Assembly: GCA_013822425.1 (NCBI GenBank)
Contig: PNKL01000013.1
Location: 1 to 64,000, forward strand
DNA: 64,000 nt
Origin: Gemmatimonas sp.
Lineage (GTDB): Bacteria > Gemmatimonadota > Gemmatimonadetes > Gemmatimonadales > Gemmatimonadaceae
Reading direction: 5' to 3'
Made by a program: the position numbers and the translations under genes. This document shows positions 1 to 64,000 of the stretch, in pieces. Under the pieces are notes generated by a model that saw nothing but the letters and a program-made list of their open reading frames with translations, was not told where the DNA came from and did no database searches. The number at the start of each line of letters is the position of its first letter. Position 1 is the stretch's first letter.

Positions 1-762
1 GGTCCGGAGCGCGCCGTGAGCATCGGTACCCTCACCATGCGCGGACGCGTCCACGTAGACCCCAATGCCCCAGCCCCGTCGCGACTCGCGCCGAATCGCT
101 TCGCCCGGCTGATGGCTCTTATCGGCGACTGCCGAAGGGACTACGAACTGCAGGAGGTCGATTCGCTCGGTGCACCCGCACGAATTTTCAAGCTCGGTCC
201 GCCACCGGAAGACAGCCTCGACGTGTACGTCAAGAAATCGGTGCAACCAGGTGGCGGGCGCAGCTGCCAGTTTTACCCGATGCCCTATGGCTCGCAGTAC
301 CTGTTGGCGTTCTCGCCCAAGGGCGACTACGCCCGTGCGATCGGCGGTCGGTACGACATCGAATGGCGATCGGCGGACGGCACGCTGAAGACGCGCGTCG
401 CTCGTTCCGATGAGATGCCGGCACCGTTCACTTCGGACGAGCGACAGCGCATCGCGCAAAGGCTCGCGCATGTCCGCGGTGCATACGACGGGCCACGGCG
501 CGTCGTGGCGCCTTCGCTTCGTGCACCGATAACGTCGCTGCTCTTCGACGAGTTGAACCGCCTCTGGGTCGTACGTGGGACTCCGCAGAAGGCGCCGGGC
601 GCGGCAGATGTCTACGATGCCTCTGGGACACAGGTGGCTCGCGTCACCTGGCCGAGCGGGTACCCGCTCGGCGAGGGCGACTTGGTGACAGCCTCGGCGA
701 TGTTCGTCGTGACGTCTGACAGCAGCGATGTCACCCACATCACTCGCATTCGCTTTCGCTGA
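1..762 (+). CDS. Partial propeller-like protein, 5' end outside window
   Basis: The reading frame is open from the first base to a TGA at 760-762, so the gene probably begins upstream; a GTG at 16 is the first in-window start candidate but has no obvious ribosome site. The visible 253 residues contain no catalytic motif. The second half has a blade-like stretch (ITSLLFDELNRLWVVRG, then VYDASGTQVARVTWPSG) that resembles 6-bladed beta-propeller proteins common in Bacteroidota and Gemmatimonadota, where each blade ends in an L-W-V strand. A secreted or periplasmic location is likely for that family, but the signal peptide would lie outside the window. It converges with the NRPS-like gene on the opposite strand. 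The function is unknown and the propeller assignment is tentative. Confidence 0.6.
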   Translation, partial: GPERAVSIGTLTMRGRVHVDPNAPAPSRLAPNRFARLMALIGDCRRDYELQEVDSLGAPARIFKLGPPPEDSLDVYVKKSVQPGGGRSCQFYPMPYGSQYLLAFSPKGDYARAIGGRYDIEWRSADGTLKTRVARSDEMPAPFTSDERQRIAQRLAHVRGAYDGPRRVVAPSLRAPITSLLFDELNRLWVVRGTPQKAPGAADVYDASGTQVARVTWPSGYPLGEGDLVTASAMFVVTSDSSDVTHITRIRFR

Positions 763-980
763 CCAGCGGCTCCCGGCGGCCAGCTTGGGGGCACACGCCT
801 GGAAAGCGGACGACCAGGGCTTCCACAATGGAGGCGCCAGACTCAATCCTCGTGCCGACGGACGGGGTGGCACTGAGGACCCTGGTGCTGTCAGGCGGAC
901 GTGCCGGCGCCGAGCCATGCCGCCGCCCGCGCGCAGTGGATGGCCACGCGGGACATCATCCCGCGACGTCTCGTGCGCGC
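763..980. other. Intergenic region between convergent genes
   Basis: These 218 bases separate the ends of two convergent genes. No conserved reading frame was found, and no perfect hairpin with a T-run was recognised, although the stretch is GC-rich and could hold a weak terminator for either gene. Confidence 0.5.
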
Positions 981-3900
981 CTATTCGTAACCGGCTGAGC
1001 CCACCGGCCGCGTCGGGAACCCAGCGTAACTCAGCCCCGCATGCAAATGCTCGTGCTTCAGCACCACGCTGTGGGGCGCCACACGGGTGTTCTCTCCGAT
1101 GTCGGCGCCGTACAGGAGCACGGCGTTGCTGCCCACGGTGGCGCCGCGCCGGATCGCGATGCGATCCATCTTGAGCACGCGGTCCTCGAACGTGTGGGCC
1201 TGGAACAGGCAGTCCACCGTGGCGCCGTCCTCGAACGTCAGCATGTCGGGATCCGGCAAATCCTCGGCGAAGCCGGTGCCGAGCACCACCCGGCGGCCGA
1301 TGTTCACGCCAGTCACCCGCAGAAGGGCGTTGAGGATAAGGGTGCCGTCGAGCTGCGATACGAGCGGACCGGCGCAGATGTGCCACGCAAGGCACATGAG
1401 GTCCCAGCGCGACGCCCAGCTTGACCACAACGGGTGCATGGCGGGCTCAACCTTGCCGAGCAGAAACCACTTGGTGACAACGACGACCGCCGTAAAGGCC
1501 GCACCGCAGATGAGCGTGGCAGCGGGAAGCGCGACCAACAGGAAGAGGGGCAGCGAGACGCCGGACCATGCGGTGACGAGCGTGAACCAGGCGAGAATCA
1601 CGACCGCCGGAAGCGCCGGAACGGCGAAGCGGGTCAACTCCCAGAAGATGCGCACCACGTAGCGCCACGGTGTGGGATCGAACGTGAACTGCGCGTCGTA
1701 CTCGACGACCTCGCGATGGGGCAGTTCGAACGCGGGATGCCCAAACCACGCCGTGCCTGGGCGCATGATGGACGGGTCAGCCACCGTGCAGATGCCAAGG
1801 AGCACGTCGTCCGGAATACGCAGTCCCCCAGCGACGATGACACCGTTTCCAAGGAAGGTGGACCGGCCAAACGTCGTATGAGACACCGTGACTGAACCGC
1901 GGTGCACGCGCGGACACCCGATGTAGATGCCGTCGGCGAAGAAGTTCTTCTCGCCGACAGTCACCGACTCCGGCACAGTGTCGATGAGTGAGCTGATCTC
2001 GCAATCGCGGCCCACGGGCATGCCGGCGAGGCGGAGCCAGTACGGCCAGAAGAGCGTGCCGTACAGCCACTTGCTGGCGTTGTCGACGAGAATGGGCTTG
2101 AGCCAGACACGCACGTACGCGCTGCTCCAGCGCGAAATGCTGCCGTCGCGCACACGGCCAAAGGCGCGGCAGGTGAGCCCGCTCAGGAGAAGGCGCAGTG
2201 GAACGGTGCAGGCGAGCAGTGCGGCAACCACCGCCACCACGCGCCAACTGAACGCGCCGCTCAGCAGCCAGGCGACGGCCATCTCGGTGTCAACGCGAAG
2301 AACAAGCATCGCAACCCACGTAAGCAGGCCAAGCGGCACGCCGAAAACGGTCGCGAGCGCCAGGCGCGTGATGTAGAGTCGCGCGGCGAATGCGGCGGGC
2401 GACAGATCGCGCGTGCAATCAACGGCCGGTGCCTGCGGCGCACTCCCGGCGGGATGCGCGGGGATTCCGTCCCAGTATTCGCCCGCCGGGACGCGACTGC
2501 CGTCGTGGAGCGAGGCGTTGTCGGCCAGCATGGCACAAGGCTCGAGCACGCAGTGGCCCCCGACGCCCGCATGGATGCCGATCGTCACACCATCGCCGAG
2601 CGTCACCGGCGAGTACATCAGGTGCCCGCTGTCGAGTTCGGCAATGCGCACCGCCGCATCCTGGGAGAGCGTGACGTTGTCGCCGATGTCGAGGAGATCC
2701 CACCCGCCGCGCGTGAGCACAACGCCACGATGGATGTGGACGCGCTGTCCGATGCGTGCGCCGAGCGCACGCAGGGCCATCACCTGCAGCTGGGTGCCCT
2801 CGAGCAGCCACCAGGGAACGGCCTTCACCGCCTGCTGCACGAGCCAGTGCGGCAGGTACTCCTGGCTCCAGACGCGCACACGGCCGACCTTATATCGGCC
2901 GATGAGACGGCGCTTGGTCATGACGGCGAGCGTCACTGCGATTGGTGCCCACGCCAGCATGGTCAGCAGCGCGACCGATGGCGCGAGGATGACCGATGGC
3001 ACCAGGCCGATGCTGCGAACGATCCCCGGGATCAGGTGAAATGCAGCGACCCAAAGCGCCACGGATGCCACGAGCAGCGAACGGAGCAACGACAGCACTT
3101 GCCGCACGGTCATTCCAACGATTGGCGTATCGAGCGCGAGTGGGGCGGCCGGCGGGGTGGATGGCACTTCCCGGGGGCCGCGGGCACGAGCGCGGGATGC
3201 GAGTCCGAGTACCGTACGGGCTTCGTACACATCGCGCACGTCGAGCCCGTTGGCGCGCCCGTTGTCGCGCAAGCGCGTGATCAGGTCGGCCACACTGAGC
3301 GAATCGCCGCCGAGTGCTGTGAAGAAGTCGGCTGTTGGCTCGGGATACTGGGCCAGGCGCAGGGCGTGGCGGACGGCCTCAGCAATAGCACGTTCCAGCG
3401 GATCGTCCGGCGCAACACCCGTACCGACTGCGGGGACGCCATTAAGATGCGGGAGTCCCTTGCGGTTGAGCTTGCCGCCGATGGACGTGGGGAGCGCATC
3501 AATGGGCGCGATCTGTGTCGGCACCATGTATGGCGGCAGTGTGGTGCGCAAAGCGGCCTGTAGTTCCTCCGCCGACGGTACTGGGACCATCACCTCGGGG
3601 ACGATGAACGCAACGAGCATCTGCCGGCCGTCATGATCTTGCACCTTGCACGCTGCCTCGCGTACGCCGTCACAGGCGATCAACGCCGACTCGATGGCGC
3701 CAAGCTCCACACGGTAACCGCGCAGTTTCACCTGGGTGTCGAGGCGACCGAAGTAGAGGAGCGTACCGTCAGGTTCACGCTGGGCGCTGTCACCGGTCCG
3801 GTAGATGCGGCCGAGGGTGGGATGATGCGGGAAGCGCTGGGCGGTGAGCTCGGGCTGGTTCCAGTAGCCGCGCGCGAGACAGGCACCGCCAAACACGAGC

Positions 3901-4961
3901 TCTCCCTGCGTGCCATCGGCCACGGGTTCGAGCTGGTCGTCCACGATCCACGCCTGCACGTTGTGGATGGGAAGGCCGATGGTGACGGGCCTGCCGACAG
4001 TGATGCGGGCACGCGTGCACGTGACGGAACACTCGGTCGGGCCATAGCCATTGACAAGTGCACGTTTGTGTGCCCAGCGGTCCGCCACGTCCTGCGGCAA
4101 CGCCTCGCCGCCCACATAGAGCAGCTTGAGGGCGGGGAGTTCCTGGGCGGGGTTCTCGCAGCCGGTGGACCGCAGCAACGTCGGTGGCGGACAAAACACC
4201 GTCACGCGTTCGTCGCGAAGCCAGCCGAGGATGTCAGGGCCGAGGCGCGCGGCATCCTCATCCATCACGACGGCCGTGGCGCCGGCCGCGAAGGCGAGCC
4301 ACAGCTCCTCGACGGACGAGTCATACGCGGCCGAGGAACCCTGCACGGCGCGGTCGCCTGGATCGAGCGCAAAGGTCTCGAGATCCGATTGCACCAGGTT
4401 GCTGATGCCGCGGTGTTCGATCATCACGCCCTTGGGGCAGCCCGTCGTGCCCGACGTGTAGATGACATAGGCGAGCGACGCAGGCGTCAGCCACGACGGA
4501 GCAGGGACCGACAGTGCGTGATGATGGTCGTGCAGCGACTCGACGACATCAATAATGCGCGCCGCCGGAAAGCCCGCGGCGACGGCGCGCGCTCGCCCCA
4601 GGGCATCGGTGAGCAACGCAGCGGGCTGCGCATCGACGATCGTGTCGCGGAGGCGTTCGTCGGGAAAGGCGAGGTCGAAGCAGGTATAAGCCGCCCCCGC
4701 CTTCAACACGCCGAGCTGCGCCGCGTAGAGGTGCGCGCCGGTGCGCGGCAAGAGAATGGCGACGATGCACTCGCTGGTGACGAACGGTGCCAGTGCGTGT
4801 GCGAGGACGTTTGACTGCCGGTCGAGCTCCGCGTACGTGGTGCGGTGGCGATTGGGCCGATAGCGGCCCGGCGGCACATCCACGGCGATATGCTGCGGCC
4901 AGCGCGCCACGGCGCGAGCAAAGAACTCGTGAAGCAGCCCCGGCGCTGCTTCGCGGATCAT
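981..4961 (-). CDS. Pls/PosA-family NRPS-like synthetase (A-PCP-TM/LbH)
   Basis: A 1326-aa protein with an adenylation domain (about 10-505), a carrier domain (about 515-590), and a long membrane region with left-handed beta-helix segments. Visible A-domain cores are YTSGTTGCPKG (168-178), NGYGPTE (304-310), YRTGD (387-391) and GGKLNRKG with core Lys497. The carrier core LGGDSLS places the phosphopantetheine on Ser554. After residue 615 about six hydrophobic segments alternate with hexapeptide-repeat regions such as IGQRVHIHRG. This is the layout of poly-epsilon-lysine synthetase (Pls) and PosA, which make amino-acid homopolymers without a normal condensation or thioesterase domain. By hand alignment to GrsA the pocket reads D-S-E-C-Y-G-G-V-T-K; Glu218 in the 239 position would suit a basic side chain. 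No phosphopantetheinyl transferase is present in the window. The family call is firm; the product is inferred. Confidence 0.9.
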   Translation of the reverse strand: MIREAAPGLLHEFFARAVARWPQHIAVDVPPGRYRPNRHRTTYAELDRQSNVLAHALAPFVTSECIVAILLPRTGAHLYAAQLGVLKAGAAYTCFDLAFPDERLRDTIVDAQPAALLTDALGRARAVAAGFPAARIIDVVESLHDHHHALSVPAPSWLTPASLAYVIYTSGTTGCPKGVMIEHRGISNLVQSDLETFALDPGDRAVQGSSAAYDSSVEELWLAFAAGATAVVMDEDAARLGPDILGWLRDERVTVFCPPPTLLRSTGCENPAQELPALKLLYVGGEALPQDVADRWAHKRALVNGYGPTECSVTCTRARITVGRPVTIGLPIHNVQAWIVDDQLEPVADGTQGELVFGGACLARGYWNQPELTAQRFPHHPTLGRIYRTGDSAQREPDGTLLYFGRLDTQVKLRGYRVELGAIESALIACDGVREAACKVQDHDGRQMLVAFIVPEVMVPVPSAEELQAALRTTLPPYMVPTQIAPIDALPTSIGGKLNRKGLPHLNGVPAVGTGVAPDDPLERAIAEAVRHALRLAQYPEPTADFFTALGGDSLSVADLITRLRDNGRANGLDVRDVYEARTVLGLASRARARGPREVPSTPPAAPLALDTPIVGMTVRQVLSLLRSLLVASVALWVAAFHLIPGIVRSIGLVPSVILAPSVALLTMLAWAPIAVTLAVMTKRRLIGRYKVGRVRVWSQEYLPHWLVQQAVKAVPWWLLEGTQLQVMALRALGARIGQRVHIHRGVVLTRGGWDLLDIGDNVTLSQDAAVRIAELDSGHLMYSPVTLGDGVTIGIHAGVGGHCVLEPCAMLADNASLHDGSRVPAGEYWDGIPAHPAGSAPQAPAVDCTRDLSPAAFAARLYITRLALATVFGVPLGLLTWVAMLVLRVDTEMAVAWLLSGAFSWRVVAVVAALLACTVPLRLLLSGLTCRAFGRVRDGSISRWSSAYVRVWLKPILVDNASKWLYGTLFWPYWLRLAGMPVGRDCEISSLIDTVPESVTVGEKNFFADGIYIGCPRVHRGSVTVSHTTFGRSTFLGNGVIVAGGLRIPDDVLLGICTVADPSIMRPGTAWFGHPAFELPHREVVEYDAQFTFDPTPWRYVVRIFWELTRFAVPALPAVVILAWFTLVTAWSGVSLPLFLLVALPAATLICGAAFTAVVVVTKWFLLGKVEPAMHPLWSSWASRWDLMCLAWHICAGPLVSQLDGTLILNALLRVTGVNIGRRVVLGTGFAEDLPDPDMLTFEDGATVDCLFQAHTFEDRVLKMDRIAIRRGATVGSNAVLLYGADIGENTRVAPHSVVLKHEHLHAGLSYAGFPTRPVGSAGYE

Positions 4962-5095
4962 CGCGCTTCCTGTATCAATGGCCTGTCGTCAGCCCGCATG
5001 CATTAAAGATAGGATGCTTGATCCGTAATGCCTATCAATGCGGAATCTATTGCAACGGCACAAGGAGGTCGTGCGATGGGGCTGCGTGCAACACC

Positions 5096-6262
5096 TCAGC
5101 TCGAGTAATACGCCGCGTTCTCGTCGATGTAGCCCTTGGTGAGATCGCAGCCATACGCCCGGGCCGTGGCACTGCCCGCTCCCAGCGCCACTTCGAGGTC
5201 AACCACCTCCACGGCAAGCGCCGATCGCACGACGGCATCGTCGAACTCGAGTCGCTGGCCGTTGCCCACCACCTGATAGCCGTTGACCCACGCGCTGGTG
5301 GCGGACGTATTGACCGTCGCTTCGAAGCACTTGCCGATCGCCATGAGGATGCGGCCGACATTGGGGTCCGCGCCGTGCACCATCGTCTTGATGAGCGGGG
5401 AGTTCACGAGCGACTTGGCCACGAGACGCGCCTCGGCGTCGCTCACGGCCTCGCGCACCGTGACGCGCAGGAGATGCTCGGCGCCCTCGCCGTCGCGCGC
5501 CAGGATCTCGGTCATGCGCACGCACCCGGCGGTCAATGCCTCGCGGAAGGCCGCCTCGTCAACGACACCAGCAAGGCCGTTGGCCAGAATGACGCACGTA
5601 TCGGAGGTGCTGGTGTCGGTGTCCACCGAGAGCATGTTGAACGACACGTGCACCGCTTCGCGCAGCAGCCGGTCGAGCGTGGCGGCGGCGATGGCCGCGT
5701 CGGTGAAGATGTAGGCCAGCATCGTCGCCATGTTGGGTTCGATCATCCCGGAACCCTTGGCGATCCACGTGATCGTGGCCTCGCCCACTGACGCTGACAG
5801 CGCCTTGGGGTGCGTGTCGGTGGTCATGATTCCTTCGGCGCCGACGAGGGGGTCGTCCTGCAGGTCGGCCTTCATGCCTCGCACGCCCGCTTCGATCTTC
5901 TCCACCGGCAACTGGACACCGATGACACCGGTGGAGCTCACGAGCACCTTGCCAGCATCGGTTCCCAGTTCAGCCGCGGCGGCGGCCGCCATGCGACGCG
6001 CGTTCTCCACGCCGCGCTCGCCGGTGGCGACATTGCTCACCTTGCTGTTGGCGATGATCGCGCGGAGCGTGCCGCCCCGCATGGTTTCACGCCCGAGAAT
6101 GATGGGCGCGCCGGGAAACTGATTACGCGTGAAGACCGCGGCCGCGGCCGCGTCCACATCGCTGGCGAAGAGCGTCAGGTCGCGCGCCTCTGGCTTGAGG
6201 CCGACGTTGCGGCTGGCGCAGCGGAAGCCGCGGGGAAAGCGGGCGCGGTCGTGAAAGGTCAT
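5096..6262 (-). CDS. argJ: Bifunctional ornithine acetyltransferase / N-acetylglutamate synthase
   Basis: ArgJ transfers the acetyl group from N-acetylornithine to glutamate, giving ornithine and recycling the acetyl group in arginine synthesis. The 388-residue product is close to the usual 390-410. The autoproteolysis motif GMIEPNMATML is present, with the nucleophile Thr180 at the expected A-T cleavage site, and STGVIG (110-115) supplies the oxyanion hole. The C-terminus DLTKGYIDENAAY matches the family. The start at 6262 (MTFHDRARFPRGFRC) was chosen because it begins at the conserved N-terminal block; the frame stays open 46 codons further, but that would run through the upstream permease gene. 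The permease ends only 13 bases away, so the two are probably cotranscribed. No other arg genes are nearby, but a downstream NRPS-like gene may use a basic amino acid. Confidence 0.95.
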   Translation of the reverse strand: MTFHDRARFPRGFRCASRNVGLKPEARDLTLFASDVDAAAAAVFTRNQFPGAPIILGRETMRGGTLRAIIANSKVSNVATGERGVENARRMAAAAAAELGTDAGKVLVSSTGVIGVQLPVEKIEAGVRGMKADLQDDPLVGAEGIMTTDTHPKALSASVGEATITWIAKGSGMIEPNMATMLAYIFTDAAIAAATLDRLLREAVHVSFNMLSVDTDTSTSDTCVILANGLAGVVDEAAFREALTAGCVRMTEILARDGEGAEHLLRVTVREAVSDAEARLVAKSLVNSPLIKTMVHGADPNVGRILMAIGKCFEATVNTSATSAWVNGYQVVGNGQRLEFDDAVVRSALAVEVVDLEVALGAGSATARAYGCDLTKGYIDENAAYYSS

Positions 6263-6275
6263 GGGGGAATCGAGG

Positions 6276-7019
6276 CTAAAGCTGGGAACGATTCTGCCAG
6301 AGGATGAGCGCACCGATGACGACAAGCAGGAACGCGAATGCGTGCTTGAGCTGGCGAGTAGGAATGTGGTGGACAAGCGCCGTTCCGGCGAGGATGCCAA
6401 TCACCGCCACCGACGTAAAGCCGCCCACGAACCCCCACGGCACAGACTCACGGCCGTGATGACCCAGGTATCCCGACGTCGCGTTGAGTACGATCACGAG
6501 CAGTGACGTGCCGACGGCTGCCTTCATAGGTACCCGGCCGAGAATGACGAGCGCGGGGACAATGAGAAAGCCACCGCCGATGCCGATGAGGCCAGTGAGG
6601 ACGCCGACGCCGAGTCCTACGGCGAGGAGGAGGGCGGGGTGCGGGGGCGCGCTGTCGAGGCGCTCTGCCTCGGCTGCGTTGCGCAGCATCGAGACGGCGG
6701 CGGCGACCATCACAGTTCCGAGGATGAGCAACTGTGCTCGAGCGCTGAACCAGACACTGGCGCGCGCGCCCATGAACGAGCCGGCCATGGTGACTGAGCC
6801 GAATATCGCGGCGGTCTGCAGTCGCACGTTGCCGGCACGCCAATGCGACATGACCCCGACCAGCGCAGCCGTACCGACGACGGGCAAGCTCATGGCGATG
6901 GCCAGCTTGGGGTCGAAGCCGAGCACGTACACAAGAACGGGGACGGTCAGGATTGACCCGCCCCCGCCGAGGGTTCCGAGCGCGAGCCCGATCAGGGCGG
7001 CAAAGAAGTAGCCGAGCAC
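6276..7019 (-). CDS. TauE/SafE family sulfite exporter-like permease
   Basis: A 247-residue inner-membrane protein with about eight hydrophobic segments in two repeated halves, as expected for TauE/SafE (DUF81) carriers. The two halves carry the family signatures: near the start FFAALIGLALGTLGGGGSIL, and in the middle LTGLIGIGGGFLIVPALV. Members export sulfite, sulfoacetate or other organosulfur anions, but the substrate cannot be read from sequence. The neighbour upstream encodes a rhodanese-like fragment, a frequent partner of TauE genes in sulfur detoxification loci, which supports a sulfur role. The gene lies between that fragment and argJ with short gaps on the same strand, consistent with a single transcript. 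Confidence 0.9.
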   Translation of the reverse strand: MLGYFFAALIGLALGTLGGGGSILTVPVLVYVLGFDPKLAIAMSLPVVGTAALVGVMSHWRAGNVRLQTAAIFGSVTMAGSFMGARASVWFSARAQLLILGTVMVAAAVSMLRNAAEAERLDSAPPHPALLLAVGLGVGVLTGLIGIGGGFLIVPALVILGRVPMKAAVGTSLLVIVLNATSGYLGHHGRESVPWGFVGGFTSVAVIGILAGTALVHHIPTRQLKHAFAFLLVVIGALILWQNRSQL

Positions 7020-7074
7020 GCCGTAAGATACAGCGGCTGCGATCGCTACGCGGTAGCGGCCTTCTTTGCCTTCT

Positions 7075-7317
7075 TCAGGGCGTCGCGTGGCAGATCACGA
7101 TGATCGGCACCTCAACGGCTGCGAGCTGCGTCAGCGACGCCGACAGCTGGTCGAGGGGAATAAGCGTGGAGCCGTCGATGTGGCCCTGCACGTATTCAGT
7201 GCGGGTGCGCACGTCGAGCAGGATGGTGCCAGGGTGCTCGGCGCGGACGGCGTCGAACTCTCCGGGGCCGAAAGACGAACCGCCGATCAAAGAGGCAAGG
7301 GAAGCAAAGAAACTCAT
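7075..7317 (-). pseudogene. Rhodanese-like domain protein, C-terminally truncated
   Basis: Eighty residues match the first two thirds of a rhodanese homology domain: FDAVRAEHPGTILLDVRTRTEYVQGHIDGS is the classic LDVR...EY..GHI..S pattern, followed by the strand VPIIVIC that ends in the position of the catalytic Cys. In intact proteins this Cys begins a six-residue loop (C-x-x-G-x-R) and is followed by a helix and a final G-G-x-x-x-W segment. Here the frame stops three residues after C-H, so the active-site loop and about 30-35 residues are missing. A lysine/alanine-rich tail (KKAKKAATA) is readable in another frame just after the stop, suggesting a deletion with frameshift. It lies upstream of the TauE-like permease on the same strand. 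A functional short protein is possible but sulfurtransferase activity is unlikely. Confidence 0.7.
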
Positions 7318-7329
7318 GGGAGTGGAAAG

Positions 7330-7372
7330 AAGTTACTATAGAACTATATAAGAATATATTGGACAGCAAAGA
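7330..7372 (-). promoter_or_regulatory. AT-rich probable promoter upstream of the rhodanese/TauE/argJ group
   Basis: This is one of the few strongly AT-rich blocks in the window, lying just before the leftward rhodanese start. On the minus strand it reads TTGCTG followed by several TATATA/TATAGT-like hexamers. No single -35/-10 pair has ideal spacing, so the exact promoter is not assigned. Confidence 0.4.
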
Positions 7373-7401
7373 GGATAGGAAGGGGGGGTACGGCCAATCA
7401 C

Positions 7402-7491
7402 AAGGGCGCGAAGGGAGGCAGGGGCCGGAAACCGCCTTGCGACAAAGCCGCGAAGGACACGAAGGGATCGATACAACACCTTCGCGCCCTT
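7402..7491. repeat. 13-bp inverted repeat (AAGGGCGCGAAGG) with related GAAGG units between
   Basis: AAGGGCGCGAAGG at 7402-7414 is matched by its perfect reverse complement at 7479-7491, with 64 bases between. The interval also contains CGCGAAGG and CACGAAGG, so the region looks like a small cluster of GAAGG-type repeats. It lies between the amidase stop and the rhodanese start. It may be a dispersed intergenic repeat or a weak terminator; no T-run follows. Confidence 0.6.
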
Positions 7492-7509
7492 CGTGGTGGT
7501 CGTTCGCGC

Positions 7510-9171
7510 CTAAGTCTCGAGTGGAGCGTAGAAGCGCTGCGGCCGGCGGCGCTCCACGACCGTGTCGGCAAAGGAGGCCAGGCGGAGCAGGAGGCGCTCG
7601 CCCCATCCCTTGCCGATGGCCTGCATCCCGATCGGCAGCCCCGCCGAGTCATACCCTCCCGGGAAGGAGATGGCCGGGTGTCCGGTGAGGTTGGAGAGAA
7701 AGGCGAAGCGCATCGTTTCCATGCTGCGGCCAAGATCGGATACCGCGCCACCGGAGGGGTGGATGAGCGGGGCAGTGTTGCCCGCGGCCGGGGTGATGAT
7801 TGCGTCACACCCCGCAAGCGCCCGTTCGACGTGTGCGATGGCACGCGTCCGTACGCGCTGCGCATGCACATACTCGGTGGCGGTCGACGTGCGGGCGATG
7901 GCAAGGTTCAGTTGCGTCTCGATACCGAAATCGCCCAGACGGTCACGCACGTGCGGCCACAGCCCGGTGCACATCTCCGAGGTGATGCTCACGAGGTGAG
8001 CGACACGGGCGAGTTCGAGTTCCGGGATCTCCACTTCGACCAATCGGGCGCCGCTCGCACACATCTGCTCGAGCAGACGCTCGCAGGTGGCTACCACGTC
8101 GGGTTGCGCGTGACGGAACCACGGCCAGTAGACACCAAGTGTGATACCATGGAGCGAGCGCGGCGTACGCGCGTCAATGCTGATATCCGGATGACCGAGC
8201 GAGTGCGGGTCCTCCGGATCGGCACCGGCCATCAACTCGTATGCGAGCGCCGCGTCGCGAGCGCTATTGGCAAGCGGGCCGAGATAGGCGAGCGACCAGC
8301 AGAGTGGCGCGGCGCCGCGTTCAGAGATGCGTCCGTAGGTGGGCTTGAGTCCCACGGTGCCGCAGAACGACGCAGGCAGACGAATGGATCCGCCGCCGTC
8401 GGCGCCGATGGCCACCGGCACGAGGCCGGCCCCAACCACGCACCCAGGGCCCGCCGAACTGCCGCCGGTATGGTGCAGATCATTATAGGGATTGCGCGCC
8501 GAGCCGTAGTGCTGGTTGTATCCGCTGACGCCGATGCCGATTTCGTGCATATTGGCCTTGCCGACCATCACGGCCCCGGCGATGCGCATGCGGGCAACAG
8601 CCGTGCAGTCACGCGCCGCAGGCGGCGCGTCCCCGAACAGTCTGGTGCCGATCGTGGTGACGTAGCCCGCCTGGTCGATTTCGTCCTTGGCGGCAACAGG
8701 GACGCCGTCGAAGACACTGATCGGCCGGCCCGCCTTCCAGCGCTCGGCGGATGCCTTGGCCTGCGCGAGTATGTCGTCCCGGCGTGTCGCAATGAACGCG
8801 CACATCGGCCGGTCGCCGTGTTCGCTGTCGTCCAGCTGCGAGAGGAAGCGTGAAGCAACATCCAGCGGCGTCAACGCGCCGGCGCGATACGCGGCGTGAT
8901 AATCGGCCACGGTGGGAAACCGAAACCCCGCCCGCGCGTCATCGTCGCGCGGATCGAGCGGGGGCAGAGACGGCGCCACGTCGGGGAGCATCGGTGTGTT
9001 CGTCGGCGAGTCGTCCAAGGCGGCGGTCGTGAGCGTTTCGAGCCCGGCGTCCCTGCGCAGCTTCCTGATGAGCAGCGGTCCAATGCCGGTGAGTCCGGCA
9101 AGCGTATTGACCGTGCGTATCCCGGCCGGTCCCAGCACCGGCAACTGCACCGCCTTGAGGTCGTACGTCAT
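7510..9171 (-). CDS. Amidase signature family enzyme
   Basis: A 553-residue amidase-signature protein hydrolysing an amide bond of unknown substrate with a Ser-cisSer-Lys triad. The catalytic Lys lies in VPVAAKDEID, the glycine/serine-rich loop reads GGSSAGPGC, and the nucleophile region reads GADGGGSIRLPASFCG; the usual T in TGGS is G here. About 100 residues precede the core and contain no signal peptide. The start at 9171 gives an ATGA overlap with the stop of the upstream gene, which indicates translational coupling; the reading frame extends further upstream only through that gene. Related enzymes include aspartyl-tRNA amidotransferase subunit A, but a GatB partner is absent, so a stand-alone hydrolase is more likely. 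Coupling to an S51-like lipoprotein suggests a role in peptide or amide breakdown. Confidence 0.9.
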   Translation of the reverse strand: MTYDLKAVQLPVLGPAGIRTVNTLAGLTGIGPLLIRKLRRDAGLETLTTAALDDSPTNTPMLPDVAPSLPPLDPRDDDARAGFRFPTVADYHAAYRAGALTPLDVASRFLSQLDDSEHGDRPMCAFIATRRDDILAQAKASAERWKAGRPISVFDGVPVAAKDEIDQAGYVTTIGTRLFGDAPPAARDCTAVARMRIAGAVMVGKANMHEIGIGVSGYNQHYGSARNPYNDLHHTGGSSAGPGCVVGAGLVPVAIGADGGGSIRLPASFCGTVGLKPTYGRISERGAAPLCWSLAYLGPLANSARDAALAYELMAGADPEDPHSLGHPDISIDARTPRSLHGITLGVYWPWFRHAQPDVVATCERLLEQMCASGARLVEVEIPELELARVAHLVSITSEMCTGLWPHVRDRLGDFGIETQLNLAIARTSTATEYVHAQRVRTRAIAHVERALAGCDAIITPAAGNTAPLIHPSGGAVSDLGRSMETMRFAFLSNLTGHPAISFPGGYDSAGLPIGMQAIGKGWGERLLLRLASFADTVVERRRPQRFYAPLET

Positions 9172-12023
9172 GGCGTGCTTCCCCTGAACGTCACGATACG
9201 ACCGCGTGGCCCCACGGCCCATCCGCTGTCGCGCGTGGCAAAATCGATGGCGTAGAGCGTGAGGGTGTCGCCGCGAATCCACGTGGCGCCGAAATTGCTG
9301 CTGAAGGCGGTGCCGAATGCGCCCACGGCGGCAAAGAGCGGCTTCGGTGAGCCGCGCACGGCAACCACGCCGCCGGTGATGCCCTGCGATGGCCATTTCG
9401 AGGCGCGCGTCCAGGTAACGCCGCCGTCCTGCGTGACCATCGTCACATCGCCGCTGCTGCGGGGAATGGTGTAATCGCCCGCCACGGCGATACCGCGCCG
9501 TGCATCTGCAAACGCGATGCCAAAAAAACCGGCGCTGGGACCGGCCGGAAGGCCGGCGCTCGACACCTGCCAGGTGCTGCCACCGTCGGTCGTTCGAAAG
9601 ACACGTGCCTCGGGTCCTGCGCCCGTGGCGATCCAGGCGTTGTTCCGTCCCTGTACCGCCACGGACGTTCCACTGGCGGCGAAGGCACCCTCACCCGGAA
9701 GCGCCGGGGGAATGTGGGCGGGATCCACGCGTTCCCACGTGGTGCCGTTCTGCGTGCGGAGAATGACGGGCGTGCCGTTCACGGGGTCGCTGAAGGCGAT
9801 GCCGCGCGAGGAGTCCCAGAACGCCATGCCGTCGAGGAAGATCCCCTTCGTGGTGTCGCTCCACTGCAACGTCCAGTTCTGGCCGCCGTCCACCGTACGG
9901 TAAATGCGCGCCTGCCCCTGCTCGGCGGGACCCGCGCTCATGGCGTAGGCGACGCGTGAGCTCACTCCATGCACGTCGCGAAAGTCGAGCGAATCCGCGC
10001 CCGGTACGGACACGTTCTCCCATGTCTGGCCGCCGTTGACGGTGCGGAGCACGGTGCCACGGCTTCCGCCGGCCCATGCCACGAGTCCGCTGACGGCGCT
10101 GAGGCCACGGAACGAGGCCGTCACTCCGCTCTGCTGCAGCGTCCAGCGCGGATCATGCTTCACGGCGGTCAATCGCTCCGCGATCTGTTCAGCGATGGCC
10201 GCCGCGTTGGCGTTGTTACGGTTCGTGAGCACGATGATGGTAGCACGCAGCGTCGGATAGCGGATGATGGCGTTCCGGAATCCGATGGTACTGCCCGTGT
10301 GGCGTGTGCGGGGCAGGACGTGCTTCGTGTCGAGATACCAGCCAAAGCCGTAGTCCACACCGAGGCTGTCGGACCGCGTGCCTCGCCGGAAGAGCAGAGT
10401 GCGCAGCGAATCGCCGAGCAGTTCACGTGTCTCGAGCGCATTACTCCAGCGGTAGAGTTCGGTCACCGATGAGTAGACGCCGCCGTCGCCGAGCACGGCG
10501 CTGGTGCTACTCTGGTCGGTGCGTACCCACGTGCCGTTGCGCCTGGAGTGCCCGTAGGCCCGGCGCTGCACCGCGGCGCGGCCGTCCTCGCGCGCCAGCG
10601 TCCACGGCATGCCGACACGGTCGAAAACGCGCGCCTTGAGGAACTCGGCGAAGCGCACCCCCGTGCGCTTCTCGATGATCATCGCGAGCACCGCATAGCC
10701 GGAATTGCTGTAGCGAAAGCGCGTGCCAGGCGGGAAGTACGTCGAGTCGAGCGCGGTCATGCGCCGCAGAACGTCGGCGTCGAGCACCTGCGTAGTCAGC
10801 GAGTCGAGGACGAACTCTTCGTACGCCTGCAATCCGCTGGTATGGGTCAGCAGATGACGCACGGTGATCCGGCTCCCATAGGCCGGAAACTCGGGGAAGA
10901 TGTCAGTGAGCGTCTCCTCGAGGCGCAGCTTGCCGTCCTGCACGAGGAGCATCGTCGCCATGGCCGTGAACTGCTTGGTCACCGAAGCGAGCCGGAAGTT
11001 CGTGTGCGCCGTGACCGGTACGCGCGCATCGAGATCGGCGAGACCATACCCCTTGCTGACGAGCACCTTGCCGTCCATGGCGACGAGCACCGCCGCGCCC
11101 GGCGTGGCCGGCGTGTTGAAGTCGGCGAAAAGCGAGTCCACGAACGCCTCGTCAAGCGGACCGCCATCGGCCGCGCGAGCAGTGACCCGGCGCGTCGCGA
11201 GATCGTACTCGTCACCCGGCAGCAGCGTCTGGTACGGGAGTCCGGGATCATTCGGGTCGCGGCCGTTGTGCACGAACGCCTTGCCGCGACCGATGATCTC
11301 GCCGTGGTCGCCCCGCACCACGAGCGCGGTGCCTTCGTCGAGCCCGATGCCCAGCAAGCCCGGATGCGCGGTGATGACTTCCTGCAGGTCGGCCTGCCGA
11401 TTGCGCGCGACAATATGCTGGTCAATGGCCACGTCGCGCAGATAGCCGAAGCCCTGCTCGTAGCCCCTGGCCATCATGAGGGTGTTGCCGGCGCGCGCTC
11501 CGCGCACCAGGTAACTCGCGAGAATAGAAGCACCCGCGGAGGTACCGCCGATGACTCCGCCACGCGTCAATACCGCGCGGAGTTCGCGTTCGGTTCGAGT
11601 GCCGAGGTAGGAATCCACGAGGCGCCATTGGCGGCCGCCGGACAACCAGACCCCCCTCGCCGTGCGAATGGCGGCTACGAACGAATCGCTCTCGGCGATG
11701 CGGCGGTCCCTTGTATGCAGGACGGTCAGATGCGTCGCCCCGGCAGCCTTGAGCCCGTTGAGGCCACCCCAGTTGGCTGGATAGACGGAGTCTTCACCCG
11801 CGGTCGCGATGATCACGATGGGAGCCATCGGCCCGCCGGCGAGCGCGACGAAGCGCGCGAAGATCTCCGGCCCCATGTTTCCACCGCCCACAACGACGAG
11901 TGATCCCGTGGTGGGTCCGACATGTGCACGTGTTGCGGTCGAGCGGCCGACAGGGAGGTGCGAGCATGAAGCCGTGAAGAGTGCCAGGCTGCCGAGGGCG
12001 AACAGGGAGCGACGGATAGTCAT
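9168..12023 (-). CDS. Lipoprotein: S51/cyanophycinase-like + beta-lactamase-like + BNR repeats
   Basis: A 951-residue three-part protein. Residues 1-20 form a signal with a lipobox-like LFTASC, so lipidation at Cys20 is probable. Residues 40-280 resemble peptidase S51/cyanophycinase: GGGNMG near 47-51 and the nucleophile elbow GGTSAGAS with Ser162. Residues about 296-640 match serine beta-lactamase/transpeptidase-fold enzymes: SVTK (Ser347, Lys350), the YSN motif in RYSNSGYAVLAMI and HTGSTIGFR in the HxG position. Residues about 655-951 contain repeated GGQTW/GGSTW-type BNR (sortilin or YCF48-like) blades. All parts are in one uninterrupted frame. Start 12023 was chosen for the signal peptide; a longer start adds 16 residues that hide it. 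A cell-envelope peptide-processing role is inferred. The combination in one chain is unusual. Confidence 0.85.
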   Translation of the reverse strand: MTIRRSLFALGSLALFTASCSHLPVGRSTATRAHVGPTTGSLVVVGGGNMGPEIFARFVALAGGPMAPIVIIATAGEDSVYPANWGGLNGLKAAGATHLTVLHTRDRRIAESDSFVAAIRTARGVWLSGGRQWRLVDSYLGTRTERELRAVLTRGGVIGGTSAGASILASYLVRGARAGNTLMMARGYEQGFGYLRDVAIDQHIVARNRQADLQEVITAHPGLLGIGLDEGTALVVRGDHGEIIGRGKAFVHNGRDPNDPGLPYQTLLPGDEYDLATRRVTARAADGGPLDEAFVDSLFADFNTPATPGAAVLVAMDGKVLVSKGYGLADLDARVPVTAHTNFRLASVTKQFTAMATMLLVQDGKLRLEETLTDIFPEFPAYGSRITVRHLLTHTSGLQAYEEFVLDSLTTQVLDADVLRRMTALDSTYFPPGTRFRYSNSGYAVLAMIIEKRTGVRFAEFLKARVFDRVGMPWTLAREDGRAAVQRRAYGHSRRNGTWVRTDQSSTSAVLGDGGVYSSVTELYRWSNALETRELLGDSLRTLLFRRGTRSDSLGVDYGFGWYLDTKHVLPRTRHTGSTIGFRNAIIRYPTLRATIIVLTNRNNANAAAIAEQIAERLTAVKHDPRWTLQQSGVTASFRGLSAVSGLVAWAGGSRGTVLRTVNGGQTWENVSVPGADSLDFRDVHGVSSRVAYAMSAGPAEQGQARIYRTVDGGQNWTLQWSDTTKGIFLDGMAFWDSSRGIAFSDPVNGTPVILRTQNGTTWERVDPAHIPPALPGEGAFAASGTSVAVQGRNNAWIATGAGPEARVFRTTDGGSTWQVSSAGLPAGPSAGFFGIAFADARRGIAVAGDYTIPRSSGDVTMVTQDGGVTWTRASKWPSQGITGGVVAVRGSPKPLFAAVGAFGTAFSSNFGATWIRGDTLTLYAIDFATRDSGWAVGPRGRIVTFRGSTP

Positions 12024-12123
12024 GTGCGCTTGGGCACCGGGGGCGGGTGGCGGGCGTTCAGGGTGGTACAAGGCGACCTAAACATCCCGCGCGAACGCAC
12101 GGCAGGCCAGTAGGGGAGTGGAT

Positions 12124-12903
12124 ATGCACGTCGGGACGGTGCTGTTGACGGCGCTCGCGGCCGCGGCTGGTCTGATGTTCGCGGCGTGGCTCGTGTATCG
12201 GGCGACGGACAAGGCAAGCTGGGTGGACGCGTTCTGGGCGGGGAACCTGGCGGTGCTTGCGCTCGGCTATGCCTGGCTCCTGCCGGGTGATCCCGCGCGG
12301 CGCTTGCTCGTGGCGCTCGTCGGCGGATTGTGGGGCGTGCGGCTGGCGGCGCATATCGCAGTGCGCGTGGCCGGCGGGCCCGAGGACCCGCGCTATGTGA
12401 CGCTGCGCGCCGAATGGAAAGACAACCTGCCGCTGCGGTTCCTGAGGTTCTTTCAGGTGCAGGCCGTGATCGATGTGGTGCTGAGCGTGCCGTTCCTCCT
12501 GATGGCGCGCGACATGGCGCCCTTCGGGCGGGGGACGGAACTGGCGGGGCTGGCGCTCTGGGTCGTGGCGCTGGCTGGGGAGAGCGCAGCCGACGCGCAG
12601 CTGGCGTGCTTCAGGCGCGACCCCGCCAACAAGGGGCGTGTCTGTCGTACGGGGCTCTGGAGTGTCTCGCGGCATCCGAACTACTTCTTCGAGTGGCTGC
12701 TCTGGTGCTCGTTCGCGCTGATGGCGACGGGGGCGCCGTGGGGATGGGTGAGCTGGAGCGCGCCGGCGATGATGCTGTACTTCCTCGTGCGGGTGACCGG
12801 CATTCCGCTGACCGAGAAGCAGGCGGTGGCGTCGAAGGGCGAGGCCTATCGTGCGTACCAACGGGAAGTCTCGGCGTTTGTCCCGTGGTTTCCGGCGACG
12901 TGA
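12124..12903 (+). CDS. DUF1295 family membrane protein (steroid 5-alpha-reductase-like)
   Basis: A 259-residue polytopic membrane protein of the DUF1295 family, distantly related to steroid 5-alpha reductases and isoprenylcysteine methyltransferases. The conserved C-terminal pattern is visible: WSVSRHPNYFFEWLLWCSFA and later LTEKQAVASKGEAYRAYQRE, where the RHPNYF and final E...Y.Y..E residues bind cofactor in the superfamily. The actual substrate in bacteria is generally unknown. ATG 12124 was preferred over GTG 12118 because AGGGGAG at 12112-12118 sits five bases before the ATG. It is divergent from the S51/beta-lactamase lipoprotein gene, sharing about 100 bases of upstream DNA. Confidence 0.88.
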   Translation: MHVGTVLLTALAAAAGLMFAAWLVYRATDKASWVDAFWAGNLAVLALGYAWLLPGDPARRLLVALVGGLWGVRLAAHIAVRVAGGPEDPRYVTLRAEWKDNLPLRFLRFFQVQAVIDVVLSVPFLLMARDMAPFGRGTELAGLALWVVALAGESAADAQLACFRRDPANKGRVCRTGLWSVSRHPNYFFEWLLWCSFALMATGAPWGWVSWSAPAMMLYFLVRVTGIPLTEKQAVASKGEAYRAYQREVSAFVPWFPAT

Positions 12904-13009
12904 TGAGCGTGGGGTAATGCGCCGATGACACGTGCGTAGCCTCGACGGTCTACGCAGTCTGCGCGGGGTGCGTAAGTCGCGCGCTGCCGGGCCGCATTAG
13001 ATTCCCGTC

Positions 13010-14635
13010 ATGCGTCCTCTCCACTTGCTCGCCCTCGTCGTTGCGCTGCCTCTTGCCGCGCAAGCCCAAGCATCGCAAGCCCAAGCATCGCAAGCCCAAG
13101 CATCAGCCAAGGTCCGTCGCACCGCCCCGCCTGCACCTCCGGTGGCGGTGTCCTGCGAAAGTGCCGACACGTCCTGCGCCGCTCCCGACGTGCAGCGTGA
13201 GTTTCGCGGCGTCTGGGTGGCTTCGGTGTCGAACATCGACTGGCCATCCAAGCCAGGGCTCTCAACAGCTGAACAGAAGGCGGAACTGCTGGCGATTCTC
13301 GACCGCACGCAGGCCCAGCGCCTGAACGCCGTCATCCTGCAGGTTCGGCCAGCCGCCGATGCGCTGTACAAGAGCAGCATCGAACCCTGGTCGGAGTACC
13401 TCACCGGACGGCAGGGGCGTGCTCCGTCTCCCGCGTGGGATCCGCTGGCGTATGCGGTGGACCAGGCGCACCGGCGCGGGCTTGAACTGCACACCTGGTT
13501 CAACCCCTATCGAGCGCGCCATCCCAGCGCCAAGAGCCCGCTGTCGAAGCGTCATCTCGCCAACACGGCGCCGGCGCTGGTAAAGAAGTATGGCACGCAC
13601 CTGTGGATGGACCCGGGCGAGAGCGCCGTGCGCAAACGCACGCTGCGGGTGGTGCTTGACGTCGTGAAGCGCTACGACATCGATGGGGTGCACCTCGACG
13701 ACTACTTCTATCCGTACAAGGAGCGGACCGCGGACGGGACGACCGAATTTCCCGATGCGCGCAGCAGGAAGAAGTACGTCGCGGCGGGTGGCACGCTGTC
13801 GCGTGACGACTGGCGTCGCGAGAACGTGAACACGCTCGTCCGCGAGCTGAACGAACAAATCCATGCGGCAAAGCCGTGGGTGAAGTTCGGGGTCTCGCCG
13901 TTCGGCATCTGGCGTCCGGGATATCCCGAACAGATCAAGGGGTTCGACGCGTACGAGCAGCTGTACGCCGACTCGAAGCTGTGGTGGGCCAACAACTGGG
14001 TGGACTACTTCACCCCGCAGCTCTATTGGCCGATCGCAAAGCCCGAGCAGAGCTACCCGGCGCTGATGCGCTGGTGGGGCGAACAGAACGCGACGGACCG
14101 CCATCTGTGGATCGGCCTGTATACGAGCCGTGTGCGGGCGTCGACACCGGAAGGAAACGGGCTTGCGCCGGCGAATGCCTGGACGGCGGGCGAGATCCTC
14201 GCGCAGGTGGACACGGCGCGCGCGTACTCGCGCGTGTCCGGCACCGTGCATTTCTCGATGAAGGCCTTCCTGAAAGATCAGGGTGGTGTCGCCACGCAGC
14301 TCAAGACGCGCCCGTACCGTGCACTGGCGCTCGTGCCGCCATCGCCCTGGCTCTCGTCGCACCCACCGGCGGCACCCGTGGTGCAGGTGAAGAAGAACGA
14401 GGCCACCCGCGGGCTTTCCATCACGATGTGGATGCCGAAACCGCAGGTCGCGCGCTGGTACCTGCTGCAGTCACGCACCGGCGGCGTGTGGGGGAGCCGA
14501 TTGGTGGCGCCGCGTGCCGGCGCCGAGGAGATCTCCCTCAACGGAGATGGGTTGTTGCCTGACCGTCTTGTGGTGACCGCGCTCGACCGGGCGGGTGTTG
14601 CATCGCCCGCGGTGCGATTGACGGTGCTTCCGTAA
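13010..14635 (+). CDS. GHL10-type family 10-like glycosyl hydrolase, secreted
   Basis: A 541-residue secreted protein of the GHL10 (DUF187-like) group, TIM-barrel enzymes thought to act on glycans or peptidoglycan-linked polymers. The N-terminal signature EFRGVWVASVSNIDWPS is typical, followed by LNAVILQVRPAADALY, LELHTWFNPYRA and DIDGVHLDDYFYP, in which the paired Asp residues occupy the expected catalytic strand. The C-terminal 110 residues form a separate beta-rich segment. The signal peptide (MRPLHLLALVVALPLAAQA) is followed by a short Q-A-S repeat encoded by a 15-bp tandem repeat. It probably forms a unit with the following DUF5916 gene, 48 bases downstream. Confidence 0.88.
   Translation: MRPLHLLALVVALPLAAQAQASQAQASQAQASAKVRRTAPPAPPVAVSCESADTSCAAPDVQREFRGVWVASVSNIDWPSKPGLSTAEQKAELLAILDRTQAQRLNAVILQVRPAADALYKSSIEPWSEYLTGRQGRAPSPAWDPLAYAVDQAHRRGLELHTWFNPYRARHPSAKSPLSKRHLANTAPALVKKYGTHLWMDPGESAVRKRTLRVVLDVVKRYDIDGVHLDDYFYPYKERTADGTTEFPDARSRKKYVAAGGTLSRDDWRRENVNTLVRELNEQIHAAKPWVKFGVSPFGIWRPGYPEQIKGFDAYEQLYADSKLWWANNWVDYFTPQLYWPIAKPEQSYPALMRWWGEQNATDRHLWIGLYTSRVRASTPEGNGLAPANAWTAGEILAQVDTARAYSRVSGTVHFSMKAFLKDQGGVATQLKTRPYRALALVPPSPWLSSHPPAAPVVQVKKNEATRGLSITMWMPKPQVARWYLLQSRTGGVWGSRLVAPRAGAEEISLNGDGLLPDRLVVTALDRAGVASPAVRLTVLP
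13060..13104 (+). repeat. 15-bp tandem repeat, three exact copies, inside a coding region
   Basis: Three perfect copies of GCAAGCCCAAGCATC lie just after the signal-peptide coding region of the GHL10 gene and encode a repeated Q-A-Q-A-S linker. The unit is a multiple of three, so copy-number change would keep the frame. Confidence 0.95.
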
Positions 14636-14683
14636 CGGCGTGTCGCGCCCCCAACGCAGCGGCCCGGGAGCCGTAAATGGGGC

Positions 14684-16840
14684 ATGACACGGGTCCGTTT
14701 ACTGGCGTTGCTGCTTGCGACGCTCGCCATCTCAACTGACGCGCAGACGCCGCGCGTCCACGCGACACGCGATCAACTCAGACTCGACGGCCGGCTGGAT
14801 GAGGCGGCATGGGCGCGCGCCGACAGCATTGACGACTTCCGGCAGAGCGATCGGGCAGAAGGTGAACCGGCGAGTGAACGTACGGTGGTGCGCTTCCTTT
14901 CGGCGCGTGACGGTCTCTGGGTCGGGGTCCACGCGTACGACCGGGAGCCGAGCCGCATCCTGCACGCGCAACTGCGACGCGATACGGAGATGGGCACTGA
15001 CGACGCGATTCAGGTGCTGCTGTCACCGTTGCAGGACAAGCGCACGGCGTTCTGGTTTGCCGTGAATGCGAACGGGGCGATGACCGATGGCGAGGTCCTC
15101 AACTTCGAGAACGACAACATCAACTGGGATGCCGTGTGGGATGCCCGCGCGGCCATCACCGCGGACGGCTGGGTAGCGGAGATATTCATTCCGTGGCAGT
15201 CGCTGCGGTATCGCGCGACCACCACGGCCTGGGACGTGAACATTGCGCGGGTGATCCGGCGGAAGAACGAAGAGGTGCTGTGGAAGGCGTGGCGCCGCAC
15301 GGAAGGGATCAAGTTCCTCGAAAAGGTAGGCGTGGTGGAAGGCTTTGCGGATCTGCCGCCACGGGCGACGGTGGAACTGCGCCCGTATGCGTCAGCCACC
15401 GGCAATGGGTCGACGCGGGTGTATGAGGCCGACGGTTCCTTCAGCACGAGCGCCGCCGCCGGGCTCAAGGGCGCATTCGGTATTGATGCGAAGCTCGCAC
15501 CGTCGCGCGGGCTCACGCTCGACCTCACCACGAACGCCGACTTCGCGCAGGCAGACGTGGACCGACAGATCATCAACTTCAGTCGCTTTCCGCTTTTTCT
15601 GCCGGAACGCCGTCCGTTCTTCACGGAGGGGGCTGGGATCTTTGATTTCGGGCGGACGCAGGAGACACAGTTGTTCTACAGTCGACGCATTGGACTCTCA
15701 CGAGACGGCGAGCCGATTCCGCTGCTCGCCGGCGCGCGACTCTCCGGACGCATCGGGGCCCACCAGGTGGGCATCATCGCAGCGCGCACGGGCGGAGACC
15801 AGCCGATCACGGCTGCCGTGGTGCGCGTCCGACGCGACCTGCTCGGCCGCGGATACGTCGGTGCGATGTTCACCGGGAGCGACGCGCGCGATGAGGAAAC
15901 CACCACGGCCACGGGGCTCGACATCAACCTGCCGTTCATCGTACGCGGCCAGAATCTTGTCTTCATTGCCGGCACGGCCTGGACGCACGACCGCACGGGC
16001 GGCGCGCCCAATTACTCCCGCTTCGTGGTGGATTTTCCGAACGACTTCGCCGACATCGTGTCACGTGTCGAGCGCGTCGAGGCGGGGTTCAACCCGGCGG
16101 TGGGGTTCGTGCGCTCCGACGGCATCGTTCGCTACGGCGGGTCGTTCCGGATCAAGCCACGCCCAAACATCCCGTACGTACGGCAGTTCGAGTTCAACCT
16201 GCTCAACTACCAGTACGTGCAGCGCATCGACGGCGGACTCGACAACGCGGCGTTTGAGATGACGCCGTTCGGCGTGCGGTTCGACTCCGGAGACGAATTC
16301 GAGTTCAACCTGCAGCGCTCGGGCGACGCACCCCTCACGGCATTCGAGGTCTTCGAGGGAACCACCATAGCGCCAGGCAGTTACTGGTATGACCGCTGGG
16401 AAGTGCAGTACAACGGGTCATCGCGTCGGCCGGTGCGGCTAGAGGCTTCGGCGAGCTTCGGGGAGTTCTACCACGGAGGAGGCGAGGACTACAACATCGG
16501 GGTCGAAGGGCGCTGGCAGCCGCACCTGCTGTGGTCGCTGGAGTTCGGTTATACCGACGGCCGGTTCCCGACGTCGCGGTTCATCGCGCGCACCACCACC
16601 GCGCGGGTGGACTATGCGTTGACCCCTCACCTCAACACGACGCTGTTCGCGCAGTGGAACAACGAAGCGAATCGCGGCGCGATCAATGCACGCCTGCGCT
16701 GGACGCGCACGCCGGGGAGCGACCTGTACGTGGTACTGAACAGCGCGTGGCCGACGGGACTTGAGGGACGGTCCATTCCGTGGGCGCGGCCATCAAGAGG
16801 GGGAGTAGTTCTGAAGTACGTGCAGTATTTGAGGTACTAG
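14684..16840 (+). CDS. CBM9-like / DUF5916 outer-membrane-associated protein
   Basis: A 718-residue protein with a signal peptide (about 1-20), an N-terminal carbohydrate-binding family 9-like domain (about 25-230), and a C-terminal DUF5916 region that is rich in alternating beta strands and probably forms an outer-membrane barrel. The opening LRLDGRLDEAAWARADSI is the standard CBM9/DUF5916 start, and FPLFLPERRPFFTEGAGIF is the most conserved DUF5916 block. The end, VLKYVQYLRY, terminates in an aromatic residue as expected for a barrel. Such proteins are abundant in Gemmatimonadota and Bacteroidota and are thought to bind or import glycans or peptides; no enzyme activity is claimed. Convergent with the VPS10-like gene across a strong inverted repeat. 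Confidence 0.88.
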   Translation: MTRVRLLALLLATLAISTDAQTPRVHATRDQLRLDGRLDEAAWARADSIDDFRQSDRAEGEPASERTVVRFLSARDGLWVGVHAYDREPSRILHAQLRRDTEMGTDDAIQVLLSPLQDKRTAFWFAVNANGAMTDGEVLNFENDNINWDAVWDARAAITADGWVAEIFIPWQSLRYRATTTAWDVNIARVIRRKNEEVLWKAWRRTEGIKFLEKVGVVEGFADLPPRATVELRPYASATGNGSTRVYEADGSFSTSAAAGLKGAFGIDAKLAPSRGLTLDLTTNADFAQADVDRQIINFSRFPLFLPERRPFFTEGAGIFDFGRTQETQLFYSRRIGLSRDGEPIPLLAGARLSGRIGAHQVGIIAARTGGDQPITAAVVRVRRDLLGRGYVGAMFTGSDARDEETTTATGLDINLPFIVRGQNLVFIAGTAWTHDRTGGAPNYSRFVVDFPNDFADIVSRVERVEAGFNPAVGFVRSDGIVRYGGSFRIKPRPNIPYVRQFEFNLLNYQYVQRIDGGLDNAAFEMTPFGVRFDSGDEFEFNLQRSGDAPLTAFEVFEGTTIAPGSYWYDRWEVQYNGSSRRPVRLEASASFGEFYHGGGEDYNIGVEGRWQPHLLWSLEFGYTDGRFPTSRFIARTTTARVDYALTPHLNTTLFAQWNNEANRGAINARLRWTRTPGSDLYVVLNSAWPTGLEGRSIPWARPSRGGVVLKYVQYLRY

Positions 16841-16989
16841 AGAGACAACAGAGAGACAACAGAAAAACAACAGAGGGCTGGCATTCATACGCTGCCAGCC
16901 CTCTGTGCGCTTCCTGTAGGCCATTTGTTGTCTTTCTGTTGTCTCTCTCTCTGTTGTTTCTCTGTTGTTTCTCGGTTGTCTCTCTGCCT
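16841..16989. repeat. Mirror-arranged GAGACAACAGA / TCTGTTGTCTC repeat tract
   Basis: The whole space between two convergent genes is filled by short repeats. On the left, GAGACAACA-type units occur about three times (16841-16869); on the right the complementary TGTTGTCTC/TGTTGTTTC units occur about five times (16925-16985). The halves flank a perfect hairpin. The arrangement could fold into a long interrupted stem on either strand. It is not a CRISPR: units are adjacent, degenerate and short. Confidence 0.85.
16870..16906. terminator. Bidirectional terminator hairpin, 14-bp perfect stem
   Basis: ACAGAGGGCTGGCA (16870-16883) pairs perfectly with TGCCAGCCCTCTGT (16893-16906) across a nine-base loop. 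It lies between the stop codons of the convergent DUF5916 and VPS10-like genes, where a shared terminator is expected. The flanking pyrimidine-rich or purine-rich repeats could extend the stem. Confidence 0.85.
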
Positions 16990-19900
16990 CTACGGCTCGC
17001 GCTCCTCGCTGAACGGGAAGCCCGTGCCGCTGCCGCCGCTGACACGCTCGACGCGCAGGACCTGCTTGTAGGTTTGGCCGCCGACGGTGATCGAGACGAG
17101 ATAGTCGCCGGTGCCGACCAGCGGCGCCCCGCCACCACCACGCCGTCCACCACCGCCGAAGAACATCGCCATGCCGCTGCGGCCGGCGACGGCTTGCAGG
17201 ACGCTCATCAACTGCTGTTGATCAGGTGGTGCGCCAGCACCGGCTGCCCCGCGGCCAGCACCGGCCGCCCCCGGAGCCGCGGCGGGCGTCTCTCCCGGAC
17301 GGTCCTGCCAGCGACCGGCCTGGGCACCGAAACCGCCGCCACCGCCACCAAAGCCGCCGAACCCTTGCACCATTGCCTGCATTGCTTCCGGACCGCCAGT
17401 CAGGCCAGTGCGGAACCGGTCAAGGAGCGGCTTGGGCAGCGTTCCCTCCTTTTCGATCGAGTCGAGCGCCGTGGTGATCTTGCGCACGTTGTTGATCGAG
17501 TCGCGCACTTCCGCCGGCGACAGCTTGGGCGACGGCGGCGTCTTGCCGCGGAAGTCCCACGTCACACGCTGGATGCCGGCGCCACCCGGGCCGTTGAGCG
17601 TGCGCAGAGTGTCACCTGACGCGTCCTGGATCACCACGCGCACCTGGCCGGTGTTCGACTGGGCCAGCTTATACGTGATCTCGGCGCCGTACTGCGGGCT
17701 CGGCACCTGGAACAGGTTCTGGCCGACGGATTCGCCGTTGAACGGCTTCTCGCCCCACTGGAACGCGGTGCGGGGCTTGAACAGGTGTACCGGCGCAGCG
17801 GCGACCTTGGCGTCCACCTGCTGCAGGGCGCTGATGTCCACGATCCAGAAGCTGCGGCCGTGCGTGGCGGCCACCAATTCGCCGTCGCGCGGATGGATGA
17901 CCATATCCATCACCGGCGTGGTCGGCAGACCGGTCATGAACTTCGTCCAGCTCTTCCCCTTGTCGAGTGACGCATACACGCCGACGTCGGTGCCGACAAA
18001 GAGCAGGTTGGAGTTCCTGGTGTCCTCGCGGATCACGTACACGTAGTCCGGACCGCCCGTCGGCAGATTGCCGGCGATGGACGTGAAGGACTTGCCACCA
18101 TCCCGCGTCATGAAGACGTAGGGCGTGAAATCCCCGCGGCGATGGTTGTCGTACGACACGTAGAACGTCAACGAGTCGAACCGCGACGGCTCGATGCGCG
18201 AAACGTACGTACCAGCCGGAACACTCTTCACGTTGGCAGTGTGCTCGGTCCACGAGCCGCCGTCGTTCGTCGTCGACCAGAGGCGGCCGTCATCGGTGCC
18301 GGCATACAGAATGCCCGGACGCAGCGGCGACTCGTTCAGCGAGACTATCGTGCCGAATGTTTCGGCACCTGTCGCATCAATCGTGATGCCGCCCGTTGTC
18401 CGCATGGAAATGCGCACTTTCGTCGTGTCGGCGTACGACAGGTCGGGTGAAATGAAGAACAGGTCATCACCCCGCTTGGTGGACTTGAGGACGCGATTGG
18501 CAGCGGTGTAGAAGACCGACGGGTTGTGCGGAGAGAGGAAGAACGGCGTGTTCCAGTTCCAACGCAGGTCCATCTCCACGGAGTCCTTCTTCTGCGCTGC
18601 CCGCAGCGCCTGCTGGCGCTTGCTCTGTTCCTTCGTCATCGGCCTGGTGGTGTCGGGTCGGTCGACCAGGATCGAGTCTTCCCACTGCATGTACTTCGGA
18701 CGCCACTGCGGCTTCACCAGCGGGGTGCGCTCGCCCGTGGACACCTTGTAACGCCCGATGTTACCGCCCTGCGACTCGCCGTAGATGAGGTCGGGGTTCG
18801 ACGGATCCTGCGCGGTCACGAAACCGTCGCCACCGTTGAACGTCCACCACATGGAGTTGGTGATCATCCCCTGCTTGCGCCGCGACGGGCCGCACCATGA
18901 ACCGTTGTCCTGTGCGCCGCCGCACACGGTGTAGGGAATGGCGTTGTCCACCGACACGTTGTAGTACTGGCCAATGGGGAGGATGTTGTTGGCGTCCCAG
19001 TTGCCGCCACCGTCCCAGGTCTGCGACACGCCGCCGTCGTTGCCCACGACGATGTGCTGCGGATCCCTGGGGTCGATCCACATGGCGTGGTGATCCACAT
19101 GGATGCCGACGGTGGCGTTGCCGGATGTCTTGCCGCCGTCATTCGAATACTTGACGGGCGTGGACGACCAGAAGACGCGTTCTGGATTGTTGGGCGCGAC
19201 ACGCACCTGCGAGTAATAGAACGGGCGGACGTTGTTGTCGTCGCGCTTCTCCCAGGTCTTGCCGCCGTCCGTCGTCCGCCAGAGTCCGCTCGGAGATTTC
19301 TGCGCCTTGACCTTGGGGTCCTTCTTCGGGTTCGCGGCGGTATCGGCCTCGAGCATGAGGTAGATCACGTCGGGGTTGGACGCGGCGATCGCGATGCCAA
19401 GGCGTCCCTTGGTGGTCTCTGGGAGTCCTCCCCCCTTCACCTCGGTCCAGGTTTCACCGGCGTCGGTGCTCTTCCACAATGCCGAGCCCTTGCCGCCCGA
19501 GTACATGAAGTACGGCCCGCGGATGCGCTGGTAGCTGGCCGCCCAGACGACCTTGGAGTCACGCGGGTCGAGCGCGACATCAATGAAGCCGGTGCTGTCG
19601 TTGATGAACTTCTTCAGTTGCCAGGTCTTGCCGCCGTCCACGGTCTTGTAGAGGCCGCGTTCCTTGTTGGTCGCCCAGGCGGCGCCCAGGGCGGCGACGT
19701 ACACGATATCCTTGTTGTTCGGATCCACCACCACGCGACCAATGTGCTGTGTTTCCTTGAGGCCCAGGAACTCCCACGTCCGACCGCCGTTGGTGGTCTT
19801 CCAGATGCCGGCGCCCGGGGAGATGGAGTTGCGCGAATTCGGCTCACCCGTGCCGTGATAGACCGTGTTGGTGTCCGACGGCGCGATGGCGAGCATGCCG

Positions 19901-20163
19901 CCCGACGACACCCGCTCGTTCTCGAAGACCGGGCGGAAGGTCGTGCCGGAGTTGGTGGTCTTCCACACACCGCCAGCTGCGGTCGCCACATAGAAGGTCC
20001 GTGACGGGAACGGAATGCCGGCGACGTCCACGATGCGACCCTGGTGATTGGCCGGGCCGATGTTGCGCCAGCGGAAGCCGGCAACGGTCGCTGAGTCGAG
20101 CTGGGCGGCCAACGGGGCCGCGATCGCTGCGCTCAGGACGACCAGTTTCAGGACAGATCTCAT
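16990..20163 (-). CDS. VPS10-domain/BNR-repeat secreted protein (sortilin-like propeller)
   Basis: A 1057-residue secreted protein with a signal peptide (MRSVLKLVVLSAAIAAPLAA) and a long run of sortilin/BNR blades ending in GG(K/R)TW: GGVWKTTNSGTTF, NGGRTWEFLG, DGGKTWQLKK, GETWTEVKG, GGKTWEKRD and others. This is the large VPS10-like glycosyl-hydrolase-annotated family that is highly expanded in Gemmatimonadota and Acidobacteriota; true enzymatic activity has not been established for most members. The last 250 residues include a Gly-rich low-complexity segment (GFGGFGGGGGGFG) and a final beta domain. Start 20163 was chosen because it begins the signal peptide; upstream in-frame codons lack one. 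It is convergent with the DUF5916 gene. Confidence 0.9.
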   Translation of the reverse strand: MRSVLKLVVLSAAIAAPLAAQLDSATVAGFRWRNIGPANHQGRIVDVAGIPFPSRTFYVATAAGGVWKTTNSGTTFRPVFENERVSSGGMLAIAPSDTNTVYHGTGEPNSRNSISPGAGIWKTTNGGRTWEFLGLKETQHIGRVVVDPNNKDIVYVAALGAAWATNKERGLYKTVDGGKTWQLKKFINDSTGFIDVALDPRDSKVVWAASYQRIRGPYFMYSGGKGSALWKSTDAGETWTEVKGGGLPETTKGRLGIAIAASNPDVIYLMLEADTAANPKKDPKVKAQKSPSGLWRTTDGGKTWEKRDDNNVRPFYYSQVRVAPNNPERVFWSSTPVKYSNDGGKTSGNATVGIHVDHHAMWIDPRDPQHIVVGNDGGVSQTWDGGGNWDANNILPIGQYYNVSVDNAIPYTVCGGAQDNGSWCGPSRRKQGMITNSMWWTFNGGDGFVTAQDPSNPDLIYGESQGGNIGRYKVSTGERTPLVKPQWRPKYMQWEDSILVDRPDTTRPMTKEQSKRQQALRAAQKKDSVEMDLRWNWNTPFFLSPHNPSVFYTAANRVLKSTKRGDDLFFISPDLSYADTTKVRISMRTTGGITIDATGAETFGTIVSLNESPLRPGILYAGTDDGRLWSTTNDGGSWTEHTANVKSVPAGTYVSRIEPSRFDSLTFYVSYDNHRRGDFTPYVFMTRDGGKSFTSIAGNLPTGGPDYVYVIREDTRNSNLLFVGTDVGVYASLDKGKSWTKFMTGLPTTPVMDMVIHPRDGELVAATHGRSFWIVDISALQQVDAKVAAAPVHLFKPRTAFQWGEKPFNGESVGQNLFQVPSPQYGAEITYKLAQSNTGQVRVVIQDASGDTLRTLNGPGGAGIQRVTWDFRGKTPPSPKLSPAEVRDSINNVRKITTALDSIEKEGTLPKPLLDRFRTGLTGGPEAMQAMVQGFGGFGGGGGGFGAQAGRWQDRPGETPAAAPGAAGAGRGAAGAGAPPDQQQLMSVLQAVAGRSGMAMFFGGGGRRGGGGAPLVGTGDYLVSITVGGQTYKQVLRVERVSGGSGTGFPFSEEREP

Positions 20164-20251
20164 GGGAGTGAGGGCTGAGGGAAGCAGGGGGAGGCTCGCA
20201 AAATCATGCTCACGGCGAATTACGCCGGGCGCAACCATAGCGTTGGCAGTA

Positions 20252-20272
20252 AGGGCGCCACCTGGGCGCCCT
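20252..20272 (-). terminator. Probable terminator hairpin downstream of GH20 gene
   Basis: AGGGCGCC (20252-20259) and GGCGCCCT (20265-20272) form a perfect 8-bp stem with a five-base loop, 13 bases beyond the stop of the leftward GH20 gene and before the VPS10-like gene on the same strand. Only a short T-rich trace follows, so it may be a partial terminator. Confidence 0.5.
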
Positions 20273-20285
20273 CACCATGAGGGGG

Positions 20286-22349
20286 CTACGGAAGGCTCGC
20301 CGGGATGCCCATCCGTTCCGGGGGCGGGACCTTCCGGGTGCGCCCAAACTCACGCCGCGCGGCATCGGCCATCTGCGAGCGATTCCACCAGAGCTGGATC
20401 GCCGAGTCATAGCGAGCAAGCACGTTGTGTATCCAGTATGGACGATTCTCGGCGCGCCAACTCCTTTCGTAGAGCTCTCGACCGAGCACATACGCCTCGC
20501 GCATCGACTGCAGGCGGCCGTTGATGCCCGAGATGTCGGCGAGGTCGATCCAGGTCACGGGGGTCGTGCGCGCAGGATCGATGGCGGCGGCGTATGCCTT
20601 CACCATTTGCTCGGCGAACTGGAACTTCATGCCGATGAGGTCGAGACGGCGCGCGCCCATGTCCATGGCGTCGAGCGCGTCCTGCTCGCGCAGCTGGGGC
20701 TGGAGCCGGCGCGCCTGGGCGATGAGCACCGACGCGGACTCGGCATGGATGCGGAGTTCCGGTGCGGCCACGCGCACCTTCTTGCCAAGTTCCATGCCTT
20801 CTGGGGAGTACGGATCCACCCAGTACAGGAAGTCGTGGCCGTTGCCGGCGCCGGCCTTGGACAGGGCGGCATGCGCGGCCATGAGGTGCACCTGTGCCGC
20901 GTCGATCTTGCCCGTGGTGTCACCGTGGAACTGCAAGCCAAACGAACGCTGGAAGTCGGCGATGGACGACTCGCCCTTCTGCCACGACGCCGCAGCGCCG
21001 AAGAGCACGCCGTACCACGTCTGGTTAAAAATTTCCTCGCCGTCGTCGCCCCAGCTCGTATTGAGCATACCGGTGGAGCCCATCTTCTGACCGTCGCGCA
21101 CGAAGCCCTGGATGTTCTTGAGCGCCGTGTTGTTGTCGGGGTAGGTCATGGACCAATTGCTCACGCCCGGCGCGACCCATGTCTGCATGCCGGTGCCGCT
21201 GAACGGCGTGAGATAGCGCTCGAAGTTTCCTGTGCTCCAGTAGTTCCATGCGACCGCGATCATGTCCTTGGGCAGCAAGCTGACGAGCTGCGGTGACTCC
21301 ATGGCGATATCACCCCAGAACAGGAACGTCTTCGTGCTTCCCTGAGCGCGCAGTTCGCGTTCGATGTCGCCGAGGAATTTCAGGTAGACCTTGCCGAGAC
21401 CGTCCTTGGCGACCGCATCCTTCGTCTGTCCCTTTCCGAGCTCGAAGGTCTCGTCGGCGCCGAGGTGCACGAATTGTGACGGGAAGAGCGAATCGATCTC
21501 GGCGAACCAGCGCTTGATGATGTTCATCGACTCCGGCTGGCCCGGAGCGAGCACGTGGCCGTGCGGTGTCTCGGCGACCGTGCTGTAGATCTCGTACTTG
21601 AGTACGTGGTGCAGGTGCCCAAAGGCCTCCTGTTCCGGGATGATCTCGATGTGGAAGGGCTTGGCGTAGGCGACAAGTTCCCTCACCTGGTCGCGCGTCA
21701 TCGCGCCGCCCGGCGGTGCAATGAGCGGATCGCTGTCGTAGGCGAGGGTATGCTCGAAGTAGGGCGAGTAGGCGTTCATCTTGAACGCCGCGATGGTGCG
21801 GATGATGTGTTTCTGGAATTCGAGCGTCGGGACAGGGCCGCGCGACAGGTCATCGTGGAAGCCACGCCAGCGCATGGCGGGCCAGTCGCGGATGACCCCC
21901 GTCTGCACCGTCATGACCGCGCCGTGGCCGGTGACCAGTTGCTTGGCTGTCTGCGCCCCGTAGAAGACGCCGGCGGCGGACGCGCCGATGATCTTGATGG
22001 ACTTCGGGTCGGCCACCAGGACGTACCCTTCGTCCTTCATCTCACCGGTGAACTCGAGTTTCCGCGCGGCGAGGAGGGCCCTGGCTTCCGCGCTTGTGCT
22101 GCGGAGAATCTGGATGTGCAGGGCGCCGCCGGCTGTGCGGACCTTGGCGCCGCGTTCCTTGAGTGCCGCGGCGAGGTCCGTGGCGGCGAACTTGTCGTCC
22201 TTGTCTGCGCCGGCGGTGATGGTGATGGCGCCTTGGAGTGGGACGGCAGAACCAGCGGAGAACTCACGCGGAGCGGGAATCAGCCGCGGAGCCTGTGCGA
22301 TGGCGGCAGCAGGCAACAGGGCGAGGAGGGCGAGGCTGGCGTGCTTCAT
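20286..22349 (-). CDS. Family 20 beta-N-acetylhexosaminidase, secreted
   Basis: A 687-residue GH20 enzyme that removes terminal GlcNAc/GalNAc residues from glycans, chitin oligosaccharides or peptidoglycan fragments by substrate-assisted catalysis. A signal peptide (1-19) is followed by the non-catalytic N-terminal alpha/beta domain (LIPAPREF... to GVFYGAQTAKQL, about 22-140) and the TIM barrel from DWPAMRWRGFHDDLSRG. The catalytic pair is Asp299-Glu300 in VHLGADET; the usual HxGGDE has Ala in place of the second Gly. The C-terminal 220 residues are helical. Start 22349 is set by the signal peptide. The gene is divergent from a DUF362 gene across 174 bases. Confidence 0.92.
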   Translation of the reverse strand: MKHASLALLALLPAAAIAQAPRLIPAPREFSAGSAVPLQGAITITAGADKDDKFAATDLAAALKERGAKVRTAGGALHIQILRSTSAEARALLAARKLEFTGEMKDEGYVLVADPKSIKIIGASAAGVFYGAQTAKQLVTGHGAVMTVQTGVIRDWPAMRWRGFHDDLSRGPVPTLEFQKHIIRTIAAFKMNAYSPYFEHTLAYDSDPLIAPPGGAMTRDQVRELVAYAKPFHIEIIPEQEAFGHLHHVLKYEIYSTVAETPHGHVLAPGQPESMNIIKRWFAEIDSLFPSQFVHLGADETFELGKGQTKDAVAKDGLGKVYLKFLGDIERELRAQGSTKTFLFWGDIAMESPQLVSLLPKDMIAVAWNYWSTGNFERYLTPFSGTGMQTWVAPGVSNWSMTYPDNNTALKNIQGFVRDGQKMGSTGMLNTSWGDDGEEIFNQTWYGVLFGAAASWQKGESSIADFQRSFGLQFHGDTTGKIDAAQVHLMAAHAALSKAGAGNGHDFLYWVDPYSPEGMELGKKVRVAAPELRIHAESASVLIAQARRLQPQLREQDALDAMDMGARRLDLIGMKFQFAEQMVKAYAAAIDPARTTPVTWIDLADISGINGRLQSMREAYVLGRELYERSWRAENRPYWIHNVLARYDSAIQLWWNRSQMADAARREFGRTRKVPPPERMGIPASLP

Positions 22350-22523
22350 AATAGTGGGGAAAGCTGAGGTGAGCGAATCGAATTGAATGTCGTCGCGGTG
22401 TGGAGGGGACGCCAGCAGGGGGCGGTAACGTTGGCGGGAGAGGCCGCCCTGATTGCGAGGCTGTCCGCGCCGCGGGTAGAATAGAGCAGCCCCCCTTTCG
22501 AGCCACGCCTCTCGGGAGGATGT

Positions 22524-23516
22524 ATGGTGCTGCGCGCTGGTGAACTCGGACGCCGCGACTTTCTTCGCGTCATCACTGCTGGAGTTGCCCTCATGCCCGC
22601 CTTCGGCAAGGCCGGCGTGGCACAGGCGATTGGCCTGCGCCGCAGTCGGGTGGCCCTCGTGGCGACCGGCGATCGCAAGCGCGGTGTGACGCAGGCCCTC
22701 AGGTTGCTCGACCTCTCCGGAGTGAAGGGGAAGAAGGTCGTCATCAAGCCCAACTTCAATTCCGCGGATGACACGCCGGGGTCGACGCACAATGACACAT
22801 TGACACAGCTCGTCACCGAACTGCACGAACGCAATGCGCGCAGTATCACGCTGGGGGAATCGAGCGGCCCGCCGAAGACGCAGGGCGTGATGGAGAAAAA
22901 GGGGACATTTGACCTCGCCCGTGAGCACCGCTTCGAGGTCGTGGACTACGAGCAGATTGCAGAAAACGACTGGATTGCCTTTCCAAGCGAGCACTGGCCG
23001 CAGGGCTACTCGCTGCCGCGCCACGTCGTGGAGGCGGACTACAACGTCTCGACCTGCTGCCTGAAGACGCACGGCTTCGGCGGCGTCTTCACGATGTCGC
23101 TGAAACTCTCGGTGGGGCTGACGCCAAAGTCGATCCGGCGGACCATGCACCAATCACCCGACATGCGCCGCATGATCGCGGAGCTCAACACCGGCTACCG
23201 GCCCGACCTCATTGTGCTGGACGGCGTGGTGGCGTTCACCGATGGCGGCCCGTCGCGCGGTACGTTGAAGACGGGAAACGTGATGATCGCCGGCACCGAC
23301 CGTGTCGCGGTGGACGCCGTGGGTGTGGCCATGCTCAAGCACCTCGGCTCCAACCAGGCGATCATGGGGCGCCGGATCTTCGAGCAGGAGCAGATCGCGC
23401 GTGCCGTGGAGCTGAAGCTTGGCGTGGAAAGCGCCGATGCCATCGAACTCGTGACGGCCGACGCGGAGAGCCAGGCCACCGCGAATGCGTTGCGCGCCAT
23501 CCTGGCACAGGGTTAG
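22524..23516 (+). CDS. DUF362 protein with Tat signal
   Basis: A 330-residue member of the DUF362 family, whose function is mostly uncharacterised; many members carry iron-sulfur clusters, but no ferredoxin-like CxxCxxC motif is seen here. The N-terminus GRRDFLRVITAGVALMPAFG is a twin-arginine signal, so the folded protein is probably exported. Conserved family elements include KGKKVVIKPNFNSAD, NDTLTQLVTELHERNA and LKTHGFGGVFTMSLKLSVGL, then PDLIVLDGVVAFTDGGPSRG and TDRVAVDAVGVAMLK. GGGAGG lies just before the ATG at 22524. Its stop overlaps the end of the convergent downstream gene by a few bases. Pairing with the secreted GH20 may be coincidental. Confidence 0.88.
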   Translation: MVLRAGELGRRDFLRVITAGVALMPAFGKAGVAQAIGLRRSRVALVATGDRKRGVTQALRLLDLSGVKGKKVVIKPNFNSADDTPGSTHNDTLTQLVTELHERNARSITLGESSGPPKTQGVMEKKGTFDLAREHRFEVVDYEQIAENDWIAFPSEHWPQGYSLPRHVVEADYNVSTCCLKTHGFGGVFTMSLKLSVGLTPKSIRRTMHQSPDMRRMIAELNTGYRPDLIVLDGVVAFTDGGPSRGTLKTGNVMIAGTDRVAVDAVGVAMLKHLGSNQAIMGRRIFEQEQIARAVELKLGVESADAIELVTADAESQATANALRAILAQG

Positions 23517-24151
23517 GGGCGGGCCACGACGGTAACCGTGCCATCGGCTCCGAGGAGGTAGAGGTCGCTGCCCCGCGCGGCGAGTCCCACCGGATTGCGG
23601 AGGCCCGGCACGACATGGGCCGCCACGATGCGGTGCGTCGCGAGGTCCAGCGTGAGCAGTGTCGAGTGGGCGGCGCTGATGGCGTACAACTGGCCGTCGC
23701 CCACCGCGGCGCCGGTGATCATGTACTCGCCAAGCGAACGATCCTCGCCGAGCGTGAGGCCAGCACTCCTGGCGAGCGTCGGCACCAACTCCTCGGAAAG
23801 CACCATGTCCCTGCGGTCAAACCGCGAGACGACCATGCGTTTCACGACGTTGCTCGGTACCGTGATCGTATAGATGGAGTTGGACGCGGCATCATACGCG
23901 GCGGACATGATGTACAGCATGCGTGCGCGCACCGTGCCGAATCGCGATCGCGCGACCTCGTCAAACTGGTCGCGCGACTCCCGAAAGTAGCGGAAGTTGG
24001 AATCGGCATTGGCCTTGTCGTTGGGCTTGAGCACCACGTAGCTCTTGTTCTCGCCGACGGCGATCAATTCGCCCTTGTCGAGGAAGACCGCACCGGCAAA
24101 CCGGCCGAGGTCCACGGAAAAACCGACGTCGATGATGGGGTGGCTCTTCAC
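23513..24151 (-). CDS. C-terminal half of an amber-interrupted propeller-like protein
   Basis: A 212-residue open frame beginning with GTG directly after the TAG that ends the previous frame; both are in the same reading frame, with no base between stop and GTG. The content (GELIAVGENKSYVVL, NSIYTITVPSNVVKRMVVSRF, GQLYAISAAHSTLLTLDL, GSDLYLLGADGTVTVV) is a run of beta-propeller blades similar to YncE- or NHL-like proteins, and it continues the blade cut by the stop. No signal peptide or ribosome-binding site supports independent translation. Most likely this is the second part of one 439-codon gene with a nonsense codon, unless the amber is read through. The biochemical function is unknown. 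Confidence 0.65.
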   Translation of the reverse strand: MKSHPIIDVGFSVDLGRFAGAVFLDKGELIAVGENKSYVVLKPNDKANADSNFRYFRESRDQFDEVARSRFGTVRARMLYIMSAAYDAASNSIYTITVPSNVVKRMVVSRFDRRDMVLSEELVPTLARSAGLTLGEDRSLGEYMITGAAVGDGQLYAISAAHSTLLTLDLATHRIVAAHVVPGLRNPVGLAARGSDLYLLGADGTVTVVARP

Positions 24152-24832
24152 CTACGCCAGCGAGGCATCGGCGAGGTAGATGCCGGCATCGATGGTGATG
24201 AGGAACCGATCGGTTGCCGCATCGTAGGCGAGATCGGTCGGCGGGCCGTCGAGTGACAGGCCAATCGGCTTGCGCCCCTTGACCGCCAACGCGGGCAGCG
24301 TGCCAAGCGGTCCCGTGGCCGGATCAGGAATCGCCGCAGTGACGTCCGGTTTCCTGACGGCCCAACGGCCGCGGAACGCGACCTTGATGGGCGGGCGCCA
24401 TTCCTCGAGCGACCAGTGCCAGTGCCTGGGGTTGAACGAGAAGCGAATGGGGTCACTCTGACCCATGAAGGGCGGCGGGCCGGTGCTCGCGAAGGCCTGC
24501 ACGATGTTGCCGCCGACAACCACCACGAAGACCCATCCCGTGACGCGTTCAAGCATGTTCAACGTCCGCACCTCGATGGCGAGATGCGCCGGCCGCACAA
24601 GCAGCAGGAGGGCCCCCGTGGCGAGAACGCAGACCCAGTATGAGAAAAGCGCCCAGGTATAGGTGTGCGCGCCCATGATCTCGAGGCTGAATCCCTGGCC
24701 GACATCACGCGCGCCATGCATGCCGACGTGCCGCAGCGACATGAGCATTCCGTAACCGGCGATCAGCATCGCCATGCCCACGTACCTGGGCCTTGGTCCG
24801 GCCAGGCGCGGTTGGCGCCAACTGAAACACAT
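24152..24832 (-). CDS. N-terminal half of an amber-interrupted membrane/propeller protein
   Basis: A 226-residue frame starting at ATG 24832. It contains about three hydrophobic segments (MAMLIAGYGMLMSL, TWALFSYWVCVLATGALLLL, VTGWVFVVVVGGNIVQAFA) and then an extracytoplasmic portion that enters a propeller-like pattern, ending at TDLAYDAATDRFLITIDAGI just before TAG at 24152-24154. The next codon opens the downstream frame without a frame change, so the two halves form one gene in the relatives this resembles. The start lies 37 bases from the divergent GTPase gene, leaving little room for two promoters. Function not recognised; a membrane-anchored sensory or scaffold propeller is a guess. Confidence 0.65.
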   Translation of the reverse strand: MCFSWRQPRLAGPRPRYVGMAMLIAGYGMLMSLRHVGMHGARDVGQGFSLEIMGAHTYTWALFSYWVCVLATGALLLLVRPAHLAIEVRTLNMLERVTGWVFVVVVGGNIVQAFASTGPPPFMGQSDPIRFSFNPRHWHWSLEEWRPPIKVAFRGRWAVRKPDVTAAIPDPATGPLGTLPALAVKGRKPIGLSLDGPPTDLAYDAATDRFLITIDAGIYLADASLA

Positions 24833-24869
24833 GCTGGCAATTTTGCGGCGGTCGGCTGATCCTTAACTC

Positions 24870-25910
24870 ATGCGTATCGGACTGGTTGGTTTCGCGGGGT
24901 CAGGGAAGACGACGGTCTTCAACACGCTCACTGGACTGAATGTGCCCATCGGCTTCGGCGGCGAGGTGCACCTCGGTACGGTCAAGGTGCGTGATGCGCG
25001 CATCGACAAGCTGAGCGCAATGTTCTCGCCGAAGAAGACGACGTTCGCCGAGATCGTGTACAGCGACATTCCGGGCGAGCACGGGGCGGAGAGCAAGGGG
25101 CTTTCGGGCAAGGCGCTGCAGCAGATCCGCGACCAGGACGTGCTGGCGCTGGTGCTGCGCGACTTCGAGAATCCGGCGCTCGACGGGGCGCCGAATCCGA
25201 TGAAGAACCTCGACGCGTTCGTAACCGAATGCCTGTTCGCGGACCTCGCGATGATCGAGCGCTGGTTGGACAAGGCGCGGAAGGAGAGAAAGGATCCGCA
25301 CGACATCTCGAACTTCGAGATGATGAAGGCGACGCTCGAGTCCGAGAAGCCGCTGCGCTCGATCCCGCCCAACCACCTCGACCGCGGCAAGCTGACGAAC
25401 TTCGGCTTCCTGACCGACCGGCCGCTCATGGTGGTGCTGAACCGCGGCGAGGCGGAGGCCGCCACGCCGATGCTGCCAGCGATGGCGACGCGGCTCGAGC
25501 AGTTGCATGCGGCCGGCGTCGTGCTGTCGGCGAGCGTGGAAGCCGAGATCGCGGCCATGGAACCGGCGGACCAGAGGGCATTCCTCGAGGATCTCGGTCT
25601 CGCGGAGTCGGCGGCGTCGCGTTTCGTTCGCGGAACGTACGCATTGCTCGACCTCATCTCGTTCTTCACGGTCGGACAGGATGAGGTGCGCGCGTGGCCG
25701 ATCCGCCGCGGAACGCACGCCAAGCAGGCGGCCGGCAAGATCCACTCCGATCTTGAGCGCGGCTTCATCCGTGCCGAGGTGATCGCGTACGAACACTTCA
25801 TAGCCGACGGTTCGGAGCACGCGGCGCGCGACAACGGCCACCTCAAGGTGGAAGGCAAGGACTACGTCGTGCAGGACGGCGACATCCTGCACATCCGGTT
25901 CAACGTCTAG
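24870..25910 (+). CDS. YchF-like OBG-family GTPase/ATPase (DUF933)
   Basis: A 346-residue cytoplasmic P-loop protein of the YchF/OBG group, which bind ribosomes and hydrolyse ATP more readily than GTP in studied cases. Walker A is GFAGSGKTT at residues 7-15; the G3 motif is DIPGEHG; the region VVLNRGE corresponds to the G4 strand, where YchF proteins carry NxxE rather than NKxD. The C-terminal TGS-like region ends with YVVQDGDILHIRFNV, the usual family end. It is slightly shorter than E. coli YchF (363) and lacks part of the central coiled region, so it may belong to a divergent DUF933 subgroup. It is divergent from the amber-split gene and followed by a small membrane peptide. Confidence 0.88.
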   Translation: MRIGLVGFAGSGKTTVFNTLTGLNVPIGFGGEVHLGTVKVRDARIDKLSAMFSPKKTTFAEIVYSDIPGEHGAESKGLSGKALQQIRDQDVLALVLRDFENPALDGAPNPMKNLDAFVTECLFADLAMIERWLDKARKERKDPHDISNFEMMKATLESEKPLRSIPPNHLDRGKLTNFGFLTDRPLMVVLNRGEAEAATPMLPAMATRLEQLHAAGVVLSASVEAEIAAMEPADQRAFLEDLGLAESAASRFVRGTYALLDLISFFTVGQDEVRAWPIRRGTHAKQAAGKIHSDLERGFIRAEVIAYEHFIADGSEHAARDNGHLKVEGKDYVVQDGDILHIRFNV

Positions 25911-25952
25911 GCAACTACGGCGCGGTCGGGCATTCTTGCGGGAGAGTTCACC

Positions 25953-26120
25953 GTGACCGCAGTGACGCTGTCGGGCACGTCGGTGGCGAAGCTGGCGCCG
26001 TGGCTCCCGCAGATCGCAAAGGACCTCACCATTGGCGTGGTTGCCCTGTTGGTGAACATCGCCGTCATCGTGCTCGTCACCATCGCGATGCCGCGGCGCT
26101 CAATGGTGCGTGCAGCATAG
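25953..26120 (+). CDS. Small 55-aa membrane peptide, possible transporter C-terminal remnant
   Basis: A GTG at 25953 with GGGAGAG (25940-25946) at suitable spacing begins a 55-codon frame ending at 26120. It encodes a hydrophilic start, the segment LAPWLPQIAKDLTIGVVALL, and one transmembrane helix (VVALLVNIAVIVLVTIAM) ending in basic residues PRRSMVRAA. The helix and its lead-in resemble the last segment of some sodium:solute symporters (xxGxxALLVNxxVxVxV). It could be a genuine small protein or the tail of a deleted transporter. It sits in a 200-base gap between a GTPase gene and a GH16 gene. Not recognised with confidence. Confidence 0.4.
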   Translation: MTAVTLSGTSVAKLAPWLPQIAKDLTIGVVALLVNIAVIVLVTIAMPRRSMVRAA

Positions 26121-26129
26121 GGAGTAGCC

Positions 26130-28096
<1,967 letters not shown>

Positions 28097-28124
28097 CGCA
28101 TGCGGCGGTGACTACCGATGGCAA

Positions 28125-28161
28125 TACCGGCAGGCCGCGCGATGTGCACGGCCTGCCGGTA
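28125..28161. terminator. Terminator hairpin, 13-bp perfect stem
   Basis: TACCGGCAGGCCG (28125-28137) pairs with CGGCCTGCCGGTA (28149-28161) across an 11-base loop. It follows the OYE gene and precedes the end of the convergent hypothetical gene, so it may serve both directions. Confidence 0.8.
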
Positions 28162-28210
28162 CTACACTAGGTTGGCACGGGGGTCAGGAGCCTCGCGCCG
28201 ACGCGCCGTG

Positions 28211-28795
28211 CTACCGCCGCCGCCGCGGGTGCACGACGCGGTGGCTGCCGCCGATGATGATCGGGAAGGCAACCCGCACGCCCGAGTAGTACGGACGGAC
28301 GCCGAATGTGCCGTAGAAGCCAAACGCCCAGGGATCATAGAAGGGATACGGCGGGCCCCACGCCGTGTAGATGTTCGTGACGTGGCGCGGTTCCTTGGTC
28401 TGCACGTCGGGCGCCGCGACCGACACTTGCGCGTTACCCACGACATCCTTGCACGAACGCTTTTCCTTGACGGCCTGGGCGATGAGCCGGCCATCCATCC
28501 ACAGTTCCATGGCCGCCTTGGACGGCGAGGCGAGCTCCACGGACTCGCGGGCGTTCAGCGTGATGCGGGTGTGCTCGGTGCCCTTTTCAAGGCCGTACTC
28601 GAGATCGATCGGCTTGGTGCCATCGTTGCGGATCATGAAGCGGTCATCGCATACGTAGCCGAACGTCACCTGGGCGGCGTCGGCAATGGGCGTGCGCGCG
28701 ACCTCGGTGATCTGCGCGCGCAGCGGTGATGTGGCGAGCGTGGCGCCGACTGCGAGGCCAAGCGCCGTGAGAGCTGACATCCGAAGGTTCTTCAT
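28211..28795 (-). CDS. Secreted hypothetical protein
   Basis: A 194-residue exported protein with a signal peptide (about 1-28, cleavage after PLRAQ or nearby). The middle part is a beta-rich segment with one conserved-looking stretch, FGYVCDDRFMIRNDGTKPID, and a further Cys in KEKRSCKDV; the two Cys may form a disulfide. The C-terminus is rich in aromatic residues and glycine (WGPPYPFYDPWAFGFYG) and ends in a basic tail HPRRRR. Start 28795 is set by the signal peptide; earlier codons have no signal. Convergent with the OYE gene and downstream of the M1 peptidase gene on the same strand. Family not recognised; an envelope protein is likely. Confidence 0.75.
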   Translation of the reverse strand: MKNLRMSALTALGLAVGATLATSPLRAQITEVARTPIADAAQVTFGYVCDDRFMIRNDGTKPIDLEYGLEKGTEHTRITLNARESVELASPSKAAMELWMDGRLIAQAVKEKRSCKDVVGNAQVSVAAPDVQTKEPRHVTNIYTAWGPPYPFYDPWAFGFYGTFGVRPYYSGVRVAFPIIIGGSHRVVHPRRRR

Positions 28796-28949
28796 GGTAC
28801 GATCTCCGGGAAGGTGAGCCCGGCGGGCGGCCGGTGCCGCGTGTCGCATGGGTCTCGTTCCATCGTACCCAGCCTGGTGCACCGGGTTCCACGGGAGCTG
28901 CGGGTTCGCCGCCGCCTCGAATGTCCGGGCGGCGACGCCCGCGGTTCCC

Positions 28950-30617
28950 TCAGCGGGTCGGCGCCGCGCCGACGTTCCTGCCCTCGACGTAGAAGTTCAC
29001 GTCCAGCTTGAAATCCGCCGCGCTGGGGAGGGCAAAGCTGGTGGTCTGCCACTGCTCCGTGGGGCGCACCCAGTCGTACCCGTCTCCCGCGACGCGCACC
29101 TTGAGCGGTATGTTGAAACCCGGGACGACATTCGTCCACCGGTATCTCACCGCACCGCCTTCTATGGCGTACTCAAGGACGGGAATCTGTATCGTGGTCA
29201 GGTACTGCTCAAAGATCTTCGACAGGTCCTTGCCGGATTCCTTGATCATGTAGTCCTGGATCTGGCTGCCGAGGACTGTCTGGTGCCAGAACGTCTTGTT
29301 GAGTCCGCGCAGGATGTTGCGCCACTTGGCGTCGTCGTCCACGATCTGCCGGATCATGTGGAGCATCGTGCCGCCCTTCGGGTACATGTCGCCGGAACCG
29401 GACGCGTTGACCCCGCGCGCCGGCGGTACAATGGGCCGGTCGTTGCGGATGCCGCGACGCACGCCCACCGCGTACTCGGCGCCCGCCTGCTTGCCGAACA
29501 GGCACTCCGTGTAGAGCGCCTCGGAGTAATTGGCGAAGCTCTCGTGCACCCACATGTCGGCGTGGTCCTTGTACGTGATGTTGTTGGCGAACCACTCATG
29601 GGCGCTCTCGTGCACGATGATGAAGTCCCACTTCATGCCGTACCCCGTGCCCGATGCATCACGACCGCGGTACCCGTTGGCAAACCCGTTGCCGTATGTC
29701 ACGGCCGTCTGGTGCTCCATGCCGTTGTTGGACACCTCGATGAGCTTGTAGCCGTCCTCGTACCACGGATACGGACCGAACCAGTTCTCGAAGCAGGCCA
29801 TCATCGGGCGTGCCTGCGCCCACTGCTTCCTGGCGGCGTCCACGTGGTAGGCGAGTGGCCAGTAGTCCATGGTCAGCGTGCCGCGCTCGCCCTGATACAG
29901 CTCCGTGTAGTGCTCGTACTTTCCGATCGCCACATTGATGGCGTAGTTGTTGATGGGATTGACGGAGAACCACTCATAGGTGGTCGTGCCGTTGCCGTTG
30001 TTGCGGATGCGGCGCAGGCGGCCATTGCCGACGCTCACCAACGGGTCCGGCACCGTGGTGGCGATGCGCATGCTGTCCGGCTCGTCGGCCTCGGTGTCCT
30101 TGTTGGGCCACCAGACGCTTGCGCCGAGGCCCTGGTCGGTGGAGACGATCCAGGGGTTGCCCAGACTATCAGTTCCCCACGTGAAGCCACCGTCCCACGG
30201 CGGCCGCTTGGCCGGCTGTGGCTTGCCGTGATAGTAGACCGTCAGCGACTTGCTCGCGCCCGCGCGCTGCGGCGACGCGAGCGTGACGAAGAAGGCGTTG
30301 CCGTCGCGGCGGTACTTCAGCGCCTTGCCATCCTGCACCATGCTGTCGACCACCAGCGGTACCTGCAGGTCCACCTGCAGCTCCTGCGCCGACTTGAGCA
30401 CGCGATAGGTGATGCCGTTGTGACCCTTGATGGAGCTGTCGGGCGGGTTCACCGTGACGTGCAGGTCGTAGAACGTGACGTCCCACCACGCACGTTGCGG
30501 TGTGTCGAAAGAACCGCGCAGCGTGTCGGCGCGGGTGTATGCGCGGGCGCCCTGAGCACACACCGGCTGCCATGACGCAGCGGCGAGGATGGCGAGCAGG
30601 GCGAGGCGGGTCTTCAT
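28950..30617 (-). CDS. M1 family metallopeptidase, secreted
   Basis: A 555-residue secreted zinc peptidase of the aminopeptidase N-like M1 family. A signal peptide (1-22) precedes the beta-saddle domain; the exopeptidase motif reads NGMEHQT (298-304) in place of GAMEN, and the zinc site is HESAH (336-340) with Glu359 in WVHESFANYSE as third ligand. The family usually has a long helical C-terminal domain; this protein ends about 190 residues after the zinc site in a short beta segment, as in smaller bacterial M1 members. Start 30617 is set by the signal peptide. It is divergent from the molybdenum hydroxylase genes, 194 bases apart, and likely digests peptides outside the cytoplasm. Confidence 0.92.
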   Translation of the reverse strand: MKTRLALLAILAAASWQPVCAQGARAYTRADTLRGSFDTPQRAWWDVTFYDLHVTVNPPDSSIKGHNGITYRVLKSAQELQVDLQVPLVVDSMVQDGKALKYRRDGNAFFVTLASPQRAGASKSLTVYYHGKPQPAKRPPWDGGFTWGTDSLGNPWIVSTDQGLGASVWWPNKDTEADEPDSMRIATTVPDPLVSVGNGRLRRIRNNGNGTTTYEWFSVNPINNYAINVAIGKYEHYTELYQGERGTLTMDYWPLAYHVDAARKQWAQARPMMACFENWFGPYPWYEDGYKLIEVSNNGMEHQTAVTYGNGFANGYRGRDASGTGYGMKWDFIIVHESAHEWFANNITYKDHADMWVHESFANYSEALYTECLFGKQAGAEYAVGVRRGIRNDRPIVPPARGVNASGSGDMYPKGGTMLHMIRQIVDDDAKWRNILRGLNKTFWHQTVLGSQIQDYMIKESGKDLSKIFEQYLTTIQIPVLEYAIEGGAVRYRWTNVVPGFNIPLKVRVAGDGYDWVRPTEQWQTTSFALPSAADFKLDVNFYVEGRNVGAAPTR

Positions 30618-30811
30618 GGGTCGTTCTCCGGAACGGGCAAAGGCGGCAGATGGCCGCCCCTGAATCTGCGCAGTCGCCACCGTGGAATCCAACGGTCGCG
30701 CGCGCTGGAACGTTCGGAAGACAGGCTGGCACATCAGTTACTGAGACGACAGAATCCAAGGGTCTGATCGCTGTCCACCCCCCTCTCCCTCCTTGTTAGC
30801 GGAGCCTCGTG

Positions 30812-31288
30812 ATGAAACCGATTGCGTTCACCCTCAACGGCGTCGCGCGCACCGTGACCGTCGACGAGAACCGGGACCTGCTCTGGGTCCTGCGCGACGA
30901 CCTCGGCTACACCGGCACCAAGTTCGGCTGCGGTGCCTCGTTCTGCGGCGCGTGCACCGTGCTGCTGGATGGCAGGGAAGTTCGATCCTGCGTGACGCCC
31001 ATGAGCCGCGTCGCCGGCAAGAAGGTCGTGACCGTCGAGGGGTTGGCGCAGGGTGACAAGCTGAGCCCCGTGCAGGAGGCCTTCGTGGAGCACGTCGGCT
31101 TCCAGTGCGGGTTCTGCACCAGCGGCATGGTGATCGGTGCCACCGCGCTGCTGGATGCGAATCCCAAACCAACGCGCGCGCAGATCATCCAGGGACTGGA
31201 GCGGCATCTCTGCCGCTGCGGCGCGCACCTGCGCGTCGTTGATGCGGTGGAATCTGCGGCCAGGAAGATGGCGGGAGGTGCCAAGTGA
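30812..31288 (+). CDS. 2Fe-2S subunit of a xanthine-dehydrogenase-family molybdenum hydroxylase
   Basis: A 158-residue electron-transfer subunit with two [2Fe-2S] clusters. The N-terminal plant-ferredoxin-like site is GTKFGCGASFCGACTVLLDG; the second is in CGFCTSGMV and HLCRCGAH. The order and length match IorA/CoxS/XdhC-type small subunits. ATG 30812 was preferred over the GTG three bases earlier. The stop overlaps the start of the large subunit gene (GTGA), so the two are translationally coupled. No FAD subunit is encoded, which is typical for the isoquinoline 1-oxidoreductase-like branch that passes electrons to a cytochrome or other acceptor rather than to NAD. Confidence 0.93.
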   Translation: MKPIAFTLNGVARTVTVDENRDLLWVLRDDLGYTGTKFGCGASFCGACTVLLDGREVRSCVTPMSRVAGKKVVTVEGLAQGDKLSPVQEAFVEHVGFQCGFCTSGMVIGATALLDANPKPTRAQIIQGLERHLCRCGAHLRVVDAVESAARKMAGGAK

Positions 31289-33450
31289 TCCGCCAGGACG
31301 AAGAGATGATCGTCCCCGAAGGATGGGGATTCGTGGAGACCATTGACCGCCGCGACTTCCTGCGGCTGACGAGCACGGGTTTGCTGGTCGCGTTCGCGGT
31401 GAAGCCGCCAGACGACGCGCTTCGCCCGGTCTGGAACTTTGCCGAGCAGCAACGCACGCCACCGGACTTCAATGCGTTCCTGCACATCGGTGCCAACGGC
31501 CGCGTGACCTTGTTCGTCGGCAAGATCGAGATGGGGCAGGGGATCATCACGGGCCTGCCGCAGATCGCCGCCGAACAGCTCAACGTGCCGCTCGATCGCG
31601 TGGACTGCGTAATGGGCGACACGGACCTTTGTCCGTTCGACAACGGTACCTTCGGTTCGCTCAGTGTCTGGCGGCTCGGCCCGGTGCTGCACGCGGCGGC
31701 CGCCGAGGCGTGTGCGGTGCTCGTGCAGATGGCGAGCGAGAAGCTGGGTGTGCCCGTTGCGGAACTGACCGTCAAGGACGGCGTCGTCATCAGCCGGACC
31801 GACGCGAGCAAGGCGGTGTCCTATGGCGAACTGGCCGGCGGCAAGAAGATCGAGCGCCGCTACGAAGGGCAGGCCGCGCTCGACAAGGTCAGCGAGTACA
31901 CCATCATCGGGAAGTCGTATCCTCGGCCGGATGCCCGGGCGAAGGTGACGGGCAAGGCGATGTACGCCGGCGACATGGTGCCGACGGGCGCGCTTCACGC
32001 GCGCATCGTACGGCCGCCGGTGCACGGCGCGAAGATCACCTCCGTTGACACCAGCGCCGCGGAGAAGGTGCCGGGCGTACGGATCGTGCGGGATGGCGAC
32101 CTTGTGGCCGTGCTTCACGCGCACCGCGACGAAGCCGATCAGGCGCTGAAGCTGGTCAAGACGACATTCACGCCGTCGCCGAGCGCGCTGGATCACGAGA
32201 ACATCTTTGCGCACCTCGAGACCGTCGCGGTCGAGCGGCGGCAGGTGGGAGCGGCCGGTGATGTGGCCGCGGGCGAGAAGAGCGCCGCTCAGGTGATCAG
32301 CGCGAAGTACCGGAAGGGGTACGTCGCCCACTCGCCCATGGAGACGCACTCCGCCGTGGCGTCCGTTGCCGCCGACGGCAAGGTGACGGTGTGGGCGAGC
32401 ACGCAGACGCCGTTCCCCCTGCAGACGCAGGTGGCGCGGGCGCTGAAGCTTGCGCCCGAAAAGGTGCGCATCATCACGCCGTTTGTGGGCGGCGGGTTCG
32501 GCGGCAAGAGCGCCAGTCAGCAGGCGGTGGAGGCCGCGCGCCTGGCAGTGGCAGCCGGCACGCCCGTGCGCGTGGTCTGGAGCCGCGAGGAGGAGTTCTT
32601 CTTCGACACCTTCGACCCGGCGGCGGTGATCAGCATCCGCGCCGGGCTTGATGGCGCGAAGCGCATCGTCTCGTGGGACAACGACATCATCGGGTCCGGG
32701 GGCCGCGGGGCGGCGATGTTCTACGCCGTGCCCAACCACCGGACGATGACGAAGGGCGGCTGGAGCGGCAATCAGGGAGGCATGCACCCATTTGCCGTGG
32801 GTCCGTGGCGGGCGCCGGGGGCCAACGCCAACGTTTGGGCCCGCGAGTCGCACATCGACACCCTGGCTGCTGCCGCGGAGATGGATCCCGTCGAGTTCCG
32901 GCTGCTGAACCTGCAGAACCCGCGCATGCGGCGCGTGCTCGAAAGCTGCGCGAAGAAGTTCGGCTGGACTCCGAAGCCAGGGCCCAGCAAACGCGGCTTC
33001 GGCGTGGCACTCGGCGAGGATGCCGGCACCTATGTCGTGAACATGGCCGAGGTGAAGGTGGATCCCGCCACCGGGGCCATCAGGGTCGTGCGCGTCGTCT
33101 GCGCGCAGGACATGGGGGTGGTCGTCAACCCCGAAGGCGCCACGCAGCAGATGGAAGGATGCATCATGATGGGGCTCGGCTACACGCTCGCCGAGGAAGT
33201 GCGGTTCAGGAACGGCGAGGTGCTGGACAGGAATTACGGGGGGTACAGCCTGCCGAAATTCTCGTGGATGCCGAAGATCGAAACCGTCATTCTCGATTCA
33301 CCCGACTTGCCGTCACAGGGCGGCGGCGAGCCGGCGATCGTGGGCATGGGCGCGGTCATTGCGAACGCGGTGTTCGACGCCACGGGCGTGCGGATCACGC
33401 GACTGCCCATGACGCCGGCGCGGGTAAGGACAGCGTTGGCGAAACTATAG
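31285..33450 (+). CDS. Molybdopterin-binding subunit, isoquinoline-1-oxidoreductase-like
   Basis: A 721-residue large subunit that carries the molybdenum cofactor and oxidises an aldehyde or N-heterocycle. The start region includes DRRDFLRLTSTG, a twin-arginine motif, so the complex is probably exported folded with its small partner. Conserved cofactor-binding blocks include KIEMGQGIITGLPQIAAEQL, VGGGFGGKSASQQAVEAARL, and the C-terminal GGGEPAIVGMGAV, where the catalytic Glu is expected. The layout with a Tat signal on the large subunit and a two-subunit composition resembles IorB and periplasmic aldehyde oxidases. Substrate unknown. It is overlapped at the start by the small-subunit gene and followed by a damaged ggt gene. 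Confidence 0.92.
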   Translation: MIRQDEEMIVPEGWGFVETIDRRDFLRLTSTGLLVAFAVKPPDDALRPVWNFAEQQRTPPDFNAFLHIGANGRVTLFVGKIEMGQGIITGLPQIAAEQLNVPLDRVDCVMGDTDLCPFDNGTFGSLSVWRLGPVLHAAAAEACAVLVQMASEKLGVPVAELTVKDGVVISRTDASKAVSYGELAGGKKIERRYEGQAALDKVSEYTIIGKSYPRPDARAKVTGKAMYAGDMVPTGALHARIVRPPVHGAKITSVDTSAAEKVPGVRIVRDGDLVAVLHAHRDEADQALKLVKTTFTPSPSALDHENIFAHLETVAVERRQVGAAGDVAAGEKSAAQVISAKYRKGYVAHSPMETHSAVASVAADGKVTVWASTQTPFPLQTQVARALKLAPEKVRIITPFVGGGFGGKSASQQAVEAARLAVAAGTPVRVVWSREEEFFFDTFDPAAVISIRAGLDGAKRIVSWDNDIIGSGGRGAAMFYAVPNHRTMTKGGWSGNQGGMHPFAVGPWRAPGANANVWARESHIDTLAAAAEMDPVEFRLLNLQNPRMRRVLESCAKKFGWTPKPGPSKRGFGVALGEDAGTYVVNMAEVKVDPATGAIRVVRVVCAQDMGVVVNPEGATQQMEGCIMMGLGYTLAEEVRFRNGEVLDRNYGGYSLPKFSWMPKIETVILDSPDLPSQGGGEPAIVGMGAVIANAVFDATGVRITRLPMTPARVRTALAKL

Positions 33451-33477
33451 CAGGGGACACGGGGAGTGCGCGACAAG

Positions 33478-35046
33478 TGGAAGTTCGATTGCTGAAGTGC
33501 GTGTGGCGTGGCGGGCTGGCGACCATGGCGGCGGGCATCGTGTCCACAGGATGCCAGCGCCAGCGGTTCGCGGAAGGAACGGCGGGTGAAATCGCGGCGA
33601 GCGACAGTACCATGGTCGTCTCGGCGTCCCCGTACGCCGCTCGCGTGGGGGCGAGCATCCTGTGGGGGCGAGCATCCTGCGGAGCGGCGGCAATGCCGTG
33701 GACGCCGCGGTGGGGGTGGCCTTCGCGTTGACGGTCACGTATCCGACGGCCGGCAATATCGGCGGTGGCGGCCTGATGCTGGCGCGCATGAACGGCGAGA
33801 CCTTCGCGCTCGATTTCCGTGAGCGCGCGCCGTTCGCCGCGCCGCGCGACATGTACCTGGACGCCGAGGGGAATCCAACGGACCGCAGTATCACGGGGGC
33901 GCTCGCCGTCGGCGTACCCGGCAGCGTGGCAGGGCTGTACGCCGCGCACCAGAAGCTCGGCGCGCTGCCGTGGCGCCACGTCGTGCAACCGGCCATTGAA
34001 CTCGCCTCGAACGGATTTCGCACGGATTCGGCATTCGTCGAGGATATCGCCGACAACATGGCACGGTTCTCCCCCGCGTCGGCCGCACTCTACGCACCAC
34101 AGGGCGCCCCGATGGCAGTCGGCACGCGTTTCAAGAACCCGGACCTCGCGCGCACGCTGCGACTGATCGCCGATCAGGGAGCGAAGGGCTTTTATGAGGG
34201 CGAGACAGCCGAGAAGCTCGTCGCCGAGATGCAACGCGGGGGCGGCATCATCTCGCTCGAGGACCTGAAGCGCTACGAGCCGAAGTGGCGCACGCCGGTG
34301 GTGTTTACCTATCGAGGGTACCAGGTGTTGACCATGCCTCCGGTCTCGTCGGGTGGGCTGACGTTCGCCCTGATTGCGAACATCCTCGGCGGACACGACC
34401 TGCGCGCCATGGGTGCGCATTCCATCGATGCCATTCATGTGATGGCCGAGGCGGAGCGCGTGGCCTTCGCGCGGCGCAACACGTTGCTCGCCGATCCCGA
34501 CTTCGTTCCCACTCCGAGCGCTTCGTTCCTGTCCCCCGACACCGCCACTGCGTTGCGCGCCCGCATCTCGATGGCGAGGCACGTGACGGACCGCGTGGCC
34601 GCGGACTCCGCGTGCGGCCAGCATACGACACACTTCTCAGTGGTGGACGGCAAGGGCAATGCCGTCGCGCTGACGACGACCCTGAACACGGGCTTCGGCT
34701 CGGCAGTGACAGTGACTGGTGCGGGCTTCCTGCTCAACAATCAGATGGACGACTTCACCGTGAAGCCGGCGTCCTCAACCAGTCGAACGTCGTGGACTTC
34801 CGCATGCCGCTCGACGAGGCGATGAGGGCGCCGCGCTTCCACGCGCAGGACTATCCGGACCGCTTAGACCTCACGATGCCCGGCATTCCCGATTCCGTGG
34901 TGAAGGCGCTGGAATCCCGTGGCCACACGGTCCGGACGAGGAAGGGCGGAATGGGCTTCGGCTGGGCGCAGGCGATCATGCGTGCCGGGGGCCGGTGGCA
35001 CGGGGTATCGGAGCCGGCGGGGCACGGGCTGGCCGCGGGGTACTGA
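33478..35046 (+). pseudogene. ggt: Gamma-glutamyltransferase gene with two frame-breaking lesions
   Basis: Pieces of one gamma-glutamyltransferase lie in two frames. The first (from GTG 33478) encodes a lipoprotein-like start with VSTGC and MVVSASPYAARVGASIL. A 17-bp exact tandem duplication at 33645-33678 then shifts the frame; without one copy the sequence would continue directly into RSGGNAVDAAVGVAFALT. The middle part is intact through HTTHFSVVD, containing the catalytic Thr, to LLNNQMDDFTVKPA. About 50 residues that normally follow, including the SSM and GSPGG oxyanion segments, are then missing and the remainder (VLNQSNVVDFRMPLDEAMRAPRFH to AAGY) is in another frame. Autoprocessing and catalysis would be lost. 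It follows the molybdenum hydroxylase genes. Confidence 0.85.
33645..33678 (+). repeat. 17-bp exact tandem duplication in ggt
   Basis: GTGGGGGCGAGCATCCT occurs twice back to back (33645-33661 and 33662-33678). The length is not a multiple of three, and deleting one copy restores the gamma-glutamyltransferase frame, so this is a recent slippage-type mutation or an assembly error. Confidence 0.95.
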
Positions 35047-35154
35047 GTGGACCGCCGGGACAAGCCATCAGGCCGGAACGGCGCGATATTATCAAGGTCG
35101 GCGTGCGGTTTGTGCCTGGCGTGCGCCGCACACCCCTGTCCTGGAGACCTGCGC

Positions 35155-36540
35155 GTGTCCGCCCTCTTTGCCCGCCGATTCGTCGTCGTCCTCACGCTGG
35201 CCGCCATGGCGGCGCTGCAACCTGCTACCCAACTGCACGCGCAGGCCCGCCGCGACGTGCGCGCTCTCGACGCGCGACCGGTGGCCCCGTGGGTGCGCGA
35301 CGCTGTCATCTATGAACTGAACGTCCGGACCTTCTCGTCCGAAGGGACGTTCAACGCCGTGACCGCCCGGCTGCCCGAGCTGCAGAAGCTGGGGGTGACG
35401 ATCGTCTGGCTGATGCCGATCCACCCCCTCGGGCAAGTGAAGAAGAAGGGGTCCATCGGCAGCCCGTATGCCGTGCGGGACTATATGGATGTGAACCCGG
35501 CGTACGGCACCAAGGACGACCTCAAGCGGCTGGTGCGCGAGGCGCACCGCGTGGGACTCAAGGTCATCATCGACGTCGTGGCCAACCACAGCTCCTGGGA
35601 CAACGTCCTGATGAAGACGCCGTCGTACTACCGACGCGACGCGTCGGGACAGATCCTGTCGCCGTACGACTGGACCGACGTGGCGGCGCTGAACTACGCA
35701 AACCCGGCGACGCGCACGTACATGCACGGTGTGCTGCAGTACTGGCTGCGCGAGTTCGACCTCGACGGCTTCCGGTGCGATGTGGCGGGCGAAGTGCCCA
35801 CCGACTTCTGGGAAGAGGCGCGACGCAACCTCGAGCAGATCAAGCCGGACATCATGATGCTCGCCGAGTCGCATGAACCTGAATTGCTGGTGAGCGCGTT
35901 CGACCTCGACTATGGCTGGCCGGGCTACCATGCCCTCAAGGACGCCATCCTCGGCAACCGCAGCGCGCGCGCCGTGCGCGAGGAATGGGAGACGGAGCGC
36001 CGCAACTACCCCAAGGGAGCGCTGCACCTGCGGATCGCGGATAATCACGACGAGAAGCGCGCGATCACGTTCTTCGGCGAGCGCGCCGCCCTCGCCGCGT
36101 TCGCGCTGGTTTTCACGATGGACGGCGTGCCGCTGCTCTACAACGGCAACGAAGTGGGTGACGCCACGGAGAGCTTTGCGCCGGCGCTGTTCGAGAAGCT
36201 CCCCGTCTGGTGGCAGATGCGTGAACGTCGGCCCGAGTTCCCGAGGTTCTTCGACGGGATGATCCCGCTTCGTCGTGCGCATCCCGCCCTGCGCGGCGGG
36301 GGGACCACATGGGTGCGGAACACGGACGAAGACCGCGTGATCACCTTCGTACGCTCGGATGCGACGGAAGACGTGCTGGTGGCGGTGAATCTCACCAACC
36401 GCGCGTTTGCCGGCAGCGTTGAGGTAGCTGGCGCAGGGTACACCGAGATCACGCCGTGGGCGGCATCGATCGCGGCCGCTGCGATGCCGGCGCTGACGCT
36501 CGACCCGTGGGGCGTGCGGATCTTCCGAAGGGCGAAATAG
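35155..36540 (+). CDS. GH13 alpha-amylase-family enzyme, secreted
   Basis: A 461-residue alpha-glucan-active enzyme with signal peptide (about 1-30) and a compact catalytic barrel. Conserved regions: DVVANHS (region I, 140-146), GFRCDVA with nucleophile Asp209, LAESHE with acid/base Glu238, and ADNHDEKR with transition-state Asp299. A short beta domain follows and ends near GVRIFRRAK. The size and sequence suggest a secreted or periplasmic amylase/maltase-like enzyme rather than a large amylopullulanase. GTG 35155 was chosen since GGAG lies nine bases before and a signal peptide follows immediately; the open frame extends upstream without one. Convergent with a second GH13 gene, so both may serve alpha-glucan use. 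Confidence 0.9.
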   Translation: MSALFARRFVVVLTLAAMAALQPATQLHAQARRDVRALDARPVAPWVRDAVIYELNVRTFSSEGTFNAVTARLPELQKLGVTIVWLMPIHPLGQVKKKGSIGSPYAVRDYMDVNPAYGTKDDLKRLVREAHRVGLKVIIDVVANHSSWDNVLMKTPSYYRRDASGQILSPYDWTDVAALNYANPATRTYMHGVLQYWLREFDLDGFRCDVAGEVPTDFWEEARRNLEQIKPDIMMLAESHEPELLVSAFDLDYGWPGYHALKDAILGNRSARAVREEWETERRNYPKGALHLRIADNHDEKRAITFFGERAALAAFALVFTMDGVPLLYNGNEVGDATESFAPALFEKLPVWWQMRERRPEFPRFFDGMIPLRRAHPALRGGGTTWVRNTDEDRVITFVRSDATEDVLVAVNLTNRAFAGSVEVAGAGYTEITPWAASIAAAAMPALTLDPWGVRIFRRAK

Positions 36541-36561
36541 TATCAGAGTGATGCGAACGCG

Positions 36562-36585
36562 GCCCGCCGGGGCATGTCGGCGGGC
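36562..36585. terminator. Short terminator hairpin between the two GH13 genes
   Basis: GCCCGCCG (36562-36569) and CGGCGGGC (36578-36585) form an 8-bp GC stem with an eight-base loop in the 78-base gap between convergent stop codons. There is no long T-run. Confidence 0.55.
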
Positions 36586-36618
36586 GGCCTGCTGCGTGCG
36601 GACGTCAGTCCTCGAACG

Positions 36619-38268
36619 TCACGGCGGCGAGGCCTTGCCGCTGTCGCCCAGCGCGATGACGAATCCGGAATGGCCGGGAAGATGGGCGGTTGCGGTCAGT
36701 CGCCTGCGGGCATCGAGCCGGATCGTGGAGGCGCGCGAGAGGCCGTACAGCGTGCGTGGTGCCAACCGCCGGAAGCGGGGGGCCTCGTCGGCCGACGCGA
36801 CCCGCACGGATTTCAGGGTGGCCGGCCCGACGTTGACCATCACGAGCACCGTGCCCGTGGTGTCGCGCCGCAGGAAGGCGACGGCTGCCGGGTTGTTCGT
36901 GGTGAGCGGGATCAATGCGCCGCGGCCGAGTGCCGGCGTCGCGGTACGCAGCCGGATGAGCGTGCGGTGGAGGTTCAACAGGGAGCGCGCATTGCCGTCC
37001 TGCGCCTCGACGTTCGCCTCGAGCGAGTCGGCGGCGAGCGGCTGCCACGGCGTACCGCTGGTGAAGCCGGCATGCGGCGCCGTGCGGGACCATGCCATCG
37101 GCGTGCGGATGAGTTCGTCGGGCTTGGGGCCGGTCATCCCCAGTTCCTCGCCGTAGTAGACGAATGGCAGGCCTGGCAGGGTGAGCAGGAGCAGCGCCGC
37201 CGTGCGCGCCTTGCCCCAGTCGCCATTGAACTCCGTGCGCGTGCGCGGCTGGTCGTGGTTGCGCAGGAATGGCGCCCAGCGTTCCGCCGGCACTGCGCCC
37301 TGAAGCCGCAGCACCGGAGCGAGTATGCCGCGCGCATCGCCACGCTGCACGCCGGCGATGAGCGAATCGGCAACCTCGAACGCAAAGTAGGCATCAAGCT
37401 GGTCGGGGTAGTACGCCAGCAGCGTTCCCGTACTGTCAAAGACCTCGCCGATGGTGAAGGCCCCAGGCTTGGCCTGCCGCACGTGCGCGCCGTACTCGCG
37501 CAGCACGGCGTGCGTGCCTGGCGTGTCATCCACGGTGGCGCCGTCCTCGACGAGGTACCTCACGGCGTCGAGGCGAAAACCGTCGGCGCCCATCTCGTTC
37601 AGCCAGAACGACGCCACCTTCTTCATCTCGTTCAGCGCCTCAGAGCCCTCGTAGTTCAGGTCGGGCATCCCCTGCCAGAAAAAACCGTAGTAGTACTCGT
37701 CGCGCACCGGCGAGCGGTGCCAGTTGTTGTTTCCCCAGCGGTTGTCGGGTCCCCGCGTGGGCGAGAACCGGAACCACGACCGATACGGCGACGCCGGATC
37801 GCGCAGGGCGTTCTGGAACGGGGGGTACTCGCTCGAGGTATGGTTGATCACCATGTCCACGAGCACCTTGATGCCCCGCCGGTGCGACTCGGCCACGAGC
37901 CGCTTGAAGTCGTCGTTGGTGCCGTAGACGCGCGCCACGCGATAGTAGTCGCTCACGTCATAGCCGTGATAGCCGGGCGTCTCCATGATGGGCATCAGCC
38001 ACAGGCAGCGCGCGCCCAGCGACCGGGTGCTGCGCGGATTGCCGTCGTTGATGTAGTCAAGCGCGCTGATCAGTCCCTTGAGGTCGCCAATGCCGTCGCC
38101 ATCGCTGTCGCGGAAGGACCGCACGAACACCTCGTAGCAGGTGGCGCCCGGCACCCAGGGTGCGGCCAGCTGCGTCTTGGATGGCATCGCCCGCTGCGCG
38201 GTGACGCGGGCACTGACCAGGGTCGCCAGCAGGATCAACGCGGCGCGGGCGGCACGACGGCGTGTCAT
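36619..38268 (-). CDS. GH13 alpha-glucosidase/trehalose-synthase-like enzyme, secreted
   Basis: A 549-residue alpha-glucan enzyme with N-terminal signal (MTRRRAARAALILLATLVSA). The barrel shows YEVFVRSFRDSDGDGIGDL, a hallmark of the oligo-1,6-glucosidase/trehalose synthase branch; DMVINHTS (region I), GFRLDAVRY with nucleophile Asp234, IGEVFD with acid/base Glu275, and NHDQPR as the third acidic region. The C-terminal beta domain ends in LPGHSGFVIALG. Secretion is atypical for oligo-1,6-glucosidases but common in this branch of Gemmatimonadota-like genomes. Start 38268 is set by the signal peptide. A short YaiI-like gene ends ten bases upstream on the same strand. Specificity is not resolvable from sequence alone. 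Confidence 0.9.
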   Translation of the reverse strand: MTRRRAARAALILLATLVSARVTAQRAMPSKTQLAAPWVPGATCYEVFVRSFRDSDGDGIGDLKGLISALDYINDGNPRSTRSLGARCLWLMPIMETPGYHGYDVSDYYRVARVYGTNDDFKRLVAESHRRGIKVLVDMVINHTSSEYPPFQNALRDPASPYRSWFRFSPTRGPDNRWGNNNWHRSPVRDEYYYGFFWQGMPDLNYEGSEALNEMKKVASFWLNEMGADGFRLDAVRYLVEDGATVDDTPGTHAVLREYGAHVRQAKPGAFTIGEVFDSTGTLLAYYPDQLDAYFAFEVADSLIAGVQRGDARGILAPVLRLQGAVPAERWAPFLRNHDQPRTRTEFNGDWGKARTAALLLLTLPGLPFVYYGEELGMTGPKPDELIRTPMAWSRTAPHAGFTSGTPWQPLAADSLEANVEAQDGNARSLLNLHRTLIRLRTATPALGRGALIPLTTNNPAAVAFLRRDTTGTVLVMVNVGPATLKSVRVASADEAPRFRRLAPRTLYGLSRASTIRLDARRRLTATAHLPGHSGFVIALGDSGKASPP

Positions 38269-38278
38269 ATGGAGGATG

Positions 38279-38611
38279 CTACAGGGCTTGCAGCGTGCGG
38301 GCAACTGTGGTCATCGCGCACGCAGCGCCGCGCGGGTCGATGACCGCCACATCCTTGGGAACGAGCAGCGCGACCAGGGGAATGTCGGCTGTCACGGCCA
38401 CGTCGCCCGATTGGGCGTGCTCGACGATATAGCGATCAGCCTCGTCGGGACCCGCGTCCACGCGCACGGCGGAGAGGTACGCGTACCCCGCCGGGAACTG
38501 CACGCGCTGGTTCGCCACGAGCACGGTGTCGAGCTTCAGGCGATCGGAGGCGCGAAAGCAGACCTGCTTGACCGCCAGGGGCGTGGCATCGGCGTCAATC
38601 CACAGCTTCAT
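38279..38611 (-). CDS. YaiI/YqxD (DUF188) family protein, C-terminally short
   Basis: A 110-residue protein matching the DUF188 N-terminal two thirds: MKLWIDADATPLAVKQVCFR, LVANQRV, GPDEADRYIVEHAQSGDVAVTADIPLV and IDPRG. The conserved acidic residues form a PIN-like fold and probable metal site, but the cellular role of the family is unproven. E. coli YaiI has about 152 residues; the last roughly 40, including the R-x-x-F-x-x-x-L segment, are missing here, and the frame ends ten bases before the GH13 start. The gene may still fold, or it may have lost its 3' end in a deletion. Confidence 0.75.
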   Translation of the reverse strand: MKLWIDADATPLAVKQVCFRASDRLKLDTVLVANQRVQFPAGYAYLSAVRVDAGPDEADRYIVEHAQSGDVAVTADIPLVALLVPKDVAVIDPRGAACAMTTVARTLQAL

Positions 38612-38693
38612 GCGGCGAAAGATAGCGTGTCGCAAACGGACTCTGGCGCTGGCCGCTGGCGCGAGGTGTTCGCAGAGGCAATCGTTCGGATCC

Positions 38694-38954
38694 ATGAACA
38701 TGCCGCCGGAACGCCCCAACCGCCCTTCGGACCCGCTGCATGGCGTCACGTTGGAGCGGATGTTGAACGAGATGGTCAGCGAACTCGGCTGGGAGCGCAT
38801 GGGGCGGCGCGTACGCATCGCCTGCTTCACGAGCGATCCCAGCGTGTCGTCGAGCCTCAAGTTCCTGCGGCGCACGCCGTGGGCACGGGCAAAGGTGGAG
38901 CGGATGTACCTCGACCTGCTGAAGGCGCGCGCGCTGAGCGATACGGGCCGCTGA
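38694..38954 (+). CDS. VF530 (DUF2132) family small DNA-binding-like protein
   Basis: An 86-residue cytoplasmic protein. The family signature is nearly complete: DPLHGVTLERMLNEMVSELG, IACFTSDPSVSSSLKFLRRT and PWARAKVERMYL. The VF530 fold is a small helical domain with a basic surface, proposed to bind DNA but not functionally characterised. ATG 38694 was chosen because the family domain begins at residue 12 and upstream codons have no homology; a second ATG two codons later is possible. Divergent from the YaiI-like gene and followed after 90 bases by the S46 peptidase. Confidence 0.9.
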   Translation: MNMPPERPNRPSDPLHGVTLERMLNEMVSELGWERMGRRVRIACFTSDPSVSSSLKFLRRTPWARAKVERMYLDLLKARALSDTGR

Positions 38955-39044
38955 GCCGCGGCGCACGGAGGCATGCGTCTCGCGGAATCGTTAGAATCAA
39001 TCATCGCCACGTCATGGAGACGCGGCCTCCTCGGATCAGAGATT

Positions 39045-41123
39045 ATGCGCCTTATTCGCGCCCTGGCTCTTGCGGCACTCACCGCCTCCGTCCTCCCCGC
39101 CCAGAATGCCGTCACGCCGGGTCGCTTCGACCTGGGCAAGATGTGGACCTTCGAGTACGCGCCGTCGGAGTACTTTTCCACGACGTACGGGTTCAAGGCC
39201 GACTCGGCGTGGTTTGCGCGCGCCCGACTGGCAGCGTTGCGCATCCCCGGCTGCTCGGCGGCATTCGTGTCGCAAAACGGGCTGATCATCACCAACCACC
39301 ACTGCGTACGTGGCTCGGTGAACGCGATCAGCCGTCCGGGCGAGCACCTGCTGGACTCAGGGTTCGTGGCGGCAACGCTGGCGGACGAACGGCGACTGCC
39401 GAGCATGGTAGCCGACCAATTGCTTGCCGCAATTGACATCTCGAACGAGGTGAACAAGGCGGGCGACGCGGCCGCTGAAGGGACAGCGCGCGATGCGGCG
39501 CGACGCGCAGCGTCAACTGCGGCGCAGGCGCGGCTCCAGGCGCAGTATGCGACGCCGGGCGACTCGGTATGGGTGCAGGTGGTCGGCCTCTACAACGGCG
39601 CGCGGTCTTCGGCGTATGTCTTCAAGCGCTACACCGACATCCGGCTGGTCGTCGCGGCAGAACTTGGCGTGGCGAACCTCGGCGGCGACTGGGACAACTT
39701 CACGTTCCCGCGGTACGCGCTCGACTTTGCCGTGATGCGCGCCTACAGCGCCGACGGCAAGCCGGTGTCGAGTCCGGCGTACTTTGCGTGGGGCGGCGAG
39801 ACCGGCACCAAACCGGGCGACGTAGTGTTCGTCATCGGCAACCCCGGGGCGACGCGACGGCTCACGACGATCAGCCAGCTGGAGTACCAACGCGACGTGG
39901 CGCTGCCGTTCACCGAGCATTTCCTGTCGTCGCACCTCGCGGCGCTGAAGGCGTTCCGTGATGCGAGCAAGGACGAGCGCGAGCGTTCCGCCGCGATGGT
40001 GACGATGCTCAACCTGTCCAACCGCTGGAAGCCGATCGGCGGGCGGCTCGACGGACTGCGCGACGATAACATCATGGGACGGCGCACCGCCATCGAACGC
40101 GGTCTCATTGACGCCATTCAAGCGAGGCCGGAGCTGAAGGTGCGCTACGGCAAGTTGTTTGACCGGATGGCGGAACTGCAGCGACAGCGCGTGAAGTCAC
40201 GCACCGCACTCACCGCGTTCGGCCAACTGGTCAGTCCGGTGGCGAGCAGTACGACGCTGCAGGCGGCGTACCTGGCGTGGCGGGTGCAGCGCGGCCCGGC
40301 CGACTCGGTGGCCGGCTTCCGCCAGCGCCTCGCGCGCGTACAGTCGCAGGCGCGGGACCTCGAGCGCCGCTACCTCGCACTGTCGCTCGAGGACATCGCC
40401 ACGGCGTATGGCGCGAACCACGAGTTCGCGCGCGCCGCGCTGGGCGGCAAGACGCCGCAGGACGCCGCGGACGCGATGCTCGCGGCGACCGCGGTGAACG
40501 ACACGGCCGGCGCCCGACGCGCGGCGACGGGAGAACTCGCCTCCGATCCGGCGATGCAGTTCGTCAACGCGATCATGCCGAGCGTGCTCGCGTTCGAGGC
40601 CGGGCAGACGCGCATCGACGTGGAGGAAGCGGCGCTGTCCGCGCAGATCGGCCGCGCCCGCTTCGAACTCTTCGGCCCGGCGATCCCGCCCGACGGATCG
40701 TCGTCACCGCGCATCGCGGACGGCGTGGTGCAGGGCTACGAGTACAACGGCACATTGGCGGCGCCATTCACGACGTTCTACGGGATGTACGACCGGAACC
40801 GGAGCCATGGGCAGGCGAGCGATTGGGAGCTGCCGCATCGCTGGCGCGTGCCGCCCATGGGGCTCGACCTGGGCACACCACTCAACTTCGTTTCCACGGC
40901 CGACAGCTACGGTGGCAACTCAGGGTCGCCGGCGGTGACGAAGGATCTGCGGATCGTGGGGCTCAACTTCGACCGCAACATCAACGCGCTGGTGCGCGAT
41001 TACATCTACCTGCCGGAACGCGGGCGCAACGTGATGGTGGACGTGCGCGCCATCCAGGAAGCGCTGGCGTACGTCTATCGCGCCGACCGCGTGGTGCGGG
41101 AACTGACAACCGGCCGGCAGTAG
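39045..41123 (+). CDS. S46 family dipeptidyl-peptidase, periplasmic or secreted
   Basis: A 692-residue serine peptidase of the DPP7/DPP11 family that removes N-terminal dipeptides, usually in the periplasm of bacteria feeding on proteins. A signal peptide (1-20) precedes GKMWTFEYAP and the trypsin-fold catalytic His in VSQNGLIITNHHCV (85 or 86); the Asp is in DFAVMRAYSADG, and the Ser in SYGGNSGSPAVTKD near the C-terminus. A helical cap domain lies in the middle (about 230-560). Full length and all triad residues are present. The specificity residue, Gly in DPP7 and Arg in DPP11, was not assigned without alignment. Start 39045 is set by the signal peptide. Confidence 0.93.
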   Translation: MRLIRALALAALTASVLPAQNAVTPGRFDLGKMWTFEYAPSEYFSTTYGFKADSAWFARARLAALRIPGCSAAFVSQNGLIITNHHCVRGSVNAISRPGEHLLDSGFVAATLADERRLPSMVADQLLAAIDISNEVNKAGDAAAEGTARDAARRAASTAAQARLQAQYATPGDSVWVQVVGLYNGARSSAYVFKRYTDIRLVVAAELGVANLGGDWDNFTFPRYALDFAVMRAYSADGKPVSSPAYFAWGGETGTKPGDVVFVIGNPGATRRLTTISQLEYQRDVALPFTEHFLSSHLAALKAFRDASKDERERSAAMVTMLNLSNRWKPIGGRLDGLRDDNIMGRRTAIERGLIDAIQARPELKVRYGKLFDRMAELQRQRVKSRTALTAFGQLVSPVASSTTLQAAYLAWRVQRGPADSVAGFRQRLARVQSQARDLERRYLALSLEDIATAYGANHEFARAALGGKTPQDAADAMLAATAVNDTAGARRAATGELASDPAMQFVNAIMPSVLAFEAGQTRIDVEEAALSAQIGRARFELFGPAIPPDGSSSPRIADGVVQGYEYNGTLAAPFTTFYGMYDRNRSHGQASDWELPHRWRVPPMGLDLGTPLNFVSTADSYGGNSGSPAVTKDLRIVGLNFDRNINALVRDYIYLPERGRNVMVDVRAIQEALAYVYRADRVVRELTTGRQ

Positions 41124-41148
41124 ACCAAATCGAATGCCGCGGTACCGC

Positions 41149-41658
41149 TCAGGTGCCGCGGTCGAACACCACGCGGTGCGTACGCGAGCCCTGTGCGCCG
41201 AAAACCAGCGACTGTTCGATGTCGGCCGTCTTCGAGGGGCCGCTCAGGAACCAGCCGCATGCGGAGTGGGCGGGCATCAGGCGCATCGCCTCGTGCATCG
41301 TCGGCACGATGGCGCTGAACGGCACGATCACCACCAGGTGCTCGGCACGCACGATGTCATTGCGCGCCGAGAGGTCCGCCGCATCCACGTAGACGGCGGC
41401 ATTCTCGGCGACGGCGAAACGGCCGCGTACCACGATGGCGTGCTGCCGGTCAGGGCCGAGCAGTTCGGCAATCAGCGAGTCCATCGGCTGGCCGTCCGTC
41501 CGAACGACGCCTTGCCCACCGACTTCGGTGAGCACGCGAAGAAATGCGTCGCACAGGTCGTCGATCGGCGCGGTTGGCGTCGGGGGCAGGTGTGCCGGCG
41601 GCGCCGCTGGCACCGCCGCCGCCCGGATGGCGGAGAGGATGGCATCGCGCGCGGTCAT
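41149..41658 (-). CDS. lutC: LUD-domain protein LutC
   Basis: A 169-residue LUD-domain protein, the third component of the LutABC L-lactate utilisation complex. The visible family pattern includes the mid-protein stretch GRFAVAENAAVYVDAADLSA and IVPTMHEAMRLM, and the C-terminal SGPSKTADIEQSLVFGAQG, nearly the consensus SGPSxTADIExxxVxGxHG. The ATG overlaps the stop of lutB (ATGA), as expected for an operon lutA-lutB-lutC. The role is an electron-transfer complex that converts lactate to pyruvate without LldD; the exact electron acceptor is not known. It is convergent with the S46 peptidase gene. Confidence 0.93.
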   Translation of the reverse strand: MTARDAILSAIRAAAVPAAPPAHLPPTPTAPIDDLCDAFLRVLTEVGGQGVVRTDGQPMDSLIAELLGPDRQHAIVVRGRFAVAENAAVYVDAADLSARNDIVRAEHLVVIVPFSAIVPTMHEAMRLMPAHSACGWFLSGPSKTADIEQSLVFGAQGSRTHRVVFDRGT

Positions 41659-43052
41659 GAGCGCCCTTCCTCGCGCCGCGCCCACTCGCGGAACGACTCG
41701 TCGGCGATCACCGGCAGTGTGCGACCGGGGCGGGTCCACGGATTCCAGCGGCCGGACAACCACGATGCCGGGATGAGTCGTTGGACGCGTCGCGCCCAGC
41801 GCGCCGCGCACTCGAAGCGCGAGAGGCGCGACAAGACCCAGCCAAGCAGCGGGAAGATCGTGGAATACCCGCGCGGCAACATGCCGGCCGCGGCGCTGCG
41901 TGCGCGCCAGGCAAGAAGCTGCGCCGGAATGTCGATGCGCACCGGACAGACGTCGGCGCACGAACCGCACAGCGTGGACGCAAACGGCAGTTCGTGATGC
42001 GCATCGAGATTCACGGCCGGCGCGAGGATGGCGCCGATGGGACCCTGGATGACGTGCCCGTAGCTGTAGCCGCCGCTGCGCCGGTAGACGGGGCAGGTGT
42101 TGAGGCAGGCGCCGCACCGAATGCAGTGCAGGGCCGTGCGCATTGCCTTGTCGGCGAGCCGCTTGGTACGGCCATTGTCCACGAGCACCACATGCATTGC
42201 GGCGCCGGGCCGCGGCGACGCGACGTGCGTGGTGTACGCGGTCACGGGCTGGCCGGTGCCACTGCGCGCCAGCAGGCGCAGCAGCACGCCAAGGTCATCG
42301 CGTGTCGCGATGATCTTCTCGAGGCCGACGCAGGCGATGTGGATGGGCGCCGAGTGCATGCCAAGGTCGGCGTTGCCTTCGTTGGTGCACACCACCACGC
42401 CGCCGGTCTCGGCGACGAGTGCGTTGGCCCCGGTGATGCCGGCGCCGGCGTGCATCAGAGCGTCGCGCAGGTGGACACGGGCGGCGGCGGCGAGGGCATC
42501 GGGTGACATCTCGCCGGCGGGCGTCCCCATCGTGCGATGGAAGAGCGCGCCAATCTCCTCGCGCTTCCAGTGAATGGCCGGGATGACGATGTGCGACGGG
42601 GGTTCCTTGGCCAGCTGCACGATCCGTTCGCCGAGGTCGGTGTCCACCACCTCGATGCCGCGTGCCTCGAGGAACGGGTTCAATCCGCATTCCTCGGTGA
42701 GCATGGACTTGCTCTTTGAAACGCGCGTGACGCCGGCGGTGTGCAGGATGCCGAGCACGATGGCGTTGTGCTCGGCGACATCGCGCGCCCAGTGCACGAC
42801 GACGCCGTTGGCGATGGCCCGGCGCTCGAACTCCTCGAGCAGGTCGGCCAACCGGCTCATTGCGTGCGCCTTGAGCGCGGATCCGGCAAGACGCAGCGAC
42901 TCCCATTCGGGCAGGGCCGTGCCGCGGTCGCGTTTCTGCCGCATGAACCAGAGCGACTGGTCATGCCAGGCGGCGCGTGCGGCATCAACGAGGAAGCCGG
43001 CGGCGGCCTCGGCGTGGCCGCGGTGCACAGCGGGAGCGGCAAGCGCGCTCAC
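41655..43052 (-). CDS. lutB: Iron-sulfur LUD-domain protein LutB
   Basis: A 465-residue cytoplasmic protein with a LUD domain (about 60-300) and a ferredoxin-like part. Two iron-sulfur motifs are visible: CIRCGACLNTCPV and CGSCADVCPVRID. The signature SKSKSMLTEECGLN and ITGANALVAETGGVV are characteristic of LutB. It works with LutA and LutC in L-lactate oxidation. The GTG start at 43052 overlaps the stop of lutA (GTGA), and the stop overlaps lutC's start, so the three genes are tightly coupled. About 150 residues after the clusters form a basic C-terminal extension with PRGYSTIFPLLGWVL. Confidence 0.95.
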   Translation of the reverse strand: MSALAAPAVHRGHAEAAAGFLVDAARAAWHDQSLWFMRQKRDRGTALPEWESLRLAGSALKAHAMSRLADLLEEFERRAIANGVVVHWARDVAEHNAIVLGILHTAGVTRVSKSKSMLTEECGLNPFLEARGIEVVDTDLGERIVQLAKEPPSHIVIPAIHWKREEIGALFHRTMGTPAGEMSPDALAAAARVHLRDALMHAGAGITGANALVAETGGVVVCTNEGNADLGMHSAPIHIACVGLEKIIATRDDLGVLLRLLARSGTGQPVTAYTTHVASPRPGAAMHVVLVDNGRTKRLADKAMRTALHCIRCGACLNTCPVYRRSGGYSYGHVIQGPIGAILAPAVNLDAHHELPFASTLCGSCADVCPVRIDIPAQLLAWRARSAAAGMLPRGYSTIFPLLGWVLSRLSRFECAARWARRVQRLIPASWLSGRWNPWTRPGRTLPVIADESFREWARREEGRS

Positions 43053-43789
43053 CGCGTCGCCTCCTCGAGCACCTCGGCAACGTGCAGGGTGCGCAGGTGC
43101 GTGCCGTTATATGCCGCGACCGCATCGAGGTGCAGCAGGCACGAGGGATCGCTGCTCACCAGCACCTCGGCGCTGTGTGCCACGACATCAGCCAGCTTGT
43201 CGCGTGCCATCGCGACCGAGACGTCAGCTTCGCCGACGGCGAACGAGCCGCCGAAGCCGCAGCACTCGTCCGGCCGGTCGAGCGGAACGAGCGTGATCCC
43301 GTCGAGTCCCGTCAGCAGGGCGTGCATGGGTCCGGAGCTTGGTTGATGCAACTCTGAGGAGCCACCCAGCCGCAGGCTGCGCTGGGCATGGCAGCCCAGG
43401 TGCATCGCCACGCGATGCGGAAAGCGGCCGGCGAGCGTGAGCAGGCCAAGCGGACCGGCGATGAACTCGCACAATTCGAACGTCACTTGTGCGGCGTGGC
43501 TCGCTTCCTCGCCGCCGAGAAAAGCCGGCAGATTGTGCCTCACGTGATGCGTGCAGCTGCCGGAGGGCATGACCATGGCGTCGAATGGAGCGGAGGCGCG
43601 TACCCAGTTGTCAGCCGCGGCGCGGGCCGCCGTCACAACGCCGGCGTTGAACATCGGCTGGCCACAGCAGGGGGCGTCGAAGGCGAGACTCACCTCGCAT
43701 CCCAGCCGCCGTAGCAGCGTGAGCGCGGCTCGCGCCGCCTGCGGGCGGAACTGGTCAACGTAGCACGGGACGGCGAGCGCGACGCGCAT
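43049..43789 (-). CDS. lutA: Cysteine-rich (CCG) iron-sulfur protein LutA
   Basis: A 246-residue protein with two CCG-type motifs, APCCGQPMFNAG and DECCGFGGSFAV, plus AMHLGCHAQRSL and SSDPSCLLH. Such motifs bind noncubane iron-sulfur clusters in heterodisulfide reductase and in LutA, the first subunit of the lactate utilisation complex. ATG 43789 was preferred because MRVALAVPCYVDQFRP is the usual LutA start; the longer reading frame has no homology. First gene of lutABC, divergent from a sodium symporter gene, with which it shares a 198-base promoter region. Confidence 0.95.
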   Translation of the reverse strand: MRVALAVPCYVDQFRPQAARAALTLLRRLGCEVSLAFDAPCCGQPMFNAGVVTAARAAADNWVRASAPFDAMVMPSGSCTHHVRHNLPAFLGGEEASHAAQVTFELCEFIAGPLGLLTLAGRFPHRVAMHLGCHAQRSLRLGGSSELHQPSSGPMHALLTGLDGITLVPLDRPDECCGFGGSFAVGEADVSVAMARDKLADVVAHSAEVLVSSDPSCLLHLDAVAAYNGTHLRTLHVAEVLEEATR

Positions 43790-43881
43790 ATTCACCTCAA
43801 AGGTAGCGCGGCAGGCAGGGACTCGCCGCCTCGAACGCGCCACTGGAGGACAAGCTTGCGCCAGGTAAGCGCTGGACTTTC

Positions 43882-43910
43882 TTGACGGTGCCTCGCCCGC
43901 GCACGACAAT
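43882..43910 (+). promoter_or_regulatory. Candidate sigma70-type promoter for the sodium symporter gene
   Basis: TTGACG (43882-43887) and GACAAT (43905-43910) are separated by exactly 17 bases in the divergent gap between lutA and the symporter gene. They match the -35 consensus at five of six positions and the -10 consensus at four of six. Transcription would start about 70 bases before the ATT start codon proposed for the symporter. Confidence 0.5.
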
Positions 43911-43987
43911 AAGGCCGTCCGGTTTCCCTGGCGCGGGCCGTCCGCCGTGCCCATCGCCTCGTTGCGTGACCTCCCCGGAGCGTCCCC

Positions 43988-45730
43988 ATTCCGATTACCC
44001 AGAGCATCCAACTCGGCGCCGTCGACTGGCTGATCCTGATCCTCTACTTCGCGTTCGTCGTGGGAATTGGCGTCGCATTGAAGCGCGGCATGAAGAGCTC
44101 CAACGACTTCTTCATGTCAGGACGCAACATCCCGGCGTGGATCTCCGGACTTGCCTTCCTCAGCGCCAACCTCGGCGCGCAGGAAGTGATGGGGATGGCT
44201 GCCTCGGGCGCGAAGTACGGCATGATGACCTCCCACTTCTACTGGGTGGGAGCAGTGCCGGCGATGGTCTTCGTCGGCGTCTTCATGATGCCGTTCTACT
44301 ATGGATCAAAGGCCCGCAGCGTTCCCGAGTACCTGAAGCTTCGCTACGACGAGAAGACGCGCACATTCAACGCGTTCAGCTTCGCCACGATGACCGTCTT
44401 CTCGAGCGGCATCTCGATGTACGCCATGGCAAAGCTGCTGAACCTGCTCCTCGGCTGGAACTTCGACGTCGCGCTGTGGGCGAGCGCCGCCATCGTGCTC
44501 GCCTACATCTTCCTTGGCGGGCTCACCTCGGCGATCTACAACGAGGTGATGCAGTTCTTCCTGATCGTGCTCGGGTTTGCGCCGCTGGTCTTCCTGGGCC
44601 TGCGCGATGTGGGCGGCTGGTCCGGCCTGGTGTCGCGGCTCGATCTGGTGGCGACGCAAAGCCAGAACGTCGCGGGGGAGCCCTACGCGGCGGGCGCATG
44701 GGTGAGCGCCTGGAACCACATGGGCACTTCGGGCGGCAACCCAATGGGCGTCGAGTGGTTCGGCATGGTGATGGGGCTCGGCTTCGTGCTGTCGTTTGGC
44801 TACTGGTGCACCGATTTCCTGGTCGTGCAGCGCGCGATGGTAGCGGAGAACGAGCAGGCGGCGCGTCGAGTGCCGCTGATCGCCGCCGTGCCGAAGATGC
44901 TCTTCCCGTTCCTGGTGATCCTGCCGGGCATGATCGCCATCGCCCTCACGTACAAGTCTGGGCAGACCGGTTTTGCGCTTCCGGTGAAGGGCAATGCGTA
45001 CGACTACGATATGACGATCCCGCTGATGCTCAAGCACTACTTCCCGACGGGACTCCTCGGGCTTGGGCTGACGGCGCTCATGGCGTCGTTCATGAGCGGC
45101 ATGGCCGGGAACGTGACGGCGTTCAACACGGTCTGGACGTACGACATCTATCAGAGCCACATCGCGAAGAACAAGAGTGACGGACATTACCTCCGGATGG
45201 GGCGCGCGGCGACGGTGTTCGGCATCGGGCTGTCCATCATGACGGCGTACATGGCGCAGCACTTCAACAACATCATGGACATGCTGCAGTTGGTGTTCGC
45301 CTTCGTGAATGCCCCGCTGTTCGCAACCTTCCTGCTGGGCATGTTCTGGAAGCGCACCACCGGGCATGGCGCATTCGCCGGCCTGATCGGCGGCACGCTG
45401 GCGGCTGCGCTGCACCACGGCCTCACGATGCCGGTGGGTGCCGAGAGCCTGTTCAAGGGCGGGTGGATCGGACCCGTGATGCACACGTACCCCAGCGAGA
45501 TGGCGCAGAACTTCTGGACGGCCATCTGGTCGTGGACGACGTGCTTCACGGTGACGATCCTCATCAGCCTGCTGACGAAGCGAACCAAGAGTGACGAGGA
45601 GTTGCGAGGCCTCGTGTACAGCCTGACCGAGCGCCACGACGAAGGGCACCTGCCGTGGTATAAGCGGCCCATCTACCTGGGGGCGATGATCCTGCTGGCC
45701 GTGACCGTCCTCAACCTCGCATTCCTCTGA
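43988..45730 (+). CDS. Sodium:solute symporter family transporter
   Basis: A 580-residue inner-membrane transporter of the SSS family with about 13-14 hydrophobic segments. The conserved early core GRNIPAWISGLAFLSANLGA and later LGGLTSAIYNEVMQFFLIVLG, DFLVVQRAMVAENEQAARRVP, and GLGLTALMASFMSGMAGNVT are typical and include the sodium-site residues. No ATG or usual GTG lies before the first transmembrane helix (VDWLILILYFAFVVGIGVAL); a stop at 43967 limits the frame. An ATT at 43988 with GGAG seven bases before is the best start; a GTG at 44060 would cut the first helix in half. The substrate is a sugar or organic acid by family. Flanking genes are a 65-aa companion and a sugar-isomerase remnant, suggesting sugar uptake. 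Confidence 0.9.
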   Translation: MPITQSIQLGAVDWLILILYFAFVVGIGVALKRGMKSSNDFFMSGRNIPAWISGLAFLSANLGAQEVMGMAASGAKYGMMTSHFYWVGAVPAMVFVGVFMMPFYYGSKARSVPEYLKLRYDEKTRTFNAFSFATMTVFSSGISMYAMAKLLNLLLGWNFDVALWASAAIVLAYIFLGGLTSAIYNEVMQFFLIVLGFAPLVFLGLRDVGGWSGLVSRLDLVATQSQNVAGEPYAAGAWVSAWNHMGTSGGNPMGVEWFGMVMGLGFVLSFGYWCTDFLVVQRAMVAENEQAARRVPLIAAVPKMLFPFLVILPGMIAIALTYKSGQTGFALPVKGNAYDYDMTIPLMLKHYFPTGLLGLGLTALMASFMSGMAGNVTAFNTVWTYDIYQSHIAKNKSDGHYLRMGRAATVFGIGLSIMTAYMAQHFNNIMDMLQLVFAFVNAPLFATFLLGMFWKRTTGHGAFAGLIGGTLAAALHHGLTMPVGAESLFKGGWIGPVMHTYPSEMAQNFWTAIWSWTTCFTVTILISLLTKRTKSDEELRGLVYSLTERHDEGHLPWYKRPIYLGAMILLAVTVLNLAFL

Positions 45731-45739
45731 GGAGGCGCC

Positions 45740-45937
45740 ATGCGGTTTGACCTTCGCCTGCCCATCGGGTTCCTCTTCTCGATTTTCGGGGCGATCCTCG
45801 TCATCTACGGCTTCATCACACCCGCCGAGGCGTACACGCAGTCCCTGGGCATCAACGTGAACCTGTATTGGGGCGTGGTGCTTTGTGCCTTCGGGGGGGT
45901 GATGCTGGGTTTCGCACTAAGAGCACGGACACGGTGA
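45740..45937 (+). CDS. Small two-helix membrane protein, symporter companion
   Basis: A 65-residue protein with two transmembrane helices, LPIGFLFSIFGAILVIYGFI and LYWGVVLCAFGGVMLGFAL, joined by a short loop with SLGINVN. It starts ten bases after the symporter stop with GAGG upstream of the ATG, so it is in the same operon. Small proteins of this kind are seen after SSS symporters in some Acidobacteriota- and Gemmatimonadota-like genomes; no function is proven, but a small accessory subunit is plausible. The motif of two hydrophobic spans and a polar turn is well preserved, unlike a random reading frame in this GC-rich DNA. Confidence 0.8.
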   Translation: MRFDLRLPIGFLFSIFGAILVIYGFITPAEAYTQSLGINVNLYWGVVLCAFGGVMLGFALRARTR

Positions 45938-45983
45938 GGTGCAGGGGCACAGGCACGGTGTGGTGCACGGGAACGGGGGAGCA

Positions 45984-46672
45984 ATGAAGCGTCGTGAATT
46001 CGTTGAGTTGACAGCTCTCGCCGCCACCGGCTGCTCGCTATCTGCACCCTTCACTCGAGGCGGGCGTGCGGTTAAGCGCGTGAGCCTCGAGCTGTACTCG
46101 GTGCGCGCCGAGATGCGCAAAGACCCGGAGGGGACACTCGCCGCAGTGCGGGCCATGGGGTACGACGACGTCGAGCTGCTCTGGTCGTTCGGCAACTTCG
46201 GACGCACCAACGAGCAGGTGAAGGCGGCGCTCGTCAATACGGGACTCAAGGCGCCCTCGGCGCACATCTCGCCACTGCTGCTCACAAAAGACTGGCAGAA
46301 GAGTCTCGACGCGGCGGCGTACCTGGGGCAGGAGTACCTGATTGCGCCCAGCCTGACCGCGGAAGCCGAGAAGTCCATTGATGAGTGGTTCGGCTCCAGC
46401 TCGACGCCGGGAACATGCGGATGGGCGGCGGCGACCCGATGAAGTACCTGAGGGAACACAACGACCGGTTCTGGAGCTTCCATCTCAAGGACGTGGTGGC
46501 CGACAACTCCAGGGACACCGAACTTGGCGCCGGCACGGTAGACTTCCGCGCGATGCTCGCGATGGTGGGCGACATTGACAAGAAACCCTGCGTTGTGGAA
46601 CACGAGGGTTCGCCCGAACCGATGGAGAGCGCCCGCCGCAACCTGCGGTACATGCGCGCGCTGCGATTCTGA
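45984..46672 (+). pseudogene. Sugar phosphate isomerase/epimerase-like gene with internal deletion
   Basis: Two pieces of one xylose-isomerase-like TIM-barrel protein lie in different frames. The first, from ATG 45984, has a twin-arginine-type start (MKRREFVELTALAATGC), then VSLELYSVRAEM and EYLIAPSLTAEAEKSIDEW. Reading then fails, and the sequence resumes in another frame at RLQLDAGNMRMGGGDPMKYL through WSFHLKDVVADNSRDTELG to YMRALRF. In intact relatives roughly 60 residues lie between these points, including the YHNHDFEF strand with metal ligands. Both outer parts are well preserved, so the loss is recent or an assembly gap. The gene sits between symporter and alpha-galactosidase-like genes and would have belonged to a sugar pathway. 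Confidence 0.85.
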
Positions 46673-46688
46673 CCCGGGAGCGAGTGCT

Positions 46689-48848
46689 ATGACGCGCCAT
46701 TTCATGATTGTCGCATGCTTGGGAGGCACCCTGCATGCGGCGGGGGCGCAGCGCGCGCCGGCCACGGCGCGACCCGCCGCCGCGGCGCGAAACACCGTCT
46801 CCACAAGCGGAGCGCCGGCCAACGCCTCGGCACAAGTGGTGCTGACCGACACCTGCGTCGCGCTCCGCTACGATGGCGCCACGGTGTTCGAGGCACGGGT
46901 CACGGCAGTCCGCGGCACCCCGAAGGTGCGCCAACTGGTGGACACGTCGAGCGGACGCATCACGCAGGTGGTGACGTGGCTGCCCGGGAATGAGCGCCTC
47001 ACGCTGCGCGGCACGGTGCATGCCTCGGGCGACGCATTTGCCGTGGATGCGGACCCACGCGAGGACGGCGTGCCCATCGTGCGCAACAGCGTGGGGCCGA
47101 GTTACAGCCTGTTGAACCGGGGCGTGTACGCCCGCGACCGGGACTGGCTGCTGAGCGTGGACTTCCCGGCCAGCGTGCGGATCACGCCGGTGGCGGGCGG
47201 CGATTCCACGGCATTCGATTTAGTAGCAGATGGATACGAAATTACGCTCCGTTTCCGCCCGCGCTTTTACCAGAAGCACCGCGGGCTCGCGCATTTCGAG
47301 CCGTGGACGTACAAGACCTGGCCGTCGTCGGTGGCCGGCTGGACATCATGGTATGCGTTCAGGGACAAGGTGACGGAGCAGGACATCCGGTTCACGGCTG
47401 ACGCGATGGCCGAGCGGCTGAAGCCGTACGGATTCGACGTGCTGCAGATTGACGACGGCTTTCAGCGCTTGCCGATCTCGGTGCCCGACAACTGGCTCAA
47501 TACCAATGAGAAGTTCCCGGGCGGGCTGACGGGCCTCCAGTCGTACATCGCGGGGAAAGGGCTGACGCCAGGGCTGTGGACCAACACCACGTTCCATGAT
47601 TCCACATGGGCCTTCGGTCACCCGACCTATTTTGTGCGCGGCGCCGACGGAACGCCTTCGCGCGGCAACTGGGTGGGATACGTGATGGACGGTGCCAACC
47701 CGGCGACGATGCGCGACCTGGTGCTGCCGGTCTACGCGGCGCTCAAGAAGCAGGGGTGGAACTACTTCAAGGTGGACGCACTGCGGCACCTGCGGTACGA
47801 AGGGGTCAACAGCCACGCGGCGTTCTACGCGCAGCGCAAGCTGGATCGCGTGAAGGTGTACCGCGACTTCTTGCAGCAGATCCGCAATGTCATCGGCCGC
47901 GACGCCTTCATGCTCGCGTCGTGGGGACCGCGTCCGGAACTCGCCGGGATCATTGACGCCACTCGGCTGGGCGACGACGGCTTCGGGTATGGCGGCTTCG
48001 CGCAGTTCAACTCGTTCAACAACGTGGTCTGGCGCAACGACCCCGATCACATCGAACTGGGCCAACCCGACGGGCGGCGCGCCGCGACGTTGACGACACT
48101 GACGGGATCGCTGCTGATGCTCACCGACAAGCCCAGCGTCTACGTCAACGACGCACTGATGGTGGCACAGCGCACGGCGCCGGTGCCGGTGACCCGTCCG
48201 GGGCAGGTGTACGACGTGGACCCGTCACGCACCGACCGCCTGTGGATGGTGGATCATGAGGTGAGCGGAGCGGGACCGCGTCCGTTCGAGGCGGACCAGC
48301 GGCTGCAGCAGACGCTGTACCAGCTCGACATCGCGCGGCCGTTCGAGCGGTGGACGGTACTGGCGCGCACGACGGGCGCACCAACGCAGATCGCGCTTGG
48401 CGAGCTCGGCCTGGACACCGCGCGCACGTATGTGGCGTTCGACTTCTGGGGGAATCGCTCACTCGGCGTGGTGAAGGGTGCGCTGACGCTGGCGCCGGTA
48501 GCGGAGAATGACGTGCAGGTGCTGTGCCTGCGTGAACGCGTTGATCATCCGCAGTTGCTGTCCACAAACCGCCATGTGACGTGTGGCGGCGTTGATGTGC
48601 AGGACGTGCGGTGGGAAGGGAACGCGCTGAACGGTCGATTGAAGAGCGCGCTGGGCGAAGTCGCCGTACTGTCACTAACCGAGCCGCCTGGCTGGGAAGC
48701 TGTGGCGGCCGAGTCCCCTGACGCCCGCGCCCAACTCGGTGAGCGGTTGGAGGCGAGTGGGCTGAACGGCGTTCGCTGGCGGCGGGTGGTGTTCGCAGCG
48801 CATTCGACGACGATGACGTGGACAATCAGGTTTCGCCGGATGCCGTAG
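46689..48848 (+). CDS. GH36-clan alpha-galactosidase-like glycoside hydrolase, secreted
   Basis: A 719-residue secreted enzyme (signal 1-20) with an N-terminal beta-supersandwich, a TIM barrel (about 215-560) and a C-terminal beta domain. The barrel begins with WTSWYAF and contains QIDDGFQ, the nucleophile strand YFKVDALRHL (Asp363), and LGDDGFGYGG, which may hold the acid/base Asp. This pattern belongs to clan GH-D (GH27/GH36/GH31-like), enzymes releasing alpha-linked galactose or related sugars. The GGGAG site lies eight bases before the ATG at 46689. It follows the symporter and the damaged isomerase gene, consistent with a sugar-use locus. Exact substrate unknown. Confidence 0.88.
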   Translation: MTRHFMIVACLGGTLHAAGAQRAPATARPAAAARNTVSTSGAPANASAQVVLTDTCVALRYDGATVFEARVTAVRGTPKVRQLVDTSSGRITQVVTWLPGNERLTLRGTVHASGDAFAVDADPREDGVPIVRNSVGPSYSLLNRGVYARDRDWLLSVDFPASVRITPVAGGDSTAFDLVADGYEITLRFRPRFYQKHRGLAHFEPWTYKTWPSSVAGWTSWYAFRDKVTEQDIRFTADAMAERLKPYGFDVLQIDDGFQRLPISVPDNWLNTNEKFPGGLTGLQSYIAGKGLTPGLWTNTTFHDSTWAFGHPTYFVRGADGTPSRGNWVGYVMDGANPATMRDLVLPVYAALKKQGWNYFKVDALRHLRYEGVNSHAAFYAQRKLDRVKVYRDFLQQIRNVIGRDAFMLASWGPRPELAGIIDATRLGDDGFGYGGFAQFNSFNNVVWRNDPDHIELGQPDGRRAATLTTLTGSLLMLTDKPSVYVNDALMVAQRTAPVPVTRPGQVYDVDPSRTDRLWMVDHEVSGAGPRPFEADQRLQQTLYQLDIARPFERWTVLARTTGAPTQIALGELGLDTARTYVAFDFWGNRSLGVVKGALTLAPVAENDVQVLCLRERVDHPQLLSTNRHVTCGGVDVQDVRWEGNALNGRLKSALGEVAVLSLTEPPGWEAVAAESPDARAQLGERLEASGLNGVRWRRVVFAAHSTTMTWTIRFRRMP

Positions 48849-48872
48849 CCGTGGTACCGCCCTGTCGCAGCA

Positions 48873-49208
48873 GTGGCTCACGCCTTCTCATGGGAGTACT
48901 CATGCGTCACCAGGCTGTTGCCGCAGATGGCCGGGACGCAAGGCGAAGTGCCGGCGCAGTTCATCGTGGACACGCTGGGTGAACCCGTGGTGGCGTCGTT
49001 CAAGGTGCTGCGCAGTTCGCACGGGCTGTTCACGGAGGCGGTCAGGACCGCGCTTCCGGAAATGCGATTCGGGTCCGCCGAACTGAACGGCCGCAAGGTG
49101 CGGCAGCTGGTGCAACAGCCGTTCGTGTTTGCAGTCGCGGGGAAGGAAGGGGCGGCGCCCACAACCAGCCTGCGCACGGTGCTCGTCTGGACCCGCCGTC
49201 ATTTCTGA
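48873..49208 (+). CDS. TonB C-terminal-domain protein fragment
   Basis: A 111-residue frame that begins at GTG 48873, soon after the stop of the alpha-galactosidase-like gene and in the same frame. Its core matches a TonB C-terminal domain: GEVPAQFIVDTLGEPVVASF, KVLRSSHGLFTEAV and GRKVRQLVQQPFVF. A normal TonB-like protein has a membrane anchor and proline-rich spacer before this; both are missing, and the first 25 residues have no signal or homology. The gene is likely a 5'-deleted remnant, or a small periplasmic protein if another start is used. Immediately downstream a YfcC-family transporter gene begins. Confidence 0.65.
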   Translation: MAHAFSWEYSCVTRLLPQMAGTQGEVPAQFIVDTLGEPVVASFKVLRSSHGLFTEAVRTALPEMRFGSAELNGRKVRQLVQQPFVFAVAGKEGAAPTTSLRTVLVWTRRHF

Positions 49209-49237
49209 CCTGACCTCACGGCGGTAGTTTTTTCGGC

Positions 49238-50566
49238 ATGTCGAAACTCCATCTGCCGCACCCGATGGTCCTCCTGCTGGCCTGCGTGCTTGTCGCGGCC
49301 GCCCTCACGCACGTGCTCCCCGCCGGGTCGTTTGACCGGCACGAAGACGCGGCCACCGGCCGCACTGTCGTCGTCGCAGGCACATACCAGCAGGTCGAGG
49401 CCCAGCCGGTAGGTCTGTTCGACGCCTTCGTCGCCGTGCCGCGGGGATTCGTGGCTGGCGCCGAGGTGATCGTGCTGGTGCTGCTGGTGGGTGGGGCATG
49501 GACGGTGGTGGACAAGGCGGGGACGTTGCGTGCCATCGTGGACTGGCTCGTGGGACGGTTCGGCAAGCGGCGCTACCTCGCCATCATCATTCTCTCCTTC
49601 GCCTTCGCTGCCGGCGGTGCGCTCGAGAACATGGGCGAAGAGATCATCCCGCTCGTTCCGGTGCTGTTGCTGCTCTGCCAGGGACTCGGCTATGACGCCA
49701 TCAGCGCGGCGGCGATGAGCATCGGTGCCGCCATGGTGGGGAGTGCGTTCAGTCCGCTCAATCCATTCCAGGCGGGAATCGCACTCAAGCTGGCGCAGCT
49801 GCCGCTGCTCTCTGGCGCCGGTCTGCGCACGGGAATGCTTCTCGTTGCCATCTCACTCTGGATCTGGTGGACCATTCGGTACGCGGAACGTCACCGCGTG
49901 GAACCGGCCGAAGCGCACGTCATTGGCGACGTCACCTTCGACGTCCGCCAGCGCATCATCCTCGCGCTCGTCGTGGCGCCGTTCGTGGCCTACATCATCG
50001 GCGTGCTCAACTTCGGTTGGGGCTTCAACGAACTCTCAGCGGCCTTCTTCATGGCGGGCATCGCGGTGGGGCTCGTCGGCCGGCTGGGCATGCAGGGAAC
50101 CATTGACGCCTACTTCGACGGCATGCGGTCGGTGACGGCGGCCGCCGTGCTGATCGGTGTGGCGCGGTCCATCTCCCTCGTGCTCGAGGACGGGCGTGTC
50201 ATTGACACCATCCTGCAGGGGCTCGTGACACCGCTGGCCGATGCACCGCGGGCAACGGCGGCGATGCTGATGGTGCCGGTGCAGGCGCTGCTGCACATCC
50301 CGGTGAGCAGCGTGAGCGGGCAGGCGGTCCTCACCATGCCGGTGATGGTGCCGCTCTCGGACCTGCTCGGCATCTCCCGGCAGGCCACGGTGCTCGCGTA
50401 CCAGGCGGGGGCGGGGCTCACCGAGTTCTGGACGCCGACCAATGGCACGCTGATGGCGATCCTGCTGAGCGTGAAGTGTCCGTATGAACGGTGGCTGCGG
50501 TTCGCCTTCCCGATGGTGCTGCTGTTGACTGCGCTCTTCATCGCCGGCATGCTCACCGTGCTCTGA
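49238..50566 (+). CDS. YfcC family membrane transporter
   Basis: A 442-residue inner-membrane protein with about 12 hydrophobic segments, matching the YfcC/ArcD-like group of basic amino acid, peptide or short-chain acid transporters. The conserved starting part HPMVLLLACVLVAAALTHVLPAGSFDR and GGALENMGEEIIPLVPVLL are characteristic, as is PLNPFQAGIALKLAQ and EFWTPTNGTLMAIL near the end. Substrate is not resolved by the sequence. Located after the TonB-C fragment, before two small genes. Confidence 0.88.
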   Translation: MSKLHLPHPMVLLLACVLVAAALTHVLPAGSFDRHEDAATGRTVVVAGTYQQVEAQPVGLFDAFVAVPRGFVAGAEVIVLVLLVGGAWTVVDKAGTLRAIVDWLVGRFGKRRYLAIIILSFAFAAGGALENMGEEIIPLVPVLLLLCQGLGYDAISAAAMSIGAAMVGSAFSPLNPFQAGIALKLAQLPLLSGAGLRTGMLLVAISLWIWWTIRYAERHRVEPAEAHVIGDVTFDVRQRIILALVVAPFVAYIIGVLNFGWGFNELSAAFFMAGIAVGLVGRLGMQGTIDAYFDGMRSVTAAAVLIGVARSISLVLEDGRVIDTILQGLVTPLADAPRATAAMLMVPVQALLHIPVSSVSGQAVLTMPVMVPLSDLLGISRQATVLAYQAGAGLTEFWTPTNGTLMAILLSVKCPYERWLRFAFPMVLLLTALFIAGMLTVL

Positions 50567-50646
50567 AGCCGCGCCGAGTGGCGCCGATCCGCCGCACACA
50601 TCTATATATAGACGCAAGACAGGGTTGCCCCATCGGAGCGTGCATC

Positions 50647-50838
50647 ATGTCGCAGCAGCTGAAGGGTGCCATCATCACCATGGTGGTCGGCTTCATGTTC
50701 GTTGCCGCCGAATTCGAATTTCACGCGCATACGTCACTCGCGGGAATCTTCATCCTCGGCGTCGGATCGGGGTTGCTGCTGGGTGACCGGCTGGGGAAGA
50801 AGCCGGCGTCGCCCACCCCACCGATGCAGCCGCTGTAG
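50647..50838 (+). CDS. Small membrane protein, unknown
   Basis: A 63-residue protein with two short hydrophobic stretches, AIITMVVGFMFVAAEF and LAGIFILGVGSGLLLG, and a basic, proline-rich end. Its stop directly abuts the ATG of the next gene, so cotranslation is likely. An AT-rich palindrome (CTATATATAG, near 50605) lies upstream and may mark a promoter. No family was recognised. Confidence 0.65.
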   Translation: MSQQLKGAIITMVVGFMFVAAEFEFHAHTSLAGIFILGVGSGLLLGDRLGKKPASPTPPMQPL

Positions 50839-51369
50839 ATGCGACGCGTCCGTTACAACGTCGCGGCCAGCCTCGACGGATACATCGCCACCGCCGCCGG
50901 CGGCTACGACTGGATTCCACAGGACTCCACCGTGGACTTCGCGGCGCTCTTCGCGAAGGTCGACACGGTGCTGCTCGGCCGGCACAGCTACCGGGCGGCC
51001 AAGCAAGCCGGCGAGACGGTATGGCCGGCGGGGAGCCGCGTCTTCGTCTTCTCGACGACGCTTCGGCCGGAGGAACATCCGGACGTCACCATCGTGAATG
51101 CAAACGCAGACACGGTGGTGGCCAACCTGCGCACCGAGCCCGGTGACGGTGACATCTGGCTATTCGGCGGCGGACAGCTGTTCAGCCGCCTGCTCGTAGC
51201 CGGCCAGGTGGATTGTGTGGAGGTCACCATCGCCCCGATGCTGCTCGGCGGGGGCATTCCGCTCAGTGCGTCCGGCGCTCCGGAGGTACAGCTCACCCTC
51301 GAGGGCACGACGCAATATCCGAGCGGCATGGTTACCTTGAACTATCACGTTCGTGGCACCAGCCGCTGA
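50839..51369 (+). CDS. Dihydrofolate reductase family protein (RibD C-terminal-like)
   Basis: A 176-residue NADPH-dependent reductase-like protein of the DHFR/RibD-C superfamily. Recognisable elements: NVAASLDGYIATAAGGYDWI, the SLDGYIA motif typical for YyaP/YwjB-type proteins; KVDTVLLGRHSY; GDIWLFGGGQLFSRLL, the glycine-rich cofactor site; and APMLLGGGIPL. These small proteins are distinct from true FolA and their substrate is generally unknown. The ATG follows the stop of the small membrane gene with no gap. The end overlaps the region of the next gene only if a longer start is used there. Confidence 0.9.
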   Translation: MRRVRYNVAASLDGYIATAAGGYDWIPQDSTVDFAALFAKVDTVLLGRHSYRAAKQAGETVWPAGSRVFVFSTTLRPEEHPDVTIVNANADTVVANLRTEPGDGDIWLFGGGQLFSRLLVAGQVDCVEVTIAPMLLGGGIPLSASGAPEVQLTLEGTTQYPSGMVTLNYHVRGTSR

Positions 51370-51391
51370 CCGTCTGGCACCAAAGGCCCGC

Positions 51392-52021
51392 ATGTCACGC
51401 CCGCAGTCGCGTGGAGAGGAAATCGCGAACGCCATCAGCCATGGCGTCGGATTTGCACTGGCGGCGGCGTCCATTCCGGTGCTCGTGATTGCCGCGTTGC
51501 CTCACGGTGCGCGCGCGGTGGTGGGCGCGGCGGTCTTTGCCTCCACGGCGTCACTGCTCTATCTGACGTCGACGCTTTACCACGCGATCACGAACATGCG
51601 GGCAAAGCACGTGTTGCGGGTCCTCGACCATGGCGCCATCTACCTGCTGATTGCCGGCACGTACACACCATTTACACTCGGCGTGCTCCGCGGTGGGTGG
51701 GGGTGGTCGTTGCTCGGCGCGATCTGGGGGCTCGCCATCGTTGGTGTCGTCGTGAAGTCTGTCGGGGGGTTTCACATGCGCGGCCTCTCCACGGCGCTGT
51801 ACCTGGCGATGGGCTGGCTCGTGATCATCGCCGCGCGCCCGCTCTACCTGAACGTGGCGCCGTGGGGGTTGTTCTGGCTGGCGGCGGGCGGCGTGGCGTA
51901 TACCGCGGGCGTCGCATTCTATACGGCGCGCCGGATGCCGTATGCGCACTTCGTCTGGCACCTGTGCGTGATGGCCGGCACGGCCTGCCATTTTGTGGCG
52001 GTGTTGAACTACGCCGTGTAA
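51392..52021 (+). CDS. Hemolysin III family (PAQR-like) membrane protein
   Basis: A 209-residue seven-helix membrane protein of the hemolysin III/PAQR family. Family features: EEIANAISHGVGFALAAAS with the conserved Ser-His, YHAITNMRAKHVLRVLDHGAIYLLIAGTYTPF with His and Asp ligands of a possible zinc site, and PYAHFVWHLCVMAGTACHF near the end. Bacterial members are annotated as hemolysins but may act in membrane lipid homeostasis. ATG 51392 was selected because the conserved start follows; a GTG at 51353 would overlap the preceding gene. Confidence 0.9.
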   Translation: MSRPQSRGEEIANAISHGVGFALAAASIPVLVIAALPHGARAVVGAAVFASTASLLYLTSTLYHAITNMRAKHVLRVLDHGAIYLLIAGTYTPFTLGVLRGGWGWSLLGAIWGLAIVGVVVKSVGGFHMRGLSTALYLAMGWLVIIAARPLYLNVAPWGLFWLAAGGVAYTAGVAFYTARRMPYAHFVWHLCVMAGTACHFVAVLNYAV

Positions 52022-52176
52022 CGACCCGCCGGACGAATGGCGGTTCATGCGCGGGCCAGGTTACGGAGACTGGCGATGCCGATACTTCCTGCCGTTGCGC
52101 CCGAACGCTGGATGCGCGCATCAGGCACACCGGCGTACCTGGCTGCCGAGCACCCTGATCGAAACGCGGATCGCGA

Positions 52177-53142
52177 CTAGCGCGAGTTGGTGCGCGGAAG
52201 CGTAATCGACATCCCGCTCAGGTTCCCCGCTGGAAGCGCACGGTAGCGCGCATCGCCGAAGAAGACCGTCGTATCGACGCCGTTCACCTCGAGGCGCACG
52301 TACGGGAACTGCGACCAGACCAGGTAGTTGCGCGCGGCGGGCACTTCACGCGCGCGCTGCACGACGCTGGCGCTCCAGTCGCCGCGGGGAATGACAATGC
52401 CGGTGAACGTCACGCGCGCGCCCGAAAACTGCCACGCGAGCGACCCGGGGTGATACGCGTCGGCGGTGCGCACCACGAGGTCGGCCTTGAGCGGCGTGGC
52501 CGGTCGCGGAGAGTAGAGCACCTCGGTGATGCCGGCGATGCCAATAGACTCGGCGGCCTTCCACCCGCTGCGCTTGCCCGCGACGCTCAGCGCCACCATC
52601 GCGGCGATGTATGCGAGCGCCACCGAGCCCGAGATGCGCGCGAATCGCCAGGGAGAAGCTGATGTGGAACGTACACGGCGTACGACGATGAGCCCCACCG
52701 CAAAGACGAACCACAGCCACGGATCAATGATGAAGACGCTGTCACCCCGGAACCACGTGCTGCTGAACGGCATCAACAGGCGAATGCCGTAGGTGTTGAG
52801 CCAGTCGAGCGCCGGATGGCTCAACACGCCGAGCGCGGACAGTTGCAGCAACGCCATTCCTGCGGCCGGTGGCACCGAAGGCGATCGGCGGCGTCGCACG
52901 TAACGATCCCACACGAGGAGCGATCCGGCAATGACGAACGGAAGCGCGAGCATCGCCAGTGGGCCGTGCGTCCACCCGCGCCGGCAGGCGAGTGTCGCAT
53001 TGGCCTCGCCGAGCGCCGTCAAGATGTCGATGTCCGGCGCGTTCGCGCCGAGCAGGAGCGCCGCCGTGGCCAGCGGGGTGCGACGGTCGAGCCCGGCGCG
53101 CGCCATTGTCGCGCCGGCCAGCGTGTGCGTGATGGGATCCAT
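52177..53142 (-). CDS. DUF457/YdjM-like metal-dependent membrane hydrolase family
   Basis: A 321-residue inner-membrane protein related to YdjM/YfhO-type DUF457 proteins. Family motifs with likely metal ligands: MDPITHTLAG at the start, GANAPDIDIL, RRGWTHGPLAML and HPALDWLNTYG. About five hydrophobic helices are present; the C-terminal half (about 190-321) is extracytoplasmic and beta-rich. Members are annotated as metal-dependent hydrolases, but the reaction is mostly untested. The start is six bases from the end of the SulP gene on the same strand, so the two are likely cotranscribed. Confidence 0.88.
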   Translation of the reverse strand: MDPITHTLAGATMARAGLDRRTPLATAALLLGANAPDIDILTALGEANATLACRRGWTHGPLAMLALPFVIAGSLLVWDRYVRRRRSPSVPPAAGMALLQLSALGVLSHPALDWLNTYGIRLLMPFSSTWFRGDSVFIIDPWLWFVFAVGLIVVRRVRSTSASPWRFARISGSVALAYIAAMVALSVAGKRSGWKAAESIGIAGITEVLYSPRPATPLKADLVVRTADAYHPGSLAWQFSGARVTFTGIVIPRGDWSASVVQRAREVPAARNYLVWSQFPYVRLEVNGVDTTVFFGDARYRALPAGNLSGMSITLPRTNSR

Positions 53143-53148
53143 TCGATC

Positions 53149-55365
53149 CTAACGCTCCTCGAGCACCCGCAGTTCCGTATCCGCCGAGCGCAGCCGCTTG
53201 GATATCGCAACGGCCAGCCGCTCGAAGATGGTGCCGGCCAACGCTGGATATCTGGTCGCCATCGCGTCGAACCGGGCGCGCGAGAGCACGAACAACTCCG
53301 TGGGCGTCACCGCCTCCACGCTCGCCGAACGCGGCTCCTGATCAATGAACGCCATCTCGCCGAAGAAGTCGCCGCGGCAGAACATCGCCACGTGATGACG
53401 CTTGCCGGTCTCGAGCGGGAGCAGCGCGCTCACGCGTCCCCGGCGCAGGAGAAAGAGCTCATCGCCCGCGTCGCCCTGCTTGCAGATGGTGCCACCGGCC
53501 GGCACGCTGAGCGTGGTGACCGCGCCGGACAGCTCGCTGATCGTCTCCGCGTCGAACTCACTGAGCACCTCGATCTCGTGGAGGTCGAGCGCCGCCCCTT
53601 CCTCCTCCTCCGTCCAGCCGTGCGCCTCGAGCACGCGGTCCTCGATCCACTCGATGGCGCTGTCTCGGGTCTCGAAGAGCCGAATGCCATCGCCGCCGCG
53701 CACGAGTCCGAGTTGCGCGAGGTACCCCTCGATATCACCGCTCCGGGCCAGTCCCGACGGCATGGAACTGAACAGCAACTCGCCGCCGCCGTCGGCGAGG
53801 CGTTCCTTCATCTGCTCAAACAGGTGCGCGGCGGTGAAGTCCATGGACGTGACGCGCCGCATGTCGAAGAGCACGTAGCGGCAGCGACCCAGGTCGGGTT
53901 CGATCTCCGAGAAGAGCTTGTCGGTAGTGCCGAAGAACAGGGTGCCATGCAACTGCACGAGCACGGCCTCGCTGCCGTACTGGTCGAGGATATCCGACTC
54001 GGCGAGCAGGCGCCGCCGCTTGGAATGCACGGCGCGCAGGTCGCGCTTGTTCACGATCACCGAACTGCGCACCTGGTCGCGAATGAAGAGCAGGATGGCG
54101 AGGAAGATGCCCGTGGCGGAGGCCGCGATCAGTTCGTACTGCGCCACGGCGATGACCGTCAGGATGACGGCGAAGTCCACGCGCGTGGACGGATTGCGCA
54201 GCAGCTTGAGTACAGAGCGGTCGAACATGCGGAACGCCACCACCAGCAGGATGCCGGCGAGGGCGCCAATGGGCACCCAGGCGATGAGCGAGCCGAGCAG
54301 CAAGTAGGCGAGCACCACGAAGACGCCTTCGGCGATCCCGGATCGCGTCGAGCGGCCGCCGCTCGTGACATTCACCAGCGTGGCGCCCATGGTGCCGGCA
54401 CCGGCCAGGCCACCCACGAAGAACGACGCGAGGTTGGCGGTGCCCTGCCCGAGCAGTTCACGGTTGGAGTTGTGGCGGCTGCGCACGAGCGTGTCGAGCA
54501 CCACACCCGTCTTGAGCGTGTCAATGCTGAGCAGCACCGCCAGCGTGAGCGCTGAACTGAAGACCAGCGCGATGTCAGCGGGGGCGATATGCAGCAGCGA
54601 CGAGGCGCGCGCGCCGACCGAGTCGACGATGGAACCCGAAGCCGTGATGGGGCCGATGACGAGCTTGTTTCCCACCAGCTCCAGCAGGCCGCTGTTGAAC
54701 ATCGCGAGCCCGAAGTACGACGCGATACCGGCGGCAAGTCCGAGAATGGCCGCCGGCACCCTGGTGGTGACGCGCGGCGCGAGCAGCACGGCCGTGATGG
54801 TCACGAGTCCCACGATGATGCCGGACCATTTCCACATTTCGGGCGACGTAAGGCCTTCCAGGACATGCGTCCCCTTGGGCAGGCCCAGCAGCTTGGGCAG
54901 CTGTCCGACGGCGATGATGAGGGCGACGCCGGAGAGGTAGCCGCTCACCACCTGATACGGAATGAACTTGATGAGGCGTCCGACCTTCAGGACGCCGAAG
55001 ACGAGCTGGAAGAGCGCCGAAATGAGTGCCGTGAGTCCGAGCAGGGCGATGATGCGTTCGGGCGTCATGTCGCCCTTGGCGGCGAATCCGGCGGCAAGCC
55101 CTGAAAGAATGGCGGCCGCGGGGGCGCACGGCGCGGTGATGAAGCCGCCATTGCCGCCGACGATCGGCGCGATGATGCCGAGTGCCGCGGCACCGAGAAT
55201 GCCGGCGAGGGCGCCCGCCCCCGCCTGATCGGGACCGATGGCGCTGTAGATGAGGACGCCGAACGCGATGGAGGAGGGGAGCGCGACGAGCATCGCGGCC
55301 AGCCCGCCCCAGAGATCGCCGGCGCGGCCCGGCGTGCCGCTGTCAGCGAGTTGCAGCGTTGCCAT
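53149..55365 (-). CDS. SulP anion transporter with STAS and cyclic-nucleotide-binding domains
   Basis: A 738-residue protein. Residues about 10-420 form the SulP membrane domain (GLAAMLVALPSSIAFGVLIY, NGGFITAPCAPAAAILSGLA, NRELLGQGTANLASFFVGG). A STAS domain follows (about 470-590), with VLFDMRRVTSMDFTAAHLF, where the Ser is the usual phosphorylation-like position. Residues about 605-725 form a cNMP-binding domain with the phosphate cassette GDFFGEMAFIDQEPRSASVE. The transporter would move bicarbonate, sulfate or another anion and be gated by cAMP, cGMP or similar. The start was chosen at 55365 because upstream residues lack homology. Divergent from the Ser/Thr kinase gene, 216 bases apart. 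Confidence 0.92.
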   Translation of the reverse strand: MATLQLADSGTPGRAGDLWGGLAAMLVALPSSIAFGVLIYSAIGPDQAGAGALAGILGAAALGIIAPIVGGNGGFITAPCAPAAAILSGLAAGFAAKGDMTPERIIALLGLTALISALFQLVFGVLKVGRLIKFIPYQVVSGYLSGVALIIAVGQLPKLLGLPKGTHVLEGLTSPEMWKWSGIIVGLVTITAVLLAPRVTTRVPAAILGLAAGIASYFGLAMFNSGLLELVGNKLVIGPITASGSIVDSVGARASSLLHIAPADIALVFSSALTLAVLLSIDTLKTGVVLDTLVRSRHNSNRELLGQGTANLASFFVGGLAGAGTMGATLVNVTSGGRSTRSGIAEGVFVVLAYLLLGSLIAWVPIGALAGILLVVAFRMFDRSVLKLLRNPSTRVDFAVILTVIAVAQYELIAASATGIFLAILLFIRDQVRSSVIVNKRDLRAVHSKRRRLLAESDILDQYGSEAVLVQLHGTLFFGTTDKLFSEIEPDLGRCRYVLFDMRRVTSMDFTAAHLFEQMKERLADGGGELLFSSMPSGLARSGDIEGYLAQLGLVRGGDGIRLFETRDSAIEWIEDRVLEAHGWTEEEEGAALDLHEIEVLSEFDAETISELSGAVTTLSVPAGGTICKQGDAGDELFLLRRGRVSALLPLETGKRHHVAMFCRGDFFGEMAFIDQEPRSASVEAVTPTELFVLSRARFDAMATRYPALAGTIFERLAVAISKRLRSADTELRVLEER

Positions 55366-55484
55366 TGTTGCCTCGTGTCGCGGACGGAGTCGTCGGGTGA
55401 ATCGTGCCGCCTCCATCATGGCATGAATTGGGAGGGGCAGCGAGGGCGAGCCCCAGCCGAGTGTAGCCGCCGACTGACGACAAA

Positions 55485-55517
55485 GCAGGAGATCGCAGGA
55501 GATCGCCGCAGGAGATC
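55485..55517 (+). repeat. 10-bp direct repeats before the kinase gene
   Basis: GCAGGAGATC occurs at 55485-55494 and 55495-55504 and again at 55508-55517 after three bases, in the 216-base divergent gap between the SulP and kinase genes. It may be an operator or a slippage tract. The units also resemble repeated Shine-Dalgarno cores but lie about 70 bases before the start. Confidence 0.7.
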
Positions 55518-55581
55518 GCCGCTGGCGCGCAGACCCTCGAAACAGGCATATTCGGGGCTGTTGTTCCCTTCAGCCCCCCCA

Positions 55582-58500
55582 ATGGACGATCCCCGCCCGC
55601 GCCTCGAGAAAGCTCTCGAAGGCCAGTACATCTTTGAGCGTGAGCTTGGCGGCGGCGGCATGTCGCGCACGTATCTCGTGCGCGAACGCGCCCTCGACCG
55701 CCGCGTTGTCGTGAAGGTGCTCGCACCCGAGTTGCTGGCCGGCATCTCGGTGGAGCGCTTCCGTCGCGAGGTCCTGCTCGCCGCCAAGCTCCAGCACCCG
55801 CACGTCGTGCCGGTGCTCACGGCCGGCGACGTGGATGGCCTGCCGTGGTTCAGCATGCCGTACGTCGACGGCGACTCACTGCGCCAGCGGCTGGGACAGG
55901 GGCCCGTCAGCATTCACGAGACCATGGGCATTTTGCGCGATGTCGCGCGTGCGCTCGCTTACGCGCATGCCAACGGCATCGTGCACCGGGACATCAAGCC
56001 CGACAACGTGCTGCTTTCCACGGGGAGCGCCACCGTCACCGACTTCGGCATCGCCAAGGCCATCAGCGCGGCGCGCACCACGGGCGATGCGTCGGCTCCC
56101 AACACCATGCTCACGGTGGCGGGCACGTCCATCGGTACCCCCACGTATATGGCGCCGGAGCAGGCGGCGGGCGATCCGCACACCGATCACCGCGCCGACC
56201 TCTATTCGTTCGGCGCCATGGCGTACGAGCTGTTGACCGGTCGCCCGCCGTTCCACGGGCTCACGCCGGCGCGGATGCTTGCGGCGCAGATGAGCGAGAC
56301 GCCCAAGGACGTGCGCACGTTACGCAACGACTGTCCGGAGAACCTGGCCGCACTCGTGATGCGGTGCCTTGAGAAGGAACCGTCCAGTCGGCCGCAACAG
56401 GCGCTCGATCTCGTGCGTGTGCTCGATACCATCACGTCGAGCGGGGCGACGGCGACCGCGCCCGCGATACTCTCCGGCAACCGCATCGACCTTGGCAAGG
56501 CGCTTGCACTTTGGGCCGGCGCCACCGGCGTCACGGCCGTTACCGCGTGGGCCGCAACGAGCGTTATTGGCCTCCCCGACTGGGTCTTCCCGGGTTCCAT
56601 CGGCGTGATGATGGCGGGCCTGCCGGTCATCATCATCACGTGGTACGTGCAGCGCGTGGCGCACAAGGCGTACACGGTAACGCCGCAGTTCACTCCAGGC
56701 GGGTCCACCGCGCCGCAAGGAACCATGGCGACCCTGGCAATGCGGGCGGTGCCGCACGTCTCGTGGCGGCGCACCTGGCTTGGCGGCAGCATCGCCGTGG
56801 GCAGCTTCGCGGCGCTCGTGATCGCCTTCATGGTGATGCGGGCGATGGGCGTGGGGCCGTTCGGGTCGCTACGCGGCAAGGGCACGTTCGGCGACCGCGA
56901 GACGATCGTGGTGGCGGACTTCCGCAGTCCGGCAAGCGACACCACGCTCGGCGGAACGGTCGCCGAAGCACTGCGCACCGACCTCGGGCAGTCCACGTCG
57001 CTGCGCGTGCTCACCCGCGCTAACATGCGCGACCTGCTCGGCATGATGCAGCGCTCACGGGAGAGCGTCGTGCAGTTCGACGTCGCGCGCGAGATCGCCA
57101 CGCGCGAGGGCGCCAAGGCGGTGCTGGACGGCGAAGTGGTGCAGCTGGGCAAGGGATACGTGGTGTCGGCGCGGCTCGTGAACGCGCTCGATGGCAACGA
57201 GCTGCTGACGTTCCGCGAGACGGCGAGCGGGGAAGACGACCTCATCTCGGCACTCGGCAAGCTCTCGCGCTCCGTGCGCGAGCGCGCCGGCGAGTCGCTG
57301 AAGAGCATCCAGAAGAGCTCGGAGCTGGAGCGCGTCTCCACGCCGTCGCTCGCCGCCCTGCGCAAGTACGTGCAGGGCTCGCAGGCGTCCGACGAACTTG
57401 GCGACGCGGAACGCGCGGTGGCGCTGCTGCAGGAGGCGGTGACTATCGACAGCGGCTTCGCGATGGCGTGGCGCAAGATGGCGGTAGTGCTCGGCAACGA
57501 AGGCACCGAACGTCCGCGCCAGCTCGCCGCCTTGGAGGCCGCGTATCGGCACCGCGGCCGGCTCACGGAGATGGAGCGGCTGCTGACCGAGGGCTACTAC
57601 TACACCAGCGGCCCGAAGCAGGATCGCGACAAGGCGCTTGCCGCGTACGATGCGGCCGCGCAAATCGACTCCCAGAGCACGGCGGCGCTGAACAACGCGG
57701 CCGTTGTCTACACGCAAAAGCGTGAGTTTGCGCGCGCCGAGGAGCGGTACCGGCAGGTGACGAAGCTGCCGCGCAGCTTTGGCGGTGCGTTCACCAACCT
57801 GATGCAAATGCAGACGGTGCTTGGCCACATCTCGGGGCTCGACTCGACGCGCAAGGCATACTACGCCAAGCTGCCAAACAGCGCCGACCTGTGGGAGGCC
57901 GACTGGTACTGGGCGTTCGGCACCGGCAACCTGCACGCCGCCGATTCCATCAGCCGTGCCGTGCATGCCAAGGCGCGCACGCTGCGTCAGGCCACGCGCA
58001 GCGCCAACGGCGCGTCCAGCATCGCTGAACTCAGGGGCCAGCCGCGCGAATCGCTGCGCTGGATCACCCTCTCGAATGAGGCGCTGCTCAAATCCGACGC
58101 GTCGCCGGTCAATCAGCTGCAGCCATACCTGGACAGTGCGTACATCCTGTCGGGTACTCTGGAGCGGCCGGCCGAGGCGCGCGCCGTCGTCGCGCGCGGA
58201 CTTGCCCGCGTGCCGCTCAGCAAGCTGTCGCCTTCGGAGCGGCCGTATCGCTATCTGGCGCGTCTCGCCGCGCGGATGAACGATGCGGCGCTGGCGCGGC
58301 AGGCCGCGCAGGGGTGGGAAAAGGACCAGGTCGGCGAATCACCGGACGCGACCGGCGACCGCGCCTTCTATGCCGCGCAGGTGGCGCTCGCCGAACAACG
58401 CTGGGACGCGGTAGTTCCGCTGGTCCTCGAGGCCGACAAGCGCGCGACCATCAACTGGCGGTACGCGTGGATCGCGCAGGCGACGGCGCACGACAACGCC

Positions 58501-58758
58501 GGACGCCCCGACTCGGCGATCGCGTACTTCGAGAAGTTCACGGACTCAAGGGGCCAGATTCCTGATATCGATGCCGAATTCCGCGCCGGGTCGTACAAGC
58601 GCCTCGGCGAACTCTACGACGCCAAGGGGAACACGGCGAAGGCGATCGAGAACTTCGAGCAGTTCGTCGAGATGTGGAAGAACGCCGAACCCGAGCTGCA
58701 GCCGAAGGTGCGTGAGGTGCTGGACAAGCTGAAGCGGCTCCGTGCCTTGCGTGGCTGA
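55582..58758 (+). CDS. Membrane Ser/Thr protein kinase with extracytoplasmic TPR-rich region
   Basis: A 1058-residue protein. The kinase domain (about 14-290) has the glycine loop ELGGGGMSRTYLV, Lys45 in VVVKVL, catalytic HRDIKPDN with Asp137, DFG with Asp154 and GTPTYMAPEQ. Up to three hydrophobic spans (about 310-430) follow, then a region similar to FlgO/TolB-like stress-response domains (IVVADFRSPASDTTLGGTVA) and a long helical part with tetratricopeptide-like repeats (ALAAYDAAAQIDSQSTAALN...; GRPDSAIAYFEKF...; GNTAKAIENFEQF). Such kinases are numerous in Gemmatimonadota and probably sense extracytoplasmic cues. The start 55582 was chosen because the kinase homology begins soon after; upstream frame is not homologous. 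Confidence 0.93.
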   Translation: MDDPRPRLEKALEGQYIFERELGGGGMSRTYLVRERALDRRVVVKVLAPELLAGISVERFRREVLLAAKLQHPHVVPVLTAGDVDGLPWFSMPYVDGDSLRQRLGQGPVSIHETMGILRDVARALAYAHANGIVHRDIKPDNVLLSTGSATVTDFGIAKAISAARTTGDASAPNTMLTVAGTSIGTPTYMAPEQAAGDPHTDHRADLYSFGAMAYELLTGRPPFHGLTPARMLAAQMSETPKDVRTLRNDCPENLAALVMRCLEKEPSSRPQQALDLVRVLDTITSSGATATAPAILSGNRIDLGKALALWAGATGVTAVTAWAATSVIGLPDWVFPGSIGVMMAGLPVIIITWYVQRVAHKAYTVTPQFTPGGSTAPQGTMATLAMRAVPHVSWRRTWLGGSIAVGSFAALVIAFMVMRAMGVGPFGSLRGKGTFGDRETIVVADFRSPASDTTLGGTVAEALRTDLGQSTSLRVLTRANMRDLLGMMQRSRESVVQFDVAREIATREGAKAVLDGEVVQLGKGYVVSARLVNALDGNELLTFRETASGEDDLISALGKLSRSVRERAGESLKSIQKSSELERVSTPSLAALRKYVQGSQASDELGDAERAVALLQEAVTIDSGFAMAWRKMAVVLGNEGTERPRQLAALEAAYRHRGRLTEMERLLTEGYYYTSGPKQDRDKALAAYDAAAQIDSQSTAALNNAAVVYTQKREFARAEERYRQVTKLPRSFGGAFTNLMQMQTVLGHISGLDSTRKAYYAKLPNSADLWEADWYWAFGTGNLHAADSISRAVHAKARTLRQATRSANGASSIAELRGQPRESLRWITLSNEALLKSDASPVNQLQPYLDSAYILSGTLERPAEARAVVARGLARVPLSKLSPSERPYRYLARLAARMNDAALARQAAQGWEKDQVGESPDATGDRAFYAAQVALAEQRWDAVVPLVLEADKRATINWRYAWIAQATAHDNAGRPDSAIAYFEKFTDSRGQIPDIDAEFRAGSYKRLGELYDAKGNTAKAIENFEQFVEMWKNAEPELQPKVREVLDKLKRLRALRG

Positions 58759-58766
58759 GCAAGACG

Positions 58767-59354
58767 GTGGCCGCGTTCCGGGACGCAGCCACCAGCACGA
58801 ACGCCCTCGCGGCCGTCGCCGGGTTGGTGGCAGGGGCGTTGTCCATGGCGGCTGGCGAATACGTGTCGGTCAGCTCACAATCCGACACGGAACAGGCCGA
58901 CCTCAAGCGCGAACGAGGCGAACTCGCGTCGGCGCCAGAGAGCGAACTCGCGGAGCTGACGGGAATCTACATGGGTCGCGGTCTCACGCCGGAACTCGCG
59001 GCCCAGGTGGCGGCGCAACTGACGGCCAAGGATGCACTCGGCGCACACGCGCGCGACGAGCTGGGGCTATCCGCCATCACGCGAGCCCGGCCGATTCAGG
59101 CGGCGCTCGCCTCGGCGGCGGCGTTCGCGATTGGCGCGACACCGCCGCTGCTGCTCGTGATTGCGCTTCCCCTCACCGCGCTGTCGTGGGTGGTGATGGG
59201 CGTTTCGCTCGCGCTGCTCGTCGGGCTCGGCGCGCTGGCGGGGCACCTCGGGGGAGCGTCGAAGATGCGCGGCGCGATACGCGTGGCGTTCTGGGGTGCG
59301 GTGGCGATGGCGGCGACGTCCCTGGTGGGGAAGCTGTTCGGCGCCGTGGGATAG
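58767..59354 (+). CDS. VIT1/CCC1 family protein lacking the N-terminal helix
   Basis: A 195-residue membrane protein similar to the vacuolar iron transporter family. Family landmarks present: GLVAGALSMAAGEYVSVSSQ, the helical metal-binding region QADLKRERGELASAPESELAEL, and three C-terminal hydrophobic helices. Full-length VIT proteins begin with a first helix carrying G-x-N-D-G, whose Asp takes part in transport. That part, about 40 residues, is missing here: only a short, unrelated lead (VAAFRDAATSTNALAAVAG) precedes the second helix, and the kinase gene ends eight bases upstream. The protein therefore probably cannot transport as the normal family does, and may be a remnant. GTG 58767 is the start used. 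Confidence 0.75.
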   Translation: MAAFRDAATSTNALAAVAGLVAGALSMAAGEYVSVSSQSDTEQADLKRERGELASAPESELAELTGIYMGRGLTPELAAQVAAQLTAKDALGAHARDELGLSAITRARPIQAALASAAAFAIGATPPLLLVIALPLTALSWVVMGVSLALLVGLGALAGHLGGASKMRGAIRVAFWGAVAMAATSLVGKLFGAVG

Positions 59355-59381
59355 CCACGCAACGCGCGGCGGTGCACGTGC

Positions 59382-59412
59382 GGAACCTGTCGTGTATTCG
59401 CTAGGTTCCTAG
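59382..59412 (+). promoter_or_regulatory. Inverted repeats upstream of the type III PKS operon
   Basis: CTAGGTTCCTAG (59401-59412) is a perfect 5-bp palindrome around TT, about 50 bases before the PKS start. It partly overlaps a wider pair, GGAACCT (59382-59388) and AGGTTCC (59403-59409). Either could be a regulator-binding site or a leader hairpin. No transcription regulator gene is adjacent. Confidence 0.45.
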
Positions 59413-59458
59413 AAGTTATGACTGGGCTGGCCCTCCGACGATCACGCGGATCAATGAC

Positions 59459-60517
59459 ATGCCTGTCCCAACCATCCGTACGGTTGCCTGTGCGCTTCCC
59501 GCGCACTTTGTTGATCAAGAGACCCTGATCGCGGCGTTTCGCGACGAGTGGACCGCGAAGCACTTCAACGTCGAGCGCCTTGAGGAACTGCACCGCGCCG
59601 TCGGCGTAGGCGGGCGGCATCTTGCGCTCCCCGTCGCGGAGTATCGCGCACTCACCTCCTTCCAGGCCCGCAACGACGCGTGGACCGCAGCGGCCTTGGA
59701 TCTGGGTGCGCAGACGGCGCAGGCAGCGCTTGCGACAGCCGGGCTCGCCGCTACCGATATCGATCACCTGTGCTTCGTGACGGTGACGGGGCTGGCGACT
59801 CCTTCGATCGACGCGCGACTGGTCAACCGGCTTGGCTTTCGTCCCGATGTCACCCGCGCGCCCCTCTTCGGACTCGGCTGCGTGGGTGGCGTCGCCGGCA
59901 CGTCTCGCGTGAGCGACGTCATGCGCGCGTGGCCGAATCAGCGGGCGCTGTTGATCGCCGTCGAGCTCTGTTCGCTGACCCTGCAGCGCGATGACGTCTC
60001 GGTGGCCAACATCATCAGCAGCGGGCTCTTTGGCGACGGAGCGGCCGCGCTGCTCATGGAAGGCGGTGCACGGAATGGCGAGGGACCGAAAGTGATCGCC
60101 ACGGCATCGGTATTCTATCCCAACACCGAGCGCGTGATGGGATGGGACTTCGTGGACACGGGGTTCAAGATCGTGCTTTCCGCCACCGTGCCAGACGTGG
60201 TACGCGAACATGTACGCGGAGATGTCGACGCGTTTCTTCACGCGCACGGCCTCGCGCGCGGCGATATTGCGCACTGGGTGGCGCACACCGGCGGCCCGAA
60301 GGTACTGAAGGCCTTCGAGGAAGCGCTCGAACTCGCGCCGGCGGCGCTTGAGCGCTCGTGGCGGTCGCTGCGAGAGGTGGGTAACCTGTCGTCGGCGTCG
60401 GTGCTGTTCGTGCTGGCCGACCTGCTTGCCAGCGGGGCACCGCGTCCTGGCGACTACGGCCTGATGCTGGCCATGGGACCGGGCTTCTGTGCCGAACTGG
60501 TGCTGCTGCAGTGGTGA
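59459..60517 (+). CDS. Type III polyketide synthase (chalcone/stilbene synthase-like)
   Basis: A 352-residue homodimeric ketosynthase-type enzyme that extends an acyl starter with malonyl-CoA units and cyclises it. The triad is present: Cys141 in FGLGCVGGVAG, His276 in HTGGPKVL, and Asn309 in REVGNLSSASVLF. The His motif HTGGP differs from the usual HPGGP. The size fits bacterial alkylresorcinol/alkylpyrone synthases. It is the first gene of a coupled four-gene operon; the next gene overlaps its stop. With a downstream ACP and fatty-acyl-AMP ligase, the starter is likely a long acyl chain loaded on ACP. The product ring type (resorcinol or pyrone) cannot be read from sequence. Confidence 0.95.
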   Translation: MPVPTIRTVACALPAHFVDQETLIAAFRDEWTAKHFNVERLEELHRAVGVGGRHLALPVAEYRALTSFQARNDAWTAAALDLGAQTAQAALATAGLAATDIDHLCFVTVTGLATPSIDARLVNRLGFRPDVTRAPLFGLGCVGGVAGTSRVSDVMRAWPNQRALLIAVELCSLTLQRDDVSVANIISSGLFGDGAAALLMEGGARNGEGPKVIATASVFYPNTERVMGWDFVDTGFKIVLSATVPDVVREHVRGDVDAFLHAHGLARGDIAHWVAHTGGPKVLKAFEEALELAPAALERSWRSLREVGNLSSASVLFVLADLLASGAPRPGDYGLMLAMGPGFCAELVLLQW

Positions 60518-61089
60518 CGGGCAGCGTGGCGGTACTCGGCGTGGTCGCGGCCGTGGCCCTTGAACGGCTGGCCGAACTGCACCTGTCGCGACGAAACGCC
60601 GCCTGGGCGACGGCGCACGGCGGGATCGAAGTCGGGCCAGGCGTCTATTGCCTCATGGCCGTGTTCCATGTGGCGTTTCTCATGGCCTGCGTGGCAGAAC
60701 CATTGCTGATGCGTCGGGTGTTTACGCCGGCGCTTGCCGCAGCGTGCCTTGTGGTGTTGATGGGCGCGCAGGTTCTGCGATGGTGGGCAATCATCACGCT
60801 TGGCCCGCGCTGGAACACGCGCATCATCGTCATCCCCGACGCGGTACCGGTGACTGGCGGGCCATATCGCTGGGTCCGGCACCCCAACTACGTCGCGGTC
60901 ATCGCCGAGATGGTGGCGTTGCCCCTGCTGGGCGGCGCTTGGGTAACGGCACTGGTCGCCACGGCCGGCAACGCGCTCATTCTGCGGGTGCGGATTAACA
61001 GCGAGGAGCGGGCACTGGGCACGCAATGGGCGCGCGCCTTTGCCGCGACACCGCGATTCGTGCCGTGGGGCTCGCGTGACGGCTCTTGA
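60514..61089 (+). CDS. ICMT-like membrane methyltransferase of the PKS operon
   Basis: A 191-residue membrane protein of the isoprenylcysteine carboxyl methyltransferase family with about four to five helices. The conserved C-terminal region includes GGPYRWVRHPNYVAVIAEM, and the final E...L segment INSEERALGTQWARAFA, which bind S-adenosylmethionine in the family. In several bacterial type III PKS clusters an ICMT-like enzyme (for example SrsB) O-methylates the phenolic lipid. GTG 60514 was chosen because it forms a GTGA overlap with the PKS stop, like other joins in this operon. The stop lies 14 bases into the next gene. Confidence 0.92.
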   Translation: MTGSVAVLGVVAAVALERLAELHLSRRNAAWATAHGGIEVGPGVYCLMAVFHVAFLMACVAEPLLMRRVFTPALAAACLVVLMGAQVLRWWAIITLGPRWNTRIIVIPDAVPVTGGPYRWVRHPNYVAVIAEMVALPLLGGAWVTALVATAGNALILRVRINSEERALGTQWARAFAATPRFVPWGSRDGS

Positions 61090-61345
61090 ACAGGAGGTAC
61101 TCGACGTCATTCGGCGCATCTTCTCCACTGAACTCGAGTACACGGGAACGGTGGAGCCCGAGCACCACCTGCAACGCGACCTGTACGTGGACTCGCTGAA
61201 TGCCGTGATCATGGCCGTCGGACTCGAAGACCACTTTCGCATACGCCTCACGCAGGAGGATACCGCCGGCATCACCACCGTCAGCGGTCTCATGGTGCGC
61301 GTGGCGGAGCGCGTGCGTGCCGCGCGTGAGGAACCCGCGAAGTGA
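61076..61345 (+). CDS. Stand-alone acyl carrier protein
   Basis: An 89-residue acidic carrier protein. The core YVDSLNAVIMAVGLEDHF contains the phosphopantetheine-accepting Ser40 and following hydrophobic helix, close to the DSL motif of ACPs. It probably takes the acyl-adenylate from the fatty-acyl-AMP ligase encoded next and offers the acyl chain to the type III PKS. The GTG start at 61076 was chosen because the first ACP helix begins immediately (TALEQEVLDVIRRIF). It overlaps the methyltransferase gene by 14 bases and the ligase by four (GTGA). A phosphopantetheinyl transferase is needed in trans and was not found in the window. Confidence 0.9.
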   Translation: MTALEQEVLDVIRRIFSTELEYTGTVEPEHHLQRDLYVDSLNAVIMAVGLEDHFRIRLTQEDTAGITTVSGLMVRVAERVRAAREEPAK

Positions 61346-63093
61346 TCTGCGGCAGCGCACTCCCGCCGCTCGACGTCGTCACCGTCAACGCGGCGCTCGC
61401 ACGCGCGGCACGTGGTGCGCACGGTCTGGTGTTCGTGGATGCGGGCGAACACGAACGGGTGTTGCCGTGGAACGAGGTGCAGGCAGGCGCCCGGCGCATG
61501 GCGGGCGCGTTGGCTGAACGCGGTGTGCAACCCGGCGATCGCGTCGCGATGGTGCTGCCCACCGGCCCAGACTTCATGGATGCCTTCTTCGGAACCCTGC
61601 TTGCTGGTGCGGTTCCGGTGCCGCTGTATCCACCGGTCCGTCTGGGGCGCATGGAGGAGTACGTGCTGGGCACCGCCCGCATGCTTGAGGTTGTCGGCGC
61701 GCGGGTGCTCTTGTCCGATGCACGCACGCGCCTGCTGCTCGGCGAGGCGGTTGCCCGCGCCCGACCAGCGCTTGGCTGTCCCACCGTGGCCGATCTCCTG
61801 GATGGCGCGTCTGGACACGAAGTATCGGTCGAGCCAGAAGCGCTGGGGCTCATCCAGTTCTCGTCGGGATCGACGGTCGATCCCAGGCCGGTCGCGCTCA
61901 CGCACCATGCGTTGATAGCGCAGGTCGCCGCGCTCAAGGCGCTGCTGCCGGCACCGCCGGGCTCACCCCAGACGGGCGTATCGTGGCTGCCTCTGTACCA
62001 CGACATGGGACTCGTTGGCTGCTTGCTGGAGGCGCTGTACTATCCCGCCACCCTCGTGCTTATTCCGCCAGAGCTCTTCCTCGTGCGACCGGCACTCTGG
62101 CTGCGCGCGCTCTCGCGGCACCGCGGCGTTGTGTCGCCCGCGCCGAACTTCGCGTACGGGCTCTGCTGCAAGCGTATTCGCGACGACGAGCTCGAGGGCG
62201 TGGATCTCGGACACTGGCGCTACGCGCTCAATGGTGCAGAGCCAATCGCGGCCGGGGTGCAGCAGGCCTTTGCGACCCGCTTCGCGCGCGTCGGATTCCG
62301 CGCCGAGTCGCTGATGCCTGTCTATGGTCTGTCGGAGTGTGCGCTGGCAGCGACGTTCACCAGCGCCGACGGACCCAAGCGGGAGATCAGCTTGGACGCC
62401 GGTATCCTCGCCGCGACAGGCCGTGTGGTGCCGGGGTCGCGACGTGTCGTCTCGGTCGGCACGCCGATACCCGGCGCGGTACTCGACGTGCGCGATGACG
62501 CGGGCGTGCCATGCGCCGAAGGTGAGGTGGGGCGTGTTTGGATCCGCGCTCCGTTCGTGATGAAGGGATACTTCGACCAACCGCAGGCGACTGACGCGGT
62601 GCTGCGTGATGGATGGCTCGACACCGGTGACGTCGGTCTGGTGGACGGCGGCGAACTGTTCATCACCGGCCGGGTCAAGGACGTGGTGATCATCCGGGGC
62701 GCCAATCACGCACCGCAAACGTTTGAGGACTGTCTCGCGGGTATCGAGAACCTTCGTGCCGGATGTGCGGTGGCGCTCGGTGTCGTGCCGCCGGGACAGG
62801 ACACCGAAGCGCTGCTCGTGCTCGCGGAATGCTCAGCGGCACCGCCCGCTGGGCTCGAGGAGCGCATCGTGGCCGCGATCGTTGAGCACACCAGCATCGT
62901 GCCACATGCGGTGGTACTGCTGGCACCGGGCACGCTGCCGCGCACCAGCAGCGGCAAGCTGCGGCGAGGCGAAGCGCTCAGGCGGTACTGCGCGGGGGAG
63001 TTGACGGCGCCCGCGCCCGTGACGCGGCTGCGTCTTGGCGCCCACGTCGCGAGGTCGCTGGCGGCGTTCGCACGGCTTCGGCTCGATCGGTGA
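61342..63093 (+). CDS. Fatty-acyl-AMP ligase
   Basis: A 583-residue acyl-adenylating enzyme. The ATP loop IQFSSGSTVDPRPVALTH, the region LNGAEPI that is typical of FAALs, YGLSECALAATF, and TGDVGLVDGGELFITGRVKD followed by VVIIRGANHAPQ identify the family; the catalytic Lys is in TSSGKLRRGE. FAALs form acyl-AMP and pass the acyl group to an ACP rather than CoA. Usually NxYP precedes the hinge region; here it reads NHAP, a small variation. GTG 61342 overlaps the ACP stop. Last gene of the type III PKS operon. Confidence 0.94.
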   Translation: MICGSALPPLDVVTVNAALARAARGAHGLVFVDAGEHERVLPWNEVQAGARRMAGALAERGVQPGDRVAMVLPTGPDFMDAFFGTLLAGAVPVPLYPPVRLGRMEEYVLGTARMLEVVGARVLLSDARTRLLLGEAVARARPALGCPTVADLLDGASGHEVSVEPEALGLIQFSSGSTVDPRPVALTHHALIAQVAALKALLPAPPGSPQTGVSWLPLYHDMGLVGCLLEALYYPATLVLIPPELFLVRPALWLRALSRHRGVVSPAPNFAYGLCCKRIRDDELEGVDLGHWRYALNGAEPIAAGVQQAFATRFARVGFRAESLMPVYGLSECALAATFTSADGPKREISLDAGILAATGRVVPGSRRVVSVGTPIPGAVLDVRDDAGVPCAEGEVGRVWIRAPFVMKGYFDQPQATDAVLRDGWLDTGDVGLVDGGELFITGRVKDVVIIRGANHAPQTFEDCLAGIENLRAGCAVALGVVPPGQDTEALLVLAECSAAPPAGLEERIVAAIVEHTSIVPHAVVLLAPGTLPRTSSGKLRRGEALRRYCAGELTAPAPVTRLRLGAHVARSLAAFARLRLDR

Positions 63094-63129
63094 CCTTTGA
63101 CCTCGCCATGGCCGGCAGCGGAAAACTCT

Positions 63130-63151
63130 CACCTGACGCTGCGTTCAGGTG
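63130..63151 (+). terminator. Possible terminator after the type III PKS operon
   Basis: CACCTGA (63130-63136) and TCAGGTG (63145-63151) form a 7-bp stem with an eight-base loop, 37 bases after the fatty-acyl-AMP ligase stop. It lacks a clear T-run. The following gene is on the opposite strand, so a terminator is expected here. Confidence 0.5.
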
Positions 63152-63236
63152 GTCCAAAGCAGTCCAGCGACGGTCGTTGATAACATTCCGCCGATCCATT
63201 GTTGCAGGGTTTGGGGTCTCAAACACTCGCTTCGGA

Positions 63237-64000
63237 TCACCAGGTGAACGTGACGCGACCGTTAGCTCCGGCGGCGCCGTTCGTCAGTTGCTGATTGCTG
63301 CTCTGTGCCATGCACGTGGGCGCTGCGATGCTGCGAAGGTAGCCGCCGTGCCCCCCACTGCCGCCGTTGTTGATTGCACCCGGTCCGCCGCCAACTCCAC
63401 CCGGAGCACCTGCGCCCCCGTTGCAGGTCGAGAGACTGGTTGCGGTGGCGCTTCCCACAAGACCGGGCCAGCTGTTGAGCGTGCCGGTTCCGCCTGCTCC
63501 GCCAGCTCCGTTTCCGAGGAGTTGATTGCCGTGAATGTTGTTGAACACACCGCCTCCGCCACCCGTGGCTTTCACGACGAGTGCTCCGCTCGACGTGCTC
63601 AGTCGTACTTCGGAAGATCCGCCAAGCTTACCGTGCGCCTGCGCCGGGACCGAGTAACCGCCAACTCCCGGGACACCACCCGTGCCGACCTCGACGTGAT
63701 ACGCGAGGATGCCGCTCGAGGGAATGGTCAGCGAGACCGTCGTCTTCCCATAGCCGCCACCACCACCACCACCACCACCGCCTCCGCCTTGTCCACCGCT
63801 AAGCTGATAGACCGACCGGCCTCCGCTGGCACCGCCCCCGCCGGCTCCCCAGGCCTCGATCGTGACGGGAATCACCTCGCCGGCGAAGCCCGTGATGGTG
63901 CACGTTGCCGGCGCGGCGCATGCGGTCGCCGTGTAGGTTCCGGGACCCTGCGACCACGACCCGGTGGAGGGCTTCCGAGTGTTCGTGATCGTGCAGGTCT
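63237..64000 (-). CDS. Glycine-rich surface protein, 5' end outside window
   Basis: The frame is open from the right window edge to a stop at 63237; the upstream part, including any signal peptide, lies outside. The visible 254 residues begin with Cys/Thr-rich sequence (CTITNTRKPSTGSWSQGPG and CTITGFAGE), then IPVTIEAWGAGGGGASGG, a glycine-rich domain with runs of G, and end with GAAGANGRVTFTW. Such glycine-rich domains resemble those of surface, fibre-like or phage-tail-adhesion proteins, but no catalytic role is implied. It converges with the PKS operon. The poly-G stretch is encoded by GGT/GGC/CCACCA-type repeats, prone to slippage. Confidence 0.75.
   Translation of the reverse strand, partial: TCTITNTRKPSTGSWSQGPGTYTATACAAPATCTITGFAGEVIPVTIEAWGAGGGGASGGRSVYQLSGGQGGGGGGGGGGGGYGKTTVSLTIPSSGILAYHVEVGTGGVPGVGGYSVPAQAHGKLGGSSEVRLSTSSGALVVKATGGGGGVFNNIHGNQLLGNGAGGAGGTGTLNSWPGLVGSATATSLSTCNGGAGAPGGVGGGPGAINNGGSGGHGGYLRSIAAPTCMAQSSNQQLTNGAAGANGRVTFTW

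Follow-up and report, generated by a model that had tools for sequence, protein, structure and literature searches.

We found that the window (the whole stretch of 64,000 nucleotides analysed here) carries what is very probably an ftp-type alkylresorcinol/alkylresorcylic-acid operon, horizontally acquired and without a monooxygenase, in which a type III polyketide synthase (PKS) would be fed by a fatty acyl-AMP ligase (FAAL) and an acyl carrier protein (ACP) and its product O-methylated. We also lean, with appreciable doubt, towards a narrower account, in which a four-gene ftp variant that stops before the quinone and yields a methylated alkylresorcinol or resorcylate as end product was acquired horizontally by one species of a genus otherwise without type III PKS.

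Gene content and conserved residues

The operon lies on the plus strand, next to a transporter gene:

58767 to 59357, plus strand: VIT family transporter, genus-native, at the left border of the putative insertion and outside the pathway
59459 to 60517, plus strand: type III polyketide synthase, FtpA-like (Pfam Chal_sti_synt_N/C)
60511 to 61089 (alternative start 60514), plus strand: ICMT-family membrane methyltransferase (Pfam ICMT, 2.9e-28)
61076 to 61345, plus strand: stand-alone acyl carrier protein (Pfam PP-binding, 9e-6; phosphopantetheine site Ser40)
61342 to 63093, plus strand: fatty acyl-AMP ligase (Pfam AMP-binding; top NCBIfam model a FAAL)

The original prediction had placed four overlapping genes at 59459-63093, and all the open reading frames were found there with the overlaps as given: when the methyltransferase gene is started at 60514 instead of 60511 it shares a GTGA overlap with the PKS gene, the ACP gene has a GTG start and overlaps the methyltransferase gene by 14 bases, and the FAAL gene shares a GTGA overlap with the ACP gene. 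The catalytic residues that it had called intact are likewise present and invariant in relatives, namely the PKS triad Cys141/His276/Asn309 (83/83 rows in the alignment of relatives) and the ACP Ser40 (34/34 rows, with Asp39-Ser40 invariant). The methyltransferase, whose gene holds the same position in related loci, has a His124-Pro-Asn-Tyr motif and Glu165 that are conserved in 52/52 relatives, and this ICMT-family enzyme probably O-methylates the polyketide. The only PPTase found in the host genome is encoded by an ACPS gene of the PPTase family, which may act on the window ACP.

The first gene combines the Cys-His-Asn triad with a chalcone synthase family match, as expected of a type III PKS, and has 61-71% identity to its orthologues, which are mostly myxobacterial. 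An identity as FabH was rejected, since the matches to Chal_sti_synt (83 and 73 bits) and to DpgA, a type III PKS model (204 bits), exceed those to FabH models (72 bits), and since the best solved relatives, Pks11 of M. tuberculosis and CylI, are type III PKSs.

Synteny among relatives of the PKS

One genome per species (84,980 species) was scanned for relatives of the PKS, and 80 loci were kept. The closest relatives come mostly from Myxococcota (Archangium, Corallococcus, Myxococcus, Pyxidicoccus, Hyalangium, Citreicoccus). The order PKS-methyltransferase-ACP-FAAL recurs in dozens of loci, again mostly of Myxococcota, and a gene for a flavin monooxygenase usually comes next; among loci with enough downstream sequence, 27 have all five genes. 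The original prediction had proposed a search for conserved synteny as a check, and its outcome, a gene order conserved in many genomes, rules out a chance adjacency of the four genes. Eight further loci have the PKS, methyltransferase and monooxygenase without FAAL-ACP, and 18, in one acidobacterial clade, have the PKS and monooxygenase only.

The four-gene order is present in every Myxococcus locus checked (L032, L033, L036, L038), and three further Myxococcus-group loci have the same five genes in the same order. The PKS orthologue occurs in 15/16 genomes of the Myxococcus group, with 61-66% identity to the window PKS over 349-350 residues, and it is the sole type III PKS in nearly all of them. 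Because there is one such gene in nearly all of the group genomes searched, we equate this orthologue with ftpA of M. xanthus. FtpA is the subject of Hayashi et al. 2011 (ChemBioChem, doi 10.1002/cbic.201100344; cited in PMC10896814, PMC5916927 and PMC8460268), which by its title concerns a type III PKS for alkylresorcylic acid and the involvement of a fatty acyl-AMP ligase. The alkylresorcylic acid cluster of M. xanthus comprises genes for a stilbene synthase, a methyltransferase, an AMP-dependent synthetase and a monooxygenase (PMC5006271). The window resembles this cluster in that its order of PKS, methyltransferase, ACP and FAAL genes is also that of the Myxococcus relatives, with the PKS identity given above and about 60% for the FAAL, both measured against the group orthologues; it differs in its lineage and in having no downstream flavin monooxygenase. 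The original prediction did not recognise the cluster as a described one, and in this it did not hold, the cluster being of the ftp type known from M. xanthus, in a four-gene order that is widespread in Myxococcota.

The ligase and the probable supply of acyl-ACP

We refer to the fourth gene as FtpD-like, presuming FtpB-D to be the right gene names. For this gene NCBIfam ranked PRK09192 (fatty acyl-AMP ligase) first, at 418 bits, and PRK07768, which is named long-chain-fatty-acid--CoA ligase, second, at 375 bits; several FAAL models come next and general CoA ligase models begin at 163 bits, but all these matches are under the curated cut-offs, so that the ranking alone is not decisive. The closest solved relatives of the ligase are FAAL-type domains, including EcFAAL (3pbk). 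In EcFAAL the bulky residues W224, M231 and F279 close the CoA pocket, and helix 252-258 is FAAL-specific (PMC8460268). These three residues align with Trp215, Met222 and Phe270 of the window ligase, all three of which are kept by 39/39 relatives, as is Lys539; P226 and P107, two prolines of the pocket, correspond to P217 and P98, and the counterpart of the helix is segment 243-249. By alignment, the fourth gene thus appears to have both the CoA-rejecting residues and the helix segment of a FAAL. Its A3 phosphate-binding loop is unusual (SSGSTVDPRPV, residues 174-184, window 61861-61893): the residue that follows the lysine or arginine of this loop is glycine in solved FAALs but proline in 38/39 family rows. 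We count this deviation from the usual FAAL motif against the ftp-type reading, although the whole family shares it.

The delivery model of the original prediction, in which the FAAL loads the ACP, acyl-ACP feeds the PKS and O-methylation follows, is the best reading and agrees with published precedent; it is probably right, but the mechanism was already known from M. xanthus. MxFAAL loads MxACP in vitro, both being from M. xanthus (eLife 2021; PMC8460268), and we infer that this is the pair of the ftp cluster. A review of FAALs has an entry for alkylresorcylic acid that gives C18:0 and in vitro data, and it also describes how FAAL-ACP feeds a type III PKS pathway in cylindrocyclophane formation (PMC11837247). 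There the stand-alone FAAL CylA loads the stand-alone ACP CylB before the type III PKS CylI acts (PMC11837247, PMC8086630); however, type I PKS steps intervene, the system is cyanobacterial with other tailoring, and CylI is a more distant homologue.

It might be argued that acyl-CoA, or acyl-ACP made by fatty-acid synthesis, is the main starter of the PKS, with the FAAL-ACP pair as a salvage or accessory supply. Relatives that have the PKS, methyltransferase and monooxygenase without FAAL or ACP (L026, L039, L041, L046 and others) suggest that the pair is dispensable for enzymes of this PKS family, but most members of the clade to which the window PKS belongs have kept the pair alongside the PKS, and the genes of the window operon overlap; we regard an accessory role as improbable. 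In the Archangium MAG clade (L026, L031, L039) the PKS, methyltransferase and monooxygenase are kept while ACP and FAAL are missing, and the myxobacterial loci L016 and L023 have PKS-ACP-FAAL without a methyltransferase; together they form a natural comparison for FAAL-ACP dependence. As for SrsA/SrsB of Streptomyces griseus and the corresponding pair of Bacillus subtilis, we know of no dedicated FAAL-ACP pair in either system. What they share with the window is a type III PKS accompanied by a methyltransferase, going by the titles given in PMC5916927.

Proposed pathway and product

We hypothesise a pathway whose substrate, order of steps, product and gene roles are taken by analogy from these precedents. 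The FAAL would adenylate a long-chain fatty acid and load the acyl group onto the phosphopantetheine arm of the ACP encoded next to it, from which the PKS would take it, extend it with malonyl-CoA and cyclise the chain to an alkylresorcylic acid or alkylresorcinol; the ICMT-family enzyme would then O-methylate this product, possibly with decarboxylation.

With the same FAAL-ACP delivery, the product could instead be an O-methylated alkyl-alpha-pyrone, which we consider a possible but less probable outcome. The best solved PKS relative, Pks11, is titled an alpha-pyrone synthase, and a type III PKS cluster that is conserved in Myxococcota and assigned to alkylpyrones is present in M. xanthus DK1622 (PMC12766979). 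The alkylpyrone cluster BGC0001831 (Hug et al. 2019) has a type III PKS core in the same genera, possibly at the same locus; it differs from the window in its assigned product, an alkylpyrone. Against a pyrone, the M. xanthus product named in the title of Hayashi 2011 is alkylresorcylic acid, and a tryptophan that is reported to be conserved among enzymes forming resorcinols (PMC5916927) seems to have its counterpart in Trp229, which is invariant in the 83 rows of the alignment of relatives and sits in a GWD motif that aligns with Pks11. An alkylresorcinol-type product thus remains our preferred reading.

Absence of the monooxygenase

The flavin monooxygenase of the relatives, a FAD_binding_3 protein, is a common and perhaps dispensable member of ftp clusters. 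No gene for it lies beside the window cluster, where the next genes after the FAAL, on the other strand, encode a glycine-rich protein and a DUF11 protein and are followed by argG, and a query search of the whole host genome gave no match, while the same query was positive in four control genomes, including that of G103, of the same class, where the monooxygenase gene is adjacent to that genome's own PKS gene. The window cluster is therefore a four-gene cluster of the ftp type and not a complete ftp cluster. The monooxygenase is also missing in L044, L016 and L023, and for this reason its absence was handled as a variant feature.

In M. xanthus the alkylresorcinol is oxidised to an alkylquinone (PMC10896814), and by analogy the monooxygenase is likely the enzyme of this quinone-forming oxidation. 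With the monooxygenase absent, the window pathway probably ends before the quinone, and its end product would be a methylated alkylresorcinol-type lipid. The missing fifth gene could also be taken as the mark of a genuinely new pathway, or of a degraded and non-functional ftp remnant. Either is very unlikely in our judgement, given that none of the four genes is disrupted and their catalytic residues are conserved, that the same four-gene core is known, and that forms without the monooxygenase occur elsewhere, in L044 and, as PKS-ACP-FAAL without the methyltransferase, in L016 and L023.

Origin and genomic context

Among 11 genomes of the genus, the PKS was found only in that of the window, the other ten having only FabH-level matches. 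In the tree, the window PKS forms a pair with a sequence from a deltaproteobacterial contig (support 99/92), and the pair is nested in a clade of 41 rows, mostly Myxococcota (support 100/100). The closest genomes of the same class to encode a related PKS (G103, G219) branch elsewhere in the tree, which disfavours vertical descent within the class. The nearest plasmid matches of a kinase gene in the neighbourhood are to Gemmatirosa, pointing to Gemmatimonadota as the phylum of the host.

The VIT transporter has 76-80% identity to its copies in four same-genus genomes, and the gap between VIT and argG is 66 and 77 bp in two same-genus genomes, compared with about 6 kb here. Neither the four operon genes nor the two downstream genes are found in the VIT-argG intervals of those four same-genus genomes. 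The cluster has a GC3 of 0.78-0.79, lower than the 0.83-0.86 of two upstream neighbours. The simplest reading of these sequence comparisons is that the operon was horizontally acquired into the VIT-argG interval. A misbinned contig was ruled out, because VIT and argG of the same contig are 76-93% identical to the same-genus copies.

The interval here runs from window 59355 to contig position 65319 (L114). It is variable in the genus (L150-L153), being near-empty in two cases, while the remaining two hold different sequence, about 1.7 kb in one and about 3.0 kb in the other. In the region L114:5238-7231 (window 63237 onward, minus strand), the glycine-rich protein has 289 amino acids and no Pfam match; it is encoded directly downstream of the DUF11/DUF5979 protein on the same strand, and a frameshift may have divided what was a single surface protein into these two. 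Elsewhere in the window, 53149-55419 on the minus strand encodes a SulP transporter fused to a STAS and a cyclic-nucleotide-binding domain.

Implications

The view of type III PKS starters is unchanged by this cluster, FAAL-ACP supply being already known. The cluster would extend the ftp route of myxobacteria beyond Myxococcota. As a natural four-gene version, it may also let the contribution of the monooxygenase be tested, together with the need for FAAL-ACP delivery, which is testable because PKS relatives occur with and without the pair.
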